From Streptomyces mirabilis (GTDB lineage Bacteria; Actinomycetota; Actinomycetes; Streptomycetales; Streptomycetaceae), in assembly GCF_039503195.1 (NCBI RefSeq), contig NZ_JBCJKP010000001.1:930001-994000 (forward strand): DNA of 64,000 bases. The letters run 5' to 3'. The notes under the pieces were generated by a model. It was given only the letters and a program-made list of their open reading frames with translations. It was not told the DNA's origin and did no database searches. Positions 1 through 64,000 of this stretch are shown one piece after another; within the stretch, counting starts at the first letter, position 1, and each line of letters opens with the position of its first letter. A program made the position numbers and the translations under genes.

Positions 1-84
1 GATGATGCCGACTGGCGAGAACCCGTCGCACTCTGTCATTCCGGCCACTGCCGGGGCCGCGATCACCCTCGTAGCGTCTCGCGC

Positions 85-528
85 ATGCTCTTCGTCGCAC
101 CCGTACTCATCGGTGTTCTCTACGCGTTCCTCATGTCCCTGCTCCGCGAGCCCACGAGGCGGCGGTTCAACGCCATCATGGTCGCCGGGGCCGGAGCCGC
201 CTATCTCAGCAGTGGCAGTTTCGGCGCCTGGGAGTTCGTCTTCACCGCCGCGGTCACCTACTGCGCCTACCGCGGCCTCGACTCGTACGTCTGGATCGGC
301 GTCGCCTGGCTGCTGCACACCGCCTGGGACGCCCTGCACTACCTGCGGGGTGCCCCGATCATCCCGTTCGCCACGCACTCGTCGCTCGGCTGCGCGATCT
401 GCGACCCGGTGATCGCCCTCTGGTGCCTGCGCGGCGGCCCCTCGCTCCCCACCCTGATCGGCTCCTGGTTCTCCAAGCGCCCCACGTCCCTGACCGACGC
501 CTCCCCCACCGACGCCTCACACGCCTAG
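85..528 (+). CDS. DUF6010-like small integral membrane protein
   Basis: This 147-residue protein is mostly hydrophobic. Helices can be seen near residues 1-18, 30-50, 55-75 and 100-115, followed by a polar Ser/Thr/Pro-rich tail. The Trp- and His-containing segment WLLHTAWDALHYL and the Cys pair in GCAICDP resemble the DUF6010 family of actinomycete membrane proteins, whose function is unknown. The start is the ATG that immediately precedes the first hydrophobic segment; no strong ribosome-binding site precedes it. The gene converges on the next gene and their 3' ends overlap by 4 bp. The family assignment is from memory of the sequence pattern and no activity can be inferred. Confidence 0.7.
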   Translation: MLFVAPVLIGVLYAFLMSLLREPTRRRFNAIMVAGAGAAYLSSGSFGAWEFVFTAAVTYCAYRGLDSYVWIGVAWLLHTAWDALHYLRGAPIIPFATHSSLGCAICDPVIALWCLRGGPSLPTLIGSWFSKRPTSLTDASPTDASHA

Positions 529-1784
529 CCGCCCACGGGTGACTGTGCCGCCAGGTCCCGGGCCACCTCGCGGGCCGCGCGGGCCCCCGAGGCCAGGGCC
601 CCCTGGACGGAGCCGGTGGCGCGGTGGTCCCCGCACACATAGCGTCGCCGGCCGACCCGGGCGGTACGGCTGAGCGGCTGTGGGGGCGGCATGGCCGGCA
701 GCGCGTCGGGCACCGTACGCACGGTCAGCGGCTGCCAGGCGCCGGTGTCGGTGCCGTACGCCTCGGCGAGTGCTCCGCGCACCTCCGCCTCGCGGCCTCC
801 GTGGTCCTGACCGCGTACCGAAGTGGCGATCAGCGCCATCCCGCCGGGCGCGTAGCCGGGCACCACCTCACTCAGGACGCAGGTGTTGAGGAATCTCCTC
901 CTCACGTCCGTCACGAGGACGGGTTCGGCCAGCGGAGAGCGGGGCGCGGTGTGGTAGTACGTCGTCACGGTGCGGTACTCGGGCATCTCCAGTCCCGGCA
1001 GCAGTGCGGCTGCCTGGCCGGGCCCGGTCGCCACCACCACCGCCCGCGCGGCCAGTTCGCCCCCTGTGCCCAGGAGGACTCCGTCGTCCGTGAGCCGGGT
1101 CACCGGGGTGTCGAGGTGTACGGCGCCCGCCGGCAGCGCGTCGGCGAGCAGCCGCGGCACCGCTCCGATGCCCTCGGTCGGCAGGCACAGGGTGCCGCGC
1201 AGCATGCTGCGCCAGACGAGGTGGAACACCCTGCTGGACGTCTCCAACTCGTCCTCCAGGAAGACTCCGGAGAGGAAGGGACGGAAGAACCGCTCGACGA
1301 ACTCCTCGGAGAATCCGCCGGCAGCCAGTGCGGTGCGGGTGGTGCGGTCGTCGCCGTGCTTCACCGAACGGGCTGGAGCGAGCATGTCGCGGGCCGACAG
1401 GACACCCAGGGCGGCCAGGTCCCGACTGCCGGCCAGCCGTCCCGGACGCAGGTCGCCGAGCCTGCGGGGGCCCCGGGTCGGGTCACTGAAGCGGAGCGGG
1501 CCTTCGTCGGTGTGCACGAGGACCCCGGGGGTGAAGGGCCGCAGCCGCAGCGCGCGCAGTGCGAGGCGCCGTCGGACCTGGGGGTAGGAGGTGTTGAACA
1601 CCTGGAAGCCGCGGTCGATGACGAACCCCTCGTGACGGTCGGAGCGCATGCGCCCGCCGACCCCGTCCGAGGCCTCCAGGACGCGGACACCGAGTCCCGC
1701 CCGCGTCAGGTCGCGGGCACAGGCAAGTCCGGCGAGGCCGGCACCGACCACCAGCACGTCCGGCCCGCCACGAGTGGCGACCAT
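525..1784 (-). CDS. FAD-dependent oxidoreductase (amine oxidase / phytoene desaturase-like)
   Basis: This 419-residue protein starts with a classic Rossmann dinucleotide-binding motif, VVGAGLAGLACARDL (residues 11-25). A glutamate follows at the end of the second strand (VLEAS) and then the GGRMRS motif typical of the flavin monooxidase fold. The C-terminal VCGDHRATGSVQGALASG closes the FAD site, as in amine oxidase and phytoene-desaturase-like proteins. It is cytoplasmic, with no signal peptide. The substrate cannot be told from sequence. It is transcribed away from the PRC-barrel/phosphatase pair upstream, with about 120 bp between it and the next gene on the same strand. Confidence 0.8.
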   Translation of the reverse strand: MVATRGGPDVLVVGAGLAGLACARDLTRAGLGVRVLEASDGVGGRMRSDRHEGFVIDRGFQVFNTSYPQVRRRLALRALRLRPFTPGVLVHTDEGPLRFSDPTRGPRRLGDLRPGRLAGSRDLAALGVLSARDMLAPARSVKHGDDRTTRTALAAGGFSEEFVERFFRPFLSGVFLEDELETSSRVFHLVWRSMLRGTLCLPTEGIGAVPRLLADALPAGAVHLDTPVTRLTDDGVLLGTGGELAARAVVVATGPGQAAALLPGLEMPEYRTVTTYYHTAPRSPLAEPVLVTDVRRRFLNTCVLSEVVPGYAPGGMALIATSVRGQDHGGREAEVRGALAEAYGTDTGAWQPLTVRTVPDALPAMPPPQPLSRTARVGRRRYVCGDHRATGSVQGALASGARAAREVARDLAAQSPVGG

Positions 1785-1901
1785 GGGAACACTCCTTCGA
1801 TCAACGGCTCCGTCGTCGCGGTGATGCCCGGCGCGGTGATGCCCGGCGCGGAAACGCCGGCACCGCCCCCGAAAGGGGCAGCACCGGCGGACGGGGCGGT
1901 G

Positions 1902-2249
1902 TCAGTGTCCGGACCCGTAGTGTCCGCCGAGCTGATCGCGGTAATGCGGGTCACCGAGGTGCTTCTCCTTGTCGAACTCCGGTGCCGACTTGATTTCGTC
2001 CTTCGTCCGGGCGACGTGGACGGTCTTGTCCTCGTGGGTGATCGTGGTGATCGTCCCCGCGGGTAGCAGGACCTCCTTGCCGAAGATCCAGATGCCGGTG
2101 TCGACCACGATGTACTGGGACCCGACCTCGTCCGAGTGCTTGTCGACCTTCCCGATGTGCCCATCGGTCGCTTCCACCCGGTACCCGGTGAGGTCCGAGT
2201 CGGGGGTGTGGCCGCTGGTCGGAGTGTAGGCCCACAGATTCTCGTACAT
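1902..2249 (-). CDS. PRC-barrel domain protein
   Basis: This 115-residue soluble protein has a beta-rich PRC-barrel core around residues 20-75 (DLTGYRVEATDGHIGKVD and the strand YIVVDTGIWIFGKEVLLP). A charged, histidine-containing tail follows. PRC-barrels in actinomycetes occur in stress-associated proteins of unknown biochemical role. A good ribosome-binding site (GGAGG) lies about 8 nt upstream of the ATG, which supports the start. The gene is divergent from the SpoIIE-type phosphatase, and the shared intergenic region has unusual AT-rich palindromes, so the two may be co-regulated. Confidence 0.75.
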   Translation of the reverse strand: MYENLWAYTPTSGHTPDSDLTGYRVEATDGHIGKVDKHSDEVGSQYIVVDTGIWIFGKEVLLPAGTITTITHEDKTVHVARTKDEIKSAPEFDKEKHLGDPHYRDQLGGHYGSGH

Positions 2250-2286
2250 GAAGAAATCCTCCAGCTATGTCGTGGTGCGCTTGAAA

Positions 2287-2390
2287 ACACCGGGTGTCCG
2301 TTCAGCGCGCGCCGACACTCTTTTTCCCGAAGAGAATTCTCAGAGAATTGCGATTTTCAACCAACAGCGGGAATTCTCCGCACGCAACTC
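2287..2390. promoter_or_regulatory. AT-rich divergent promoter region with palindromes
   Basis: Between the divergent PRC-barrel and phosphatase genes lies a stretch with markedly lower GC than its surroundings. It holds the palindrome ACACCGGGTGT at 2287-2297 and the perfect palindrome GAGAATTCTC at 2332-2341. AGAGAATT recurs at 2343-2350 and GGGAATTCTCC at 2370-2380, so the core AATTCTC appears three times. This looks like promoter and operator DNA; the factor that binds is unknown. Confidence 0.4.
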
Positions 2391-2492
2391 CGCGCGGAGC
2401 AGGGAAATCCTCGGCATCCGGCGGTCCGCCCGGCCCACCGTGATGCGCACGATCGCCGGAAGGAGGAGCGTGGTGGGGTAGGGAGGAGCGCT

Positions 2493-3599
2493 ATGGGCAC
2501 GGCCGACCACCGGCATCACGTCCGGGAGAGCCAGGGCTGGCTGCGCGGAGCACCACCACCGCGCTGGGTGCGGGTGCTGCCGCCCGCCCTGCTGGTGGCG
2601 GTCTGCACCGCCGAACTCCTGAGCCGGTACCCCTTGGACATCGGCTTCCTGCTGGGCGCCATCCCGTCGCTGGCGGTGCTCTCCTACGGACCCGTGGCGA
2701 CGGCCGTCTTCGGCGCCATCGTCATCGTGTTGCTGTTCGTACCGCCGCTCCAGCTCAACCATCCGGGCAACACCGACCTGCTGACCATCACGTTCGTCGC
2801 GATCCTGAGCGTCGCCATCTCCCTGGTGCGCAGTCGGCGCGACGCCCACCTGGTCACGGTGCGCACCGTCGCGGAGGCCGCCCAGCTGGCCGTGCTGCCG
2901 CCGCTTCCCGGACGCGTGGGCCCGGTGCGCTGCACGGCGCTCTACCGGGCGGCGCAGCGCGAGACACTGGTGGGTGGCGACTTCTTCGACGTGCGCGCCG
3001 GCCCGTACGGTGTGCGGGCGGTGATGGGCGATGTGCAGGGGCACGGGCTGTCGGCCGTCTCGACCGTCGCCTCCCTCCTCGGGGCGTTCCGGGAGACCGT
3101 GCTCGACCAGGGCGACCTGAAATCGGCCGCGGCCCGCCTCGATCGCCGGCTCATCGTGGACTCGGCCCAGACCGCTCACGCCGAACTGTTCGCGACCGCT
3201 CTGCTGCTGGAGTTCTCGGCCGACGCGGACGCGGTGCGCCTGACGTCCTGCGGACACCCGCATCCCTTTCTGCTGCGCGACGGCAAGGCCGTCGAGCTCG
3301 TACTCGAACCAGGAGCCCCCCTCGGTCTCGGGTTCTTCGAGATCTCTCCGCCGCAGATCTGCACCGTCCGGCTGGAGCGCGGCGACCGACTGTTCCTCGG
3401 CTCCGACGGAGTGACCGAGAGCCGGGACGCGACGGGCGCCTTCTATCCCCTGGCCGAGCGCCTGACCACGTTGGCCCGGGAGACACCGGCCGACCTCACC
3501 GACCGCCTCTGGGAGGACCTCCTACGGTTCTGCACCGCCGTGCGAGACGACGTCACGATGCTGGTCCTCACACCCGACGTCCAGGGCGAGCGGGGGTGA
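2493..3599 (+). CDS. Membrane-anchored SpoIIE/PP2C-type serine phosphatase
   Basis: This is a 368-residue protein from an ATG preceded by GGGAGGAG, a strong ribosome-binding site; the reading frame is open further upstream but without a better start. Four hydrophobic helices lie at about residues 27-111. From about residue 140 on there is a SpoIIE/RsbU-type phosphatase domain with the metal-binding motifs GGDFFDV, GDVQGHG and SDGVTE in order. Such phosphatases dephosphorylate anti-sigma-factor antagonists in actinomycete stress signalling. Unlike many relatives it has no PAS or GAF domain, so the membrane part may be the sensor. It converges on the M4 protease gene, with a hairpin between them. 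Confidence 0.85.
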   Translation: MGTADHRHHVRESQGWLRGAPPPRWVRVLPPALLVAVCTAELLSRYPLDIGFLLGAIPSLAVLSYGPVATAVFGAIVIVLLFVPPLQLNHPGNTDLLTITFVAILSVAISLVRSRRDAHLVTVRTVAEAAQLAVLPPLPGRVGPVRCTALYRAAQRETLVGGDFFDVRAGPYGVRAVMGDVQGHGLSAVSTVASLLGAFRETVLDQGDLKSAAARLDRRLIVDSAQTAHAELFATALLLEFSADADAVRLTSCGHPHPFLLRDGKAVELVLEPGAPLGLGFFEISPPQICTVRLERGDRLFLGSDGVTESRDATGAFYPLAERLTTLARETPADLTDRLWEDLLRFCTAVRDDVTMLVLTPDVQGERG

Positions 3600-3606
3600 G
3601 GACGGT

Positions 3607-3645
3607 TCGCCCGCCCGGACCGCGCGGGGCGGGCCGGACGGGCGA
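3607..3645. terminator. Hairpin between convergent genes
   Basis: The arms TCGCCCG (3607-3613) and CGGGCGA (3639-3645) are exact complements, with further CCGG pairing inside. The hairpin sits in the 64-bp gap between two convergent stop codons, where a bidirectional factor-independent terminator is expected. No T-run is present, as is common in Streptomyces. Confidence 0.5.
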
Positions 3646-3663
3646 GGTCGGCGGGCGGACAGG

Positions 3664-5934
3664 TCAGGGGGTGAGCTGCCACTGCTGGATGTAGCCGACG
3701 TCGATCGCGGCGGTGTCCTGGACCCTCAGTTTCCAGGTGCCGTTGACGGGTTGCGCGGAGGCGTCGACCGTGAAGGTCTGGTCGACGTCGTCGGCGCTGC
3801 CGCCGCTGTGGTTCAGGAGCGAGTAGACGGTGCCGTCGGGTCCCACCAGGGAGACCGTCAGGTCACCGCGGTAGGTGTGGATGATCTTGACATAGACCTG
3901 GGTGGTGGCCGAGGCGTTGCCGGTCCGGCCGGTGACGGTGATGGGTGACTCGACCGCGGCTCCGGCGTCGGGGATGTCCACCCGCGTGCTGTTGGCGTAG
4001 ATGTTCGCCACCCGCCAGGTGAAGCTCACCGAGACGGACGCTCCCGTGCTGTCGGTGACCGTGACGGTCACCGGGCTGGTCCCGGTGGTGGTGGGAACTC
4101 CCGAGATCAGGCCGGTGTCGCTGATCGTCAGACCGTCCGGCAGGCCGGTGGCCGCATAGGTCAGGCCCGCGCCGGAGTTGGTGGTGTAGGCGCTGGTCTG
4201 GAGGGAGACCTGCTGGCCGACGCCACTGGTCTGGTCGTCGATCGGCGCCACGTTGACACCCGGCGCGATCCGGTCGCCGACATGGATCCCGGCCCAGGCG
4301 GCGGCGACGGCGAGGTAGGTGTCGCTGTACGCGCCGAAGAGGTCGGCGGCGGCCTGGAGGGTCGCGGTGCGGGCGCCGGCGTAGTTGGTGCTGGAGGTCA
4401 TGTAGGTGGTCAGGGCCCGGTACCAGATCCGCTGGGCGTTCTCGATGCCGATGCCGGTCACGGGTACGCCGTCGTAGGTCGGGCTGTCGTAGGAGACCCC
4501 GTTGACGGTCTTGGCGCCGCTGCCCTCGGAGAGCAGGTAGAAGAAGTGGTTGGCCGGTCCGGAGGAGTAGTGGACGTCGAGGCCGCCCAGCGAGGAGTCC
4601 CAGTTGTCGCGGGACGCCCCGTCCTTGGAGGGCTTGTCCATGTACCGCAGCGGGGTGCCGTTGCCGTTGATGTCGATCTTCTCGCCGACCAGGTAGTCGG
4701 GGACGTCGGCGGACAGGTTGGCGTGGAACTCCACTGCGGCGGCGAAGATGTCCGAGGTCGCCTCGTTGAGGCCACCGGACTCGCCCGAGTAGGTGAGGCC
4801 CGCGGTGGCGGCGGTCACGCCGTGGCTCATCTCGTGCGCGGCGACGTCCAGGGCGGTCAGCGGGTGCGCGTTGCTCGCGCCGTCCCCGTACGTCATGCAG
4901 AAGCAGGTGTCGGACCAGAAGGCGTTGACGTAGCTGTTGCCGTAGTGCGCCCGGCTGTAGGCGGCCACGCCGTCGTTGCGGATGCCGTTGCGGCCGAAGA
5001 CGTCCTTGTAGTAGTCCCAGGTGGCCGCGGCGCCGAAGGCCACGTCCACGCCGGCCGTCTGCCGGTCGCTCTGGGTGCCGTCTCCCCAGACATCGTTGTC
5101 ATCCGTGAAGAGGGTGCCGGTGCCGGAGGTGCCCTGGTTGAGGTCGTAGGTGCGGTGACCCGCGCGGTCGCCGTCCACCAGCTGGTACGTGGAGCCGGAC
5201 GGCGTGGTGCTGAGCGGAACCGATCCGCTGTACTGACCCGTGCCCGTGCCCGTGCGTACCGCCTGGAAGTCGAACAGGGCCTTGCCCGAGGTGGCGTCGG
5301 TGATGACATGGAGCTCGCTCGGCGTGCCGTCGTCCTGGGTGCCGCCGACCACCGACTCCCAGGCCAGCACCGGCTCGGCCCCGGCGGCCCAGACGACGAG
5401 CCGGGGAGCGCCGTCGACCGCGGGACGCGTGGCGTCGGCCTTCTTCGCGACCGCGATTGCTTTGTGGGCGGCGGTGGCGGACGAGACGCGGGCGGTGGTG
5501 GTCGTCACCTGGAGGTCGGCCTTGCTCGCCTCGGACACGGTGGACAGACCGTTCCTGACGTGTACGACGAGGTCGCCGCCGAGGACCGGCAGTCCGGCGT
5601 AGGTGCGCTCGTAGCGGGTGTGTGTGGTGCCGTCGGCGTCCTTGGAGACGTCCTTGACGATCAGCTTCTCCTTGGAGCCGAGGGCGAGGATCTTCGCGGT
5701 GGCGCCGACCGCGGCCCTGGCACTCTTGAGCAGCGCGGAGTGCGCGGCGGGAGACAGTTTCGCCGGGGCCGCGGCGGCCCGGGGGGTGGCGACGATCTTC
5801 GCGTGGCCGCGGTCGCGGGGGGCCGCGGACGCGACGCCGGTGTGGAAACCGGCGGCGAGCAGCGTGCCGGCGGCGGTGAGCGCCAACGCCGCGGTGTATC
5901 TGCGCCGGTGCGAGGTGCGGTGGGGCGGGAGCAA
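3664..5934 (-). CDS. Secreted M4 (thermolysin-type) metalloprotease with Ig-like and P domains
   Basis: I place the start at the TTG at 5932-5934, six bases after AGAAGGAG. It opens directly onto a signal peptide (RRRY, hydrophobic core, cut near AASA at residue 37-38) and gives 756 residues. Upstream in-frame ATGs would add an arginine- and proline-rich stretch that makes no sense for export. A propeptide (FTP/PepSY type) is followed by the M4 catalytic domain. It has HEMSH at residues 367-371 and GGLNEATSD, with the third zinc ligand Glu at 391. Then come a putative Ig fold (PDGLTISDTGLISGVP) and a C-terminal proprotein-convertase P domain. The protein should be exported, self-process and degrade extracellular protein. 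Confidence 0.9.
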   Translation of the reverse strand: MLPPHRTSHRRRYTAALALTAAGTLLAAGFHTGVASAAPRDRGHAKIVATPRAAAAPAKLSPAAHSALLKSARAAVGATAKILALGSKEKLIVKDVSKDADGTTHTRYERTYAGLPVLGGDLVVHVRNGLSTVSEASKADLQVTTTTARVSSATAAHKAIAVAKKADATRPAVDGAPRLVVWAAGAEPVLAWESVVGGTQDDGTPSELHVITDATSGKALFDFQAVRTGTGTGQYSGSVPLSTTPSGSTYQLVDGDRAGHRTYDLNQGTSGTGTLFTDDNDVWGDGTQSDRQTAGVDVAFGAAATWDYYKDVFGRNGIRNDGVAAYSRAHYGNSYVNAFWSDTCFCMTYGDGASNAHPLTALDVAAHEMSHGVTAATAGLTYSGESGGLNEATSDIFAAAVEFHANLSADVPDYLVGEKIDINGNGTPLRYMDKPSKDGASRDNWDSSLGGLDVHYSSGPANHFFYLLSEGSGAKTVNGVSYDSPTYDGVPVTGIGIENAQRIWYRALTTYMTSSTNYAGARTATLQAAADLFGAYSDTYLAVAAAWAGIHVGDRIAPGVNVAPIDDQTSGVGQQVSLQTSAYTTNSGAGLTYAATGLPDGLTISDTGLISGVPTTTGTSPVTVTVTDSTGASVSVSFTWRVANIYANSTRVDIPDAGAAVESPITVTGRTGNASATTQVYVKIIHTYRGDLTVSLVGPDGTVYSLLNHSGGSADDVDQTFTVDASAQPVNGTWKLRVQDTAAIDVGYIQQWQLTP

Positions 5935-6142
5935 GGGCTTCTCCTTCTGGCGACGATCGGCCCGTGGTCGAGGCCGAGAGAGCGGGCCGGCAGGGTGTGG
6001 CCGGCTGGCAACGCGCTGAGCAGGGAAGGGCGCTGCACGAGGTGACCCACGAGGGGAGTGTCGGAACTCGGCGGCGCGCGACAGGTGGGGGGTGTGAAGG
6101 AACGGTGAACGTTCAAGAGCAGACTGACATCGCATGCACAGA

Positions 6143-6162
6143 TTTGTCATGGAGATGACAAA
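6143..6162. promoter_or_regulatory. Perfect inverted repeat upstream of the protease gene
   Basis: The sequence TTTGTCATGGAGATGACAAA has 8-bp perfect arms around GGAG. It lies in the AT-rich segment about 210 bp upstream of the protease start codon. It is a credible operator for a dimeric regulator, or a stem in the transcript; no regulator gene is adjacent. Confidence 0.45.
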
Positions 6163-6240
6163 GCAACGGCTGAAATTGGCTATTGATTGCTGGGTGTTCA
6201 CCCCGGCTCAGGGCACTTTTCGGCCGGGGCCGGACGGTCC

Positions 6241-6285
6241 GGGTGGCGTGGGTGGCATGGGTGGCGTGGGTGGCGTGGGTGGCGT
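6241..6285. repeat. 9-bp tandem repeat array (GGGTGGCGT x5)
   Basis: There are five consecutive 9-bp units of GGGTGGCGT. The second reads GGGTGGCAT, and a degenerate sixth unit follows. The array is in the intergenic region upstream of the frameshifted EEP gene and is probably a replication-slippage minisatellite. Confidence 0.75.
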
Positions 6286-6358
6286 GGGTTGCCGAGCACG
6301 GGAAGCTGCCCACGCCGGTTTCCGCGGACCGCATCGATACGGGGACACTGGCCTGACG

Positions 6359-7272
6359 ATGAATCAGCGAAGTCAGCGGGACCAGGGCACGCGCCGTCGG
6401 CCGGTGCGGCTCGCGACGTTCAATGTGCTGCACGGCAGGGCGCTGCCGGACGGAGGGCCCCTCTCCCCGCCCCGAACCCGGCCGAAGGACCGCTCGCCCG
6501 AGCCGTCCTGTCCCTGGACGCCGATGTCCTGGCGTTGCAGGAACTGGACCGCCTCCAGGAGCGATCGGGCGGAGCGGACCAGGCGTCGGTCGCCGCCGAC
6601 GCGGCGGGGCTGAAGCACTGGCGCTACGCGAGCGCGTTCCACGCCCGTTCCACGGCGGACCGGGGGTGGGTCCGCGACCCGGCCGAGCCCGGGCTGCGGG
6701 TGTACGGCCCGCAGGACGTCGACCCGGCCACGGACGTCCCCTCGCACGGGATCGCCTTGCTGTCCCGGTTTCCGGTACGGGACTGGCGGGCCCGGCGGTT
6801 GGCCCCGGCGCCCCTCGGTATGCCCCTGAGGATGGCCGGGCGGCCCGGGTTCACCCTGGTCCGGGACCAGCCGCGCGCCGCGCTGGCCGCCGTACTGGAG
6901 GGACCGGGCGGTCCGTTCACGGCGGTGGCGGTGCACCTGTCGTTCGTACCGGGCTGGAACGTCGCACAGCTGCTCGCCGTCCGCGACTGGATCGCCGACC
7001 TGCCCCCACCTCATGTGCTGCTGGGCGACTTCAACCTGATCGGTGCCCTGCCCAGGGTCGTACTGAACACTCCCGGGAAGACCCGCACCCCACCGTCGCC
7101 CCGCGGCTGGTTCGATCTGGCCCGCACCCCGACCTATCCCGCGCAGCGCCCGGTCGTGCAGTTCGACCATGTGCTCGCGACCGGCGTCGGCGTGACAGCG
7201 GCGAGCGGAGTGCGCACGCCCGCGACGGGGATCTCGGACCATCGCCCGCTCGTGCTGGAACTGTCCCTGTGA
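6359..7272 (+). pseudogene. Endonuclease/exonuclease/phosphatase family protein, frameshifted
   Basis: The N-terminal strand VRLATFNVLHGRALPDG starts from the ATG at 6359. The rest of the domain lies in the next frame (DADVLALQELD, VHLSFVPGWN, LLGDFN, and the final DHRPLVLEL). The two halves join only if one base is restored between about 6453 and 6480, in a stretch of G and C runs. With that base the protein would be about 304 residues, a normal length for soluble metal-dependent phosphodiesterases of this superfamily (Asn, Glu, DFN and DH active-site motifs are all present). The substrate is unknown. It is either a real one-base deletion or a sequencing error; the intact downstream motifs favour an error. 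Confidence 0.75.
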
Positions 7273-7306
7273 ATGCTCCCCTTCGTGAACGAGGGGGATT
7301 CCTGGC

Positions 7307-7600
7307 TCAGGCGCGATCCGGTGGGCCCGGTGCCACATCACGGCCGCGCGGGGCCTGTCCGGAGTGCTTCACCAAGGGAGCGGCGCGCAACAGGGGGTAC
7401 CGCAGGGTCAGTCCGCAACGGACGTACTCCTGCGTGGACGTGTCCAGGAGGCGGACGGCTTCCTCCGTGTCCCCGCGGTGCTCGGCGAGCGCGGCCCGGG
7501 GTGGCACGCCGGACGTTCCGGACGCCGTGCAGCACCGCGCACGCCTCGGCCAGGACCGCATGGCCGGCCGGTGTCCCGGGGGCGGGCATGGTGTGTGCCT
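7307..7600 (-). pseudogene. Degenerate relic of a TPR-like regulator C-terminus
   Basis: Two overlapping frames each carry part of what looks like one helical-repeat segment. One reads TPAGHAVLAEACAVLHGVRNV and the other ALAEHRGDTEEAVRLLDTS followed by YVRCGLTLRYPLLRAAPLV. This resembles the end of a tetratricopeptide-containing ATPase or transcription regulator. There is no start and no complete domain. I regard it as a decayed fragment that sits just downstream of the damaged P450 gene. The identity is uncertain. Confidence 0.3.
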
Positions 7601-7629
7601 GGTGCGTTGATCGCGGTGTGGGGGGAGGC

Positions 7630-8325
7630 TCAACGGCCCGTCCGGATCAGGCCCGTCAGGTAGCGCCAGAGCGACGAGCCGCGCTGGACGGCCTGGTCCG
7701 TCGTCACCGTCCCGGACACGTCGGGGGTGTCGGGGGTGTCGGACGCCGGGCCCGCGGTGCGCTCCTGCCCGTCCGGCGTCAACGCGGGGACCGGCGGGGC
7801 GAGTTCGTACCGTACGGGCAGCGATCGCAGGCCGCGCATGAACGGGGAGGAGCGCCAAGCGGCCACGCCCCTGCCCCCGCCCTGTCCCAACAGGGTGATC
7901 AGCTCGTCGGCATGGGCGGTGACGGCCGCTTTCAGCCGCTTGGTCTGCGGGTGGCGCGGATCCTGGAAGGACTTGAGCGCCGCGTCCCACGCCGTCCGCA
8001 GCGGTTGGTAGCCGGGACCTCCCTGGATCAGCACGTGGTTCACCTCGAGGGAGGGTCCGAGCGGCCAGTCGGCGGGAACCCTGCCCTCCGACCGGGCCCG
8101 CCAGTTCTCCAGCCCCTTGGGCCACGCGTCGTCGTCCTGGAGGACCTGAAGCGACTCGCGGTACCCCAGCACCAACCACGCCGGTACGCCCAGCAGATCG
8201 ACCGGCGCGACGGGGCCGTGCCGCTGCCTCAGCCGCTCGTAGACGAGCGCGGGGCGCGTCTCGTAGTCCCGGGTCAGCAGCGGCTGCGCGGTCATCGCCT
8301 CCAACCGCGTGTCGTCCACGTCCAT
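7630..8325 (-). pseudogene. Cytochrome P450 with an in-frame internal deletion
   Basis: The 231-residue reading frame begins like a Streptomyces CYP157-type P450 (TRDYETRPALVYERLRQRHG, VPAWLVLGYRE, QGGPGYQPLRTAWDAALKSF). After residue ~150 (ADELITLLGQGG) it jumps directly to the C-terminal end of a P450 (SSPFMRGLRSLPVRYELAPP). The I-helix threonine region, the ExxR motif and the heme-binding cysteine loop, roughly 200 residues, are all absent. It therefore cannot bind heme. The reading frame is preserved across the junction, so the product could still be translated. The start chosen is the ATG after GGCGG; earlier in-frame ATGs at 8343 and 8385 are possible. Confidence 0.75.
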
Positions 8326-8471
8326 GGATCCGCCGTCCCCCATGTGGGATTCCACCGTTCGCAGCCCTTCGACGCTCCCCGCCACCGGTTCGTGGCCCTT
8401 CAGTGGCTACGAACCGGTGCCAGACCCTACCCCGGCCCGCACCAACGGGCCGCCGCGGGGCGCCCGTTGGT

Positions 8472-9752
8472 TCAGGCCGTGACCTGCGCTGGTTTGCCCG
8501 GAGTGCGCAGGACCGGGTCGGTGCGCAGGCGCAGGAAGGCGAGACCGAGAGCGACGGCCTGCAGCGCGGCGCACACCGCGATGACGTAGTCGAGGGCCCA
8601 CGGCGAGGTGAGGGCGACAACGATGCCCGCGAGCGGGAAGGGCAGCAGCAGAAGCAGGATGGTCAGGGAGAGGGTGCTGCCGAAGACCGCGGCGGGGATG
8701 AGCAGGGAGCGCAGCGTGCGCAGGACGACGGTCAGGCCGCCGTCGCCCGCCATGAACAGCGCCATGAGAACGACGTAGGCGGTGTACGTGGGCGCGTGGG
8801 CCAGGGCGAGGCAGGCCGCGGACGCGACGGTGGAACACACCACGCCGACTCCCCACAGGCCCAGCCGGTTGAGCGCGAAGCGGCAGACGGTGACCGTCAG
8901 CAGCGTGGAGGCCGCGGCTGCCGACCAGAGGGTGCCGACGGCCGCCGGGGACAGACCGAAGCGCTCGACGACGATGATCGGGCTGGCGGACTGGAGCAGC
9001 CCGAGCGCGAGGTTGGATACGGTCAGGCCGCCCACCAGCCAGCCGAGCGCGGGCAGCGAACGCAGCGTCCGCCAGCCCGTCTTGAGGCCCGCTCCGCGCT
9101 GTGTGGTGCCGGGCTGGGAGCCGCGAAGGGGGGTCGGCGGGGTCTGCAGGGCGAGGGCCGCCGCCAGGCACGACAGCACGCTCAGAACGGCGAGCATGTG
9201 GGTCGGCCCCGCCAGCAGCAGGACGCCGCCGAGCGCGGGTCCGGTGAGCGTCGCCGTCTGGTCGATGCCGATCAGGACGGCCTGCACCTTGTGTGCCTGG
9301 GTGTCCGCACGGCGGCTCACGATCGCGCCCACGGCTTCGTTGGCGATGAAGCTGAACTGCGTCAGTGTGCCCGTCGCGGCGGCCAGCGCCATCACGACGA
9401 GTGTCTGCGCCGACCCGCGGTCCAGCATCGTCAGCGCGACGCTCCCGCCGGCCACGAGGACCGCGCGCGCCGAGGAGGCGAGGAAGAACACGATGGCGGC
9501 TCCGCGCCGGTCGACCAGGTCACCGGCGAGACCGAAGGCCGCCACCCGCGGTATCCATTCCAGCGCGAAGGCCAGCCCGGTCAGCGAGGCGGATTCGGTC
9601 GTGGCCAGCACCAGGAGCGGCATGGCGTACGTCGACATGGAGAAGGCCAGGGCGTCGAAGGCCCGCGGTGCGTAGACCCGGCGGAGCAGGCTGCCGGGCG
9701 GTACGGCGGCATGCCGACCGGCCGGTCGGCCCTCGTACAGTTGAATGGTCAC
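8472..9752 (-). CDS. MFS transporter (EntS-like drug/siderophore exporter type)
   Basis: This 426-residue inner-membrane protein has about 11-12 hydrophobic helices and the loop-2/3 signature GLAGDLVDRRGA. A long central polar loop follows (QTPPTPLRGSQPGTTQ), then a second six-helix half. The arrangement fits the EntS-like group of major facilitator exporters, which expel siderophores or small drugs by proton antiport. No cognate regulator or biosynthetic gene is next to it, so the substrate is open. The length is normal and the reading frame intact. Confidence 0.8.
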   Translation of the reverse strand: MTIQLYEGRPAGRHAAVPPGSLLRRVYAPRAFDALAFSMSTYAMPLLVLATTESASLTGLAFALEWIPRVAAFGLAGDLVDRRGAAIVFFLASSARAVLVAGGSVALTMLDRGSAQTLVVMALAAATGTLTQFSFIANEAVGAIVSRRADTQAHKVQAVLIGIDQTATLTGPALGGVLLLAGPTHMLAVLSVLSCLAAALALQTPPTPLRGSQPGTTQRGAGLKTGWRTLRSLPALGWLVGGLTVSNLALGLLQSASPIIVVERFGLSPAAVGTLWSAAAASTLLTVTVCRFALNRLGLWGVGVVCSTVASAACLALAHAPTYTAYVVLMALFMAGDGGLTVVLRTLRSLLIPAAVFGSTLSLTILLLLLPFPLAGIVVALTSPWALDYVIAVCAALQAVALGLAFLRLRTDPVLRTPGKPAQVTA

Positions 9753-10526
9753 GGAGTATGGGGGGCTTTCACTCAGCTGTGATGGGGAACGCCCGGCGGG
9801 CTCGAAGGACCCTCAGGCGCATGATGTTCATCGAGCCGGAGAGCCACCCGCCGTCCACGGCGTGACGCCCCGGCGGCGGTCCGTTCGACACCGGCGGCAC
9901 CTACGGGGTGGTGCGGACCGCCTCGGCACCAGGACCGGCGGGGACCTCGCCACCAGGACCGGTGGAGAGAGGACTGCTCGTCCATGCCATGGCGCGATGT
10001 CGGGTCACACGAACTCCGCTCGGAACGAGGGCGAGTCGGGAAACGGGCATGCGGGATGAATCGACACGACCGAGACCGGGGAAGGGCATCGACGCAGGCC
10101 TTGTTTAGGCATCAACATCTGTGCAGCCACAAGGTAGCCGAAACTTTCGGATCGCCCGAAAGCGTAATCAGCCAAAGTCACCGACCTGCGGCTGAATATG
10201 ACATCAGCAACCGCGGGGCCGTGCAAGAGGTGCGCCGGATCCCGCCGGACCGTCGTACGGGACGGTGCGCCGAACGGACGCGTCGGGCGGTGGGATCCAG
10301 GACGTCAAGAGGGGGACGCCCGGGGCCGTGTTCGTGACCGCCCCGGTGGCCTCGTCCACGGCACGTGAGGGGATCGCGACGAAGCCTCCCGTGGCGAAAT
10401 GACGGGAGAGGGCCCGAACGGTGAAATCGCGTATGCCGGTTTGCGGTGTCCACCTCCTGGCCACACGGTGAAGAAAGGCATGTCGCCGCATCCCACTCGT
10501 CGGCGGCCTCGAGGAAAGCGACTGTG
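9753..10526. other. Gene-poor interval
   Basis: These 774 bp between the MFS gene and the CsbD gene contain only short reading frames with no recognisable protein. The segment around 10110-10200 is relatively AT-rich. It holds an inverted repeat CTTTCGG/CCGAAAG at 10144-10162 that could be a regulatory hairpin. I see no RNA gene. Confidence 0.4.
10144..10162. promoter_or_regulatory. Short inverted repeat CTTTCGG-N5-CCGAAAG
   Basis: Seven-base perfect arms are separated by five bases in an AT-richer part of a gene-poor region, about 365 bp upstream of the CsbD-like gene. This could be an operator or a small hairpin; there is no direct link to a gene. Confidence 0.3.
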
Positions 10527-10703
10527 ATGATGAAGGGCAACGCCAGAACGAAGCAGCTCAAGGGCAAGATGAGGGAGACCCTCGGCAAAGCCCTGGGCGA
10601 CAAGTCCATGCAGAGGGCGGGCCGTGGCGAACAGCTGCGCGGAAAGGCCCAGGAGATGACCGAAAAGGCCGTGGGCCACATCCGCCAGCGGACCAAGCAC
10701 TGA
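10527..10703 (+). CDS. CsbD-like stress protein
   Basis: This is a 58-residue, highly charged, Lys- and Gly-rich helical protein. Its motifs are NARTKQLKGKMRETLGKALGD and GEQLRGKAQEMTEKA. This is the CsbD family pattern (general stress proteins of unknown mechanism, often SigB-dependent). The start is one of ATG 10527, ATG 10530 or GTG 10524, 9-12 nt after GAGG. The gene stands alone with long flanking gaps. Confidence 0.75.
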   Translation: MMKGNARTKQLKGKMRETLGKALGDKSMQRAGRGEQLRGKAQEMTEKAVGHIRQRTKH

Positions 10704-11055
10704 GGACGACGGCCCGGGCGTCCCGGATACGGTCGTCGGCGCCCCGGGCAGGGTCTTCGGCGCCCCGGGGCGCGGTCCTCGGCGTCGCTCCTCCGGCTGA
10801 TGTGACAGTACCGCTCGATCCGCTCACGGTGACGAACCGTGTTCCGGCCCGCCTGCTCCATCTCGGTGGTCGGCGCCCTGCGAGGTCGCTCTGCGAGGTC
10901 AGTGGCCCGGGATCGACGCCGGCGACGGCCCCTTCCTCTCGGCGGCGTGTTCCTCTCGGCGGCGTACGCGACCACGCCACCGAGGAGGGTCCGCGACGCG
11001 CCGGAGGCTCCGCCCGGGTCGAGCCCGAACCCCGCAACGGAGGGCGCGCAGCACC
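10704..11055. other. Intergenic region downstream of the CsbD-like gene
   Basis: There is no gene in these 352 bp. Positions 10730-10784 carry two and a half copies of a roughly 22-bp imperfect repeat with the core TCGGCGCCCCGGG. The rest is unremarkable GC-rich DNA up to the next start codon. Confidence 0.4.
10730..10784. repeat. Imperfect ~22-bp tandem repeat
   Basis: GGTCGTCGGCGCCCCGGG, GGTCTTCGGCGCCCCGGG and a shorter GGTCCTCGGCG follow each other at about 21-22 bp spacing just after the CsbD stop codon. Internal GGCGCC palindromes make each unit able to fold. It could act as a terminator or be a slippage product. Confidence 0.5.
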
Positions 11056-11424
11056 ATGACTCTTCAGCATCCCGCCGACCGCGGCGGTGTCGGACGCGGC
11101 AAGTTCGAACGATTCGCGGAGTCCGTGTCGACGGTGACCAGTTCACCGGCCTTCTTCGTCTTCTGTCTCGCGCTGGTTTCCTTCACTGTCGCCGTGCACA
11201 TCGCGGGAATCGCGACGGAGTGGCTCCTTCTCGCCGGCGACTCCATGACGGCGGTGACGTTGCTGCTCCTCGCGCTGCTCAAGAATTCGGAACTCCGGGC
11301 CGAGCGAGCGATTCAGCGCAAGTTGGACGCCATCGCCGCCGCTCTGCTCGAAGCACAGGAAGGTGAACCCGGAAAGGCGCACGAGAACCTCAGGGACGTG
11401 ATCCGGATGGAGGAGGAGATCTGA
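11056..11424 (+). CDS. Low-affinity iron permease family small membrane protein
   Basis: This 122-residue protein has two strong transmembrane helices (about residues 32-52 and 57-77). They are followed by the amphipathic segment LLKNSELRAERAIQRKLDAIAAALLEA. The pattern FAESVSTVTSSPAFFVFCLALV at the start matches the short bacterial members of the low-affinity iron permease (Fet4-like) family. Transport has not been shown for most bacterial members, so iron uptake is only an inference from the family name. Confidence 0.75.
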   Translation: MTLQHPADRGGVGRGKFERFAESVSTVTSSPAFFVFCLALVSFTVAVHIAGIATEWLLLAGDSMTAVTLLLLALLKNSELRAERAIQRKLDAIAAALLEAQEGEPGKAHENLRDVIRMEEEI

Positions 11425-11457
11425 GGGTCTGAGGGGCGACTCGTTCCCCGGACGGGC

Positions 11458-11892
11458 CTAAGCGTGCGTCAGCCGGAGCCGTAGATCGATCTCCTGGTCG
11501 CCGGAGGCGGACCCGGACACCTGGACGCCGAAGGCGGACGTGAGGGTCTGCCGCAGCCGGTCCACCGCCACGGGACCGCCTTGCAGCTCCACCGCGACGG
11601 AACCGTCCAGGGAGAGGTCGGACGGGAGCGCGGCGTCGCGCGCGTCCCGCCCCACGAGGAAGGCGCCGGTCCAGGTGTCGGACCGCGCGGTGCTGTCGTG
11701 CCGCGGCATGTCGTCACCGCTCTCCTCAGCGAAGCGTGTACCCAGGACGCGCAACACGGTGTCCGCGTCCGCGACGGAACAGGCGTCCAAGACGACCTGC
11801 ACCCGCTCTGGGGAGGAGGCCGACCGGTCGGCCGGGTCGGGGGATGACGAGGTGTGGTGCGCGGTGTCGGTGTGGTGCGCCGTGCTGTTCAT
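11458..11892 (-). CDS. Hypothetical protein
   Basis: This 144-residue protein is probably cytoplasmic. Its His/Ser/Thr-rich N-terminus (about residues 1-28) looks disordered, and mixed alpha/beta sequence follows (VQVVLDACSVADADTVLRVLG, then VAVELQGGPVAVDRLRQTLTSAFG). AGAGGACACC before the ATG supports the start. I do not recognise a family. It lies between the small membrane protein, on which it converges with a 33-bp gap, and the luciferase-like oxidoreductase gene on the same strand, which is 75 bp upstream of it. Confidence 0.55.
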   Translation of the reverse strand: MNSTAHHTDTAHHTSSSPDPADRSASSPERVQVVLDACSVADADTVLRVLGTRFAEESGDDMPRHDSTARSDTWTGAFLVGRDARDAALPSDLSLDGSVAVELQGGPVAVDRLRQTLTSAFGVQVSGSASGDQEIDLRLRLTHA

Positions 11893-11967
11893 GGTGTCCT
11901 CTCACATCTCCTGGTCGGGCCCGGCACCGGCGGAGCCGAGCCGAACCGCGTGCGGGTCGCGTCGTCG

Positions 11968-12957
11968 TCAGAGTTCGCGCAGGGCGGGCAGCAGTGTCTT
12001 CTCGGCCCAGGCGATGAACGGGAGTTGCTGGTCGCCGCCCACCTGCACCAGGGCGATCTCGGTGAAGTCCGCCTCCACGTAGGGCCGGACCGCCTCCATG
12101 AAGGTGTCGACGTCGTCGCCGCACGGGATGGCTCCCGCGGTGTCCTCCGGGGTGACGTACCGGGTGGCGCCCTCGAAGCCCGAGGGGCCCGGCAGTTCGG
12201 CGTTGACGGGCCAGCCGCCGAGGGCCCAGCGGAACTGTTCGTGCGCGCGGGCCACCGCGGCCTCCCGGTCCGGGTCGTAGCAGACGGGCACCTGCCCGAC
12301 GCGTGGTTTGCCCCGGCCGCCACTTCGGTCGAAGGCCTCGATGAGTTCCGGCTCGGGCTCGGTGGCGATGACGAGGTCCGCGAGTCGGCCGGCCAGGGAA
12401 CAGGACCGCTTGCCGGATACGGCCACCCCGATCGGGGGCGGTTCGTCCGGCAGGTCCCACAGCCGGGCGTTCGCCACCTCGAAGTGCGTGCCCCGGTGAT
12501 GCACGTCGCCGCCCCCGAAGAGCGCGTGGATGATCTCCACGGCCTCTTCGAGCATCTCAAGACGGACCTGCGGGGAGGGCCAACCACCGCCCACCACATG
12601 CTCGTTGAGGTTCTCGCCCGAGCCGAGCCCGAGCCGGAACCGGCCCTCCGAGAGCACTTGCAGGGTCGCCGCCTTCTGCGCGACGACGGCGGGGTGGTAG
12701 CGGGTCGTCGGGCAGGTCACGTACGTCATGAGCGGTATCCGCGCCGTCGCCTGGGCGGCGGCGCCGAGCACGCTCCACGCGTAGGGGGCGTGCCCCTGCG
12801 ACTCCAGCCAGGGAAAGTAGTGATCGGACGTGACGGAGAAGTCGAAACCGGCCCGCTCCGCCTCGACCACGTGTTCCACGAGGTCGCGAGGGCCGGCCTG
12901 CTCGGTCATCATCGTGTAGCCGATTTGCACCATATCTTCCGCATTACCCGTAGGCAT
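11968..12957 (-). CDS. F420-dependent LLM-class oxidoreductase (TIGR03557-like)
   Basis: The 329-residue protein has the luciferase-like TIM-barrel motifs TSDHYFPWL, VTCPTTRYHPAVVAQKAATL, GRFRLGLGSGENLNEHV and IGVAVSGKRS. These place it with F420-dependent glucose-6-phosphate dehydrogenase-like proteins of actinomycetes. It would transfer hydride between a substrate and coenzyme F420 in the cytoplasm. The start is uncertain: ATG at 12957 or the ATG at 12933 (MVQIGYT), and neither has a strong ribosome-binding site. It is divergent from 6-phosphogluconate dehydrogenase, the enzyme following glucose-6-phosphate oxidation, so a shared sugar-phosphate/redox context is plausible but not shown. Confidence 0.8.
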   Translation of the reverse strand: MPTGNAEDMVQIGYTMMTEQAGPRDLVEHVVEAERAGFDFSVTSDHYFPWLESQGHAPYAWSVLGAAAQATARIPLMTYVTCPTTRYHPAVVAQKAATLQVLSEGRFRLGLGSGENLNEHVVGGGWPSPQVRLEMLEEAVEIIHALFGGGDVHHRGTHFEVANARLWDLPDEPPPIGVAVSGKRSCSLAGRLADLVIATEPEPELIEAFDRSGGRGKPRVGQVPVCYDPDREAAVARAHEQFRWALGGWPVNAELPGPSGFEGATRYVTPEDTAGAIPCGDDVDTFMEAVRPYVEADFTEIALVQVGGDQQLPFIAWAEKTLLPALREL

Positions 12958-13177
12958 GACCCGAAACATCCGACCGCTGCCCCAGGCGGTGAGTCGGCGC
13001 CGACCGGAGGGGGTGCCGACTCTTCGGCCGCGTGGACCGGGCAACGACGACGTCCTCCGGGAACCTGATCAAGATTGGCCGCCGCGACATCGAGAAGACC
13101 GGGCCGTCGGCCCGTACCCATGGTCATGGGGTCGCCCCGCCCCTGACATGGCCGACATTCGAAGAACAGGCAGCCTC

Positions 13178-14617
13178 ATGAACGCATCCGCTTCCATCGG
13201 CGTCACCGGCCTCGGAGTGATGGGCCGCAACCTGGCCCGTAACTTCGCCCGGAACGGTTACACCGTCGCCGTCCACAACCGCTCCGCCGGCCGCACCCGC
13301 GCGCTGGTGGACGAGTTCGGCCACGAGGGCTCCTTCGTCCCGGCCGAGACGGCCGAGGAGTTCGTGGCCGCGCTCGCCCGCCCCCGCCGCCTCATGATCA
13401 TGGTGCAGGCGGGCGCGGCCACCGACGCCGTCATCGACGAGTTCGCCCCACTCCTCGAGAACGGCGACATGATCATCGACGGCGGCAACGCCCACTTCGC
13501 CGACACCCGCCGCCGCGAGGCCGCGCTGCGCGAACGCGGCCTGCACTTCGTCGGCGCGGGCATCTCCGGGGGTGAGGAGGGCGCCCTCAACGGGCCGAGC
13601 ATCATGCCCGGCGGCTCGGCGGAGTCGTACGCCGTCCTCGGCCCGATGTTCGAGCGCATCAGCGCCAAGGTCGACGGCGAACCCTGCGCCACCCACATCG
13701 GCACCGACGGCGCCGGACACTTCGTCAAGATGGTCCACAACGGCATCGAATACGCCGACATGCAGCTCATCGCCGAGGCCTACGACCTGCTGCGCCAGGT
13801 CGCCGGGTACAGCCCCGCCGAGATCGCCGACGTCTTCCGCACCTGGAACGAGGGCCGCCTCGGCTCCTATCTGGTCGAGATCACCGCCGAGGTCCTCGCC
13901 CACACCGACCCGCACACCGGCGGCGCGTTCGTCGACATCGTCGACGACGCCGCCGGGCAGAAGGGCACCGGCCGCTGGACCGTGCAGACCGCTCTCGACC
14001 TGGCCTCCCCGGTCACCGCCATCGCCCAGGCCACCTTCGCCCGCGCCGCCTCCGGCCAGAGCGACCTGCGCGCCGCCTACCGAGGGCTGCCCGGCGGCAC
14101 GACTCCCCCGCTCAGCCGCACCGAGGGCGCACGCTTCACCGCCCAGGTAGAACACGCCCTGTACGCCTCGAAGGTCATCGCCTACGACCAGGGCTGGAAG
14201 ATGATCCTGGACGCCGCCGCCGAGTACGGCTGGAAGATCGACCTCGGCTCGGTCGCGCGCATCTGGCGCGGCGGCTGCATCATCCGCGCCTCCTTCCTCG
14301 ACCGTATCCGCGCCGCCTACGCCACCGACCCCGACCTCGTCAGCCTGCTCGCCGAGGCCGGTTTCGCCCAGGAGATCAGCGACGCCCAGGTGCCCTGGCG
14401 GGAGATCGTCGCCTCCGCCGCCCGGCGTGGCATCCCCGTCCCCGCGTTCTCCGCCGCGCTCGCGCACTACGACACCCTGCGCGCCGACCGCCTGCCCGCC
14501 GCCCTCCTCCAGGGGCAGCGCGACTACTTCGGCGCCCACACCTACCGGCGCACCGATCGTGAGGGCTCCTTCCACACCCACTGGTCGCAGCCCGACCGCC
14601 CCGAAACCACCGCCTGA
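13178..14617 (+). CDS. gnd: 6-phosphogluconate dehydrogenase, NADP-type, decarboxylating
   Basis: This 479-residue protein has the full length of the long-form enzyme, which converts 6-phosphogluconate to ribulose-5-phosphate, CO2 and NADPH. The N-terminal Rossmann motif GVTGLGVMGRNLARN, the dinucleotide loop HNRSAGRT, the substrate signature GISGGEEGALNGPSIMPGG, and the active-site KMVHNGIEYADMQLIAEAYDLL are all present. The C-terminal tail ends near RTDREGSFHTHWS as expected. The ATG at 13178 gives the normal N-terminus; an earlier ATG at 13148 would add ten residues. This is the oxidative pentose-phosphate enzyme. Confidence 0.93.
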   Translation: MNASASIGVTGLGVMGRNLARNFARNGYTVAVHNRSAGRTRALVDEFGHEGSFVPAETAEEFVAALARPRRLMIMVQAGAATDAVIDEFAPLLENGDMIIDGGNAHFADTRRREAALRERGLHFVGAGISGGEEGALNGPSIMPGGSAESYAVLGPMFERISAKVDGEPCATHIGTDGAGHFVKMVHNGIEYADMQLIAEAYDLLRQVAGYSPAEIADVFRTWNEGRLGSYLVEITAEVLAHTDPHTGGAFVDIVDDAAGQKGTGRWTVQTALDLASPVTAIAQATFARAASGQSDLRAAYRGLPGGTTPPLSRTEGARFTAQVEHALYASKVIAYDQGWKMILDAAAEYGWKIDLGSVARIWRGGCIIRASFLDRIRAAYATDPDLVSLLAEAGFAQEISDAQVPWREIVASAARRGIPVPAFSAALAHYDTLRADRLPAALLQGQRDYFGAHTYRRTDREGSFHTHWSQPDRPETTA

Positions 14618-14692
14618 CAGGGGCTCGGGCCGCATGGGTCACTTCCGTGGGGTGGGCGGCCCGCCCCTCGGGTTCCTGCCGCGCGCCTGGGT

Positions 14693-14743
14693 GTGTTCGG
14701 GGGTGTGGCAGGGCCCCCGCACGGCTGCCGACCAGGTCACGGG
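14693..14743. repeat. 51-bp element, copy 1 (upstream of XRE regulator)
   Basis: This segment matches positions 18631-18681 at 42 of 51 bases without gaps, including a shared run of 14 bases (GTGGCAGGGCCCCC). It ends 18 bp before the start codon of the XRE regulator. It also contains the left arm of an inverted repeat GTGTGGCAG (14703-14711), whose right arm CTGCCACAC is at 14745-14753. It is likely a protein-binding site. Confidence 0.6.
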
Positions 14744-14761
14744 ACTGCCACACTGGCTCGC

Positions 14762-15733
14762 ATGGCACGTGAGCGGCACAGCGGCAGCACAGGTGGCAGG
14801 GGCGGTACGGGACTGGGGCACTTCCTGCGCGCCCGCCGCGCCCGGGTGACTCCCGCCGACGTCGGTCTACCGGAGGGCCCGGGGCTGCGCCGCACGCCCG
14901 GACTGCGTCGCGAGGAGCTGACCACGCTGGCGGGGGTCAGCATCGACTACTACACGCGTCTGGAGCGGGGCAAGGAGACCAATCCGAGCCCGTCCGTCGT
15001 CGACGCCCTCGCCGCCGCCCTCCGGCTGGACGGGACCGAACGCGAGCATCTGCGCGACCTCGCCGCGCGCGCCGCGCGCACCGTCCCGGAGCTGTCGCCG
15101 GCGCCCGGCGGCTCCGGGCTTCCGGGCGGCTCGGTGGATCCCGGTGTCGAGCTGCTGCTGGAGAGCATGCGGCCCAATCCCGCGCACGTGGTCAGCCGCA
15201 CCATGGACATGATCGCCGCCAATCCGGGCGGCCTGCGTCTGATGGCCGGGCTGGAGGACTGGCCCGAGAAGCAGCGCAACATCGTGCGCTACGTCTTCCT
15301 CCACCCCGCCGCCCGCGCGCTCTTGGACGACTGGGAGAACCAGATCCGCGGCTGCGTCGCCCGGCTGCGTACCCTCGCCGGCACCGACCCCGACGCCCCG
15401 GACCTCGCCGACCTCGTCGACGAACTCCTGCTCAAGAGCCCGGACTTCGGGCGCCTGTGGGAGGCGTACGACGTGAAGGGCCATTCCTCGGGCCGCAAGA
15501 CCTTCCACCACCGCCGGGTCGGGGACGTCACCTTCGGCTACCAGTCCATGACACTGGAGGCCACGGACGGCCACCGCCTGGTCGCGTACCACGCCCCGCC
15601 CGGCACCCCGGCGTACGACGCGATGCTCCTGCTCGACGCGGCCGGGAAGGCCGGAGAGCGGCCCGCACGCCGGCCGGGGCCGGCCGGCCCGCGGCCGGCT
15701 AGCGGCCCCCCTCTTCACGTGCCCCTCGGGTGA
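14762..15733 (+). CDS. XRE-family regulator with MmyB-type ligand-binding domain
   Basis: This 323-residue protein has an N-terminal helix-turn-helix (residues about 16-75: GHFLRARRARVTPADVGLP, then LTTLAGVSIDYYTRLERGK). A C-terminal MmyB-like domain follows (RNIVRYVFLHPAARALLDDW, then FHHRRVGDVTFGYQSMTLEATDG). Such regulators often sit next to short-chain or alcohol dehydrogenases and control them and a transporter, which fits the neighbourhood here. The ATG at 14762 precedes the HTH directly. The end of the protein has a Pro/Gly/Arg-rich tail of about 30 residues that may be a frame-altered extension. Confidence 0.85.
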   Translation: MARERHSGSTGGRGGTGLGHFLRARRARVTPADVGLPEGPGLRRTPGLRREELTTLAGVSIDYYTRLERGKETNPSPSVVDALAAALRLDGTEREHLRDLAARAARTVPELSPAPGGSGLPGGSVDPGVELLLESMRPNPAHVVSRTMDMIAANPGGLRLMAGLEDWPEKQRNIVRYVFLHPAARALLDDWENQIRGCVARLRTLAGTDPDAPDLADLVDELLLKSPDFGRLWEAYDVKGHSSGRKTFHHRRVGDVTFGYQSMTLEATDGHRLVAYHAPPGTPAYDAMLLLDAAGKAGERPARRPGPAGPRPASGPPLHVPLG

Positions 15734-15751
15734 CCTCGGCACGTGCGGCAG

Positions 15752-15792
15752 CACCCCGTACGAGGGCTCGGGGGCGCGCCTCGTACGGGGTG
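15752..15792. terminator. Strong hairpin between convergent XRE and alcohol dehydrogenase genes
   Basis: Fourteen-base perfect arms (15752-15765 and 15779-15792, CACCCCGTACGAGG and its complement) enclose a 13-base loop. The hairpin sits between the stop codons of two convergent genes, so it should terminate transcription from both sides. Confidence 0.75.
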
Positions 15793-15819
15793 GTCTCGGG
15801 CGGACGGTGCCGCGGCGGG

Positions 15820-16863
15820 TCAGGCCAGGGTCGCGGTGTCGATCACGAAGCGGTAGCGCACGTCCGAGGCCAGGACACGCTCGTACGCCTCGTTGATCTT
15901 CTCGGCGGGGATGATCTCGACCTCGGCCCCGATGCCGTGCTCGGCGCAGAAGTCGAGCATCTCCTGCGTCTCGCGGATGCCGCCGATCAGCGACCCCGCG
16001 TACACGCGGCCCTGCATGATCAGCGAGAACACGTTCAGCGACAGCGGCTCCGCGGGAGCGCCGACGTTGACCATCGTGCCGCCGACGGCGAGCAGGCCGA
16101 GGAAGGTGTCGAGGTCGAGCTTGGCGCTGACCGTGTTGAGGATGACGTCGAAGGTGCCCGCGAGCTCTTCGAAGGTGGCCGGGTCGCTGGTGGCGTAGTA
16201 GTGGTCGGCGCCCAGCCGCAGGCCGTCGTCCATCTTCTTCAGCGACTGCGACAGGACGGTGACCTCGGCACCCATCGCGTGTGCGATCTTGACGGCCATG
16301 TGACCGAGTCCGCCCAGGCCGATGACCGCGACCTTCTTGCCGGGGCCCGCGCCCCAGCGGCGCAACGGGGAGTACGTGGTGATGCCCGCGCACAGCAGCG
16401 GGGCGGCCTCGTCGAGGCCGAGGCCCTCGGGGATGGTGACGACGAAGTCGTCGTTGACCACGACGTGGGTGGAGTAGCCGCCCTGGGTCAGGGTGCCGTC
16501 GGCGTCGATCGAGCCGTAGGTGAGGGTGTTGCCCTTGAGGCAGTACTGCTCCTCGCCGCGCAGACAGGGCACGCACTCACGGCAGGAGTTGACCATGCAG
16601 CCGACGCCGACCCGGTCGCCCACCGCGTGCCGGGTGACCTCGGAACCGACCTGGGTGACGATGCCGGCGATCTCGTGGCCGGGGACCAGGGGGTAGGTCG
16701 CCGGGCCCCACTCGCCGCGGACGTTGTGGATGTCGGAGTGGCAGATGCCGCAGTACTTGATGTCGATGAGGACGTCGTGCGGGCCGACGTCACGGCGCTC
16801 GACGGTGGTCGGCGCGAGCGGTTCGGTCGCCGAAGTGGCGGCGTATGCGGGGACGGTAAGCAC
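15820..16863 (-). CDS. Zinc-dependent alcohol dehydrogenase, YahK/AdhA type
   Basis: This 347-residue medium-chain dehydrogenase has the catalytic zinc site ([10 protein letters not shown] and GHE in [10 protein letters not shown]). The four-cysteine structural zinc site is [15 protein letters not shown], and the NAD(P) motif is [11 protein letters not shown]. It resembles the NADP-dependent cinnamyl-alcohol/aldehyde reductase group. It would reduce aldehydes or oxidise alcohols in the cytoplasm. It follows the DUF2255 gene on the same strand and overlaps its 3' end by 74 bp, so the two are probably co-transcribed with the MFS gene upstream. Confidence 0.9.
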
Positions 16864-17320
16864 CGGTTCTCCAGTGGGGGGTGAGGTTGATGGGGTCGTC
16901 GGCGGCCGGACGGGTGCCGAAGTCTGACTGGGCGTCCACTGCGCCGCGTGGCCTCGGTCGCGTCGTCGTGGAGCCCGCCACGGGGCTCGTGATGCGGGCG
17001 ATGGTGTTCGCGGAGTAGCGGCCGTACTTGGTGCGGTAGGCGGCGTCGACCTCGCTGTTGATCTCGCCGTCGGCGTCCGTCAGGGTGACGTCCTTCTCGA
17101 CGCCGTCGGCCTCGATGCGGCCTTCGCGGCGGGCCCGGGTGCCGCGGAACCAGTCGGAGCCCGGGGCGTTCACGGAGCGGACGTAGATCTCGTCGCCGAC
17201 CCGGACGACCCAGATCGTCCGGGGGCCGCTCAGCGCGCCGTCGCGGCGCACGGACGCGATCTCCAGCTCCTCCGCCCGGCCGATCCCGGTGAGTTCGTCG
17301 CTCGTCCACGACGTGGTCAT
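16790..17320 (-). CDS. DUF2255 family protein with extended C-terminus
   Basis: The first ~115 residues ([45 protein letters not shown]) are a standard DUF2255 protein, a small fold of unknown role often beside oxidoreductases. Relatives normally stop at about 125 residues. Here the frame continues for some 50 Arg/Pro-rich residues across the start of the alcohol dehydrogenase gene, suggesting a lost stop codon or small frameshift near 16950-16970. Its ATG overlaps the stop of the MFS gene (ATGA), which indicates translational coupling. Confidence 0.7.
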
Positions 17321-18541
17321 GGTCTGGCCCCCTTCATGGGTGTGGTCATTTCTGCCGGGCGCTTCAGCGTGAGAGTGGCCGCGGCCATCACGACCAGCAG
17401 GACGGTCGAGATCGTGAGGCCGACGCGCATGCCGTGCAGGAAGTCGGTGGTGATCAGCGCTCCGTAGACCGCCACCGCCAGGGCGCCGCCCGACTGCCGG
17501 AAGGTGTTGAGCACGCCGCTCGCGGTGCCCGCCCGCTCGGCCCGGGCGGCCACCAGGTTCATGAAGGCGGTCACGACGGTCATCGGCAGGAACGCGAGGC
17601 CCGTGGCCGACGAGGACAGGCCGCGCAGTTCCTGGAAGTACAGGCTGAGCAGGAACCCCAGTCCGTAGAAGCCGACGGTGAAGGCGAAGCCGCCCAGCAG
17701 CGGGACCACGACACCGCGGGACCTGAACAGGTCCAGGGGCACCATGGGGTGTCTGCCGCGTGCCTGGGACGTCAGGAACACGATCAGCGCGACGATCGCG
17801 AGGCTCAGCGCGATCAGCACCCTGGGCGTGCCGAAGCCGTCGGCACCGGCCTCGATCACGCCGTACGTCAGCCCGCCCATGGCCACGACCGCGGCGATCT
17901 GCCCGGTCCGGTCCAGCGGCGCCTCCCGGCGGGGTGAGCGCGCGATCCTCGTGACCAGCAGCAGCGCGACCAGGCCCACCGGCAGGTTGATGAAGAAGAT
18001 CGCCCGCCAGCTGAGCAGGGTCAGGAAGCCGCCGCGCACCGGTCCGGCCGCCGAGGCGACCGCGCCGCCCATCGCCCAGATGGAGATGGCGCGGGCACGC
18101 TCGACCTGGTCCGGGTAGGCCTCGCGGAGGAGGGCCATGGAGGCGGGCAGCGTGACCGCCGCGCCGAGCCCCTGCAGCAGGCGTGCCCCGATCAGAACGC
18201 CCAGCGTGGGGGCGCATCCGCAGGCCGCGGAGGCGGCGATGAACAACGCGAACCCGGCCGCGTACGCCTGGCGCGCGCCGATCCGGTCGGAGAGGGCCCC
18301 TCGAGGAGAGCAGCAGCGCGGCGAACATCAGCGTGTAGCCGTCCATGACCCACTGCAGGCCCGTGACGCCACCGCCGAGGTCGTCCTGGATCGAGGGCAG
18401 CGCGACGTTGACGACCAGCGTGTCGAGGGTGATCACGAAGAAGCCGAGGAGGGCCGCCGCCAGCGCCGGCGCGGGACTTGGGAGGGCTTGCCCCGGGGGA
18501 TCGCCGACGGGTCGCCGGGTCGGAGTGACGGGGACGGGCAT
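17317..18541 (-). pseudogene. MFS drug-resistance transporter (DHA2/EmrB-like), frameshifted
   Basis: The N-terminus (ALLGFFVITLDTLVVNVALP, TGLQWVMDGYTLMFAALLLSS) is in one frame from the ATG at 18541, which has GGGAG seven bases upstream. The remainder (FIAASAACGCAPTLGVLIGAR to the stop) is in another frame. Removing the single base at 18301 restores SSGALSDRIGARQ, the canonical loop between helices 2 and 3. The repaired protein would have about 407 residues, rather short for a 14-helix member. It is the first gene of a likely operon with DUF2255 and the alcohol dehydrogenase. One extra base, either real or a sequencing error. Confidence 0.8.
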
Positions 18542-18630
18542 GGGATGCTCCCGGGAAATGGGATCTTCAACGAGCATCCAGCCTGCTCGCCCGGCCCGCA
18601 TCCCGGCAGACCGTGCTGTTCATGGGAGCG

Positions 18631-18681
18631 GTGTTCCGGGGCGTGGCAGGGCCCCCACGGGGCTGTCGCGCAGGTCACCGG
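18631..18681. repeat. 51-bp element, copy 2 (upstream of MFS gene)
   Basis: This segment is an ungapped match (42/51) to 14693-14743. It lies about 90 bp upstream of the MFS start codon, in the gap between that gene and the next alcohol dehydrogenase. The two copies bracket the regulator-dehydrogenase-transporter block, which suggests that the XRE regulator could bind both. Confidence 0.55.
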
Positions 18682-18710
18682 GGCACCGGAGTAGGGCGCA
18701 CCACTCGGTG

Positions 18711-19745
18711 TCAGGGCTGGACGAGCACCTTCAGTGCCTCCCGGGCGGCCATCGCGCGATAGCCGTCGGGTACCTCGTCGAGGCTCACCGTGCGGTCGAA
18801 GACGCGCCCGGGTTCGATCTTCCCCTCGAGGACGTCGGGGAGGAGTTCCTCGATGTAGGCGCGGGCCGGAGCCACACCGCCGGTGAGGGTGATGTTGTTC
18901 ATGAACACCTGGACGCCCAGTGGCGCCTGGTCGTACTGCGGTGCGCCCACCCGGCTGATCGTGCCGCCCGCGCGCACCACGCCCAGCGCCGTCTCAAGCG
19001 CGGGCAGCGTACCGACGCATTCCAGCACCGTGTGCGTACCGTCGCCGCCGGTCAGCTCGCGCACACGCGCGACGCCCTCCTCACCGCGTTCGGCGACGAT
19101 GTCGGTGGCACCGAAGTCGCGGCCGAGATCGGTGCGGTCCTTGTGCCGCCCCATCAGGATGATCCGCTCGGCGCCGAGCCGCTTGGCGGACAACACCGCC
19201 GACAGCCCGACCGCTCCGTCACCGACCACGGCCACGGTCGTACGCGGGGTGACGCCCGCCGTCACCGCGCAGTGATGGCCGGTGCAGAACACGTCCGACA
19301 GGGTCAGCAGCGACGGCAGCAGGGCGGAGTCCTCGCCGACGGGCAGCTTCACCAGCGTGCCCTGGGCCTGCGGTACCCGCACCGCCTCTCCCTGGCCACC
19401 GTCCACCCCGTCCGTGGCCCAGAAGCCCCCGTGCCGGCACGAGGTGTGCAGGCCCTCGAGACAGAAGTCGCAGGTGTTGTCCGAATAGACGAAGGGGGCC
19501 ACCACCAGGTCTCCGGTCCTCAGTCCGGACACCTCCGCGCCGATGTCCTCGACGACACCCAGGAACTCGTGGCCGATGCGGTCGCCCTGCTCGGAGGGCG
19601 GGCGCGACCCGTACGGCCACAGGTCGCTGCCGCAGATGCACGATCGCAGCACGCGTACGACCGCGTCCGTGGGCCGCTGGATCTTCGGGTCGGGAACCTC
19701 CTCCACACGCACGTCACCGGCACCGTAAATCAGAGTTGCTCGCAT
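18711..19745 (-). CDS. Zinc-dependent alcohol dehydrogenase (threonine dehydrogenase-like)
   Basis: This 344-residue medium-chain dehydrogenase has the catalytic zinc motif CICGSDLWPY and GHE in RIGHEFLG. It has a structural-site-like cluster DNTCDFCLEGLHTSCRHG with three cysteines, and the NAD(P) motif VVGDGAVGLSAVLSAKRLGA. The family oxidises or reduces alcohols and aldehydes. The start ATG at 19745 is followed directly by the first beta strand. Upstream lie a 22-bp tandem repeat and a perfect inverted repeat that look like operators, although no regulator gene is adjacent. Confidence 0.88.
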   Translation of the reverse strand: MRATLIYGAGDVRVEEVPDPKIQRPTDAVVRVLRSCICGSDLWPYGSRPPSEQGDRIGHEFLGVVEDIGAEVSGLRTGDLVVAPFVYSDNTCDFCLEGLHTSCRHGGFWATDGVDGGQGEAVRVPQAQGTLVKLPVGEDSALLPSLLTLSDVFCTGHHCAVTAGVTPRTTVAVVGDGAVGLSAVLSAKRLGAERIILMGRHKDRTDLGRDFGATDIVAERGEEGVARVRELTGGDGTHTVLECVGTLPALETALGVVRAGGTISRVGAPQYDQAPLGVQVFMNNITLTGGVAPARAYIEELLPDVLEGKIEPGRVFDRTVSLDEVPDGYRAMAAREALKVLVQP

Positions 19746-19846
19746 GAGTCTTTCCGATCGAGTCGTCCTGTACTTGCTCGCAGAGCGTCCAGAGCGGCGG
19801 CGGCGCGTCCAGCTCGGAACAACCGGGAATTCAGGCGACTGCCCCC

Positions 19847-19890
19847 TTCAGTGGAAGGGACATTCCGGTTCAATGGAAGGGACATTCCGG
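19847..19890. promoter_or_regulatory. Tandem 22-bp operator-like repeat
   Basis: Two head-to-tail 22-bp units (19847-19868 and 19869-19890) differ at one base only. Each starts TTCA and contains TGGAAGGGACATTCCGG, with GGAA/TTCC as a small internal dyad. A 22-bp period is about two helical turns. They sit about 100 bp upstream of the alcohol dehydrogenase start and look like paired binding sites. Confidence 0.6.
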
Positions 19891-19905
19891 ACGTTCAAAA
19901 AGTAT

Positions 19906-19925
19906 GGGTCCCGCTATCGGGACCC
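19906..19925. promoter_or_regulatory. Perfect inverted repeat GGGTCCCG-CTAT-CGGGACCC
   Basis: Eight-base perfect arms surround CTAT, 15 bp beyond the tandem repeat and 66 bp from the toxin stop codon. It could be the terminator of the toxin-antitoxin operon, or a second operator upstream of the dehydrogenase. Confidence 0.5.
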
Positions 19926-19991
19926 GCACTCTCACGCCTGCCTGCGATCACGACTCCGGGGCGCGGCGGTGGATCTGGTGGACCGGCGTCC

Positions 19992-20369
19992 TCAGACCTT
20001 CCAGGAGCGCAGCTGGTCGGCGACGGCGGGGACGCCGACGCGGGTGTCGCGGATCTTGCGGACGAGGTCGGACAGGGCTCCGTAGGGCGGGTCGATTCCC
20101 TCGCCCGACTGGTCCATGTACTGGGCGGCGACGAACGCCGCGAACAGGCTGTTGCGGTGCGGCAGCGGCTCCAGGCGCACGATGGTGTGCATCAGCGCGG
20201 CGGCGCGCCAGGCCGCGTCCGGGTCGGCCGCGGCGAGCGTGGGCAGCTTGGTCTTGTGCCGGGCGACGGCCGCGACGAGCGCGGAGTAGTCCGACACGGA
20301 CATGTCCTCGCGGGCGAGGGCGGCCTCCTGGACGTCCAGCAGCCAGGCGACATCGATGGTCAGGTGCAT
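19992..20369 (-). CDS. Fic/Doc-like toxin of a toxin-antitoxin pair
   Basis: This 125-residue protein resembles the short death-on-curing (Doc) type Fic toxins. It has the helical N-terminus [18 protein letters not shown], the segment AAALMHTIVRLEPLPHRNSLFAAFVAAQYMD where the Fic loop belongs, and DPPYGALSDLVRKIRD after it. The usual Fic catalytic motif HPFxxGN(G/K)R is degenerate: only LPHRNSLF remains. AMP- or phosphotransfer activity is therefore doubtful, although this variant recurs in Streptomyces as far as I recall. Its start codon overlaps the antitoxin stop by one base. Confidence 0.7.
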   Translation of the reverse strand: MHLTIDVAWLLDVQEAALAREDMSVSDYSALVAAVARHKTKLPTLAAADPDAAWRAAALMHTIVRLEPLPHRNSLFAAFVAAQYMDQSGEGIDPPYGALSDLVRKIRDTRVGVPAVADQLRSWKV

Positions 20370-20608
20370 CAGGCGGCCGCGGATCCGTCCCGGCGCTCGG
20401 CGGGCGGCACCTCGTCGGGGAACGCGTCGTCGAACTCGCCGCGCAGTCGGTCGGCCCAGGCGGTGGCGCCTGCGACGAACTGCCTGCGCTGCATCTCCCG
20501 GACACCGAGGTCGTGCAGATACTGCTTGAGGCTCTTGCCGTCGGCCGCCGCGGCCGCGCGCACTCCCTCGAGCTCCGCTTCCGTGAAGGTCACGTTCAGT
20601 GATGGCAT
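20369..20608 (-). CDS. Antitoxin paired with Fic/Doc-like toxin
   Basis: This 79-residue protein begins with a short beta strand and a ribbon-helix-helix-like stretch ([20 protein letters not shown] and [11 protein letters not shown]). An acidic tail follows ([13 protein letters not shown]), as in antitoxins that bind DNA by the first part and toxin by the second. It lies immediately upstream of the toxin and overlaps it by one base, so the two are coupled. A repeated GGTACC-containing site just before its start codon is a likely autoregulatory operator. Confidence 0.75.
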
Positions 20609-20615
20609 ACTCGGA

Positions 20616-20636
20616 TGGTACCTGGTTGGTACCTGG
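20616..20636 (-). promoter_or_regulatory. Direct-repeat operator of the toxin-antitoxin operon
   Basis: TGGTACCTGG occurs twice, at 20616-20625 and 20627-20636. Each copy contains the palindrome GGTACC. The site begins only 7 bp upstream of the antitoxin start codon. Read in the gene direction, it includes TACCAT, which fits a -10 box for a leaderless transcript. Bound antitoxin would block RNA polymerase directly. Confidence 0.55.
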
Positions 20637-20715
20637 GGTGCGAGGCCTCAGGACCGAACGAAGGGTCCTGGGGCGAATCGTCAGGTGCCCGACGCCGCCG
20701 ATCTAAGCTCGGCGC

Positions 20716-21336
20716 ATGGCCAAGTACTTCGACGTGCACCCCGAGAACCCTCAGCAGCGCACTCTCAGCCAGGTGGCGGACATCATCCGCGGCGGAGGGC
20801 TCGTCGCCTATCCGACCGACTCCTGCTTCGCCCTCGGGGCTCAGCTGGGCAACCGGGACGGACTCGACCGGATCCGTTCGATCCGCCGGCTGGACGACCG
20901 GCACCACTTCACCCTGATGTGCCAGGACTTCGCGCAGCTGGCCCACTTCGTACGGCTGGACAACGCGGTGTTCCGTGCGATCAAGGCCTCGACTCCGGGT
21001 AGTTACACCTTCATCCTCCCGGCGACGAAGGAGGCACCGCGCAGGCTGCTGCACCCGAAGAAGAAGACGGTCGGTGTCCGGATTCCCGACCATGTCGTCG
21101 CCCGGGCGCTCCTCGCCGAGCTCGGCGAGCCCCTGCTGTCGAGCACCCTGCTCCTGCCCGATCAGGAGAAGCCGCTGACCCAGGGCTGGGAGATCAAGGA
21201 GGAACTCGACCACGTGGTGGACGCGGTCCTCGACTCCGGCGACTGCGGCGTCGAGCCGACGACCGTCATCGACTTCTCGCAGGGCGAGCCCGAGATCGTA
21301 CGACGAGGAGCGGGCGATCCCTCCCGGTTCGAGTGA
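20716..21336 (+). CDS. Sua5/YciO/YrdC family protein (threonylcarbamoyladenylate synthase-like)
   Basis: This 206-residue protein has the family motifs LSQVADIIRGGGLVAYPTDSCFALGAQLGN, HHFTLMCQDF and PGSYTFILPATKEAP. The C-terminal PTTVIDFSQGEPEIVRRGAG is also present. The YciO-like wording at the N-terminus (YPTDSCFALG) and length of about 206 match the single-domain form. Family members make threonylcarbamoyl-AMP for the t6A tRNA modification, or bind nucleotides. Streptomyces usually has a separate essential copy, so this may be the accessory paralogue. The ATG at 20716 begins right at the conserved N-terminus. Confidence 0.85.
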   Translation: MAKYFDVHPENPQQRTLSQVADIIRGGGLVAYPTDSCFALGAQLGNRDGLDRIRSIRRLDDRHHFTLMCQDFAQLAHFVRLDNAVFRAIKASTPGSYTFILPATKEAPRRLLHPKKKTVGVRIPDHVVARALLAELGEPLLSSTLLLPDQEKPLTQGWEIKEELDHVVDAVLDSGDCGVEPTTVIDFSQGEPEIVRRGAGDPSRFE

Positions 21337-21363
21337 TTCGAGTGTGCGGGGCGAGGCGGGCGG

Positions 21364-23145
21364 TCAGAAGGCGGGGCCGCTGACCTTCCAGATCCGGGTG
21401 GCGACCTGGAGGTTGAAGCGGCTGTCCACCTCGTCGAGCCGGCGGCCGCTGACCTCCCTGATGCGCTGCAGACGGTAGCGGAGCGTGCTGCGGTGCACGG
21501 CGAGGGCCTGCGCCGTCTCGTCGTAGTTGCCGCCGTGGTCGAAGTACCGGCTGAGGGTGTGCACCAGGTCGGTGCCGTGGGCGTCGTCGTAGTCGAGGAG
21601 CGCGCCGAGCCATTCGCGGACGAAGTCGGTGACGTCCCCCGCGTCCTTGTCCCGGGCCAGAATGCGGTAGAGGCCGAGTTCCTCGCACGTCGTGGTGCCG
21701 TCCACGGGGTGGGACTGGCGGCGTACGGCGAGCGCGCGGACGGCCTGGTCGAAGGAGCGCGGGATGTCCGCCACCGCCTCGCACAGGCTGCCGATGCCCA
21801 CCGCGCCGTGCGGGGAGCCCACTTCGTCGGCGAGGGCCTGGTACAGACCCGAGTCGCGCGGCTCGCCCCGGACCACGAGCACCGCCATGTCGCCTCGTCG
21901 GGCCAGCAGCGACCGCAGGCCCCGTCCCTGCGCGGCACGTCCCACCGCTCCCAGGAAGCGGTCGTCGGCGGCCGTTCCCCGCCACTGTGCGACCGTGACG
22001 TGGTGCGGTCCGTGCAGGTCGTGGCCGATGGCCTCGGCCCTGGCGTACGCGCCGCCGGCGTCGGCGCCGGTGAGCAGGTCGTCCACGAGTTCCCGGCGCA
22101 GGCGCAGTTCGGCCTCCGCCAGACTGCGGCGGTGGGCCAGTTCCAGGGACAGCGCCGTGCACGCGTGTTCGAGGGCGAACTTCTCGGCCTCGCCCGCCGT
22201 GCCGTCGGGGTCGATCAGCTCGATGCTGCCGAGGGGCTCCCCGCGGTGGCGGGCCAGTCCGACGAGGCGTCCCTCGTGGCGGATCGGACCGAGTTCGCGC
22301 ATCGCCTCGTGCATGAGTTGCTCGCGCTGGAGCGGATCGGGCTTGGTGTCGGGCTCGGGCGGGACCGGCCCCGCGCGGGCGAGGAGGTTTCCGAAGCGGT
22401 CCTCGACACGGGTGGCGAGGCCGGTCAGCTCGTACACGGCGGCGGCGATGCCGCGCTCCCCCTCGTCGGTGAGGGAGGTCCGGGCGAGGACGTCGTGCAC
22501 GGTGCGCTGCTCCTCCAGCTCCGCCACCAGCGCGGTGAGTCGTTCGTTGACCGCGTCCCGCTCCTCGATCGCCCGGAACAGCTGTCGGGCGTACTCGCGG
22601 TCGCGGCGGCGGGCCTCGGCGTTGTAGAGCGCGGCTCCGGTCAGCTGAGCAAGGGCGTAGACGAGGAAGCGGTCCTCGTCGGGAGGCGGCTTCCCGGCGC
22701 TGACGAGCAGGTAGCCGAGCAGCCCGCCGGGGCTGCGCAGGCCCGCTGCCCAGCCCCAGCCGCCCTCCCGGAAGTGGACGGCGCCGTCCTCCCCTTCGAG
22801 CGCGGTCAGCTGTCCGACCGGGTCGGTCAGAGCGCGCGCTGCCCGACCGCCGAGGGCCCGTGTGCTCGGCGTGGCCTCGAGCTCGAAGCGGCCGTCCCTG
22901 AGCATGCAGCAGCCCTCGGGCCGGCAGTCGAGGAGGTGTGGCACCTCGTCCATGGCCAACTGGAGGATCTCGTCCACCGGGCGGCCGTCGAGCATGGTCA
23001 CGGCCAGCACGAACACGTCGTACAGGCTCGCCGACTGCTTGCGCCCCCAGCCGGTCAGTGCGGCGGTCGGCGCCCGGCTGCCGAGGCCGCGTGGTGCGAT
23101 GCTCCGGTGCGTCGCACTGGTCGCGTCGTCGGCCGTGCCAGACAT
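21364..23145 (-). CDS. PucR/CdaR-type regulator with GAF-like sensory region
   Basis: This 593-residue protein has an N-terminal GAF-like region (about residues 40-180, [22 protein letters not shown] to [14 protein letters not shown]). A coiled-coil linker follows ([25 protein letters not shown]), then a second sensory part with [17 protein letters not shown]. The C-terminal PucR helix-turn-helix is [28 protein letters not shown]. Such proteins sense metabolites and regulate neighbouring operons. It is divergent from the chaperone operon, so that operon is a candidate target. A TAGTAT box six bases before its ATG suggests a leaderless transcript. Confidence 0.85.
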
Positions 23146-23193
23146 GCCGTAATACTAGCTTTCACCCCCTTTCGCCGCTTCTTGCGCCGGGCA

Positions 23194-23354
23194 CCCCGGG
23201 AGGTGGCGCGTGCCGCGTGGCCTCCTGCACTCCCGGGGGAGAGGAGGGGCCGAATTTCGCCCCGTCGGGAGCAGGCGTCGCCCTTCGTCCCGTAACACCC
23301 TGGCAAGGACGGAACCCACGACCCGTGTCCGCCCGCCGACGCGCCCGCGGACAC
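23194..23354 (+). promoter_or_regulatory. Structured leader region of the chaperone operon
   Basis: Two perfect inverted repeats precede dnaK. CCCCGGGAG (23194-23202) pairs with CTCCCGGGG (23230-23238), and GTGTCCGC (23325-23332) pairs with GCGGACAC (23347-23354). I could not find the HAIR box (CTTGAGT-N7-ACTCAAG) that HspR uses at the main Streptomyces dnaK operon. Control of this copy therefore seems to differ. Confidence 0.35.
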
Positions 23355-23429
23355 GCGACCTCACGTGAAGACAAACCGCCGCCACCGGAGACGCGCGGAC
23401 GCCGGGGGTGGCAGGCGAAGGAGTTCCTC

Positions 23430-25333
23430 ATGGGCAAGGCAGTCGGAATCGACCTGGGCACCACCAACTCGGTGATCGCCGTATGGGAGGGCGGTGAAGC
23501 GACCGTCATACCCAATGCCGAGGGCTCGCGCACCACGCCCTCCATCGTCGCCTTCACCGACAGCGGCGAACGGCTGGTGGGTCAGCTCGCCCGGCGCCAG
23601 GCGATCCTCAATCCCAAGGGCACCATCTACTCGGCCAAGCGGTTCATCGGCCGGCACTTCGACGAGATCTCCGACGAGGCCAAGGCGGTGGCGTACGACG
23701 TCGTCGAGGGCGACGGCGGAGTCGCGCGCTTCAAGGTGCGCGACAAGCTGTACGCGCCTGAGGAGATCAGCGCGCTGGTGCTGCGCAAGCTCGCCGACGA
23801 CGCCGGCAAGCAGCTGGGCGAGAAGGTCACCGAGGCCGTCATCACCGTGCCCGCGTACTTCAACGACGCCCAGCGCCAGGCGACCAAGGACGCGGGGCGC
23901 ATCGCGGGGCTCGAGGTACTGCGGATCATCAACGAGCCGACGGCGGCGGCACTGGCGTACGGCATGGAGAAGAAGCAGCACGAGACGGTGCTCGTCTTCG
24001 ACCTCGGTGGCGGCACCTTCGACGTGAGCATCCTGGACGTCGGTGACGGGGTCGTCGAAGTGCGCTCGACGGCGGGCGACAGCCACCTCGGCGGCGACGA
24101 CTTCGACCGTCGCCTCGTCGACCTGCTCGCGGACGGCTTCCAGAAGGAGAACGGGATCGACCTGCGCAAGGACCCGCAGGCGCTGCAACGGCTGTTCGAA
24201 GCCGCGGAGAAGGCCAAGACGGAGCTGAGCTCGGTCACGCAGACGCAGGTCAGCCTGCCGTTCATCACCGCGGACGCCTCCGGCCCAAGCACCTGACCGA
24301 GACGATCATGCGGTCCACGTTCGACAAGATCACCGCCGACCTGGTCGAGCGGACCATGGAACCGGTCAAGCAGGCGATGGCCGACGCCAAGGCCAGCGCG
24401 AACGACATCGACGAGGTCATTCTCGTCGGCGGCTCGACGCGCATCCCGGCCGTGCAGAACCTGGTTCGCCGACTGACCGGCGGCAAGGACCCGAACATGA
24501 GCGTCAACCCCGACGAGGTCGTGGCGCTGGGCGCCGCGATCCAGGCGGGCGTACTCAAGGGCGAGGTCAAGGACGTCCTGCTGCTCGACGTGACTCCACT
24601 GTCGCTGGGCGTGGAGACCCGCGGCGGCGTGATGACGAAGATCATCGACCGGAACACCACGATCCCGGTCCGCCGCTCGGAGACCTTCTCCACCGCCGAG
24701 GACAACCAGGAGGCCGTGGACATCGTCGTCCTGCAGGGCGAGCGCGAGATGGCCGCCGACAACCGGATCCTCGGCCGCTTCCAGCTGAAGGACATCCGCC
24801 CCGCCCCGCGCGGCGAGCCGCAGGTCGAGGTCATCTTCGACATCGACGCCAACGGCATCGTGAACGTCACCGCACGGGACAAGGACACCGGCAAGGAACA
24901 GACCATCACCATCAGCGAGGGCTCCAACCTCGACCAGGGCGAGGTCGAGCGGATGGTCCAGGAGGCCGAGCAGCACCGCGGCGAGGACCAGGCGCTGCGC
25001 GACGCCGTGGACGCCCGCAACGAACTGGACGCCGTGGCCTACCAGGTGGAGCGCCGGCTGAACGAGCTGGGCGACGCGGTGCCCTCGCACGAGCGGGCCC
25101 GGGCGGACATGCTCGTCGCCGATGCCCGTGAGGCGGTTCAGCAGGAGGCGTCCCCGGACAAGGCCAGGCCGCTGACCTCCGAACTCCAGCAGGTGCTGGC
25201 GTCGCTCGCCCAGTACCAGGCCGGCGCCGCCGCACAGGCCCGGGCCGGAACCGGAACCGGGACGGAGGACACCGCGAGCGCCTCGGCGACAGCCGGCGAC
25301 GACGTGATCGACGCGGAATTCGACAAGAGCTGA
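23430..25333 (+). pseudogene. dnaK: Hsp70 chaperone DnaK (second copy), interrupted by a one-base deletion
   Basis: The ATPase domain starts with [23 protein letters not shown] after GAAGGAG. It includes [33 protein letters not shown] and [10 protein letters not shown]. At 24284-24286 a run of four C, expected for GPKHLTE, has only three, which creates an early stop (TGA at 24294). The remainder continues in another frame: [31 protein letters not shown], the substrate-binding domain and an acidic DDVIDAEF tail. Repaired, the protein has 634 residues, normal for DnaK. As read, the product would be a 288-residue fragment. The otherwise perfect gene and intact operon make a sequencing error likely. 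Confidence 0.9.
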
Positions 25334-25342
25334 GGAGCGGTC

Positions 25343-25861
25343 ATGGCCACCGAGCAGGAGCCGATGACGCCCCCGGAACAGCCGGGCGAGACCCCCTCGT
25401 CCTCGCAGGTGCCGGAGTCGGACGAACAGACCGCCGCCCTCGACGAGATGCGCGACCGCTGGCGCCGCGCGCTCGCCGACCTGGACAACCTCCGTAAGCG
25501 ACACGCGAAGGAACTGGAACGCGTGCGGGTCGAGGAGCGCGCCCGCACCGCCGGGGCCTGGCTGCCCGTCCTCGACAACCTGGAACGGGCGCTGGCCCAC
25601 GCCGACTCCGACCCCTCCGCCGTGCTGAAGGGCGTCGAAACCGTACGCGACCAGGCGGTCGAGGTGCTGCGCGGCCTCGGGTATCCCCGCTACGAGGAGA
25701 CCGGGGTGCCCTTCGACCCGACCCGGCACGAGGTCGTCGGAGTCGTCGACACCCCCGACGCCGAGCCGAACACCGTGGCCCAGGTGGTGAGCCCGGGCTA
25801 CGGGGCGGACGGCAAGCAGTTGCGCCCCGCCTTCGTCGTGGTCAGCAAGCGGCAGGAGTGA
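25343..25861 (+). CDS. grpE: Nucleotide exchange factor GrpE
   Basis: This 172-residue protein has an acidic, disordered N-terminus and a long helix (DEMRDRWRRALADLDNLRKRHAKELER). The beta-wing domain follows (GYPRYEETGVPFDPTRHEVVGVVDTPDAEPNTVAQVVSPGY). It promotes ADP release from DnaK in the cytoplasm. GAGGAG lies eight bases before the ATG, and the gene begins 9 bp after the dnaK stop. It is shorter than the main Streptomyces GrpE, as expected for a second copy. Confidence 0.9.
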   Translation: MATEQEPMTPPEQPGETPSSSQVPESDEQTAALDEMRDRWRRALADLDNLRKRHAKELERVRVEERARTAGAWLPVLDNLERALAHADSDPSAVLKGVETVRDQAVEVLRGLGYPRYEETGVPFDPTRHEVVGVVDTPDAEPNTVAQVVSPGYGADGKQLRPAFVVVSKRQE

Positions 25862-25867
25862 CGCCCC

Positions 25868-26845
25868 ATGGCACGGGACTACTACGACGTGCTCGGAGTG
25901 CCGCGCACCGCGAGCGCGGAGGAGATCCAGCAGGCCTTCCGCAAGCTGGCGCGCAGACACCACCCCGACATCAACAAGGACCCGGGAGCCGAGGAGCGCT
26001 TCAAGGAGATCAACGACGCGTACAGCGTGCTGTCCGACCCGAAGACCAGGCAGCGCTACGACCGCTTCGGTGAGAACTTCCGGCAGATCCCGGAGGACTA
26101 CGACGAGCGGGTGGCCGCGGGAGCGGGTGCCCGGGGCGGCTGGAGCGCGGGCGTCGGAGGGGCCGGCGGAGGAGGCGGCAGGGGGGTGCGCTTCCGTACG
26201 GCGGACGGTGTCGACTTCGACGGCTCCGGCGTCGACTTCGAGGACCTGTTCGGCGGGATCTTCGGACGTGGCGGGGGCGCGGGGGCGGGGGGCGGCTGGG
26301 GTCGGGTACCGGGTGCCGACCAGGAGGCCGAGATCCAGCTCGGCGTCGAGGAGGCGTACCGGGGCGGCAAGCGCGGCATCACCCTGGGCGGCCCCACCGG
26401 GCAGCGCACCTACGACGTCAACATCCCGCGCGGGGTGGTGGACGGGCAGCGCATCCGGCTGGCCGGAGAAGGCGGCAGGGGCAGCCCCGACGCCCCGCCG
26501 GGCGACCTGTATCTGCGCGTGCGGATCAAGCCCGACGGGCGGTTCCGGTTGGAGGGCCGCGACATCCACGTGGTCCTTCCGGTGACACCGTGGGAGGCGG
26601 CACTCGGCGCGACCGTGCCGGTGTCCACCCCCGGCGGCACGGCCAAGGTCACCGTCCCCGCGGGCTCCTCCAGCGGCCGCCGGCTGCGGCTGCGCGGCGA
26701 GGGCATGCCCAACCCGCGCGGCGAGGACGGCAACCTGTACGCGGAGGTCCGCATCATGGTGCCGCCCGAGCCGACCGCCCGTGAGCGTGAGCTCTTCGAG
26801 GAACTGGCCGCCGCGTCCGCCTTCGACCCGAGGAGACCCCGATGA
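25868..26845 (+). CDS. DnaJ C-terminal domain co-chaperone (CbpA type)
   Basis: This 325-residue protein has an N-terminal J domain with HPD at residues 32-34. A glycine-rich linker follows (about residues 78-145, many Gly with few other residues). Two C-terminal substrate-binding domains come next ([42 protein letters not shown]). The four CxxCxGxG zinc fingers of classical DnaJ are absent, so it is of the CbpA class. It would stimulate ATP hydrolysis by the neighbouring DnaK. It follows grpE after 6 bp and overlaps the next gene by four bases. Confidence 0.9.
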
Positions 26846-27237
26846 CCACAGCCCCCCGCCCCGGCGGTGCGCACCGCCGTACCGCCACCCCGGTACCCCG
26901 GCCGGCCTTGAACATCGTGGTCCGCGCCGCCCCGCTCGGACCGGCCCATCGGCTCGGTCTCGACGCCGTCGCCACCCGTTCCGGTCTCCATCCCGATCTC
27001 GTACGCCGGTTCGTCACCCTCGGCCTCGTCGACGCCACCCGGGACGCCACCGGGCGACTGTGGTTCGAGCCGTCCGCTCCCGCCACCCTCGCCCGCATCC
27101 AACGACTACGGGCCGCGCTCCCCCTCAACTACGCCTCCCTGGGTCTGGTGCTCGATCTGCTCGACCGGATCAGTGAGTTGGAGGACGCTCTGAGGCGCAG
27201 CAACGCCGGCTCCAGGAGTGATGAATCGTGGATATGA
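26842..27237 (+). CDS. cbpM: Chaperone modulator CbpM (MerR-like)
   Basis: This 131-residue protein has a MerR-like helical segment ([37 protein letters not shown]). A helical C-terminus follows, with [24 protein letters not shown]. This matches CbpM, which binds the J domain of CbpA and inhibits it, rather than a DNA-binding HspR. Its ATGA overlap with the co-chaperone gene and the 10-bp overlap with clpB place it inside the operon. A role in DNA binding cannot be excluded, since HspR shares the fold. Confidence 0.8.
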
Positions 27238-29870
27238 ACCGGCTCACCCAGAAGTCCCAGGAGGCGCTCCAGGAAGCGCAGACCATCGCCGGCCGGCTGA
27301 ACCAGACCGAGGTCGACGGCGAGCATCTGCTCCTCGCCCTGCTCGACCAGCCCGACGGCCTGATACCGCGGCTGATCGACCAGTCGGGCGCCGACACCCG
27401 GGCCCTGCGCACCGCGCTGAACGAGGAGTTGGCCCGCAGGCCGAAAGTGACGGGCCCCGGTGCCACCCCAGGACAGGTCTACGTCACCCAACGGCTGGCG
27501 AAGGTACTGGACTCGGCCGAGCAGGAGGCCAGGCGGCTCAAGGACGAGTACGTGTCCGTCGAGCACCTGGTGCTGGCACTCGTCGACGAGGGCTCCCGCA
27601 CGGCATCCGGCCGACTCCTCAAGGAGCACGGCGTCAGCAAGGACGGGTTCCTGTCCGCGCTCACCCGGATCCGCGGGAACCAGCGCGTCACCTCGGCGAC
27701 GCCCGAAGCGGCGTACGAGGCACTGGAGAAGTACGGCCGTGACCTGGTCGCCGAGGCACGCAGCGGCAAGATGGACCCGGTGATCGGCCGGGACGCGGAG
27801 ATCCGCCGGGTCATCCAGATCCTGAGCCGCAAGACGAAGAACAACCCCGTCCTCATCGGTGACCCGGGTGTCGGCAAGACCGCCATCGTGGAGGGGCTCG
27901 CCCAACGCATCGTGCGGGGCGACGTGCCCGACGGGCTGCGCGACCGGACGATCTTCTCGCTCGACATGAGTTCGCTGGTGGCGGGCGCCAAGTACCGCGG
28001 CGAGTTCGAGGAACGGCTGCAGGCCGTACTGAGCGAGGTCAAGGCGGGCGAGGGGCGCATCCTGCTCTTCATCGACGAACTGCACACGGTCGTCGGCGCG
28101 GGCGGCGGTGCCGAGGGCGCGATGGACGCCGGGAACATGCTCAAGCCCATGCTGGCACGCGGCGAGCTGCACATGATCGGCGCCACCACCCTCGACGAGT
28201 ACCGCAAGTACGTCGAGTCCGACGCGGCCCTCGAACGCCGCTTCCAGCAGGTGCAGGTGGACGAGCCGAGCGTCGAGGACACCATCTCCATCCTGCGCGG
28301 ACTGCGCGAACGCCTCGAGGTCTTCCACGGCGTGAAGATCCAGGACACCGCGCTGGTCGCGGCGGCGACCCTCAGCCACCGCTACATCTCCGACCGGTTC
28401 CTGCCGGACAAGGCCATCGACCTGGTCGACGAGGCGTGCGCGCGGCTCCGTACCGAGATCGACTCCATGCCCGCCGAACTGGACGAGATCACCCGCCGGG
28501 TGACCCGTCTGGAGATCGAGGACGCGGCGCTCGCCAAGGAGACCGACGCCGCCAGCCAGAAGCGACTCGACGAGCTGCGCCGCGAGCTGGCCGACCTGCG
28601 CGCCGAGGCCGACGCCATGCACGCCCAGTGGGAGGCCGAACGCCAGGCCATCCGCCGGGTGCAGGAGCTGCGCCAGGAACTCGAGCACGTCCGGCAGGAG
28701 GCCGAGGAGGCCGAACGCAGCTACGACCTCAACCGGGCCGCCGAACTGCGCTACGGCAGGCTCACCGAACTCGAACGCCGCCTCACGGCGGAGGAGGAGG
28801 CGCTGGCCGCCAAGCAGGGCGAGAACCGGCTGCTGCGCGAGGTCGTCACCGAGGACGAGATCGCGGAGATCGTCGCCGCCTGGACCGGCATCCCCGTCAC
28901 CCGCCTCCAGGAGGGCGAGCGCGAGAAGCTGCTGCGCCTCGACGAGATCCTCACCGAGCGGGTGATCGGCCAGGACGAGGCGGTCAAGCTGGTCACCGAC
29001 GCGATCATCAGAGCCCGCTCCGGGATCCGGGACCCGCGCCGGCCGATCGGCTCGTTCATCTTCCTCGGCCCCACCGGCGTCGGGAAGACCGAACTGGCCA
29101 AGGCGCTCGCCGCGGCGCTGTTCGACTCGGAGGAGAGCATCGTCCGCCTGGACATGAGCGAGTACCAGGAGCGGCACACCGTCAGCCGGCTCATGGGCGC
29201 ACCGCCCGGATACGTCGGCTACGAGGAGGGCGGCCAGCTCACCGAGGCGGTGCGCCGCAAGCCGTACTCCGTGGTCCTGTTCGACGAGATCGAGAAGGCC
29301 CATCCCGACGTCTTCAACACCCTGCTGCAGATCCTCGACGACGGCCGCATCACCGACGCCCAGGGCCGCACCGTCGACTTCCGCAACACCGTGATCATCA
29401 TGACCTCCAACATCGGCTCGGCCCACCTGCTGGACGGGGTGACCGCCGACGGCGAGATCAAGTCCGACGCGCGGGCGCGGGTGATGAGCGATCTACGGGG
29501 CCACTTCCGGCCCGAGTTCCTCAACCGCGTCGACGACATCGTGCTGTTCAAGCCGCTGGGCATGACGCAGATCGAGCGGATCGTGGAGCTGCAGTTCGAC
29601 GACCTGCGCCGACGGCTGGCCGAACGGCAGATCACGGTCGAGCTCACCGACGCCGCCCGCGAACTCATCGCCGAGCAGGGCTTCGACCCCGTGTACGGAG
29701 CCCGGCCGCTGCGCCGGTACATCTCGCACGAGGTCGAGACGATGGTCGGCCGGGCGCTGATCCGCGGTGATGTGCAGGACGGCACGACGATCCGCGTCGA
29801 CGCCCAGAACGGCGAACTCGTCGTCACCTACGGCGGACAGGCCGCACCGGACGTGCGGAAAGCCGCGTGA
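27228..29870 (+). CDS. clpB: ClpB AAA+ disaggregase
   Basis: This 880-residue protein has the whole ClpB plan. There is an N-terminal double repeat ([26 protein letters not shown]). The first AAA+ module has Walker A GDPGVGKT at residues 211-218. A long coiled-coil middle domain spans about 415-550, and the second AAA+ module has GPTGVGKT at 614-621, followed by the C-terminal small domain. It extracts proteins from aggregates together with DnaK, DnaJ-type partners and GrpE. The start is GTG at 27228 (AGGAG ten bases before) or ATG at 27234. The main Streptomyces ClpB is usually encoded elsewhere, so this is likely the paralogue. Confidence 0.93.
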
Positions 29871-31159
29871 GTGCGGTGACCACGAGTACGGGCACGAGCA
29901 AAACGGTCGTCTGCGACCACTGCGGTCGCAAGAACCGGGTGCCGGCGGCGGCCGACGGCACGCCACGCTGCGGGAACTGCGCGTCCCCGCTCGCGTGGAT
30001 CGTCGACGCCGGCGACGCGGACTTCGCGGAGGTCGCCGAACAGGCGACGCCCTACGTCGTCGTCGACCTGTGGGCCACCTGGTGCGGGCCCTGCCGGATG
30101 GTCAGCCCCGCGCTGGAGCAGGTCGCCCACGAACTCGCCGGGCGGGTCAAGCTGGTCAAGGTCGACATCGACCAGAACCCGCGGCTCGCCCTGCGGTTCC
30201 AGGTGCAGGCCGTACCGACGCTCCTGCTGCTCGACAAGGGAGAGGTGATCGCACGCAAGACGGGAGCGGCGCCCGCGCCGGCGCTGAGGCAGTGGGTGGA
30301 GGAGACCCTGGCCGCCCGTCGTTGAACCGGGCCGCGTGAACGCGGGCACGGCCCCAGCAGGGTGAACCCCACACACGTCGCCCGCTGTCCGGAGCCCCGT
30401 GGGCCGGGCGCCCCGCTCCTGGTCGGAGAAGACCCGCGCCTCCGCGTCCGAGGTGATCTCGGCCGGCGTGGGCGGGGCGTTCAGCCGGGCGGTGATGCGT
30501 TCGGCGGCGGGGTCGCCCGTGCGGGGCCCGGCGGCACGGGCAGCGTCGACGTCGTACGAGGTCTGCCGCAGCTCGACGTCCGGGCCGAGCAGGGCCCAGA
30601 AGGCGGTGCCCGGCGGACCCTCGCGGAAGGGGAGCCCGACGCTGCCCGGGTTGACGCTGTGCCGTCCGGCGACGGTGCGGTCGAACTGGAGGTGCGTGTG
30701 CCCGGTGACGATCACCGCCTCCTCGACGTCCGCGGCCAGCTCCGCGAAACGCCCGGCAGGCGTGGCGGGTGTGACCAACTCCGTGTCGCCGCGCGGCGAT
30801 CCGTGGCAGAACCGCACGGGTCCCAGCCCGACGACGTCCACGACGACGCTGAAGGGGATCCCGGCGACGAACGCGACACTCGCGTCCGAGTGCTGCCGCG
30901 GCACCCACGCCTCACGCTCGGTGCTCGGACGACGGACCCCGCGGTGAATGTCCACGACGGTGCGCTCCCCGTTGCCCCGGACGAACAGGGCCCGCGGCAG
31001 CCCGGCCATCAGCTCCACCGTACGGTCGGGTTCGGCACCCCAGGTCAGGTCTCCGCACGAGACCACCAGATCGACGCCGGCTCCCTCGATCTCCGCCAGG
31101 ACCGCGGTCAGTGCCGGCACGTTCGCGTGGACGTCGGAAACGACCGCGACCCGTCGCAT
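29828..31159 (-). CDS. Metallophosphoesterase with antisense C-terminal read-through
   Basis: Residues 1-~245 are a complete calcineurin-like phosphoesterase of the YfcE/DR1281 type, with [40 protein letters not shown] and [11 protein letters not shown]. Relatives end soon after the conserved [14 protein letters not shown], which here lies near 30440. The frame has no stop there and continues for about 190 Arg/Gly/Pro-rich residues across the whole thioredoxin gene on the opposite strand. That tail is almost certainly not functional and suggests a lost stop or missing intergenic DNA. The start is ATG 31159; an in-frame ATG at 31219 is also possible. The enzyme would hydrolyse a phosphodiester or phosphomonoester. 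Confidence 0.75.
29867..30325 (+). CDS. Zinc-ribbon thioredoxin (TrxC/thioredoxin-2 type)
   Basis: This 152-residue protein begins with a zinc ribbon (CDHC at 16-19 and CGNC at 35-38). A thioredoxin domain follows with the redox motif WCGPC (Cys 73 and 76) and the conserved cis-proline region AVPTLLLL. This is the thioredoxin-2 plan, a cytoplasmic disulfide reductase resistant to oxidative stress. Its GTG start overlaps the clpB stop by four bases, so it is the last gene of the chaperone operon. The pairing suggests that this operon handles oxidatively damaged proteins. Confidence 0.9.
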
Positions 31160-31287
31160 GGGACCGTAGCGGCGCGTCGGCCCCTCCCAGGCCCTGGGGC
31201 CGTACAAGGTCGTGTTCATGATTGACGGTAACAACGGCGGCCGGTGCCGCACCGGCCGTTCCACCGAAACCGTCGCCACCGAACCGG

Positions 31288-32085
31288 TCAACGCCAGTCG
31301 GGAGCACCCGAGGCGGGCGACAGCAGGGACTCGATCTTCATCCGCATCTCCCGCATGACGGCGACGATACGGGCCTCGTGCTCGCCGGTGAGCCGGACCA
31401 CCGGAACCGAGCAGCTGATCGCGTCGACGGCCGGCGTGTCGTAACGCAGGGCGAAGCCGAAGCCCGCGATGCCGGGCACCGTCTCCTCGCGGTCGATGGA
31501 GTAGCCGCGCTCCCGTACCTCCGCGAGGTCCGCGAGCAGGGTGGCCGACTCGGTGTGCGTGTTCTCCGTGAGAGCGGCCAACGGCTGCGCCGGAAGCGAC
31601 AGTTCGCTGTCCGGACGCTCGGCGAGCAGGGCCTTGCCGAGGGCACCGGCGTGGGCCGGGACCCGGCGGCCGACCCGGCTGAGGGTGCGCGCGTACTCGT
31701 GGGACTCACGGGTCGCGAGATAGACGACGTCGGCGCCGTCGAGGCGGGCCAGGTGAATGGTCTCGCCGAGCGCGTCCGAGGCTTCGTCGAGATAGGGGCG
31801 GACCACCCTTACATGCCGGTCGCTGTCGAGATAGCTGGTGCCCGTGAGCAGGGCACGGATCCCTATGCCGTACAGCGAACCGGTGGTGTCGGCGCGCACC
31901 CAGCCGCGGTCGACGAGGGTCTGCAGCAACTGGTACATGCTGCTGCGCGGCACCCCCAGTTGCGCGGCGAGTTCGTCCAGCCGGGCCGGCCGGTCGCCCC
32001 GCCCGGCGAGCAGTTCCAGCAGCGCGACCGTGCGGGCCGCCGACTTCACTTCTCGGACACCACTGCTCTCCGGCATGGAGCCCAT
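31288..32085 (-). CDS. IclR family transcriptional regulator
   Basis: This 265-residue protein has an N-terminal winged helix (KSAARTVALLELLAGRGDRPA, LDELAAQLGVPRSSMYQLLQTL). An effector-binding domain follows (YGIGIRALLTGTSYL, VGRRVPAHAGALGKALLAE, GIAGFGFALRYDTP). The ATG at 32085 has AGGGCGG eight bases upstream; 32076 is an alternative. It is divergent from the glucarate operon, the classic layout of a local repressor that responds to a sugar acid. The 11-bp direct repeat between the two genes is a likely binding site. Confidence 0.88.
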   Translation of the reverse strand: MGSMPESSGVREVKSAARTVALLELLAGRGDRPARLDELAAQLGVPRSSMYQLLQTLVDRGWVRADTTGSLYGIGIRALLTGTSYLDSDRHVRVVRPYLDEASDALGETIHLARLDGADVVYLATRESHEYARTLSRVGRRVPAHAGALGKALLAERPDSELSLPAQPLAALTENTHTESATLLADLAEVRERGYSIDREETVPGIAGFGFALRYDTPAVDAISCSVPVVRLTGEHEARIVAVMREMRMKIESLLSPASGAPDWR

Positions 32086-32138
32086 CGTAAATCCGCCCTG
32101 CCGCACCCATTGACCCCGCGCGTTCACGAACCTAGCCT

Positions 32139-32168
32139 CCATCTTCATACATAGACACCATCTGCATA
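32139..32168. promoter_or_regulatory. 11-bp direct repeat in the IclR-glucarate intergenic region
   Basis: CCATCTTCATA (32139-32149) and CCATCTGCATA (32158-32168) differ at one base and are 19 bp apart. They lie just upstream of the dehydratase start in the 97-bp gap to the IclR gene. They could be the operator, or overlap the promoter. Confidence 0.45.
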
Positions 32169-32182
32169 TGAGGACAGAGTTC

Positions 32183-33142
32183 ATGACACGGTTCAGTACG
32201 CCCGCCGAGGACGTGGCCAAGCGACTGCGGGACGGCATGGTCGGCGGGGTGCTGTCCTTCCCGCTCACGAGCTTCCGGGAGGATGGCGGTCTCGATCTGG
32301 AGGCGTACCGGGCCTACCTGACCACCCAGTTGGACAGCGCGCCGGGCGCGGTGTTCCCCGCCTGCGGCACCGGGGAGTTCTTCTCGCTGGACGAGGACGA
32401 GTACCGCGCGGTCGTCCGGGCCACGGTCGAGATCGCCGACGGACGGCTGCCGGTCGTCGCGGGCATCGGCTACGGCTGGGCGCAGGCCCTGCGCTTCGCC
32501 CGGATCGCGGAGGAGGCGGGGGCGGACGCCGCGCTGGTACTCCCCCACTACCTGGTCGCCGCCCCGCAGGACGGGCTGGTGGAACAGCTGCGGCGGATCG
32601 CCTCCGGCACCTCTCTGCCGCTGATCGCCTACCAGCGCGGCCAGGTCGCCTTCACCGCCGACAGCCTGCGCCGGATCGCGGAGATCCCCACGGTCATCGG
32701 CCTCAAGGACGGACACAGCGACCTCGACCGCCTCCAGCGCCTCACACTCGCGGCGCCCGACGGCTTCCTCTTCTTCAACGGCGCCTCCACCGCCGAGATC
32801 CAGGCCCGCGCCTACGCCACCGTAGGCGTCCCCGCCTACTCCTCGGCGGTCCACGCCTTCGCGCCGGAGATCGCGAACGCCTTCTTCGCCGCCCTGCGGG
32901 ACGGCGACGACGCGGGAGTGACCAAGCTCCTGCGCGACTTCTACGTCCCGCTCGTCGAACTGCGCGACCGGGTCCCCGGCTATGCGGTGTCGCTGGTCAA
33001 GGCCGCCGCCGGGCTGCGCGGTCTGCCGGTCGGGCCGGTACGCGCGCCGCTCACGGACCCGGGGCCGGAGGAGCTCGACGCGCTGGCGAAGGTGCTCGAC
33101 GACGGTCTGAAGGTGGTCGGGGCCGTACGGCGACCCGACTGA
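32183..33142 (+). CDS. kdgD: 5-dehydro-4-deoxyglucarate dehydratase
   Basis: This roughly 319-residue DapA-like TIM barrel has FPLTSFREDGGLD, FPACGTGEFFSLDEDEY and VVAGIGYGWAQAL. The tyrosine of LIAYQRG and the Schiff-base lysine of VIGLKDGHSD are present. It converts 5-keto-4-deoxy-D-glucarate to 2-oxoglutarate semialdehyde, CO2 and water. The ATG at 32183 lies ten bases after GAGG; an upstream in-frame ATG at 32168 overlaps the putative operator and is less likely. It is the first gene of the glucarate operon. Confidence 0.9.
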   Translation: MTRFSTPAEDVAKRLRDGMVGGVLSFPLTSFREDGGLDLEAYRAYLTTQLDSAPGAVFPACGTGEFFSLDEDEYRAVVRATVEIADGRLPVVAGIGYGWAQALRFARIAEEAGADAALVLPHYLVAAPQDGLVEQLRRIASGTSLPLIAYQRGQVAFTADSLRRIAEIPTVIGLKDGHSDLDRLQRLTLAAPDGFLFFNGASTAEIQARAYATVGVPAYSSAVHAFAPEIANAFFAALRDGDDAGVTKLLRDFYVPLVELRDRVPGYAVSLVKAAAGLRGLPVGPVRAPLTDPGPEELDALAKVLDDGLKVVGAVRRPD

Positions 33143-33165
33143 CAGATGACGGCGTCTGTCATCTG
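33143..33165 (+). terminator. Intercistronic hairpin after kdgD
   Basis: CAGATGAC (33143-33150) and GTCATCTG (33158-33165) form a perfect 8-bp stem with a 7-base loop starting right after the kdgD stop. Without a T-run it may attenuate or stabilise the message rather than stop transcription of the permease gene downstream. Confidence 0.45.
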
Positions 33166-33175
33166 CCATCCGTTA

Positions 33176-33203
33176 CCTGTCACCTGTCACCTGTCACCTG
33201 TCA
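33176..33203. repeat. Heptamer array (CCTGTCA x4)
   Basis: There are four perfect head-to-tail copies of CCTGTCA in the 143-bp gap between kdgD and the permease. A related array of CCCGTCA, one base different and also four copies, is at 45190-45217. Confidence 0.8.
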
Positions 33204-33285
33204 GCCGCAATTCGCCATCTGCCCTCCGTCATCCGGGGCCCATCTCCCGTCACCCGGTCCAACCAGTTCAAAGGGGAACTGAGAC

Positions 33286-34623
33286 GTGCCGCTTCTCGTA
33301 GTCGGGATCAGCGTGCTGGTCCTGCTGCTGCTCATGACCAAGCTCAAACTCAACGGCTTCGCCGCCCTGCTGCTGGTGGCGGTCGGTGTCGGTCTGGTCC
33401 GTGGGATTCCGCTGGAGAAGATCCCTGACGTCCTCTCGGAAGGCATCGGCGACCAGATCGGCGACACGATGCTCACCATCGGGCTGGGCGCGATGGTCGG
33501 CCGTGTCATGGGGGATTCAGGCGCCGCCCAGCGCATCGCCGGCAAGCTCCTCGACGCCTTCGGCCCGCGCGGCGTCCAGGTCGCCATGGTGGTGACGTCG
33601 ATGCTCATCGGCGTGACGATGTTCTACGAGGTCGCGTTCATCATCATCGTGCCCATCGCGTTCACCCTGGTACGGGTGACCGGCGCGAAGCTGCTGTGGG
33701 TCGGGCTGCCGATGTCGATCGCTTTGTCGACCATGCACAGCTTCCTGCCGCCTCACCCCGGTCCCACCGCGGTGGCCGCGACCTTCCACGCGTCCGTCGG
33801 TCTGACGCTGTTCTACGGCCTGTTCATCGCCGTCCCGGTCGGCGCGCTCATCGCTCTGGCGTGGCCACGGCTGCCGTTCGTCAGGGCGATGAATCCCTCG
33901 ATACCCCCGGGCCTGGTCAGCGAGCGGGTCTTCGAGGACGAGGAGATGCCCGGGCTCGGCTGGTCACTGGGCGTGGCCCTGTTCCCCGTGGTGCTGATCG
34001 CCGGTGCCGCCGTGACCGACATGGCCACGTCCGGTTCGAGCCCGTTCCTGCACGTCGTCGCCTTCATCGGATCCGCGCCGATCGCACTGCTGCTGACCCT
34101 GATGCTGGCGGTCTGGGCGTTCGGCCCGCGCATGGGGCGGAGCCTCGCGGAGGTCAGCGCCTCCTGCAACTCCGCCGCCCAGGCGATGGCCATGATCCTG
34201 CTGGTGATCGGTGCGGGCGGCGCCTTCAAGAACGTCCTCGTCGAGGGCGGGATATCCGACTACATCAAGGACCAGACGCACGGCTGGTCCATCTCGCCGA
34301 TCGTCCTCGCGTGGCTCATCGCGGTCATCCTCCGGGTGGCACTGGGCTCGGCGACGGTCGCCGTCGTCACGGCCTCCGGCGTGGTGCTGCCGCTCCTGGC
34401 GGGCGGCGGGGTACACCCCGAGATGATGGTGCTCGCCGTCTGCTGCGGTTCGATCGCCTTCTCGCACGTCAACGACCCCGGGTTCTGGCTGTTCAAGGAG
34501 TACTTCGACCTCTCGGTCGTCGAGGCGATCAAGGTCCGCACCACGTACACCACCGTGCTGGCCGTCCTCGGTCTGGGCGGTGTCCTGGCGGTCGAACGGG
34601 CCCTCGACGTCCTCAGCCTCTGA
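33286..34623 (+). CDS. GntP-family gluconate/sugar-acid:H+ symporter
   Basis: This 445-residue protein has about 12-14 transmembrane helices. It carries GntP motifs such as HSFLPPHPGPTAVAATF, GGAFKNVLVEGGI, ALGSATVAVVTASGVVLPLL and SHVNDPGFWLFKEYFDLSV. Family members import gluconate and related sugar acids with protons. Between two glucarate enzymes, the likely substrate is D-glucarate or galactarate. The start is GTG at 33286; the preceding GGGGAACTGAGAC contains a weak ribosome-binding site. Confidence 0.9.
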   Translation: MPLLVVGISVLVLLLLMTKLKLNGFAALLLVAVGVGLVRGIPLEKIPDVLSEGIGDQIGDTMLTIGLGAMVGRVMGDSGAAQRIAGKLLDAFGPRGVQVAMVVTSMLIGVTMFYEVAFIIIVPIAFTLVRVTGAKLLWVGLPMSIALSTMHSFLPPHPGPTAVAATFHASVGLTLFYGLFIAVPVGALIALAWPRLPFVRAMNPSIPPGLVSERVFEDEEMPGLGWSLGVALFPVVLIAGAAVTDMATSGSSPFLHVVAFIGSAPIALLLTLMLAVWAFGPRMGRSLAEVSASCNSAAQAMAMILLVIGAGGAFKNVLVEGGISDYIKDQTHGWSISPIVLAWLIAVILRVALGSATVAVVTASGVVLPLLAGGGVHPEMMVLAVCCGSIAFSHVNDPGFWLFKEYFDLSVVEAIKVRTTYTTVLAVLGLGGVLAVERALDVLSL

Positions 34624-34665
34624 CCACAGCCCCTGTCACCCCCGTACCCAAGGACTTTGAGACGC

Positions 34666-36000
34666 ATGAGCAAGAGCCAGCCGACCGTCACCGCCTTCTC
34701 CGTCTACCCGGTCGCCGGCCGGGACTCCATGGAGTTGAACCTCTCCGGAGCGCACGGCCCCTACTTCACTCGCAACGTCGTCGTCCTGACGGACTCCGAG
34801 GGGCGTACGGGTCTCGGTGAGGTCCCCGGCGGGGAGAAGATCACGCGGACTCTGCGGGATGCCGAGTCCCTGGTCGTCGGAGCGAAAGTCGGGGACTACA
34901 AGCGCGTCCTGCGCGAGATCGGTGACCGTTTCGCCGACCGCGACGCCGGTGGGCGCGGCGCCCAGACCTTCGACCTGCGGACCACCGTCCACGCCGTCAC
35001 CGCGGTCGAGTCGGCGCTGCTCGACCTGCTGGGGCAGCATCTCGACGTACCCGTCGCGGCGCTCCTCGGCGACGGACAGCAGCGCGACTCCGTACGGGTC
35101 CTCGGCTACCTGTTCTACGTCGGTGACCCCGGCCGGACGGAACTGGAGTACGTCCGCGAGCCGGACGCGGCCGAGGACTGGTACCGGATCCGGCACGAGG
35201 AGGCCCTGTCGCCGGAGGCGATCGTCCGGCAGGCCGAGGCGACCCACGACCTGTACGGCTTCCGGGACTTCAAGCTGAAGGGCGGTGTCCTCGCGGGCGC
35301 GGAGGAGGTGAAGGCCGTACGGGCGCTCAAGGACCGCTTCCCCGAGGCGCGGATCACCCTCGACCCGAACGGCGCGTGGTCGCTGCGCGAGGCGATCGAG
35401 CTGTGTTCGCCCCTGGTGGGCACACTCGCCTACGCCGAGGACCCCTGTGGAGCCGAGGGCGGCTACTCCGGTCGGGAGATCCTGGCCGAGTTCCGCCGCG
35501 CGACGGGCCTGCCGACCGCGACCAACATGATCGCCACCGACTGGCGGCAGCTGACCCATGCCCTGGCCCTGCAGTCGGTGTCCATCCCGCTGGCCGACCC
35601 GCACTTCTGGACGATGCAGGGCTCGGTGCGCGTGGCGCAGTTGTGCAACGCGATGGGGCTGACCTGGGGTTGCCACTCGAACAACCACTTCGACATCTCA
35701 CTGGCGATGGTGACGCACTGCGGGGCCGCGGCTCCGGGCGCGTACAACGCCCTGGACACGCACTGGATCTGGCAGGAGGGTCTGGAGCGCCTGACCGTCG
35801 AACCGCCACGCATCGTCGACGGGGAGATCGCCGTGCCGGACGCGCCCGGTCTCGGTGTCCGGCTCGACAAGGAGCGGCTGCTGGCGGCCCACGAGCTCCA
35901 CCAGGAGAAGGCGTTGGGGGCGCGTGACGACGCCGTCGGGATGCGCTACCTGGTCCCCGGCTGGGAGTTCGACAGCAAGCGTCCGTGTCTGGTGCGTTGA
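34666..36000 (+). CDS. gudD: Glucarate dehydratase
   Basis: This 444-residue enolase-superfamily enzyme of the mandelate racemase/glucarate dehydratase subgroup has [18 protein letters not shown] and the base-bearing lysine in [10 protein letters not shown]. The metal ligands are DPNGAW and AEDPCG, and the His-containing ends are [11 protein letters not shown] and ALDTHWIW. It removes water from D-glucarate to give 5-keto-4-deoxyglucarate, the substrate of the first gene in the operon. The ATG at 34666 begins the conserved N-terminus; a TTG at 34657 is less likely. Confidence 0.93.
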
Positions 36001-36082
36001 GCCACTCTCATTTCCGTCGTGGGACCGACTGGTGTCCATTCACCCTTCCGGGTGAGGACTTCGGCCTGACAGACTCCGGAGG

Positions 36083-37486
36083 GTGCGCGACTTCGACATG
36101 CTTGTCATCGGATCCGGCCCGGGTGGTCAGAAGGCCGCCATCGCTGCGGCCAAGCTCGGCCGCCGGGTCGCCGTCCTCGACCGCCCCGACATGGTCGGCG
36201 GGGTCTCCATCCACACCGGGACCATCCCCTCCAAGACCTTGCGCGAGGCGGTCCTCTATCTCACCGGCCTCACCCAACGCGATATGTACGGCCAGAGTTA
36301 CCGCCTCAAGGAGGACATCACCGTCGCCGACCTGACCGCGCGCACCCAGCACGTGGTCAGCCGCGAGGTCGACGTCATCCGCAGCCAGCTGTCCCGCAAC
36401 CACGTCTCCCTGTTCGCCGGCACCGGCCGCTTCGTGGACGACCACACGGTCGCCCTGATCGAAGCGAACGGCAACGAAAAGCTGCTGACCGCCGAGCACA
36501 TCGTGATCGCCACCGGCACCCGGCCGGCCCGTCCCGCGAGCGTCGCGTTCGACGGACGCACGATCATGGACTCGGACAACGTTCTCAACCTGGAGCAAGT
36601 GCCGCGCTCCATGGTCATCGTCGGGGCCGGGGTGATCGGCATGGAATACGCCTCCATGTTCGCGGCCCTCGGCAGCAAGATCACGGTGGTCGAGAAGCGG
36701 GCCGGGATGCTCGACTTCTGCGACGTCGAGGTGATCGAGTCGCTCAAGTACCACCTGCGGGACCTCGCCGTCACCTTCCGCTTCGGGGAGACGGTCGCCT
36801 CGGTCGAGCATCATCCCGGGGGCACTCTCACCGTCCTGGAGAGCGGCAAGAAGATCCCCGCGGACACCGTGATGTACTCCGCGGGCCGACAGGGCCTCAC
36901 CGACGAACTCGACCTGGACAAAGCCGGGTTGTCCGCCGACCCGCGCGGCCGTATCAAGGTCGACGAGAACTACCGCACCGAGGTGCCGCACATCTACGCG
37001 GTGGGCGACGTCATCGGCTTCCCGGCGCTGGCGGCGACCTCGATGGAGCAGGGACGTACGGCCGCGTACCACGCCTTCGGCGAGCCGGTGCATCCGATGC
37101 ACGACCTCCAGCCGATCGGCATCTACACCATCCCGGAGATCAGCTTCATCGGGCGCACCGAGGACCAGCTCACCGAGGAGTGCGTGCCTTTCGAGGTCGG
37201 CATCTCCCGTTACCGCGAACTGGCCCGAGGCCAGATCATCGGTGACTCGCACGGCATGCTCAAGCTCCTGGTCTCCCCGGACGACCGCAAGCTGCTCGGC
37301 GTGCACTGCTTCGGCACCGGGGCCACCGAGCTGATCCACATCGGGCAGTCCGTGATGGGGTGCGGCGGCACGGTCGACTACCTCGTCGACGCGGTGTTCA
37401 ACTACCCCACGCTGGCCGAGTCCTACAAGGTCGCCGCCCTGGACGCCACCAACAAGATCCGCCAGATAGACCGCCTGAGGGACTGA
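36083..37486 (+). CDS. sthA: Soluble pyridine nucleotide transhydrogenase (Si-specific)
   Basis: This 467-residue flavoprotein of the lipoamide dehydrogenase fold has FAD motif [17 protein letters not shown] and the diagnostic [19 protein letters not shown]. In SthA that segment replaces the redox-active CxxxxC. The NAD motif is [17 protein letters not shown], and [20 protein letters not shown] closes the FAD site. It balances NADPH and NADH in the cytoplasm. The gene starts at GTG 36083 after GGAGG and lies 82 bp after the glucarate dehydratase gene. This suggests coupling of sugar-acid breakdown to redox balance, though it may have its own promoter. Confidence 0.92.
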
Positions 37487-37534
37487 CCGCCGCCGGGGCC
37501 CGGCGAGGCCCGTATCGAGGTCCGGCACGGGCGA

Positions 37535-37566
37535 GGCCCGGGGTGCCTGGTGAGGCACCCCGGGCC
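37535..37566. terminator. Strong hairpin between convergent sthA and ABC permease genes
   Basis: Fourteen-base perfect arms (GGCCCGGGGTGCCT at 37535-37548 and its complement at 37553-37566) surround a GGTG loop. It lies between two convergent stop codons and should terminate in both directions. Confidence 0.8.
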
Positions 37567-37580
37567 CGCTCACGCCGAGG

Positions 37581-40151
37581 TCATTCCCTCGCGCCGATCG
37601 CCTCGACCGGCCGGATCCTCAGCAGCATCCGCGTCGGCAGCATCGTGCCCGCGGCCGCGAGAGCCGCCGTCGCGCCGGCGATCGCCAGGTAGCCGAGGCC
37701 GGGTACGGCCGGGATCGGGGTGCCGCTCACCGCCAACGACACGAGGACGAGTGGGAACGCGGAGAGCAGGGTCCCGATGCCCACCCCGGCCGCGATGACG
37801 ATGACGCTCTCCCGCCGCATCATGCCCGCGACCTGCCCGCGCGCCGTGCCGGACAGCCGCAGCAGAGCGAACTCGCGGCGTCGCGCGGCCGTGCTCATCG
37901 CCAGCGTGTTGACGACGGTGATCGCCGTGTAGGCGATGATCACGCCGACGACGAGGTAGTTGACCCACGCGTTCGCCCGCTGTTCCGCGAGCTGGTCGTC
38001 GACGGCGAGGCCGTCCCGGAGCACCGTGCCGGGGTAGGCCGCGGCCAGGTGCGACAGGGCCTGGGTCAGGTCGGGTGCCGAGGCGGCGGAGCGTACGAGG
38101 ACGGACTCGTCGACCTTCCCTGTGGTGTGGGCGAGCAACAGGTCGTGGTCCACGGTCACGTCGGTGAATCCGAAGCCGCGTTCGTACACGGCGACGACCT
38201 TGGCCCGCAACGGGGTGCCGTCGCCGAGGTGGAGCCGGGCGGTGTCGCCGACGCCGAGCCCGAGCCAGGAGGCCGTGGTGGTGCTGATCGCCACGGTGTC
38301 CCGTGACAGGGCCTTCATGTTCCCTTCCCGCGGCCGCAGATCGAGGGCGCTGCCGAGCGCCCGGGGATCCACGCCCTGCGCGCTGAGCGAGACGGACTCC
38401 TGGGCGCCCAGCATCCTGCCCATGGCGACGACCTTGGACCTGACCAGTCCGGTGGCCGACACCACCTGTTTCATGCCCCTCGCCTTCTCGGCGAGTTCGG
38501 GTGACACTCCGGACGGCGCGGTGAGGACGTGGTCGGCGACGAGCCCGGCCCGCAGCTGGTCGGCCGACTCCCTGAGCCCGGTGGTCTGCGCGAAGACGAC
38601 GGTCGACGAGAAGGAGACGGCGAGCACGAGCGGGGTGATCGCGCCGGCCAGCCGGACCACGTTGGCCCGGGTGTTGGCCGCCGCGAGGTAGCCGGTGACA
38701 CCGGTCCGGTTCAGCAGCGGGGCAAGGAGGCGTACGGCGGTACGGGAGACCAGCGGGCCGAGGACGGCGACCGCGACGACGAGGACGAGGACGAGGGAGT
38801 TGGCGAGCCCGACGAGGGTGAAGAAGTCGGCGTCCTGTGCCAGTCCGGTGACGAAGATCCCGGCCGACAGCACGAGCAGCACACCGCCGGTGATCCGGCG
38901 TCCGCGGCCGAGCCCCGGGGTCTCCACGGCGGCCTCGCCGAGCGCCTCGGTGGGCCGGATCCGGGTCGCGCGATGCGCGGCGGACACCACCGCGACCAGC
39001 GCGGTCAGGACGGTGACGAGCACCGCCGCGAGGAAGGGCAGGGGGCTGAGGGCGAGCCCGAAGTCGGAGGGCACGATGCCGTGTCCGGCGAACCGGTCGC
39101 GCAGCCAGTACACGAGGAGCAGACCCGCCGGGCAGCCGACCGCTCCGGCGAGCAGGCCGGTGGCGGCGGCCTCGGCGGCGACCATGCGCCGGATCTGGCC
39201 CGGGGTGGTGCCGATCGCGCGCAGCAGGGCGATCTCCCGGCGGCGGTGTCGGATCGACAGGGACGTGGTGGCGTACAGGACGAAGACGGCGACGAGCAGG
39301 ACGTTGCCGCCGATCGCGGCCGCCAGGACGACGAGGTTGGAGCCGCTGACGGTGACGTCGAGGAACTCGGCCCGTCCGCGCCCCTCCCCGGTGTGCACGG
39401 CGAGGGTGTCGTCGTGGAGCGCGGCCTGGATGGCGCCGGCGAGTCGGTGCGGTGACGCGCCGGGCGCGGCGAGGACGCCGAAGGCCTGGACGGAGGCTTC
39501 GGGAACCGACCGGCGCAGGGTCGCGTCGGCCAGGAACGCCACGGACCGACGGGGGGCGCCGCCGTCCTTCAGGGCGACCAGTCCGGCGACCTGGAAGGTG
39601 CGGGGCACCGAGGTGGTCATCAGACGGATGTCGTCGCCGGGGCGGACGTCCGCCTGCGCGGCGAGTTCGGTGTCCAGGACGATCTCTCCGGCGGCGCGGG
39701 GCGCGTGACCGGTGATCAGACGGAAGTCGCCGAGGCCCAGGCTCGACCAGTTGTGCGCCTCCACCCCCGCGCCGTGGTGTCCCGGCACCGGCTGACCGGC
39801 ATCGGTCACCAGCCGCACCGGGGCGCCCACGTCCGTGATCACCGCCTTCGCTCCGTCCACGCCGGTGATCCGGTCGGCCGACGAGGCCCGCAGCGGTACG
39901 CGTTCGGGCAGCGGTTGGGACTCCTTCACGGTCGATCCGTCGAGGTCCTTGAAGGTCAGTTCGACCTCCTGGCGGCCCGTGACGACGACGTCGGCCGCCG
40001 CGTACCGCTCGGCGGAGGATCCGGCCCGTATGCCCGACTCCAGCAGGATCCCGCACGCGCTCAGGACGGCGGCGCCCAGCAGCAGGGCGACGAAGGTGCC
40101 GACGAAACCGCCCTTGCGGGCCTTGAGCGTCAGCAGGGCGAGACTCAGCAT
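37581..40151 (-). CDS. ABC transporter permease, FtsX/MacB-like
   Basis: This 856-residue membrane protein has an N-terminal helix (GTFVALLLGAAVLSACGILL) and a large extracytoplasmic domain. Two FtsX-like membrane blocks follow, each with three helices (for example LVVLAAAIGGNVLLVAVFVLY and YLVVGVIIAYTAITVVNTLAMS), separated by a second extracytoplasmic region. The length and double FtsX plan match Streptomyces exporters for peptides, lipids or antibiotics. It directly follows the ATPase gene and overlaps its stop region by 7 bp. Together they form a complete transporter, probably controlled by the divergent two-component system. Confidence 0.9.
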   Translation of the reverse strand: MLSLALLTLKARKGGFVGTFVALLLGAAVLSACGILLESGIRAGSSAERYAAADVVVTGRQEVELTFKDLDGSTVKESQPLPERVPLRASSADRITGVDGAKAVITDVGAPVRLVTDAGQPVPGHHGAGVEAHNWSSLGLGDFRLITGHAPRAAGEIVLDTELAAQADVRPGDDIRLMTTSVPRTFQVAGLVALKDGGAPRRSVAFLADATLRRSVPEASVQAFGVLAAPGASPHRLAGAIQAALHDDTLAVHTGEGRGRAEFLDVTVSGSNLVVLAAAIGGNVLLVAVFVLYATTSLSIRHRRREIALLRAIGTTPGQIRRMVAAEAAATGLLAGAVGCPAGLLLVYWLRDRFAGHGIVPSDFGLALSPLPFLAAVLVTVLTALVAVVSAAHRATRIRPTEALGEAAVETPGLGRGRRITGGVLLVLSAGIFVTGLAQDADFFTLVGLANSLVLVLVVAVAVLGPLVSRTAVRLLAPLLNRTGVTGYLAAANTRANVVRLAGAITPLVLAVSFSSTVVFAQTTGLRESADQLRAGLVADHVLTAPSGVSPELAEKARGMKQVVSATGLVRSKVVAMGRMLGAQESVSLSAQGVDPRALGSALDLRPREGNMKALSRDTVAISTTTASWLGLGVGDTARLHLGDGTPLRAKVVAVYERGFGFTDVTVDHDLLLAHTTGKVDESVLVRSAASAPDLTQALSHLAAAYPGTVLRDGLAVDDQLAEQRANAWVNYLVVGVIIAYTAITVVNTLAMSTAARRREFALLRLSGTARGQVAGMMRRESVIVIAAGVGIGTLLSAFPLVLVSLAVSGTPIPAVPGLGYLAIAGATAALAAAGTMLPTRMLLRIRPVEAIGARE

Positions 40152-40921
40152 CGGGCGGCCCTGCGCAGGCCGGCCATGACGTCCGCGACGCGGTCGGCGC
40201 TCGGCTCGGTCAAGGCGTCGACGAGGTGCCCCGCGCTCAGGAAGAGAGCGTGGTCGGTGTGTGCGGCGGCCACCGGATCGTGGGTGACCATGACCACCGT
40301 CTGATGCAGATCGGTGACCGCCTGCCGCAGCAGCCCCAGGATGTCCCGTGCGGTCTCCGGATCGAGCGCCCCGGTCGGCTCGTCGGCGAAGATCACCTCG
40401 GGCCGGGTGACCAGGGCGCGCGCGATCGCCACCCGCTGCTGCTGGCCGCCGGACAGCTGGGCGGGCAAGCGCGCGAGCCGGTCGCCGAGGTCGACGGCCT
40501 TCACGATGTGGTCGTACCAGCCCGCGTCGACCTGCCGTCCGGCCAGCCGCAGGGGCAGCGTGATGTTCTGCTCGACGGTCAGCGAGGGCAGCAGGTTGAA
40601 CGCCTGGAACACGAAGCCGATGCGGGTGCGCCGCAGCTCCGTGAGCCGTCGCTCCTTCAGTGTCGACAGGTCCTGTGCGCCCAGCCGGACCGAGCCCGAG
40701 GTGGGCCGGTCGAGGCCCGCCGCGCAGTGCAGGAAGGTGCTCTTGCCGGATCCCGAAGGGCCCATCACGGCCGTGAACGTGCCGGGGGCGATGCCCGCGC
40801 CGATCTTGTCGAGCGCCAGGACGGCCGAGGGGCCGTCGCCGTACCGCTTGGTCACGTCCGTCAGCTGCACCGCGTACCGGCCGTCGGTCGGCCCGTCCGG
40901 TTGTTGGCCCCAAGACCGCAC
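40145..40921 (-). CDS. ABC transporter ATP-binding protein, MacB/LolD-like
   Basis: This 258-residue ATPase has Walker [10 protein letters not shown], the Q-loop [11 protein letters not shown], the signature [15 protein letters not shown], Walker [16 protein letters not shown] and the H-loop VTHDP. It energises the FtsX-like permease encoded next. I chose GTG at 40921, which has GAGGAGGAG five bases upstream and starts just before the first conserved strand. Longer versions would include a repetitive artefact from the 15-bp tandem repeat upstream. Confidence 0.92.
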
Positions 40922-40945
40922 TGTGACTCCTCCTCGACTCTCAAA

Positions 40946-41005
40946 TGCCGACTTCTCAAGTTCCGGCTGCCAACGTTCCGGCTTCTCAAGTTCCGGCTTC
41001 TCGCA
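40946..41005. repeat. 15-bp tandem repeat in the divergent promoter region
   Basis: There are four consecutive 15-bp units related to TTCCGGCTTCTCAAG; units 3 and 4 are nearly identical and units 1 and 2 are more diverged. The array lies 25 bp upstream of the ATPase start codon, in the gap shared with the sensor kinase gene. Confidence 0.75.
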
Positions 41006-41265
41006 CGGCGTTCCGTGAGTGGTGCTCCCAGTCCAGCGGCGGCAACGGGCCGCGGCCTCGGCCGCACCGTCGAACCGTGGTCTCCGCCGGTCGGGCGAGA
41101 TCCGCGATGCCCTCCGTCGTACGGAGGAGGGCAGGGTCTCCTCGCGCCGCCGGCCGCGCGGGGCGCCTCCTCCTTGCGGAGGATGCCGCCGCGGAGGAGA
41201 CCGGCGGCGCGCTCTCACCCTCAGGGCAGATCAGGGCACCGGGTGAGCCGTCTAACGTGGGGCGC

Positions 41266-42570
41266 ATGGACCTGATGGACTCGTTCGCCGGGCGCCGTGT
41301 GCCCCCGGCCGTCACCGACGCGGGTCTGGCCCTGCTGCTCATCGCCGGATGCGCGGCCACGCCGCTGGCGATCCCGCCCGGCGGGCCCGAACTGCGTTCG
41401 CCGGATACCTGGTTCCTGGTGCTCGTGCTGGTGTCCGCGCTGCCGCTCGCCTTCCACCGCCGGGCTCCGCTGCCCGCGCTGCTGGTGATGTCGGCGGCGG
41501 CCGCCGCGCTCCAGGGCCTCCACTACATCCCGCAGCTCTCCGGACCCGAGGGCACCTCCATCGGACCGACCTACGTGGGCGTGGCCACGGGCGTGTTCCT
41601 CACCGCCGTACGGTCCACCCCCCGTACGGCGACCCTGGTCGTGGCGGTACTCATTCCGGCCGCGGCCGTCACCGAGTCGCTGCTCGCGCCGACCGGGTAC
41701 CGCGTCACCACCCTGCTGATCGAGACGGTGCTGCTGGTCGCCGCGTGGGCGCTGGGCCGGCTCTCCGGGGCACGCGCCGCCATCCGGAACCAGGCGCTGG
41801 AACGGGCCGCTGCGATCGAGCGCGAACAGGTCGCCAACGCGCGCGCCGCCGTGATGGAGGAACGGGCCCGGATCGCCCGCGAGTTGCACGACATCGTCGC
41901 CCACAACGTCAGTCTCATGGTGGTGCAGACCATCGCCGCCGACCGGGTCCAGGACCGCGACAGCGCCAAGGCCCACGAACTGCACGGCACCGTCGAGGAG
42001 ACGGGACGGGCCACCGTCACCGAGCTGCGCAGGCTCCTTGACGTGCTGCGGACCGACGAAGAGGCGGAGAGCGACCCGAACAAGGAACCGCCCCAGCCCA
42101 CCGTCGACGCCCTGCCGGCGCTCGTGGAGTCGGTGCGCGCCGCCGGTCTCCAGGTCGAGTTCGACACCAGGGGAACGCCCGCCGAGCTCCCGGCGGGTTC
42201 ACAACTCGCCGTCTACCGCGTCGTGCAGGAAGCCCTCACCAACACCCTCAAGCACGCCGGTCACACGCACACCGCGCTGACCGTCTCCTGGGAGCCGGAG
42301 CGGCACCGGCTCACCCTGCGGCTCTGCGACGACGGGCCGCGGCAGGGAGACGAGACACCTCGGCCGCCCAAGCCGACGAGGGGTTCCGGCCACGGTCTGG
42401 TCGGTATGCGGGAACGGATCGGCGCCGTGGGCGGCTCCCTGCACACCGGCAACCGCCCGGGCGGCGGATACTGCGTCCACGCGGTCGTCCCGCTCCCCTC
42501 CCCCGAACCCGACCCCCAGCACGAAGGGCACTCCCCGCATGCAAGCCATCCGCGTCCTGCTGGTCGATGA
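41266..42570 (+). CDS. Two-component sensor histidine kinase (NarX/DesK-type)
   Basis: This 434-residue membrane kinase has about five to six hydrophobic helices in residues 15-165. A HisKA_3 dimerisation domain follows, with the phosphoacceptor in ARIARELHDIVAHNVSLMVVQ. The ATPase domain has QLAVYRVVQEALTNTLKHAG and GSGHGLVGMRERIGAVGG. It should phosphorylate the response regulator encoded next, with which it overlaps by 32 bp. It is divergent from an ABC exporter, a common arrangement for systems that sense cell-envelope stress or peptides. The ATG at 41266 follows GGGGCGC, a modest ribosome-binding site. Confidence 0.92.
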   Translation: MDLMDSFAGRRVPPAVTDAGLALLLIAGCAATPLAIPPGGPELRSPDTWFLVLVLVSALPLAFHRRAPLPALLVMSAAAAALQGLHYIPQLSGPEGTSIGPTYVGVATGVFLTAVRSTPRTATLVVAVLIPAAAVTESLLAPTGYRVTTLLIETVLLVAAWALGRLSGARAAIRNQALERAAAIEREQVANARAAVMEERARIARELHDIVAHNVSLMVVQTIAADRVQDRDSAKAHELHGTVEETGRATVTELRRLLDVLRTDEEAESDPNKEPPQPTVDALPALVESVRAAGLQVEFDTRGTPAELPAGSQLAVYRVVQEALTNTLKHAGHTHTALTVSWEPERHRLTLRLCDDGPRQGDETPRPPKPTRGSGHGLVGMRERIGAVGGSLHTGNRPGGGYCVHAVVPLPSPEPDPQHEGHSPHASHPRPAGR

Positions 42571-43210
42571 CCAGCCCATGATCCGGACGGGATTCCGGCT
42601 CATCCTCGAGGCCGAACCGGACATCGTCGTCGTCGGCGAGGCGTCGGACGGCGTGGCCGCCGTCGAGCGCGCCGAGGCCCTCACCCCGGACGTCGTCCTG
42701 ATGGACATCCGGATGCCGCACATGGACGGTGTGGAGGCCACCCGCCGGATCGTGGGAACGGGTTCACCCAGCCGGATCGTCATCCTCACCACCTTCGACC
42801 TGGACGCGCACGTCGTGGACGCCCTGCGCGCCGGGGCCAGCGGTTTCCTGGTCAAGGACGGTCCCGCCGACTCTCTGGTGAGCGCCATCCGTACAGTGGC
42901 CGGCGGTGAGGCCGTACTCTCCCCGCGCGTCACCCACCGGCTGCTGGACCGCTTCGCCCACCTCGCCGCGCCCGCGACGTCGGCCGTGCCGACGAAGCTC
43001 GACGCCCTGACCGGGCGCGAACTCGACGTGCTGCGCGCCCTCACCCGTGGTCTGTCCAACGCGGAGATCGCGCTCGAACTCGGTGTGGGTGAGACCACGG
43101 TCAAGACGCACGTCGCCCACATCCTGGAGAAGTACCAGCTGCGCGATCGCGTCCAGGCCGTGATCCTGGCGTACGACTGCGGCCTGGTCGTCCCGCGCGG
43201 CACGTCCTGA
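42539..43210 (+). CDS. LuxR/NarL-family response regulator
   Basis: This 223-residue protein has a receiver domain with the acidic pocket (LLVDDQPM), the phospho-aspartate in PDVVLMDIRMPHMDG and the lysine in FLVKDGPADSL. A C-terminal LuxR helix-turn-helix follows (LTGRELDVLRALTRGLSNAEIALELGVGETTVKTHVAHILEK). It overlaps the kinase gene and completes the two-component system, which probably activates the divergent ABC exporter operon. Confidence 0.93.
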   Translation: MQAIRVLLVDDQPMIRTGFRLILEAEPDIVVVGEASDGVAAVERAEALTPDVVLMDIRMPHMDGVEATRRIVGTGSPSRIVILTTFDLDAHVVDALRAGASGFLVKDGPADSLVSAIRTVAGGEAVLSPRVTHRLLDRFAHLAAPATSAVPTKLDALTGRELDVLRALTRGLSNAEIALELGVGETTVKTHVAHILEKYQLRDRVQAVILAYDCGLVVPRGTS

Positions 43211-43250
43211 CGGGGCCTCGGGGCGCGAGCGCCTGACCATCGCATGGCAC

Positions 43251-43275
43251 GCCCGCGTGATCACCGATCGCGGGC
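43251..43275. terminator. Hairpin between convergent response regulator and TetR genes
   Basis: GCCCGCG (43251-43257) and CGCGGGC (43269-43275) form a 7-bp stem with an 11-base loop in the 81-bp gap between convergent stop codons. Confidence 0.45.
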
Positions 43276-43291
43276 ACGGGGAGCGCCACGG

Positions 43292-43906
43292 TCAGCGCGG
43301 GCTGTGGCGCTCCGCCGTCACGCGCAGGTACTCGATACCGGTGTCGAGCGCGGCCTTCAGGTGGGTCGAGTCGCCCGTGGACATCATCACCGACACGCCT
43401 CCCTGGACTCCGGCCAGCAGTGCGGCGGCCGTCGTGTCGACGTCGAGGGTGGGCGACACCAGGCCACGCGCCCGGAGCGCGCGTATGCCCCGGGCGAGTT
43501 GCTCCTGCCACTGACGCATCAGCTCGGCCACGATGGCCCGTGCGCCCGGCCGGGATCGCCCGACCTGGAGGAACAGGGATCCCAACGGGCACTGATCACC
43601 CTGGCGTTCATAGCGTTCCACGACCGCGTCCCGCCACTGGTACCAGGACTCCCAGGAGTCCAGGCATCCCAGATGCGGCTGCTGGTCCTCCAGGACGCGG
43701 TCCGCCTCGAACTGTGCCACCGCCAGCAGTAGTTCGTCCTTGCCTTCGGGGAAGTAGTGGAAGAGCTGGCTCTTGCTCGTGCCGGTCCGGGCGCGGATGT
43801 CGTCGAGGGTGGTGAAGGCGACACCCCTTTCGCGGAGCACCTCGGCGGCACCCTCGACGATGCGGGCCCGCGTGGCCCGGCCTTTCGTGGTCGGCACGTG
43901 CGACAT
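43292..43906 (-). CDS. TetR/AcrR family transcriptional repressor
   Basis: This 204-residue protein has an N-terminal helix-turn-helix (ATRARIVEGAAEVLRERGVA, TLDDIRARTGTSKSQLFHYFPEGKDELLLAV). An all-helical ligand domain follows, including CPLGSLFLQVG, typical of repressors next to short-chain dehydrogenases. GGAGGGAG precedes the ATG at 43906. It is divergent from the SDR gene and two matching inverted repeats lie in the gap, so it very likely represses both. Confidence 0.9.
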   Translation of the reverse strand: MSHVPTTKGRATRARIVEGAAEVLRERGVAFTTLDDIRARTGTSKSQLFHYFPEGKDELLLAVAQFEADRVLEDQQPHLGCLDSWESWYQWRDAVVERYERQGDQCPLGSLFLQVGRSRPGARAIVAELMRQWQEQLARGIRALRARGLVSPTLDVDTTAAALLAGVQGGVSVMMSTGDSTHLKAALDTGIEYLRVTAERHSPR

Positions 43907-43989
43907 GGCGTGCTCCCTCCATCCCTGGACCGGCGTACGGACCCGACTCACTGAAGCGACTCGCTGGACCGAACTCACTGCTGACTCAC

Positions 43990-44005
43990 TGGACCGATGA
44001 GTCCA
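43990..44005. promoter_or_regulatory. TetR operator 1 (TGGAC-N6-GTCCA)
   Basis: TGGACCGATGAGTCCA is an inverted repeat with 5-bp arms and a 6-base centre, followed by TTTTA. It matches the second site at 44033-44048 in arms, spacing and flanks (ACTGGAC before, TTTT after). Confidence 0.7.
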
Positions 44006-44032
44006 TTTTATGTCCTCACAGGCGCCCCAGAC

Positions 44033-44048
44033 TGGACTTGCCGGTCCA
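44033..44048. promoter_or_regulatory. TetR operator 2 (TGGAC-N6-GTCCA)
   Basis: TGGACTTGCCGGTCCA has the same arms as the site 43 bp away, about four helical turns centre to centre. Both are in the 247-bp gap between the divergent TetR and SDR genes. Confidence 0.7.
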
Positions 44049-44153
44049 TTTTTACCGATGCACAGTGGGTCGCGCGGTTCAGCCCACTGGTGGACCGCCG
44101 TACGGAGCCGGTCGGCCTGCCCGGCCGCGGAGAGCGGGACGAGGGACCACATC

Positions 44154-44923
44154 ATGGGTGAACGACTGCACAACAAGACCGCGCTCGTCACGGGCTCGAC
44201 GAGCAATATCGGGCGGGCGATCGCCGAGGCGTTCGCCGCCGAGGGGGCCCATGTCATCGTGTCGGGGCGCGATCGGGAGCGGGCGGCCCGGGTCGTCGAA
44301 GGCATCCGCGCCGCCGGCGGGCGGGCCGATTTCCTCGTGGCGGACCTCGACGGCAGTGCCGGGGCCTCCCGGGACCTGGCCGAGCGGGCACGCAGGTCCC
44401 TCGGCGGGCGCATCGACATCCTGGTGAACAACGCCGGCATCTACCCGGGCGCCGTGACCACCGCCACGGACGAGGAGACCTTCGACCGGGTCTACGCGGT
44501 GAACGTCAAGGCACCGTTCTTCCTGACCGCCGCCGTCGCACCGGCCATGGCGGAGGCCGGAGGGGGCAGCATCATCAATCTCGGGTCATGGGTCGCGCGC
44601 CTGGGTATTCCGGTCGGCGCGCTCTACAGCTCCACCAAGGGGGCCATGGAGACACTCACCCGGGCATGGGCCGCGGAGTTCGGACCGCGGGGAGTGCGGG
44701 TGAACGCCATCTCGCCTGGCGTGATCCTCCCCGCACCGCGGAAGGGAGCGAACCGCATCCCGGCGAGGTCATGATGAAGGGGACACCGGCCGGCGAAGTC
44801 GGCAGCCCGGACGCCATCGCGCGCGCCGCCGTCTGGCTGGCCGGTGACGAGGCCTCCTTCGTGCACGGATCGGTGGTGGACGTCGACGGCGGTCGCGTGG
44901 GTGCCGCCGTCATCGCCGTGTGA
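44154..44923 (+). pseudogene. Short-chain dehydrogenase/reductase, frameshifted near the C-terminus
   Basis: The Rossmann motif TGSTSNIGRAIAEAFA, the NNAG motif (ILVNNAGIYPG) and the catalytic Ser and Tyr-xxx-Lys (GSWVARL, YSSTKGA) are in the first frame. So is VRVNAISPGVILPAP. One base is missing between about 44735 and 44745. The last part lies in the next frame (EGSEPHPGEVMMKGTPAGEVGSP, then FVHGSVVDVDGG). Repaired, the enzyme would have about 256 residues. As read, it stops at 44774 with 206 residues, lacking the substrate-binding helix. It is an NAD(P)-dependent alcohol/ketone oxidoreductase probably controlled by the divergent TetR. Confidence 0.85.
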
Positions 44924-45354
44924 GTCACCGCAGGCCGTTTCCCTCACTCCACGGCAAGGACCAACACGTCCCGGCTTGGAGTCCGTGGCGGGAGACGCGC
45001 GGGGCTGACCACGCGTATCGACGTGTCTCTCCGCACAGTTGGGGCCCGGCAAGCGCCGGGTACCTGAGGCGGACGGGACGGAAAGACCCCGTACCGGGCC
45101 CGGATGTCACCGATCCCTGGCAGGCGGCGGACCAGCGGCTGGACGCGGCCGCGCCGGCCCCCGCACTGCGCCGGGCCCCGGCCGAACTGCCCGTCACCCG
45201 TCACCCGTCACCCGTCAGACGTTCCTGTCAGTGGGCTTCACCGACGAGATCGGCTGACGTCCGAAGCGGGACCGGCGTCTGGCCCGGTCCCGCACGACAC
45301 ACCGCGCGCCGGACGCGGCACTTGATACCCGGGGGGCCGTTGCGCCACCGGTCG
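44924..45354. other. Gene-free interval with heptamer array
   Basis: I see no credible gene in these 431 bp between the SDR gene and the sigma factor gene. It contains the CCCGTCA array at 45190-45217. The rest is GC-rich without clear structure. Confidence 0.4.
45190..45217. repeat. Heptamer array (CCCGTCA x4)
   Basis: There are four perfect copies of CCCGTCA head to tail. The unit differs by one base from the CCTGTCA array at 33176-33203, which has the same copy number. Confidence 0.8.
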
Positions 45355-46251
45355 TCATCGCAGGGTGAGCGAGGTCTCGGATGCGACGCGGGTCAGTTTC
45401 TCCGGGTTGCGGACGTAGTAGAGGCCGGTGATGCGGGCGTCCTCGACACGGATCGCCATGATGCCGTCGACCTCGCCGTCCAGGCGTAGGACGAGTGCCG
45501 GGTTGCCATTGACCACGGTGGGGTCACTGGTGAGTGTGCCTTCGGCCTTCCCGGTCCCGCCGACGATGAAGCGGACCACCTTCTCGGCGCCGCTGATCGG
45601 CCGCAGCGCGGCCTGCTTGACGCCGCCGCCGTCGCTCACCAGGACGACCTCGGGCGCCAGCACGTCCATGAGGCCCTGCAGGTCCCTGGCTTCGAACGCG
45701 CGCTGGAACGACTCCAGAGCCGCCCGGATCCTGCCCGAGGGGACCACCTCGCGCGGGCGGCGGGCATCGACGTGCCGACGTGCGCGATGTGCGATCTGAC
45801 GGACGGCCGCAGGGGTCTTGTCGACGGCGGCCGCGATCTCGTCGTAGCCGACGTCGAAGACCTCGCGCAGCACGAAGACCGCGCGCTCGGTCGGCGACAG
45901 CGTCTCGAGGACGAGCATCATCGCCATCGACACACTCTCGGCGAGTTCGACGTCCTCGGCCACGTCCGGCGCGGTGAGCAACGGCTCGGGCAGCCAGGGA
46001 CCGACGTACACCTCCTTGCGGCGACTCATCGTGCGCAGCCGGTTGAGCGACTGCCGGGTCGTGATCCGGACCAGGTAGGCGCGCGGCTCGCGTACCTGCC
46101 CCAAGTCGACCTTGACCCATCGCAACCAGGTTTCCTGGAGGACGTCTTCGGCGTCGGCGGCCGATCCGAGCATCTCGTATGCCACGGTGAAGAGCAGGTT
46201 GCGGTGGGCGAGGAACGTCTCGGTCGCCGTGTCGGTGACGTGGTCGCTCAT
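45355..46251 (-). CDS. ECF41-type sigma factor with SnoaL-like C-terminal domain (SigJ-like)
   Basis: This 298-residue protein has sigma region 2 (HRNLLFTVAYEMLGSAADAEDVLQETWLRW) and the ECF41 linker motif WLPEPLL. Region 4 is MMLVLETLSPTERAVFVLREVFDVGYDEIAAAVDKTPAAVRQ. A fused SnoaL-like domain has the ECF41 hallmark sequences DGGG and NPEKL. In ECF41 the C-terminal domain, rather than an anti-sigma factor, controls activity. The ATG at 46251 follows GAGAGG. It lies downstream of an FAD oxidoreductase with an ECF41-like promoter, as is usual for this group. Confidence 0.92.
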   Translation of the reverse strand: MSDHVTDTATETFLAHRNLLFTVAYEMLGSAADAEDVLQETWLRWVKVDLGQVREPRAYLVRITTRQSLNRLRTMSRRKEVYVGPWLPEPLLTAPDVAEDVELAESVSMAMMLVLETLSPTERAVFVLREVFDVGYDEIAAAVDKTPAAVRQIAHRARRHVDARRPREVVPSGRIRAALESFQRAFEARDLQGLMDVLAPEVVLVSDGGGVKQAALRPISGAEKVVRFIVGGTGKAEGTLTSDPTVVNGNPALVLRLDGEVDGIMAIRVEDARITGLYYVRNPEKLTRVASETSLTLR

Positions 46252-46410
46252 GTCCCGGCCCCTCTCCCGCACGGCCGACGCCGGTCGCCGAAGTCCTTCA
46301 AGCGTGCATCCACAGCGAGATCCTTCTCATGAGTAATCGTCCATACCCGTGGATTTGCCGAGTGGTGATCAGGCGCCCTGGGCCCGAGGCGACGCCCTAC
46401 GAGTGCCTGG

Positions 46411-47607
46411 TCAGGCCGTCCGTTCAGTGGCAGGCGCCTCGCGACGCCCGGTCTGCAACAGTTGTCGGCGCTCGGCGTCCTTGGCCCACCAGGTGCGTGC
46501 ACCGGGCTTGCGTGCCCCGTACGCCAGTTGCCAGGGGATGCCCCGGCAAATGAGCTCCTTGATCTTCGCACCCGGGCGGCCGCCGAGGTAGAACCCCTTC
46601 GCGGTGTCATCCCTGCCGGTGAGCTGAAAGACGCCGGCGCGGCGGCCCAGACTGATGCACTGACTGACGAACCCGACGTCGATGGGCGCGGGCTGCTCGC
46701 CCGCGAGCCGGCTGAGCACTGTCTCGGCGGCCTGCGGGCCCAGCTGAACCGCGGCCTGGCAGCTCATCCGGAACGGCAGGTCCGAGGGCGCCGCCGAGTC
46801 CCCGGCCGCGACGATGCGCACGTCGTCCACGCTCGTCAAGGTCTCGTCCGTGAGCAGGCGGCCCAAGGCGTCGGTGCTCAGTCCGCTGCGCGCGGCCAGG
46901 TCCGGCACACCGAATCCGGTGGTCCAGACGGTCACCTCGCTCGGCAGCTCGCGGCCGTCACTGAGCCGTACGGCATCACGAGTCACCGCCGTCACCTTCG
47001 TGTCGGGGCCTTCGAGCACGGTCACACCGAGTACGGCCAGCCGCCTGGTGACCGAGCGCCGACCCCGAGGGTGCAGGGAAGGGCCGAGCACGCCGCCGCA
47101 GACCAGGGTCACGGTGCGGCCCCCCTCCGCCAGTTCGGCGGCGGTCTCGATGCCGGTCGCACCGGCTCCGACGACGGTCACCGCGGCCGTTGCGGGCGCG
47201 GCGTCGACGACCGGCCGCAGCCGCTGCGCCTCCTCCAGGCCGGCGATCGGGTGGGCGAACTCGGCCGCCCCGGGCACCTGCGGGTCGGCGCTGCCACTGC
47301 CCACCGCGTAGACCAGATAGTCGTAGCCGACCGTGCCGCAGGTCGCGAGCGTCACGCTGCGCTCGGCCGCGTCGATCCGGGTGACGGTGTCGACCACCAG
47401 CCGCACGCGCTCGCTCAGGACCTTGCGGTAGTCGAGGACCGCGTCGTGGGACCCGCCCACCAGTTGGTGCAGGCGGATCCGCTCGACGAAGGTCGGGCGC
47501 GGGTTGATCAGAGTCACTGTCACGTCGTCGCGCTGTGTCAGGCGATTGGCCGCCATGACGCCGGCGTATCCGCCGCCGACCACGACCACATCGGTGTTCT
47601 CCGTCAT
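46411..47607 (-). CDS. NADH dehydrogenase-like FAD/NAD(P) oxidoreductase (ECF41 partner)
   Basis: This 398-residue flavoprotein has the FAD motif VVVGGGYAGVMAANRL, the NAD motif VTVVGAGATGIETAAELAEGG and the late FAD motif RIVAAGDSAAPSD. The plan is that of NDH-2/AIF-like single-subunit dehydrogenases. A C-terminal part reads FQLTGRDDTAKGFYLGGRPGAKIKELI. It could oxidise NAD(P)H with a quinone or another acceptor. GAAGGAG precedes the ATG, and an ECF41-type promoter is 35-60 bp upstream. The sigma factor gene follows on the same strand after a 159-bp gap. Confidence 0.88.
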   Translation of the reverse strand: MTENTDVVVVGGGYAGVMAANRLTQRDDVTVTLINPRPTFVERIRLHQLVGGSHDAVLDYRKVLSERVRLVVDTVTRIDAAERSVTLATCGTVGYDYLVYAVGSGSADPQVPGAAEFAHPIAGLEEAQRLRPVVDAAPATAAVTVVGAGATGIETAAELAEGGRTVTLVCGGVLGPSLHPRGRRSVTRRLAVLGVTVLEGPDTKVTAVTRDAVRLSDGRELPSEVTVWTTGFGVPDLAARSGLSTDALGRLLTDETLTSVDDVRIVAAGDSAAPSDLPFRMSCQAAVQLGPQAAETVLSRLAGEQPAPIDVGFVSQCISLGRRAGVFQLTGRDDTAKGFYLGGRPGAKIKELICRGIPWQLAYGARKPGARTWWAKDAERRQLLQTGRREAPATERTA

Positions 47608-47641
47608 GGTGTCTCCTTCGTTTCCGGGGGTTCGGCCTCAA

Positions 47642-47668
47642 GACACCACGGGATCGATCGCTGTGACA
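47642..47668 (-). promoter_or_regulatory. ECF41-like promoter of the FAD oxidoreductase gene
   Basis: Read on the minus strand, TGTCACA (47668-47662) is followed by 16 bases and TGTC (47645-47642). The known ECF41 promoter is TGTCACA with CGTC about 16-17 bases later, so the -35 element is exact and the -10 has one change. The start codon is 34 bp downstream. Confidence 0.7.
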
Positions 47669-47810
47669 GCATGTGAGGCAGGTCACTCCCCGGACCAACA
47701 GGGCAGGTCCGCGCTCCCCTTCACACCGTGACGCAGGCCATCGCGCCCAGCGGAACCGCAGGAGGAGTGGCAGTCGTCTCCTCAGTGATCAAGCTTGAGG
47801 AGTGTGCGCA

Positions 47811-48641
47811 GTGCGGATCTACATCAGCGCGGACATGGAGGGTGTCACAGGCCTCGTCGACGCCGACGATGTGCAGCCCGGCGGCCGGGACTACGAGCGT
47901 GGACGGTCGATGATGGCAAAGGACGTCAACGCCGCGATCCGGGGTGCCCTCGCGGCCGGCGCCGCCGACATCACTGTCAACGATGCTCACGGACCGATGC
48001 GCAACATCCTTCCGGAGGCCCTGCACCCGGCGGCCCGCCTCATCCGCGGCAAGCCCAAGCACATGCTCATGCTCGAAGGTCTCGCGCCCGAGCACGACGC
48101 CATGGTCTGCGTCGGCTATCACTCGCGGGCCGGCGCACTCGGGGTGCTGAGCCACAGCTTCATGGGCCACGAGATCGAAGACATGTGGCTGGACGGCCGG
48201 CCGGTGGGTGAGATCGGCCTGGCCCACGCCACCGCGGCGGCCATCGGCGTTCCGGTGGCGGTCCTCACCGGTGACGACCGCGCCTGCGCGGAGATGGCCG
48301 AGTGGGACGCCTCCGTCACCACCGTGGCCGTGAAGACCGCGCGGGACAGATTCGCGGCGGATCTGCGACCTGCCGAGGAAGCACGTGCCGCGATCGAGGA
48401 GGCGGTCGCCGCCAGTCTGTCCGCGCAACGACCGGCCACAGTGGTCCCAACGGGCCCCTCCGCGCTCACCGTCCGCTGGCAGTCGGCTTCCGTGGCCTCC
48501 ACCCTCCTGGGAATTCCGGGGGTGGCCTCGACGGACACGCGGACCGTCCAGGCGCAGGGCCCTCTGCCCAGCCTCTACCGGCAGTTCGGAGTGTGGATGC
48601 GAGTGGCGGCTTCCCTCACCAACCAGCCACCGTATTGCTGA
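47811..48641 (+). CDS. M55 family D-aminopeptidase (DppA-like)
   Basis: This 276-residue protein has the metal-binding N-terminus IYISADMEGVTGLVDADDV. VNDAHGPMRNI, VGYHSRAGALGVLSH and the ligand-containing GHEIEDMWLDGRPVGEIGL follow. M55 enzymes are zinc-dependent D-stereospecific aminopeptidases that use D-Ala-D-Ala-like peptides. It could recycle cell-wall peptides in the cytoplasm. I chose GTG at 47811, eight bases after GAGGAG; the GTG at 47802 overlaps that site and cannot use it. Its stop abuts the stop of the convergent hydrolase gene. Confidence 0.88.
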   Translation: MRIYISADMEGVTGLVDADDVQPGGRDYERGRSMMAKDVNAAIRGALAAGAADITVNDAHGPMRNILPEALHPAARLIRGKPKHMLMLEGLAPEHDAMVCVGYHSRAGALGVLSHSFMGHEIEDMWLDGRPVGEIGLAHATAAAIGVPVAVLTGDDRACAEMAEWDASVTTVAVKTARDRFAADLRPAEEARAAIEEAVAASLSAQRPATVVPTGPSALTVRWQSASVASTLLGIPGVASTDTRTVQAQGPLPSLYRQFGVWMRVAASLTNQPPYC

Positions 48642-49595
48642 TCACTTGGACTCGACTCGTCCGAGCGGGTCGGGGTCGGCCGTCAGCGCGTCACGCGCAG
48701 CCTGCCAAGCGGAATCCCCGGGATGGAGCGCGGTGCGGAGGTAGGCCCAGGTGAGCCGCTGGACCGCAGCGACTCGCTCGGGGTTCTCGTCCGTGGTCTC
48801 GGCGACGTCGTATCCGGAAACCCCGCCGAGCCCGTGCTCCGCGTCGAACAGCGTGAGCAGGGACTTGGGGCCCGGGGAGAGGAAATACGGATCGGCGTGC
48901 CAGTCCGGGCCCCGAACCGTCAGATGGGTGGAGGCGTCCTTGTCGCCGGCGACCACGAGCGTGGGCGTCGTCATCTTGGAGAAGTCCATGGTCGAGAAGA
49001 ACGAATAGTTCTCGGCCACGAACTCGGTGACGGCATCGCCGCCCCTGCCGGGCGCGGCGAGCAGTACACCCGCCTTGATCCGGGGCTCGGCCAGGTTCAC
49101 TTCCGTTCCTTCCTCGGGATCGGTGAGCCGGGCACCGAGCAGCAGGCTCGCGGTGTGCCCGCCCATCGAGTGCCCGGCCACGGCGACCTTGTCGTGATTC
49201 AGGCGCCCGGGAAGCTGCGGTACGGCGGCCTCGATGACGTCGAGCTGGTCGAGGATGCGCGTCATGTCCTCGGCCCGTGAGCGCCAGTGCAGAGGTCCCC
49301 CGGGGGTACCGGGATCCAGGCTCAGTGTCCTCGAGCTCAGGTGGGTGGGCTGGATCACGACGAAGCCGTGCGCCGCCCAGAAGTTGGCGAGGGGGGCGTA
49401 GCCGTTCAGCGAGGAGAGGTGGTTCGAGAAACCCTGGCCGTGCGAGAGCAGGATGAGCGGCAGGTCGCTCCCGGTCACGGGCGCGGAGACGCGTACCTCC
49501 AGGTCCACGGCTCGACCGGGGGCCGGCAGCACCACGGGACTGACCGAGAGCACTGGAGTGGGCGGACCGAAGGTGTGGGCGGGGGATTCACTCAT
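48642..49595 (-). CDS. Alpha/beta hydrolase (chlorophyllase/PAF-acetylhydrolase-like)
   Basis: This 317-residue hydrolase has a strand with the oxyanion region LILLSHGQGFSNHLSSL, the nucleophile elbow AVAGHSMGGHTASLLLG and an Asp-containing LVVAGDKDAST. A terminal His follows (LFDAEHGLGG). There is no signal peptide. It is likely a cytoplasmic carboxylesterase of unknown substrate. Its upstream region carries twin operator-like repeats (49702-49740), which suggests TetR-type control, but no such regulator is next to it. Confidence 0.82.
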   Translation of the reverse strand: MSESPAHTFGPPTPVLSVSPVVLPAPGRAVDLEVRVSAPVTGSDLPLILLSHGQGFSNHLSSLNGYAPLANFWAAHGFVVIQPTHLSSRTLSLDPGTPGGPLHWRSRAEDMTRILDQLDVIEAAVPQLPGRLNHDKVAVAGHSMGGHTASLLLGARLTDPEEGTEVNLAEPRIKAGVLLAAPGRGGDAVTEFVAENYSFFSTMDFSKMTTPTLVVAGDKDASTHLTVRGPDWHADPYFLSPGPKSLLTLFDAEHGLGGVSGYDVAETTDENPERVAAVQRLTWAYLRTALHPGDSAWQAARDALTADPDPLGRVESK

Positions 49596-49928
49596 GATGC
49601 GTATGTCCCTTCAATGACCTCTGCTGCCGGTCTCATTCGACTGACGGCGGGTGAGGCGGTCAGGCCCCGTCAGGGGCGTCCGGCATCGACTCCGCACCAA
49701 ACGGAGCGTCGTTCCGATTACGATACGGAGCGATGTTCCGCTTTGTCAACGCCCGCCGGCGGGAGAGCGGGCGGGGTGCGCGTCGGCGAACGCGGCCGGT
49801 CCGACGAGTTCCGAGGGCCGAGCCCTTTTCCCTGCCGGTCGCCCCGTTGTCGGATTCGTCGCCCCTGCACCCGACGAGGCGTGTTGAATGGCGTGGCTGA
49901 AGGTCCGTCACTCAACTGTTCATAGGGG
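49596..49928. other. Intergenic region between hydrolase and hypothetical gene
   Basis: No gene is visible in these 333 bp. The segment around 49700-49745 is less GC-rich and contains the twin CGGAGCG/TTCCG boxes listed separately. Confidence 0.4.
49702..49740. promoter_or_regulatory. Twin operator-like repeats CGGAGCG-N3-TTCCG
   Basis: CGGAGCGTCGTTCCG (49702-49716) and CGGAGCGATGTTCCG (49726-49740) differ at two central bases and are 24 bp apart. Each has CGGA/TCCG outer arms and so is a short dyad. They lie 107-145 bp upstream of the hydrolase start codon. The pattern is typical for TetR-family repressors. Confidence 0.6.
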
Positions 49929-50426
49929 ATGTGGATGTTGCCGGAAATCTTGGTCGGGCTTGCCGCTTCGGGAGGAACGGCGGTCGTGACGGCGGCCGGC
50001 ACCGATGCCTGGTTAGGCACCCGAACAACAGTGGCCCGGCTCCTGGGGCGAGACGGGCAACGGGAAGAGGCGGTGTTGCAGCGCCTTGACCGGACCGCCG
50101 CCGATCTCGCACGGGCATCCGCCGAAGACGCGCAGGGAGCGCTGGAACGGGTACGTGCCGCACAGTCCCTGTCCTGGGAAACACGTTTCACGGACCTGCT
50201 CCAGGATCTGCCGGAACCCGAAAGGGACGAGGCCGTCCGGGCGCTGCGCTCCCTCGTCGAGCATGTCCGACAGCACGCTCCCGGCTCCGGTGCCTCGGCC
50301 GGTACCGGTGGGTTCGCGGTCAGCGGCGACGTCACCATGACGGCCACAAACGGATCGGTTGTCGCCGGTGTGGTCAACGGAGGTGTGCGCGTGGACCCTC
50401 CCAAGCCGGGGCCGGTCCAGGACTGA
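49929..50426 (+). CDS. Hypothetical protein
   Basis: This protein of about 165 residues starts with a hydrophobic, glycine-rich helix (PEILVGLAASGGTAVVTAAG). A charged, helical middle follows (EEAVLQRLDRTAADLARASAEDAQGALERVRAAQ), then an Ala/Gly/Thr-rich end (GGFAVSGDVTMTATNGSVVAGVVNGG). The final part resembles the repetitive small-residue stretch seen before effector or transmembrane modules in Streptomyces conflict-system proteins, but that is only a resemblance. The start is GTG 49929 or ATG 49935. Confidence 0.5.
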   Translation: MWMLPEILVGLAASGGTAVVTAAGTDAWLGTRTTVARLLGRDGQREEAVLQRLDRTAADLARASAEDAQGALERVRAAQSLSWETRFTDLLQDLPEPERDEAVRALRSLVEHVRQHAPGSGASAGTGGFAVSGDVTMTATNGSVVAGVVNGGVRVDPPKPGPVQD

Positions 50427-50554
50427 CCGCCCCCGGCTCCTCACCTCCACAGCGCCGTGGCCGCGGCGCGTTCCTCGGAAGACTGCTGCACAGGGCGGGC
50501 CTCGGCGCCGCCGGTGACAGCCGGGGCCCGTACGTCACCGCCTCGCACGGGTCG

Positions 50555-51334
50555 GTGGCGGTCGGCCACGCCGACCATGTCACGTACATCCGCAAGCAGC
50601 GTGCACGCCGCTTGCGGATGCTGGTCGTGCCCGTCGTCGTGGCGGGCGGGACGATCACGGCCATCACTCTCGGACCGGACTCGTCCCCGTCGGGCCCGGG
50701 GCGGTCCTCCACGGCACCGTGGTTCGCCGCGACACCGTCGCCTTCCGGGCCGCCGTCCGCCACCGGTTCCCCGTCCGCCACCGCCTCCCCGTCGGCACCG
50801 ATCGTGCGCGCGTCCGGCTCCGCGGCAGCCGTGGCCCAGCCGGAGCGGACCGGTGCGGCGGCCGCGCCCGAAGCCGGGGCGCCGCCCTCCGTGGAGTCCG
50901 GGGCGACCAAGCTCTCCCCGGGGTCCGTGTCGCGCCTGCGGAACGTCTCCGCCGACCAGTGCGCGTCCGGCGACGGTTCCGTCTACCCCGGCTTCGGGGC
51001 CTGCGACTCCGGCGATGCCTACGCATGGACGTTGCGCTCCTCCGGCGGCGGCACCTTCGAGTTGGTCAACCGCGCGAGTGGAAACTGTCTGTCGGCGCCC
51101 TTCAACAACAACTACGCGGCCGGACTGGAAGCCTGCGGTGGCGTCGGAGGCACTGGCTACGTGGTGTGGCGCATCGGAAGCACCACCGCGGCAGGCCAGA
51201 CCCTGAAGAACACCAGGACCGGGCATTGCCTGGAGATCGCCTCCCCGGCGTACGGCGGCGGCAAGCAGGTGATGGTGGCCACCTGCAACAGCGACGAGCC
51301 CCAGCAGCTGTGGAACAACGGGGGGACCGCCTAG
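50555..51334 (+). CDS. Ricin-type beta-trefoil (RICIN) lectin-like membrane protein
   Basis: This 259-residue protein has a short basic cytoplasmic start and one transmembrane helix (about residues 20-40, MLVVPVVVAGGTITAITLG). A Ser/Pro/Thr-rich extracytoplasmic linker follows (residues about 42-115), then a ricin B-type trefoil. Three repeated units contain QxW-like positions (YAWTLRS, YVVWRIGS, QQLWNNG) and Cys pairs. Such domains bind sugars. It is likely anchored in the membrane with the lectin outside. No partner enzyme is adjacent. The exact start is uncertain because the frame is open upstream. Confidence 0.75.
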   Translation: MAVGHADHVTYIRKQRARRLRMLVVPVVVAGGTITAITLGPDSSPSGPGRSSTAPWFAATPSPSGPPSATGSPSATASPSAPIVRASGSAAAVAQPERTGAAAAPEAGAPPSVESGATKLSPGSVSRLRNVSADQCASGDGSVYPGFGACDSGDAYAWTLRSSGGGTFELVNRASGNCLSAPFNNNYAAGLEACGGVGGTGYVVWRIGSTTAAGQTLKNTRTGHCLEIASPAYGGGKQVMVATCNSDEPQQLWNNGGTA

Positions 51335-51684
51335 GACTCGTCGGGTCCATCACGGGGGCTCACTGGGAAGCCCAAGGACGTGCGGCGCGGCGGGTGCCAC
51401 GTCACGCCGGCGTCCGGCGTGGGCCCGGCGCTCAGGAGAGACATCATGAGGCTCTCCCCCGCCGTACCGATGGGCAGCGTGATTCTGTTGGCCGACATTG
51501 GAGATCGCTCCCGAGCCCTCGCCCCACCACCTGCTGGGGGCGGGAATCCCCTTGAACACCCCGACCGAGGGCAGCGCGGCACCGCGCGAAGGCGAAGGTC
51601 CAGGCTCGGTGCCCGTGCTGGCATCGCCCCACCAATTGCCAGGAATCCTGTTGATTGGCGACACGGCTCGACGATCGGAACCGT
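51335..51684. other. Gene-free interval before the frameshifted hydrolase
   Basis: No protein family is recognisable in these 350 bp in any frame. I see no repeat or RNA gene. Confidence 0.35.
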
Positions 51685-52632
51685 ATGTCCCTCCTTGCCC
51701 GGCCCGGAGTGGCCTCCTTCGCCGCCAAGTCGATACAGCGCCTCGCCGTGGCGGCCGACCGGCGCCCGAGCCGGCGCGGTTCAGCGGCCGCCCCCCACAG
51801 CCGCTTCCCGAATTCCCCCGCTCCGTGGGCGAGTTGACGGTCCCGAACTCGGTCGCTCCGGCCCGGGTCGTGGTGTACCTGCCGACGTCCGAGGGTCCGC
51901 CGTCGCCGGTTCACGTCAACTTCCACGGTGGCGGGTACGTGATGTCGCTGACGGAGACCGACGATCCGCTCTGTCGTTCCCTTGCCGCCGAGGCGGGGGT
52001 GGCCGTGGTCAACGTCGACTACGTCGTGGCCCCGCAGCACCCGTTCCCCGCCCCGCCCCGGCAGGCCTTCGAGGTCGTCCGGTGGATCGCCGAGCACGGC
52101 GGCGAGCACGGCTGGGACGGCAGCCGTCCGTCCGTGGGCGGACAGAGCGCCGGGGGCGGTCTCGCCGCGGCCGTCGCGCGCCAGGCGCTCGAGGAGGGCG
52201 GGCCCGGTATCGCCCTGCAGGTCCTGCACTACCCGCCGTTGGACCTCGCGACGAGCGCCCGGGGCAAGCGCGCCGCCATCGCCAAACCGGTGCTGCGCCC
52301 CTGGAGGGGAGAGATCTTCGACAGCTCGTACGTCCCGGACCCGCGCGAGCGCGCCGACCGGCCGGTGTCCCCAGCGGGCGGCCGACACCGCCGATCCGAA
52401 GGGCATCGCCCCGGCTCTGCTCGTCACGGCGGAGTACGACCTCCTCAAGGCGGAAGCCGTGCGCTACGCCGAGCGTCTTCGGCGGGCGGGCACCCTCGTC
52501 GAGCACCACGACGTGCTCGGAGTCGACCACGGGTACGACGGCAAGGACGACAAGAAGGCCCTGGAGACCTACGCCGTGATCGCCCGTCATGTGCGACGGG
52601 CCGTCAACCCCGGGTCCCGAGAGGCGGGTTGA
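51685..52632 (+). pseudogene. HSL-type alpha/beta hydrolase with two frameshifts
   Basis: The parts lie in three frames. The N-terminus is MSLLARPGVASFAAKSIQRL from the ATG at 51685. The middle has VGELTVPNSVAPARVVVYLP, the oxyanion motif HGGGY and the nucleophile motif VGGQSAGGGLA. The C-terminus has LLVTAEYDLL and the His in GVDHGYDG. One base is missing near 51782-51800 and one G is extra near 52372-52376 (GCGGGCGG). Repaired, it is a roughly 315-residue esterase of the hormone-sensitive lipase group with an intact Ser-Asp-His triad. Two indels in one gene can mean true decay, but both are one-base changes in G/C-rich runs. Confidence 0.75.
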
Positions 52633-53159
52633 GCGGCGTCGCACGCCGGGATCGGCAAGACGGCCCGGAGGCGGTTGAGCGGCCGGCCCCGGGACGGACG
52701 AGGCGCCCGCCGCACGTCGGACGCCCCGACCACCCGCTCCTCCATCCCCCTCTCCATGGAGGTGACTGTCAGCCCTGCGAGCGGGCCTCGGGTGGCGTGA
52801 TGCCCAACTTGTCAGCGCTCTCCGTCCGTTCACGCCACACCTTCGCCGCCACGGGTACCCCCTTCTCGGCACGCCGCACACGCACGGCGGCACGGCGCTC
52901 ACCGGGGTGGAACGGTGTGCCGCCTCGGCGCTCAGGCAGGCGGTCGGCTCGTCGAGGATCGGGATCCCGCCGCCGCGGCGGACCTCACGCGCCACCTCGA
53001 CCACCGTCTGTTCGGCGACGGTGAGCGAACGCGCGGTGCGCTCCACGTCGATGTCGATGCCGGGGCCGGACAGCACCGGTCCTCGCCTCGGAGTTGACGG
53101 CTTTCCGGTGGACCGTGCCGCGTCGGGTGCCAGGTCCCGGCCTCAGGCATGTGTCGCGG
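52633..53159. other. Interval with decayed coding remnants
   Basis: These 527 bp contain no intact gene. Apart from a sugar ABC transporter ATPase relic at about 52915-53080, I see nothing recognisable. Confidence 0.4.
52915..53080 (-). pseudogene. Relic of a sugar ABC transporter ATP-binding protein
   Basis: About 50 residues read LSGPGIDIDVERTARSLTVA, then EQTVVEVAREVRRGGGIPI, then LDEPTACLS. This corresponds to the linker, signature region and Walker B of MglA/RbsA-type ATPases, with the signature helix altered. Nothing before or after matches the rest of the family. It is a gene fragment, probably left by a deletion next to the gal cluster. Confidence 0.5.
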
Positions 53160-54253
53160 TCAGCCGGTGGTGGTCAGCTGCTGGGCGGCGTCGCGCCGCG
53201 GGGTCTGCTGGGGGCCGCGCAGGCCGGTGAGGGCGACGAAGACCGTGGCGAGCACCGCGGCGATGGCGAACGCCGTGAAGCCCCGGCTCTCGGACTTGGC
53301 CGCGACGAGCTGACCGCCGAGCCACGGTCCGAACACGGCGCCGAAGCGGCCGACGCCGGAGACCCAGCCCACGGCGGTGGCACGGTTGTCGTCGCCGGAG
53401 CGGCCTGCGACCGTCGCGTAGATCATGGCCTGGGCGCTGAAGAGGAACAGGCCGGTCAGGAACACCACGACGTAGGTGAGCGGCAGCGTCATGTGGATGC
53501 CGAGCAGATGGACGCCGAGGGCGGTGGCCGCGAACCAGACGGTGGCGACGCGCGCACCGCCGAAGTGGTCGGAGAAGCGGCCGGCGATCAGCATGCCCGC
53601 GATGCCGCCGAGGTTGATGACGACGACGAACGAGAGCGAGGAGCCCAGTTCGTAGCCCGCGCCGCGCATCATGGTGGGCAGCCAGTTGCTGACGCCGTAG
53701 ACGAGCAGCAGGCCGCAGAACGAGGCCAGCCAGAACAGCAGCGTGGTGCGCCACAGGCCGCCGCGGAACAGGGCGACGACGGCGCTCCAGCGGTCCCCGG
53801 CCGCGGGGCGCTCCGCCGCGGGGCCGGGCAGTTCGACGTCGTAGCGCTCGGCGAGCGCGCGGGCTTCCCGAGTGCGCCCCTTGGCGACCAGGAAGTTCAG
53901 CGACTCGGGGAGGTACGTGGCGATCAGCGGGACACCGATGAGCAGCGGGACCACACAGATCCAGTAGGCGACGCGCCACCGGCCGGCGCCGGTGGTCCAC
54001 AGGCCGACGAAGCCTGCCAGGATGCCGCCTGCCTGGTGGGCGGTCATCAGCGTGCCGACTATCAGAGCGCGGCGGCCACGCGGGGCGTACTCGGCGACCA
54101 TCGTGATCGTGGTGGGGAGCAGACCGCCGAGTCCGAGACCCGCGATGAACCGGCCGAGTCCGAAGACACCGAGGCTGGGGGCGACGGCGCAGAGGGCGGA
54201 CGCGAGCGAGAAGACCGCTGTGCAGGTGATGATCACCTTCTTGCGGCCGACCT
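53160..54253 (-). pseudogene. Aromatic-acid:H+ symporter (MFS, AAHS family), N-terminally truncated and fused
   Basis: The frame from GRKKVIITCTAVFSLASALC to the stop covers helices 3 to 12 of an AAHS-type transporter, with LGGLLPTTITMVAEYAPRGRR and the C-terminal half intact. The first ~60 residues with helices 1 and 2 are missing. The frame runs directly and in phase from a catechol dioxygenase (junction about 54253). The lost part includes the DGYD motif needed for transport, so function is unlikely. Its presence fits the aromatic catabolism genes upstream. Confidence 0.8.
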
Positions 54254-55102
54254 GCCCCTTGGCACGCTCGTCCCGGGTCCATGTGATCAGGGGCCAGTCG
54301 GGGGCCAGTACGAGACGGGTGAGCGGGTTGCACAGCTCGATGCGGTTGCCGCCCGGCTCGTAGACGTAGAGGAAGAACGTCTGCTGGATGGCGTGCTTGT
54401 GCGGGCCCGTCTCGATGAACACACCGGTGTCGAGGGCGAGGTCGGCGGCGCGCAGGATGTCCTCGCGAGTGTCGGTCGCGAACGCGATGTGGTGCAGCCG
54501 CCCGCGCGAGCCCGTCCAGTCCTCGGTGTAGACGACGTCGTACGACTTGTTCGTGAACGTCAGCCACTTCGCGGCGATCCGGCCGCCGTCGAGCTGGATC
54601 TGCTCGGTCGGCCGGGCGCCCAGGAGGTGCTGGTGGAAGTCGGCGTTGGCGGCGACGTCGGCGGCCAGGTAGTTCACATGGTCCAGGCGGCGTACGCCCA
54701 CCCCGTGACCGGGCTTGGCCTGGGGCTGGTTCTTCAGCCCCGGCTTCAGCTCGTCCGGGGCCTGGTACCACTCGGACTCCCAGTACAGGGCCAGTTCGTG
54801 GCCGTCGGGGTCGGTGGTGACGTACAGCGGGCCGAGGCCCGGCTCGTCCTCGGTCCAGCGGCCCTGGTGACCGGCGGCCTCCAGTTCCCTGACCCTCCGC
54901 TGCAGGGCCTTCTCGCTGGAGGCGCGCAGGGCCGTGCGGCGCAGACCGGAGGTCTGGTGCGCGGTGAGGACGAGGCTGTGGTGCTCGTAGTCGTCCCAGG
55001 TCCGCAGGTAGACCGAGTCACCGCTGCGGCCGTTGACCGTCAGACCGAGGTAGTCGGTGAAGAACCGCAGACTTCCGTCCAGGTCCGGAGTGAGCAGGCC
55101 GG
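54254..55102 (-). pseudogene. Extradiol (catechol 2,3-) dioxygenase, truncated at both ends and fused
   Basis: Two VOC modules are present, starting at LLTPDLDGSLRFFTDYLGL. The three iron ligands can be seen in LDHVNYLAAD, LHHIAFATD and GNRIELCNP. The usual ~15 N-terminal residues with the start codon are absent, because the sequence joins the end of galD at about 55100. The C-terminal ~20 residues after RDERAKGQ are replaced by a transporter. The open frame from 55331 to 53160 would make a 723-residue hybrid, but no suitable start codon lies near the true N-terminus. The family cleaves catechol-type rings next to the hydroxyls. Confidence 0.82.
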
Positions 55103-56160
55103 GGGAAGACCGTACCGTCGAAGATCTTGCGCGCGGTGCGGACGACGGCGGTACGGCGGGCCACGGGGGCGGCCCCAGGGGTGCCGTCGTCGATCTCGCT
55201 CTCGATGTCGAGGAATCCGGTGGGATGCTCGATGCGCAGCCGTCCGCCGTTGTCGGGAAGACGGGCGATGTCCTGGCCGACGCCGCCGTGGACGCGCAGC
55301 CCGGCGGCGACACTGGCGGCTCCCAGGACACCGATGGCGGTGTGGCAGCGGACCGGGATGAAGGTGCGGGTCATGACCGCGCCGCCGTTCGCGGGCGGTG
55401 CCAGCAGGCTGAGCTTGGGCACGGTCGTCTCGCTGACGTCGCCCAGGCCCATCAGCAGGCCCGCCTCCAGGCGGATCCGCTGGAGCCGGTCGCGCAGGGT
55501 CAGGTCCTCCTCCAGGTCCCGCGGCCTCTCGTAGCCGGTGACCTGCAGGGAGGAGGCGGCGAACAGCACGGTCGGCATGCCGTTGTCCACGCAGGTCACC
55601 GGCGTGTCCGCGACGAGGTCCCGGGCGTGCCCGGTGGGCAGCAGGGGGTTGCTTCCCCGCTCGAACTCGATCACCACGGGTGCGGCGGTGCCCGGCACAC
55701 CCGAGATCTCGGCCGGCCCCGTGTAGGAGACTCGCCGGTCAGGCGTGGGAAAAGTGGCGGTGGCGTGGTCACCGCTGTTGACCATTCGGATCCGTACCGA
55801 GGTGTGCCCGTCCCGGCCGGTGACCAGACCGCGTTCGACGGCGAACGGGCCGACCCCCGCGAGGAGGTTGCCGCAGTTCTGCCGGTCGGAGACCTCGGCC
55901 CGGTCCACTCCCACCTGGAGGAAGAGGTAGTCGACCTCCGCGTCGGGGCTCTCGGAGCGGGAGACCACCGCGACCTTGCTGGTGAGCGGGTGCGCTCCGC
56001 CGAGTCCGTCGATCTGCCGGGGGTCGGGGCTGCCCACGACCCGCAGCAGCAGGTCGTCGCGCGCCCCGGCGTCGGCCGGCAGGTCCTCGGCCAGGAAGTA
56101 GGCGCCCTTCGAGGTCCCACCGCGCATCAGCATGCAGCGCAGCTCCTCGTCGGCGCTCAT
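55018..56160 (-). CDS. galD: 4-oxalomesaconate tautomerase (GalD, PrpF family), aberrant C-terminus
   Basis: This PrpF-fold protein has the hallmarks CMLMRGGTSKGAYFLAEDLP, GGAHPLTSKVAVVSRS, QNCGNLLAGVGPFAVERGLV and VRIRMVNSG. The end is HPTGFLDIESEID, then RTARKIFDGTVFP. GalD converts the keto and enol forms of 4-oxalomesaconate in the gallate/protocatechuate meta pathway. Relatives stop right after DGTVFPR. Here the frame continues 28 residues into the truncated dioxygenase (stop at 55018), because the intergenic DNA seems to be deleted at about 55100. The ATG overlaps the galC stop (ATGA). The enzyme itself may be active. Confidence 0.82.
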   Translation of the reverse strand: MSADEELRCMLMRGGTSKGAYFLAEDLPADAGARDDLLLRVVGSPDPRQIDGLGGAHPLTSKVAVVSRSESPDAEVDYLFLQVGVDRAEVSDRQNCGNLLAGVGPFAVERGLVTGRDGHTSVRIRMVNSGDHATATFPTPDRRVSYTGPAEISGVPGTAAPVVIEFERGSNPLLPTGHARDLVADTPVTCVDNGMPTVLFAASSLQVTGYERPRDLEEDLTLRDRLQRIRLEAGLLMGLGDVSETTVPKLSLLAPPANGGAVMTRTFIPVRCHTAIGVLGAASVAAGLRVHGGVGQDIARLPDNGGRLRIEHPTGFLDIESEIDDGTPGAAPVARRTAVVRTARKIFDGTVFPRPAHSGPGRKSAVLHRLPRSDGQRPQR

Positions 56161-56867
56161 GACGGGGAACCGTTGCGTTCGTACTCGTCGTAGGCCTGGT
56201 AGCGCACCCCGAGCCGTACAAGGGTCTCGCGCAGGCCGTAGCGGTCCAGGCCCAACCGGCCCTCGGCGAAGGCGGCCCGGGAGGCTTCCTCCTTGGCGGT
56301 GCGCGCCTTCGCCGCCTTGACGGCCGTACCGGCCCGCTCGCGGGGTACGCACACCACGCCGTCGTCGTCGGCGACGATGACGTCACCGGGGCGGACGACC
56401 TGTCCGCCGAGCACGACGGGTACGTTCACCGAGCCGGCCGTGGCCTTGACCGTGCCCTGGGCGCAGACGGCCCTCGACCAGACGGGGAAGCCCATGGCCC
56501 GCAGGTCGGCGGTGTCGCGCACCCCGGCGTCGATGATCAGGCCGCGCACCCCGCGGTACTGGAGCGCGGTGGCGAAGAGGTCGCCGAACATGCCGTCGGT
56601 GGACGGCGAGGTGGTGGTCACGACGAGGATGTCGCCCTCGTGGCACTGCTCGACCGCCGCGTGGATCATGAGGTTGTCGCCGGGCCGGCACAGAGCGGTG
56701 ACCGCGGTGCCCGCGATGCGCACGTCCTGCTGGACGGGCCGGAACCCGGGACCGAGACTGCCGGTTCGGCCCATGCCCTCGTGGACGGTGGCCACGCCGT
56801 AGCCGCCGAGTGCCTCGACGTCCTCTGCATGGGCGCGCGGCGGGTTGGTGACGATCAGGCCGCTCAT
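56157..56867 (-). CDS. galC: 4-carboxy-4-hydroxy-2-oxoadipate aldolase/oxaloacetate decarboxylase
   Basis: This 236-residue protein of the RraA-like fold has YGVATVHEGMGRTGSLGPGFRP, VTALCRPGDNLMIHAAVEQC and the metal/substrate motif GLIIDAGVRDTADLRAMGFPVWS. The tail DRYGLRETLVRLGVRYQAYDEYE matches the GalC/LigK aldolases. It splits 4-carboxy-4-hydroxy-2-oxoadipate into pyruvate and oxaloacetate, the last step of the pathway. Four-base overlaps with galB and galD show a tight operon. Confidence 0.9.
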   Translation of the reverse strand: MSGLIVTNPPRAHAEDVEALGGYGVATVHEGMGRTGSLGPGFRPVQQDVRIAGTAVTALCRPGDNLMIHAAVEQCHEGDILVVTTTSPSTDGMFGDLFATALQYRGVRGLIIDAGVRDTADLRAMGFPVWSRAVCAQGTVKATAGSVNVPVVLGGQVVRPGDVIVADDDGVVCVPRERAGTAVKAAKARTAKEEASRAAFAEGRLGLDRYGLRETLVRLGVRYQAYDEYERNGSPS

Positions 56868-57613
56868 GCCAGCTCCTCCGTGACCTGCGGGTAGGGACGC
56901 ATGTAGGCCTCGCCGTAGGTGGCGTGCGACAGGCCGAGGTGGGGGCCCGCGTTGCGCTTGAGCTGTACGCCGCGCCTCTTGCCCAGGTCGGTGTAGTAGT
57001 CCCACAGGTGCTGCTGGGCGGCGAGGCACTCCATGGCCTTGCGCTTGGTCTCCCAGACCGGGGTGATGTCGAGGAGTACCTCGGGCCGGAAGGCGCACAT
57101 CTCCGGCTGGTGCGGCTCGAAGAAGAACACCGGCGGGGCTCCGATGATCTCGCCCTCGGAGGGATAGCCGATGGCCTGGGCGAGGACCCGGGCGTCCAGG
57201 GCCACGCGGGCAGCCGCCGGGTGGTCACCGTTGTAGGGATCGTCCAAGGGGTGGGTGAGCACCACGTCGGGCTGGGTGTCGCGGTAGATGCGCACGAGCT
57301 GGTCGGTCAGCTCCTGAGTGACGAGCAGGGGGTAGTCGCCGACGTCGAGGAAGCGCACCCGGGCGCCCAGGGTCGAGGCCGCCGCCTCGGCCTCGGCACG
57401 GCGGATCTCCTTGATCTCCTCCAGCGAATTGCCCTCGCGCCAGGCTTTGGCGGACTCACCGCGCTCCCCGTAGGTGAGGCACGCGATGGTCACCTTCTCT
57501 CCACGGGAGGCGGCCAGGGCGATGGCTCCCCCGGCCCGCCAGACGAAGTCCCCGGCATGCGCGGTGATGACAAGCGTCGATCGTGGGGTGGTGTGCGCCT
57601 TGCCGTGCGTCAT
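56864..57613 (-). CDS. galB: 4-oxalomesaconate hydratase (GalB, PIG-L deacetylase family)
   Basis: This 249-residue PIG-L fold enzyme has the zinc motif VITAHAGDFVWRAGG (AHxxD) and the distal histidine segment VVLTHPLDDPYNGDHPAAARVA. The C-terminal WETKRKAMECLAAQQHLWDYYTDLGKRRG matches GalB hydratases rather than sugar deacetylases. It adds water to 4-oxalomesaconate to give the galC substrate. AAGGAG lies nine bases before the ATG. It is the first structural gene after the GntR regulator, 48 bp downstream of it. Confidence 0.88.
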   Translation of the reverse strand: MTHGKAHTTPRSTLVITAHAGDFVWRAGGAIALAASRGEKVTIACLTYGERGESAKAWREGNSLEEIKEIRRAEAEAAASTLGARVRFLDVGDYPLLVTQELTDQLVRIYRDTQPDVVLTHPLDDPYNGDHPAAARVALDARVLAQAIGYPSEGEIIGAPPVFFFEPHQPEMCAFRPEVLLDITPVWETKRKAMECLAAQQHLWDYYTDLGKRRGVQLKRNAGPHLGLSHATYGEAYMRPYPQVTEELA

Positions 57614-57661
57614 TGCTCACATCTCCTTGGTGGACAGGCCGGATGTCCCGCCTCCGCGACG

Positions 57662-58312
57662 TCATTGGCGCAGCGCGTCGATGACTCCCGCGAGGTGGGT
57701 ACGGACGGCCGCTTCGGCCGCCTGCGGGTCCCGGGCCCTGATCGAATCGATCATGGCCAGGTGCTCACTCAGTGACTGCTGGGGGCGCCCCGGTCTCAGC
57801 GCGAGCTGGAAACGGTGGCGCACCAGCTGCCCGTTGAGCCGCTCCAGCAGCCCCACGGCGACCTGCTGGCCGGAGAACTCCCTGATCCGGTCGTGCAGTT
57901 CGTGGTTGAGCCGGGAGTAGACCAGTGGCTCGCCGCCCGCGACCGCCTTGGACATCCCCGTGCCCAGGTCGGTCAGCTGGTCCAGCTGGTCCTCGCTCGC
58001 CTCGACGGCCGCCTTGGCCGCGCAGAGGCCCTCCAGGACCATGCGGCACTCGGTGATGGCCACCGCTTCCTCGACCGTCACCACCCGCACCCGCGCGCCG
58101 CGGTTGCGGATCCGCTCGACCAGTCCCTCCGACTCCAGCTCGATCAGCGCCGCCCGGACGCTGGCCCGCGTGACACCGAACTGCTCGGCGAGTTCGTTCT
58201 CGACCAGCCGTTGGGCCGGTGCCATGTCGCCGTGCAGGATCGCCTGCCGCAGGTGCACCAGTGCGTGCTGCTTGGCCTGCTCGCCGGTGCCTGGTCGGGC
58301 TTCCTTCGGCAT
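57662..58312 (-). CDS. GntR-family regulator, FCD subgroup
   Basis: This 216-residue protein has a winged helix (HALVHLRQAILHGDMAPAQRLVENELAEQFGVTRASVRAALIELESEGLVERIRNRGARV). An all-helical FCD effector domain follows, with metal-binding His in NHELHDRIREFSG and the C-terminal HLAMIDSIRARDPQAAEAAVRTHL. It heads the gal operon and probably represses it until a pathway intermediate binds. The palindrome at 58363-58374, 51 bp before its start, fits the FCD operator pattern. Confidence 0.9.
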   Translation of the reverse strand: MPKEARPGTGEQAKQHALVHLRQAILHGDMAPAQRLVENELAEQFGVTRASVRAALIELESEGLVERIRNRGARVRVVTVEEAVAITECRMVLEGLCAAKAAVEASEDQLDQLTDLGTGMSKAVAGGEPLVYSRLNHELHDRIREFSGQQVAVGLLERLNGQLVRHRFQLALRPGRPQQSLSEHLAMIDSIRARDPQAAEAAVRTHLAGVIDALRQ

Positions 58313-58362
58313 CGCGCCCTCCCTGAGTGAGTGCCTGTCGAACCTAAATCCAGCCCAATAAG

Positions 58363-58374
58363 ATTGTCAACAAT
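58363..58374. promoter_or_regulatory. FCD-GntR operator (ATTGT-CA-ACAAT)
   Basis: ATTGTCAACAAT is a perfect dyad with 5-bp arms in an AT-rich window upstream of the GntR gene. It fits the TTGTNNACAA pattern common for FCD-type regulators, and indicates autoregulation of the gal operon. Confidence 0.65.
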
Positions 58375-58834
58375 TTTGTTCCCTATGTTGCCGACAGGCT
58401 TCGCCGGCGATCCGGTCACTCGCCACCACAGGGCGCTGACCGGCCGTAAACGTCCCATGGCCGCTCGAAAGGGGGGCATCACCGCCTCATCTCCCGGGCC
58501 GGGCAAGGACGCAGTTCACTCAGCGGGCACCGGCGGTGTCGGCGGCTCGAGGGCACGATCGCCGAGGGGTCCGTCGCGGGGAATGCAATTCGACGCCGGG
58601 TCCGACTCCTTGGGCGGGTCGGGCCGGGCGCGCGTCACGTGCCGTACGGGCCGAGGGTGACGACCGGGACCGCCCCGACCAGCCCCGATCCGGGCGGGCG
58701 TCAGCCGCCCAACGCCAAAAGAAAGTAAAGGGAGTTACCCACGGCACCACGGCCCACTTCCCGCACCCCAGGGCCCACCTGCTCCGCTTGACTTCATTGT
58801 CCCGATATGCGTAGGTTAGGTACGGGTTGAACAG

Positions 58835-58848
58835 AAAACATCCGTTTT
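58835..58848. promoter_or_regulatory. Dyad AAAAC-ATCC-GTTTT
   Basis: This small perfect inverted repeat lies in the AT-rich promoter-like part of the long gap, about 300 bp upstream of the repeat protein start codon. It could be a regulator site for that gene. Confidence 0.35.
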
Positions 58849-58874
58849 ACCTGGTGAGAGCGAAACAATCTCAA

Positions 58875-58915
58875 CATCCCGACCGACTACATCCCGACCG
58901 GCGACAACCCGGTCG
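58875..58915 (+). promoter_or_regulatory. Direct repeat and hairpin in the leader of the repeat protein gene
   Basis: CATCCCGACCG occurs at 58875-58885 and 58890-58900. The second copy overlaps a hairpin with 7-bp arms (CGACCGG 58895-58901, CCGGTCG 58909-58915). If transcribed, this would be a structured leader about 230 nt before the start codon. Confidence 0.4.
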
Positions 58916-59144
58916 TCGGTTAACAGACGGACGGGCGCCCCGCCGCGGGGTTAGCTGCACTTCAGCAGCCTGGGTGGGCCCGATGCCGCATCCTCAGCGC
59001 GCGAGTCGGCGACGGTATCTCCCGTCACTCTCAACGCCGATGTACCGGACCCTTATCGCGAACGTCTCAGTCTCCATGCTGTCGACGTCACCGCGGCCGT
59101 GCAGAGCCGGCACCTGTTCTACGCTCCCGGGAAGGGAAAGCACC

Positions 59145-59567
59145 ATGCGGATCATCACTTCAATGACGTTCCGGCTGGTCGCCAGCCTGTTCGCCGCTCT
59201 GGCCCTGGCGTTCGGCACAGCCGGCATCGCCAGCGCGACCAGCTCCCATTCGGATCACTCCTCCGATTACTCCTACAGCAGCAACTGGAACGACAACGGA
59301 GACCACGGCGGCGGTGACCACGGTGGTGGCGACTACGGCGGTGGAGACCACGGCGGCGGTGACCACGGTGGTGGCGACTACGGCGGTGGAGACCACGGCG
59401 GTGGAGACCACGGCGGTGGAGACCACGGTGGTGGCGACCATGGTGGTGGCGGAGACCACGGCGGCGGCGGAGACCACGGCGGCGGTGGCGGAGACCACGG
59501 CGGCGGTGGGGGCGGCCACGGCGGTGGTGGAGGCGGCCACGGCGGTGGTGGCGGTGGCGGACACTGA
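59145..59567 (+). CDS. Secreted His/Asp/Gly repeat protein (DHGGG repeats)
   Basis: This is a 140-residue protein. Residues 1-31 form a signal peptide (ITSMTFRLVASLFAALALAF core, cut after ASA). The mature chain begins with a Ser/His/Asp/Tyr-rich stretch. From about residue 52 on it consists of DHGGG-type units: nine 5-residue units, two with Tyr in place of His, then units with the glycine run growing from 3 to 4, 5, 6 and 7 towards a terminal His. At least 14 His and 13 Asp lie in the repeat part. This looks able to bind divalent metals outside the cell; I know no described family. At the DNA level a 45-bp unit is repeated perfectly (59301-59345 and 59346-59390). Confidence 0.75.
   Translation: MRIITSMTFRLVASLFAALALAFGTAGIASATSSHSDHSSDYSYSSNWNDNGDHGGGDHGGGDYGGGDHGGGDHGGGDYGGGDHGGGDHGGGDHGGGDHGGGGDHGGGGDHGGGGGDHGGGGGGHGGGGGGHGGGGGGGH
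59301..59390 (+). repeat. Perfect 45-bp tandem duplication within the DHGGG gene
   Basis: Two identical 45-bp units encode DHGGGDHGGGDYGGG twice, with the same codons throughout. This indicates a recent duplication by slippage or recombination. Confidence 0.85.
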
Positions 59568-59635
59568 CCCCAGTGGTCGTAACTGACATCTGAAGAGTGA
59601 CGGCCCGTCATCTCGCCGAAGACGACTGGCCTTGT

Positions 59636-59677
59636 CCGAACGGTCCCGTGTCGCGCCGACGACACGGGACCGTTCGG
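59636..59677. terminator. Very strong perfect hairpin
   Basis: Eighteen-base arms (CCGAACGGTCCCGTGTCG at 59636-59653 and its exact complement at 59660-59677) surround a 6-base loop, 68 bp after the repeat protein stop. It is a clear terminator between this gene and the LacI gene. Confidence 0.85.
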
Positions 59678-59750
59678 CGTGCGGCCGTACGACCTGCACC
59701 GGCGGGTCGTCCACGGTCCCGGGAGCGCCGCGACACAACCGATCGGGGGC

Positions 59751-60383
59751 GTGATGATGGTCGGTGCACGGCGCGTGACGCTGGGCGACGTCGCCACGGC
59801 GAGCGGCGTCTCGCGGGCGACCGTGAGCTTCGTCCTCAACGACGATCCGCACCAGACCATCTCTCCGACCACGAGCGAACGCGTACGCCAGGCCGCAGGC
59901 GACCTCGGGTACGTACCGCACGGGATCGCGCGGGCGCTGCGCGAGGGCTCCTCCCGCATCGTCGTGCTCAACGTCGGCTGGGGACTGGAGGGCAACTACG
60001 CGCGCAGCTACATCCGGGGCCTCGACGACGAACTCGCCGCGCACGACCATGTGCTGCTCGTCCGGCACGGCCATGGCGCGCCGCACTCGACGCAGCAGGT
60101 CCTCGACACGATCGCTCCCCGGGCCGAGCTGCGGATCGCCGCGCATCTCACCGGCCACGAGCCCGGGGCGGCGGGCGACTGGCGGGCGGGGTTCGCCGCC
60201 AACGCCGCCCTGCAGATGCGACATCTCGCCGCCGGCCACACCCACCTCGCGATGGCGTTGCCCGACCAGGACTCCCCGCTGCTGGAAGTGCGGCCGCATC
60301 GTCCGCGCGCGATTCGGCCTGACACCGGCGGGCGGCCGGCGCACCCGATGCGCCCCGACGTCGACTACGCGGCTCGGCGATAG
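59751..60383 (+). pseudogene. LacI-family regulator, C-terminally truncated
   Basis: The LacI helix-turn-helix (VTLGDVATASGVSRATVSFVLND, then TSERVRQAAGDLGYVPHGIARAL) and the start of the sugar-binding domain are normal. After LAMALPDQDSPLLEVR the sequence no longer resembles the family. It ends at 210 residues, where relatives have about 330. The rest of the effector-binding domain is absent, and a LysR gene follows directly in the opposite direction. Start GTG 59751 (GGGGG before it) or ATG 59754. The DNA-binding part could still work without ligand control. Confidence 0.75.
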
Positions 60384-61221
60384 AGCTCCGTCAGGAGTTC
60401 GATGGCGGCGGGGGCGGCGGAGTGCGGGGCGTCCCGCCACCAGGCGAGCCGCACCGCGATCGGCTCGGCGTCGCGCACCGGCCGGTAGACGACGCCGGAG
60501 CGCGGGTACTGGTGCGCGGTGGACTCGGCCGTCATGCCCACACAGCGCCCCATGGAGATCTCGGTGAGCCACTCGTCGACATCGTGGGTCTCCCTGGTCA
60601 CCGGGCGGGAGTCGGGCGGGAACAGCTCGGTCGTGGTGGTGCCGGTCCTGCGGTCGATCAGCAGGACGCGCCCGCCGAGGTCGGCGAGTCGCACCGAGCG
60701 GCGTCCGGCCAGCGGATCGTCGGCTGCCAGGGCGCACAGCCGCCGTTCCAGCCCCACGATCGCGGCGTCGAACCGCCGGTCGTCCAGGGGTCTGCGCACC
60801 ACTGCCGCGTCGCAGGCTCCCTCGGCGAGGCCGGCGGTGGCGGAGTTGACACGCACGAGCCGCAGCTCCGTCTCGGGGTGCGCCCGCGCCCAGTCGCGCT
60901 GAAAGGCCAGGGTGTGACGGCCGAGTGCGGACCAGGCGTACCCGATCCGCAGCGAGGCGCGACCCGACGTGGCCTCCTGGACCAGGTCGGCCACCTCGCC
61001 GAGTACCCGCCGAGCATGCGCCAGCACCCGCAGTCCCGTCGCCGTCGGGGCGACCTCGCGGGAGGTGCGCCGCAGCAGCCGCACCCCGAGGACGCGCTCG
61101 AGCGAGGCAGTGTGCGGGACACGGCGGCCTGGGAGACCCCGAGCGCGATGGCGGCGTCGGTGAAGGTGCCCTCGTCGACGATCGCGACGAGACAGCGCAA
61201 CTGCCGCAGCTCCACATTCAT
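60365..61221 (-). pseudogene. LysR-family regulator with one-base deletion
   Basis: The helix-turn-helix start (MNVELRQLRCLVAIVDEGTF, TDAAIALGVSQAAVSRT) is in one frame. The rest (LERVLGVRLLRRTSREVAPTATG, then the effector domain to the stop) is in another. Adding one base near 61108 restores TLASLERVLG. The repaired protein has about 285 residues, a normal length. It is divergent from an EamA transporter, a usual target for LysR. An alternative ATG at 61341 would add a 40-residue Asp/Ala/Ser/Gly-rich extension encoded by a 30-bp repeat. The one-base loss sits inside the DNA-binding domain. Confidence 0.82.
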
Positions 61222-61270
61222 GACGGAGGCGTGCTTCGCGTAGGCGTCCCTGACAGCTGCGTCCTCGTCC

Positions 61271-61327
61271 GAAGCGCCCTTGCCGGAGGCGTCCTCGAAG
61301 GAAGCGCCCTTGCCGGAGGCGTCCTCG
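61271..61327. repeat. 30-bp-period direct repeat upstream of LysR
   Basis: A 27-bp sequence, GAAGCGCCCTTGCCGGAGGC followed by GTCCTCG, occurs at 61271-61297 and again at 61301-61327. It is in the 5' region of the LysR gene, in phase with an open N-terminal extension. Confidence 0.8.
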
Positions 61328-61409
61328 GCTGAAGGATCCATGCCCCAAGCGTATAAATGGATCGGCTGATGCACGTTGCGCAAGAGCCCCGACCTCCCAG
61401 CATCGAGAC

Positions 61410-62316
61410 ATGCACGCAGCCTCCGCACGCCCGGCGGCACCCGCGCGTCGCACTCCCTCGGCACCCACGGCCCCGAAGCCGGACGGCACGCGCCTGGCCG
61501 GCGTGGTCACCATGGTCGGCAGTGGCCTGTCCAACCAGACCGGTGCCGCGATCGGCTCCCTGGCCTTCCCCGTCCTCGGCCCCGTCGGTGTGGTCGCGGT
61601 CCGTCAGTACGTCGCCGCGGTCGTCCTGCTGGCAGTGAGCCGCCCCCGGCTGCGGGCGTTCACCTGGGCGCAGTGGTGGCCGGGTCGTGCTGCTGGCGCT
61701 GGTGTTCGGGACCATGAACCTGTCCCTCTATACGGCGATCGACCGCATCGGCCCGGGGCCGGCGGTGACCCTCGAATTCCTGGGCCCGCTCAGCATCGCG
61801 CTGGCCGCCTCCCGCCGCCGCGTGGACGCGTGCTGTGCGGTGATCGCCGCGGTGGGTGTCGTCACGCTGATGCGTCCGCGCCCCTCCGCCGACTTCCTCG
61901 GAATGGGCTTCGGGCTGCCGGCCGCCGGCTGCTGGGCGTCGTACATCCTGCTCAACCGCACCGTCGGCCGTCGCATCCCCGGGGCGGCGGGGTCCGCTGC
62001 CACCGTCGGGCTCTCCGCCCTCCTGTTCCCGCCGGTCGGCGTCGCCGTCACGGTCCGGCATCCTCCGACGCCGACGGCGGTCGGCTGCGCCGTGGCCGCC
62101 GGCGTGCTGTCCTCCGCGGTGCCCTGCCTCGCGGACCTGTTCACCCTGCGCCGCGTCCCGGCCCCGGCGTTCGGTCTCTTCATGAGCGTCAATCCCGTCC
62201 TGGCCGGTCTGGTCGGGTGGGTCGTCCTCGGTCAGAGCCTGGACCGGGCGGAGTGGACGGGCATCGGCGCCGTCGTCGCGGCCAACGCGCTCGGCATTCT
62301 GGCTGCACGAAGTTGA
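61410..62316 (+). pseudogene. EamA/RhtA-like transporter with one-base insertion
   Basis: The first part (TRLAGVVTMVGSGLSNQTGAA, VVAVRQYVAAVVLLAVSRPR) and the second part (VVLLALVFGTMNLSLYTAID, GFGLPAAGCWASYILLNRTVG, VGWVVLGQSLDRAEWTGIGAVV) are in different frames. Removing one G at 61682-61684 gives QWWPVVLLALVFG. The repaired protein has about 301 residues and ten helices, as for drug/metabolite transporters that export threonine, homoserine or similar. It is divergent from the LysR gene. Confidence 0.82.
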
Positions 62317-62429
62317 CGGACACTTCACGGACCTGACGGAAATCCGGGCAACGGACGTCCCCAGAAGAACGTTTCGGCGAAAACGCCAGACCGCGCCACC
62401 CCTTCCGTCACATAGAGATATCTACCAGC

Positions 62430-62993
62430 ATGAACGCGCCGGGTCGGCGCCCAGGTGCGGGTTCCGCATCCGAGTGCGCCGCTCCACACCTGGTCAGACG
62501 GCCTGCGAATGTCCTGGAGTTGGTCATGCCGGATGTGATGTGGATGCAAGGTGTCGAGTGGCTCGCGGCTGCCGCCTCGGACCCCCGGGCCTGCAAGCGC
62601 GAGTGGGATCAGGGGGCGGGGACCGTGCTCATGGAGGCCGGGCGGTTCTGGGACGTACTCAGCGTTCCCGAGCAACTCGGGCTGCTCGCCCTGGACATCC
62701 TGTGGAACGACCCGCTGCGCGCCCCCGGCCCCACCCTGGTGGACACCGCATCCCGGAGAGTGGGCTTCCTCCTGCCGCCGGACCCAGCCAGCCGCTGGGT
62801 CGGCTCCGGGCTCCGTCACGCGGGCAAGGGCTCGTGGGTCGCCGTTCCACCGCCGTACCGCGCCGCGCGGTTCCTGGAATGGCTGATCCCGCCCGACGGG
62901 ACCGGAGACCTGCATGCCGCGGTCCCCTTGGAACTGGCGTTGCAGCGGGCCAACGGGACGCTCGCCGTCCTCGCACCCCCGCCCGGAGGGTGA
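62430..62993 (+). CDS. Conserved Streptomyces hypothetical protein
   Basis: This 187-residue protein (or about 155 if the ATG at 62526 is used) contains VMWMQGVEWLAAAASDPRACKREWDQGAG and FWDVLSVPEQLGLLALDILW. GPTLVDTASRRVGFLLPPDPASRW and GSWVAVPPPYRAARFLEWLIPPDG follow. It resembles a hypothetical family seen in many Streptomyces that looks soluble and may bind nucleotides or nucleic acid, though I cannot assign a role. The later start gives a cleaner N-terminus. Confidence 0.65.
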   Translation: MNAPGRRPGAGSASECAAPHLVRRPANVLELVMPDVMWMQGVEWLAAAASDPRACKREWDQGAGTVLMEAGRFWDVLSVPEQLGLLALDILWNDPLRAPGPTLVDTASRRVGFLLPPDPASRWVGSGLRHAGKGSWVAVPPPYRAARFLEWLIPPDGTGDLHAAVPLELALQRANGTLAVLAPPPGG

Positions 62994-62999
62994 CCAATA

Positions 63000-63019
63000 C
63001 TCCGCGGCGGCGCGCGGAG
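63000..63019. terminator. Hairpin between convergent hypothetical genes
   Basis: CTCCGCG (63000-63006) and CGCGGAG (63013-63019) form a 7-bp stem with a 6-base loop. It lies 7 bp after one stop codon and 5 bp before the stop of the convergent gene. Confidence 0.5.
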
Positions 63020-63023
63020 AGGT

Positions 63024-63356
63024 TCACCAGCCCAGCAGGCCACGGGGTACGGGGACGGCGGGTACGGTCCGGGCTTCGGCGGGTACCGGTCCGTCGGTCT
63101 TCTCGTCCCGCCTCTCCGCGCAGGAGTCGACCGGCCACGCCGCGCTGTCGAAGGGGCTGGAGGCGGCGAAGGAGGCCCACAGCACCGCGACCACCTCGCG
63201 GTGCTCCGGAACCACCCGCCCCTTGACCCGCCACTCCCCGACCAGTTGGTCGTAGATCGGCAGGTGACCCAGGCGCCCGTCCGTCAGCTCGGCGTAGGGC
63301 CGACCCGCGAGGCCCTGCTCCGGACGGCGCCGCTGGGCCGTGTGAGTGCTGTCCAT
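63024..63356 (-). CDS. Hypothetical protein
   Basis: This 110-residue protein begins at the ATG at 63356. It contains EQGLAGRPYAELTDGRLGHLPIYDQLVGEWRVKGRVVP and VVAVLWASFAASSPF. A Pro/Val-rich end follows. It is soluble, with no motif I can name. Position between two terminators and codon use typical for the region support it as a gene. The start has no clear ribosome-binding site. Confidence 0.5.
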   Translation of the reverse strand: MDSTHTAQRRRPEQGLAGRPYAELTDGRLGHLPIYDQLVGEWRVKGRVVPEHREVVAVLWASFAASSPFDSAAWPVDSCAERRDEKTDGPVPAEARTVPAVPVPRGLLGW

Positions 63357-63531
63357 GCCGGAGCAACGGCGGTGCGCGCGCTGGTGGTACGCGCCCGTGG
63401 TACCGCTCACCGAGTCGGGTGAACGCGCCGCCCGTTCGGAGCCATGGCCCTGTCCGACAAGCATCTTCACCCATCAATTTCACGCATCGACGCGGTCGCG
63501 CCGAGCATGGTCACGCCGAGCGTGGACCAGG

Positions 63532-64000
63532 TCAGCTCCGCGTGCCCGGAGCGACGGCCGCCTCCGGTTCCGTACGCGCGGAGTGGGCGTCCGCGCCGGC
63601 CGAGGCGGAGAGCCGGCCGGCACGCTGGACCGGCACGAGAAGGGCGGCCAGCGCCGCGGCCAGGCAGAGCAGGGCGAGCAGGGTGAACCCGTGGGTGTAT
63701 CCCGAGCCGTAGGGAAGGCCCGAGGACTGGAGCCGGCCGGTCACCAGAACGCTGGTCACGGCCGCGCCGATGGACCCTCCGATGGTGCGGATGTTGGCGT
63801 TCATCCCGGTCGCGGCGCCGGTCTGCTCGGGCGGCACGCTGCCGACGATCAGGTTGGCCATCGAGGCGAAGGCGAGTCCGATGCCCAGGCCGAAGATGCC
63901 CGCGGCGAAGGCCACGTGCCACTGCTGGTCGTGCCACAGGGCGAGGAAGCCACAGGCGACCGCACCGAGCGCGGCACCGGTCGTGAGCAGCTTCTTGGCG
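63532..64000 (-). CDS. MFS transporter, partial (5' end outside the window)
   Basis: Only the C-terminal part lies in the window. Helices are visible in VAFAAGIFGLGIGLAFASMAN, IRTIGGSIGAAVTSVLVTG and GFTLLALLCLAAALAALLV. The segment VPPEQTGAATGMNANIRTIGGSIGAA is typical of the second half of DHA2 (EmrB/QacA-type) multidrug exporters. A polar tail of about 25 residues ends the protein. The frame continues to the window edge at 64000. Confidence 0.85.
   Translation of the reverse strand, partial: AKKLLTTGAALGAVACGFLALWHDQQWHVAFAAGIFGLGIGLAFASMANLIVGSVPPEQTGAATGMNANIRTIGGSIGAAVTSVLVTGRLQSSGLPYGSGYTHGFTLLALLCLAAALAALLVPVQRAGRLSASAGADAHSARTEPEAAVAPGTRS

Follow-up and report, generated by a model that had tools for sequence, protein, structure and literature searches.

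What is the gene at 59145-59567 (+) of the 64,000-nt stretch of Streptomyces mirabilis DNA analysed here (the window), and what might a protein do whose chain beyond the signal peptide is nearly all Gly, His and Asp? As the first-pass annotation had described, a signal peptide and a repeat are encoded there, in a 140-aa ORF in which a ribosome-binding site (RBS) and a signal peptide precede a low-complexity repeat tail (Table 1).

A repeat-tailed exported protein and its relatives

The tail contains 59 Gly, 14 His, 13 Asp and 2 Tyr, in the unit order DHGGG, DHGGG, DYGGG, DHGGG, DHGGG, DYGGG, three further DHGGG, two DHG4, DHG5, DHG6, HG6, HG7 and H. The Gly runs thus measure 3 (nine times), 4, 4, 5, 6, 6 and 7, bearing out the growth from 3 to 7 before a terminal His that had been noticed at first reading. 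That reading had described DHGGG units made almost only of Asp, His and Gly; the composition agrees, but units 3 and 6 are DYGGG, which it left out. Its estimate of about 16 His was right and that of about 15 Asp one short, since the counts over residues 31-140 are 60 Gly, 16 His and 16 Asp. The mature protein has no Lys or Arg. The 45 bp that encode units 1-3 recur unchanged as units 4-6, so the array grows by unit duplication, and because GGC stands in place of GAC in the last two units, which lack Asp, part of the lengthening there is Asp-to-Gly replacement. An AlphaFold2 model built from a 10-row alignment has a mean pLDDT of 49, with residues 39-131 below 50 and no secondary structure past residue 31.

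Table 1 Features of the gene and its flanks, in window positions
Feature	Position	Strand	Basis
-35 hexamer TTGACT	58788..58793	+	TTGAC in 12/12 aligned upstream regions of the class
-10 hexamer TAGGTT, 18-nt spacer	58812..58817	+	TA..TT-like in the 12 regions by eye; putative role, from conservation and position
Conserved 5' leader, ~320 nt; transcription start putative	58824..59144	+	Aligned relatives
RBS GGAAGGGAA	59130..59138	+	Sequence; kept in relatives
Signal peptide, residues 1-31, likely cut after ASA	59145..59237	+	Sequence; conserved in relatives; AlphaFold2 helix 2-24
Linker TSSHSDHSSDYSYSSNWNDNG; aligned with the Cys loop of some relatives, cysteines absent in the window protein	59238..59300	+	
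Repeat tail, 15 units, Gly runs 3 to 7, final His	59301..59564	+	
Perfect 45-bp tandem duplication, units 1-3 = units 4-6	59301..59390	+	Codon listing
Hairpin, 17-bp perfect arms, 3' of the gene; possible terminator	59637..59676	.	Sub-threshold miRNA-model match; putative function

The downstream hairpin was not reported by a T-tail terminator scan. Adjoining it is a LacI-type regulator (59679-60383, plus strand), a 234-aa ORF that looks short and is possibly truncated, with a LacI DNA-binding domain and no Pfam ligand-binding domain at E values up to 1.

In Pfam and NCBIfam, chaplins included, the protein had no match above curated cut-offs, in keeping with the annotator's knowing no named family of this plan, and solved structures returned one chance-level match (E 0.5). 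The novelty of the family rests on the family libraries searched (Pfam, NCBIfam and Rfam). A profile of the N-terminal part (A1) had one match in the window's own genome, and the window gene is the sole member there of a small class of Streptomyces proteins predicted to be exported. In its members a conserved signal peptide is joined by a short linker to a low-complexity tail that evolves fast, and the genes lie behind a promoter and a long 5' leader that are conserved as well. The class signal peptide, MRxxTSRxFRLFASLFAALALALGGAGIASA, is matched by the window protein with an E value of 1.2e-27, the protein being itself a row of A1. Clear members (E < 1e-9) were found at 10 loci in 9 of 384 genus genomes, a count that leaves out 27 further genomes with weak A1 matches only. 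Named carriers, confirmed for 7 of 285 pattern stretches, are S. diastatochromogenes, NBC_01549, S. olivochromogenes, S. wuyuanensis, PKU-EA00015, ISL-1 and S. albiflavescens; the named genomes and the genus set overlap in these counts. The ORF is intact in S. diastatochromogenes, S. olivochromogenes, NBC_01549 and others. A signal peptide with a DHGGG-type repeat, whose recurrence had been proposed as a check, is found in other Streptomyces.

Ten proteins reached E ≤ 1e-3 in a protein database search that scored 7995, and the first four came from named Streptomyces. Database proteins P0001-P0004 (Streptomyces sp. NPDC003280, S. bungoensis, sp. NPDC059544 and sp. NPDC005122) resemble the window protein in having a signal peptide and a low-complexity Gly-rich tail. 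P0003 and P0004 have its FRL-type signal, whereas P0001 and P0002 have the other signal type, that of profile A2 (below), and P0004 carries GGGGW/GGGGY units instead of DHGGG. Six-frame searching of 392 genus genomes with the window protein matched 69 of them at E ≤ 1e-4; many weaker translated hits are other Gly-rich proteins. Scanning named genomes with the whole protein yielded 593 stretches, none confirmed, probably because low-complexity masking leaves little to score, and a protein search with residues 1-52 alone gave 8 candidates, none scored. Homology searches easily miss low-complexity secreted proteins, which search filters mask; in this case the signal peptide and the leader served as the anchors that revealed the family, the expression machinery being conserved while the tails are free to change.

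Class tails are varied: DHGn, GYGn and HGn arrays in L137, L139 and L026; HGGGG in S. albiflavescens; RDFRDNRFDN repeats ending VRIIVTLQG (G309); DDRRGFY ending VVIILR (G242); and FDRG repeats (ISL-1). Three members (L110, L114 and L142) have a leader like that of the window class and tails without the Gly/His plan. A Cys loop precedes the repeats in L143, L028, L140, L110, L142 and L141 and is absent from L137, L139, L026 and the window protein, which has no Cys. The first 34 codons have dN < dS in 43 of 45 pairs; between the window gene and six more distant relatives (L143, L028, L110, L140, L142 and L114), dN is 0.17-0.27 and dS 0.47-0.65. The exceptions are L110-L142 (0.153/0.149) and L110-L114 (0.211/0.179).

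A conserved promoter, and the leaders of two signal-peptide classes

The leader is conserved over about 300-336 nt in 9 of 12 aligned upstream regions and partly in the other 3. Gene neighbourhoods differ among class members, yet promoter and leader are kept: a GntR/FCD gene lies upstream in the window and in the syntenic orthologue L026/L052, while L027 and L028 lie downstream of a multicopper oxidase, a context other than that of the window. With positions 58770-59240 as a DNA query, 53 of 392 genomes matched at E ≤ 1e-3. Long matches occurred in six (G000, G394, G064, G309, G236 and G242), each at the class gene, and partial ones at class genes of G034 and G297; the remainder are short, about 25-65 bases, and fall mostly where the query encodes the signal peptide. 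The original observation goes beyond chance, given that other genomes conserve the signal peptide, promoter and leader and that the glycine gradient recurs in relatives.

A generic sigma-70 scan did not report the TTGACT-N18-TAGGTT promoter. We rejected a WhiG-type promoter at GCCGAT, which by eye had no fitting -35 element, and a conserved small ORF within the leader, whose frames, judged by eye, are broken by indels. An Rfam search of the leader found no family at gathering score; matches to 'Prion pseudoknot', 'isrG' and miRNA models, all below that score, were set aside as repeat or hairpin artefacts. A putative RNA structure in this leader is weakly supported, as 2 of 65 predicted pairs changed on both sides and the fold has a z score of -1.44 against shuffles, 6 of 100 of which were as good. 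The length of the leader suggests regulation of translation or message stability.

A second, larger class, marked by an RRLVA signal (A2), has a similar protein layout and a separate leader of its own. Comparison of the A1 and A2 profiles gave 94.5%, but over 33 columns only, corresponding to the signal peptide. A2 matched 45 of 199 genus genomes at E ≤ 1e-6, with up to 5 copies per genome; in an order-wide draw sampling 5 genera, it matched 32 of 147 genomes, all within the window's genus. The window gene matched neither the A2 signal peptide nor the A2 leader RNA (model R1, below), the hits in its own genome being three other loci. These genes (L102/L221, L174/L222 and L104/L223, at 5.69, 3.27 and 9.51 Mb of C1) each lie directly behind a matching leader RNA, and their tails are, respectively, FDHH...VIIVL, NNGFG...VVVVVP and a short Trp/His tail. 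Altogether 85 distinct proteins were extracted, 12 by A1 and 73 by A2. The 84 without masked residues comprise 24 Gly-rich proteins, 28 with a hydrophobic C-terminal end and 32 others; 46 of the 84 carry a Cys-x(4-16)-Cys loop.

The 3' part of the A2 leader, about 140 nt (for example L160:1702-1841, minus strand), is common to 35 genes, chosen for two motifs from the 73 A2-class proteins, and is a candidate new cis-regulatory RNA. Over the 23 pairs of the alignment consensus, standard pairs fill 86.0% of cells, against 31.3-56.8% when the structure is slid, although pair counts lean towards a structure taken from its own consensus. The covariation score of 0.151 was reached by none of 500 shuffles, and slid versions gave up to 0.113. 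Other measures separate less: 22 of 500 shuffles attained its 8 pairs changed on both sides, 96 of 500 attained its further pair types, two slid versions had 20 and 21 cells with both sides changed against 20 for the structure itself, and folding of the gapped alignment kept only 3 pairs. Covariance model R1 gave 15 matches in 61 genomes at E ≤ 1e-3, all directly before an A2-class gene. Six lie outside the training set (a second copy in G064, G033:C16, G000 at 5.69 and 9.51 Mb, G078 and G003:C9). Under stricter filters, 12 of 27 A2 matches in the R1-searched genomes had no R1 match. The two conserved 5' leaders, neither with an Rfam match, are candidate regulators.

Glycine gradient and tail composition

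A content of at least 40% Gly and six Gly runs beyond residue 38 qualified 25 of the 84 proteins for assessing the gradient. Towards the C-terminus the runs lengthen in 24 of the 25 (permutation p < 0.05 in 19), a sign test giving 1.5e-6 with kinship ignored. When proteins were clustered by signal-peptide identity, the trend was positive in 17 of 18 clusters at 90%, 10 of 11 at 80% and 2 of 2 at 70%. In one A2-class member, L182, the trend is reversed. The control is weak: among 33 Gly-rich stretches, the seven judged family-like (L030, L044, L118, L165, L215, L217 and L219) were all positive, and the other 26, some in wrong frames, comprised 12 positive, 9 negative and 5 zero. Two Gly-rich proteins with GWGWGD units outside both classes (L122 and L130) have Gly runs that shrink towards the C-terminus. 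A 180-aa protein on the minus strand of L168 is a Tyr version of the plan, with YGGGG units and Gly runs rising from 2 to 8.

Orientation relative to the replication fork was assigned on chromosome-sized contigs with dnaA near the middle, outward replication being assumed. The trend is positive in all five members checked, head-on (the window gene and L028, the latter alone at permutation p = 0.06) and co-directional (L035, L151 and L038). Replication-fork slippage was therefore rejected as the cause, the trend having the same sign in both orientations among these five, and fork polarity is a less likely explanation than selection or an effect of the coding strand.

Eight residue types (Gly, His, Asp, Tyr, Ser, Asn, Arg and Trp) account for 2262 of the 2329 residues in the Gly-rich tails, 24 from the two classes together; Glu occurs once, Lys once and Gln three times. 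Such a family offers natural variants for asking which features of Gly/His/Asp repeats are under selection.

Candidate functions

The reading we tentatively favour, while granting it somewhat less than an even chance, is a disordered protein of the extracellular matrix or coat. After export the protein would remain external to the hyphae and form part of a hydrated matrix or coat, with Asp, His and Tyr as sticky points on flexible glycine spacers, and the lengthening spacer would leave the free C-terminal end loosest; bridging through divalent metals or protonated His is plausible. In favour are the intact ORFs in other species, the excess of dS over dN in most pairs, tails that change while the residue alphabet stays, the recurring gradient, the predicted disorder and the retained promoter and leader. 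Against it, no neighbour among those scanned consistently indicates coat, development or metals, the class is rare, some tails depart from the plan, two of the 45 pairs have dN > dS and the gradient control is weak. Given its presence in 9 of 384 genomes, the class is not a core structural protein. A bolder version, possible but speculative, is a genus-specific, exported, self-diversifying low-complexity set, perhaps with structured leaders, whose graded tails would form condensates or gels with stickiness falling along the chain, tuned by pH or metal.

Several known systems bear comparison. Chaplins and rodlins are likewise small secreted Streptomyces proteins, and the likeness extends to a candidate role in a surface coat; the window protein differs in having no match to a chaplin or other Pfam domain above cut-off and no hydrophobic domain in its tail, although 28 of the 84 relatives have a hydrophobic C-terminal end. 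Squid-beak GHGxY proteins and plant glycine-rich wall proteins are extracellular, with tandem units and Gly spacers bearing His or Tyr. They would work alike without being members of the family: the window protein is bacterial with DHG units, and a sequence relation is not claimed.

Metal binding by the window protein is suggested by its composition. SmbP and Hpn are bacterial His-rich metal-binding proteins, similarly small and repeat-like, and differ in that the window protein is Gly-dominated and without Glu, and variable in length among its relatives. An extracellular buffer that stores or detoxifies Zn, Cu or Ni through chelation by Asp-His pairs is possible though unlikely. The 16 His and 16 Asp of the chain speak for it, as does the keeping of Asp and His in Gly-rich tails nearly devoid of Glu, Lys and Gln; several relatives, however, mostly have Arg, Asn, Phe or Tyr in place of His. 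Among 20 neighbour proteins scanned from 11 regions, three of which (L062, L063 and L067) carry Gly-rich proteins belonging to neither class, only those of L053 and L069 look metal-related: a multicopper oxidase (L053:10692-12407, minus strand), which by blastp is also the neighbour in L054, and an ArsP_1 permease with a DUF1980 protein near the family gene of G309 (L069:6831-8662, minus strand). The two relatives adjoining the oxidase and the third near ArsP_1/DUF1980 count in favour of a buffer. The neighbours of the window gene and of the scanned L052 orthologues are ordinary regulators, enzymes, an EamA transporter or proteins of no family, with no metal genes. The suggested recurrence beside metal-transport genes thus found no support in the neighbours scanned. 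Regulatory sites were sought with three patterns only: a Zur-like pattern has no match in the window, a Nur-like pattern has 4 against 6.08 expected by chance, none near the gene, and an iron box (DmdR/IdeR) was rejected, as no full box occurs in the window with up to 3 mismatches and the half site at 58811-58820 is the -10 region, altered in relatives. With these patterns and among the neighbours scanned, nothing points consistently to metals, whether a metal-responsive promoter or adjoining metal genes across relatives.

We consider it improbable that the tail is mostly neutral filler, in which case a conserved export signal would drag along a weakly selected tract prone to slippage. Repeat number does vary between near-identical orthologues (140 aa in the window, 121 aa in L137), the 45-bp duplication is perfect, and 2062 of 2329 tail codons are of the N-purine-pyrimidine form, as few mutational steps would give. 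However, a single step separates the GGA (76) and GGG (19) codons from Glu, of which there is only one, and the gradient is directional, keeping its sign in five members whether head-on or co-directional.

Tenecin-3, holotricin-3 and the shepherins are Gly/His-rich antimicrobial or antifungal peptides, and the window protein is also small and Gly/His-rich, with a signal peptide; in the class, too, the export signal is kept while the tails diversify. A secreted antimicrobial or antifungal peptide nevertheless seems quite improbable here, as the mature protein, with 16 Asp and no Lys or Arg, is unlike most membrane-active peptides, and no immunity or processing gene was recognised among the neighbours scanned.

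That a different frame is the real gene, the repeat having opened several (ORFs exist at 59155-59589 minus and 59314-59586 plus), can be dismissed as extremely improbable, since signal peptide, start and RBS are conserved for the 59145 frame, with dN < dS in 43 of 45 pairs.
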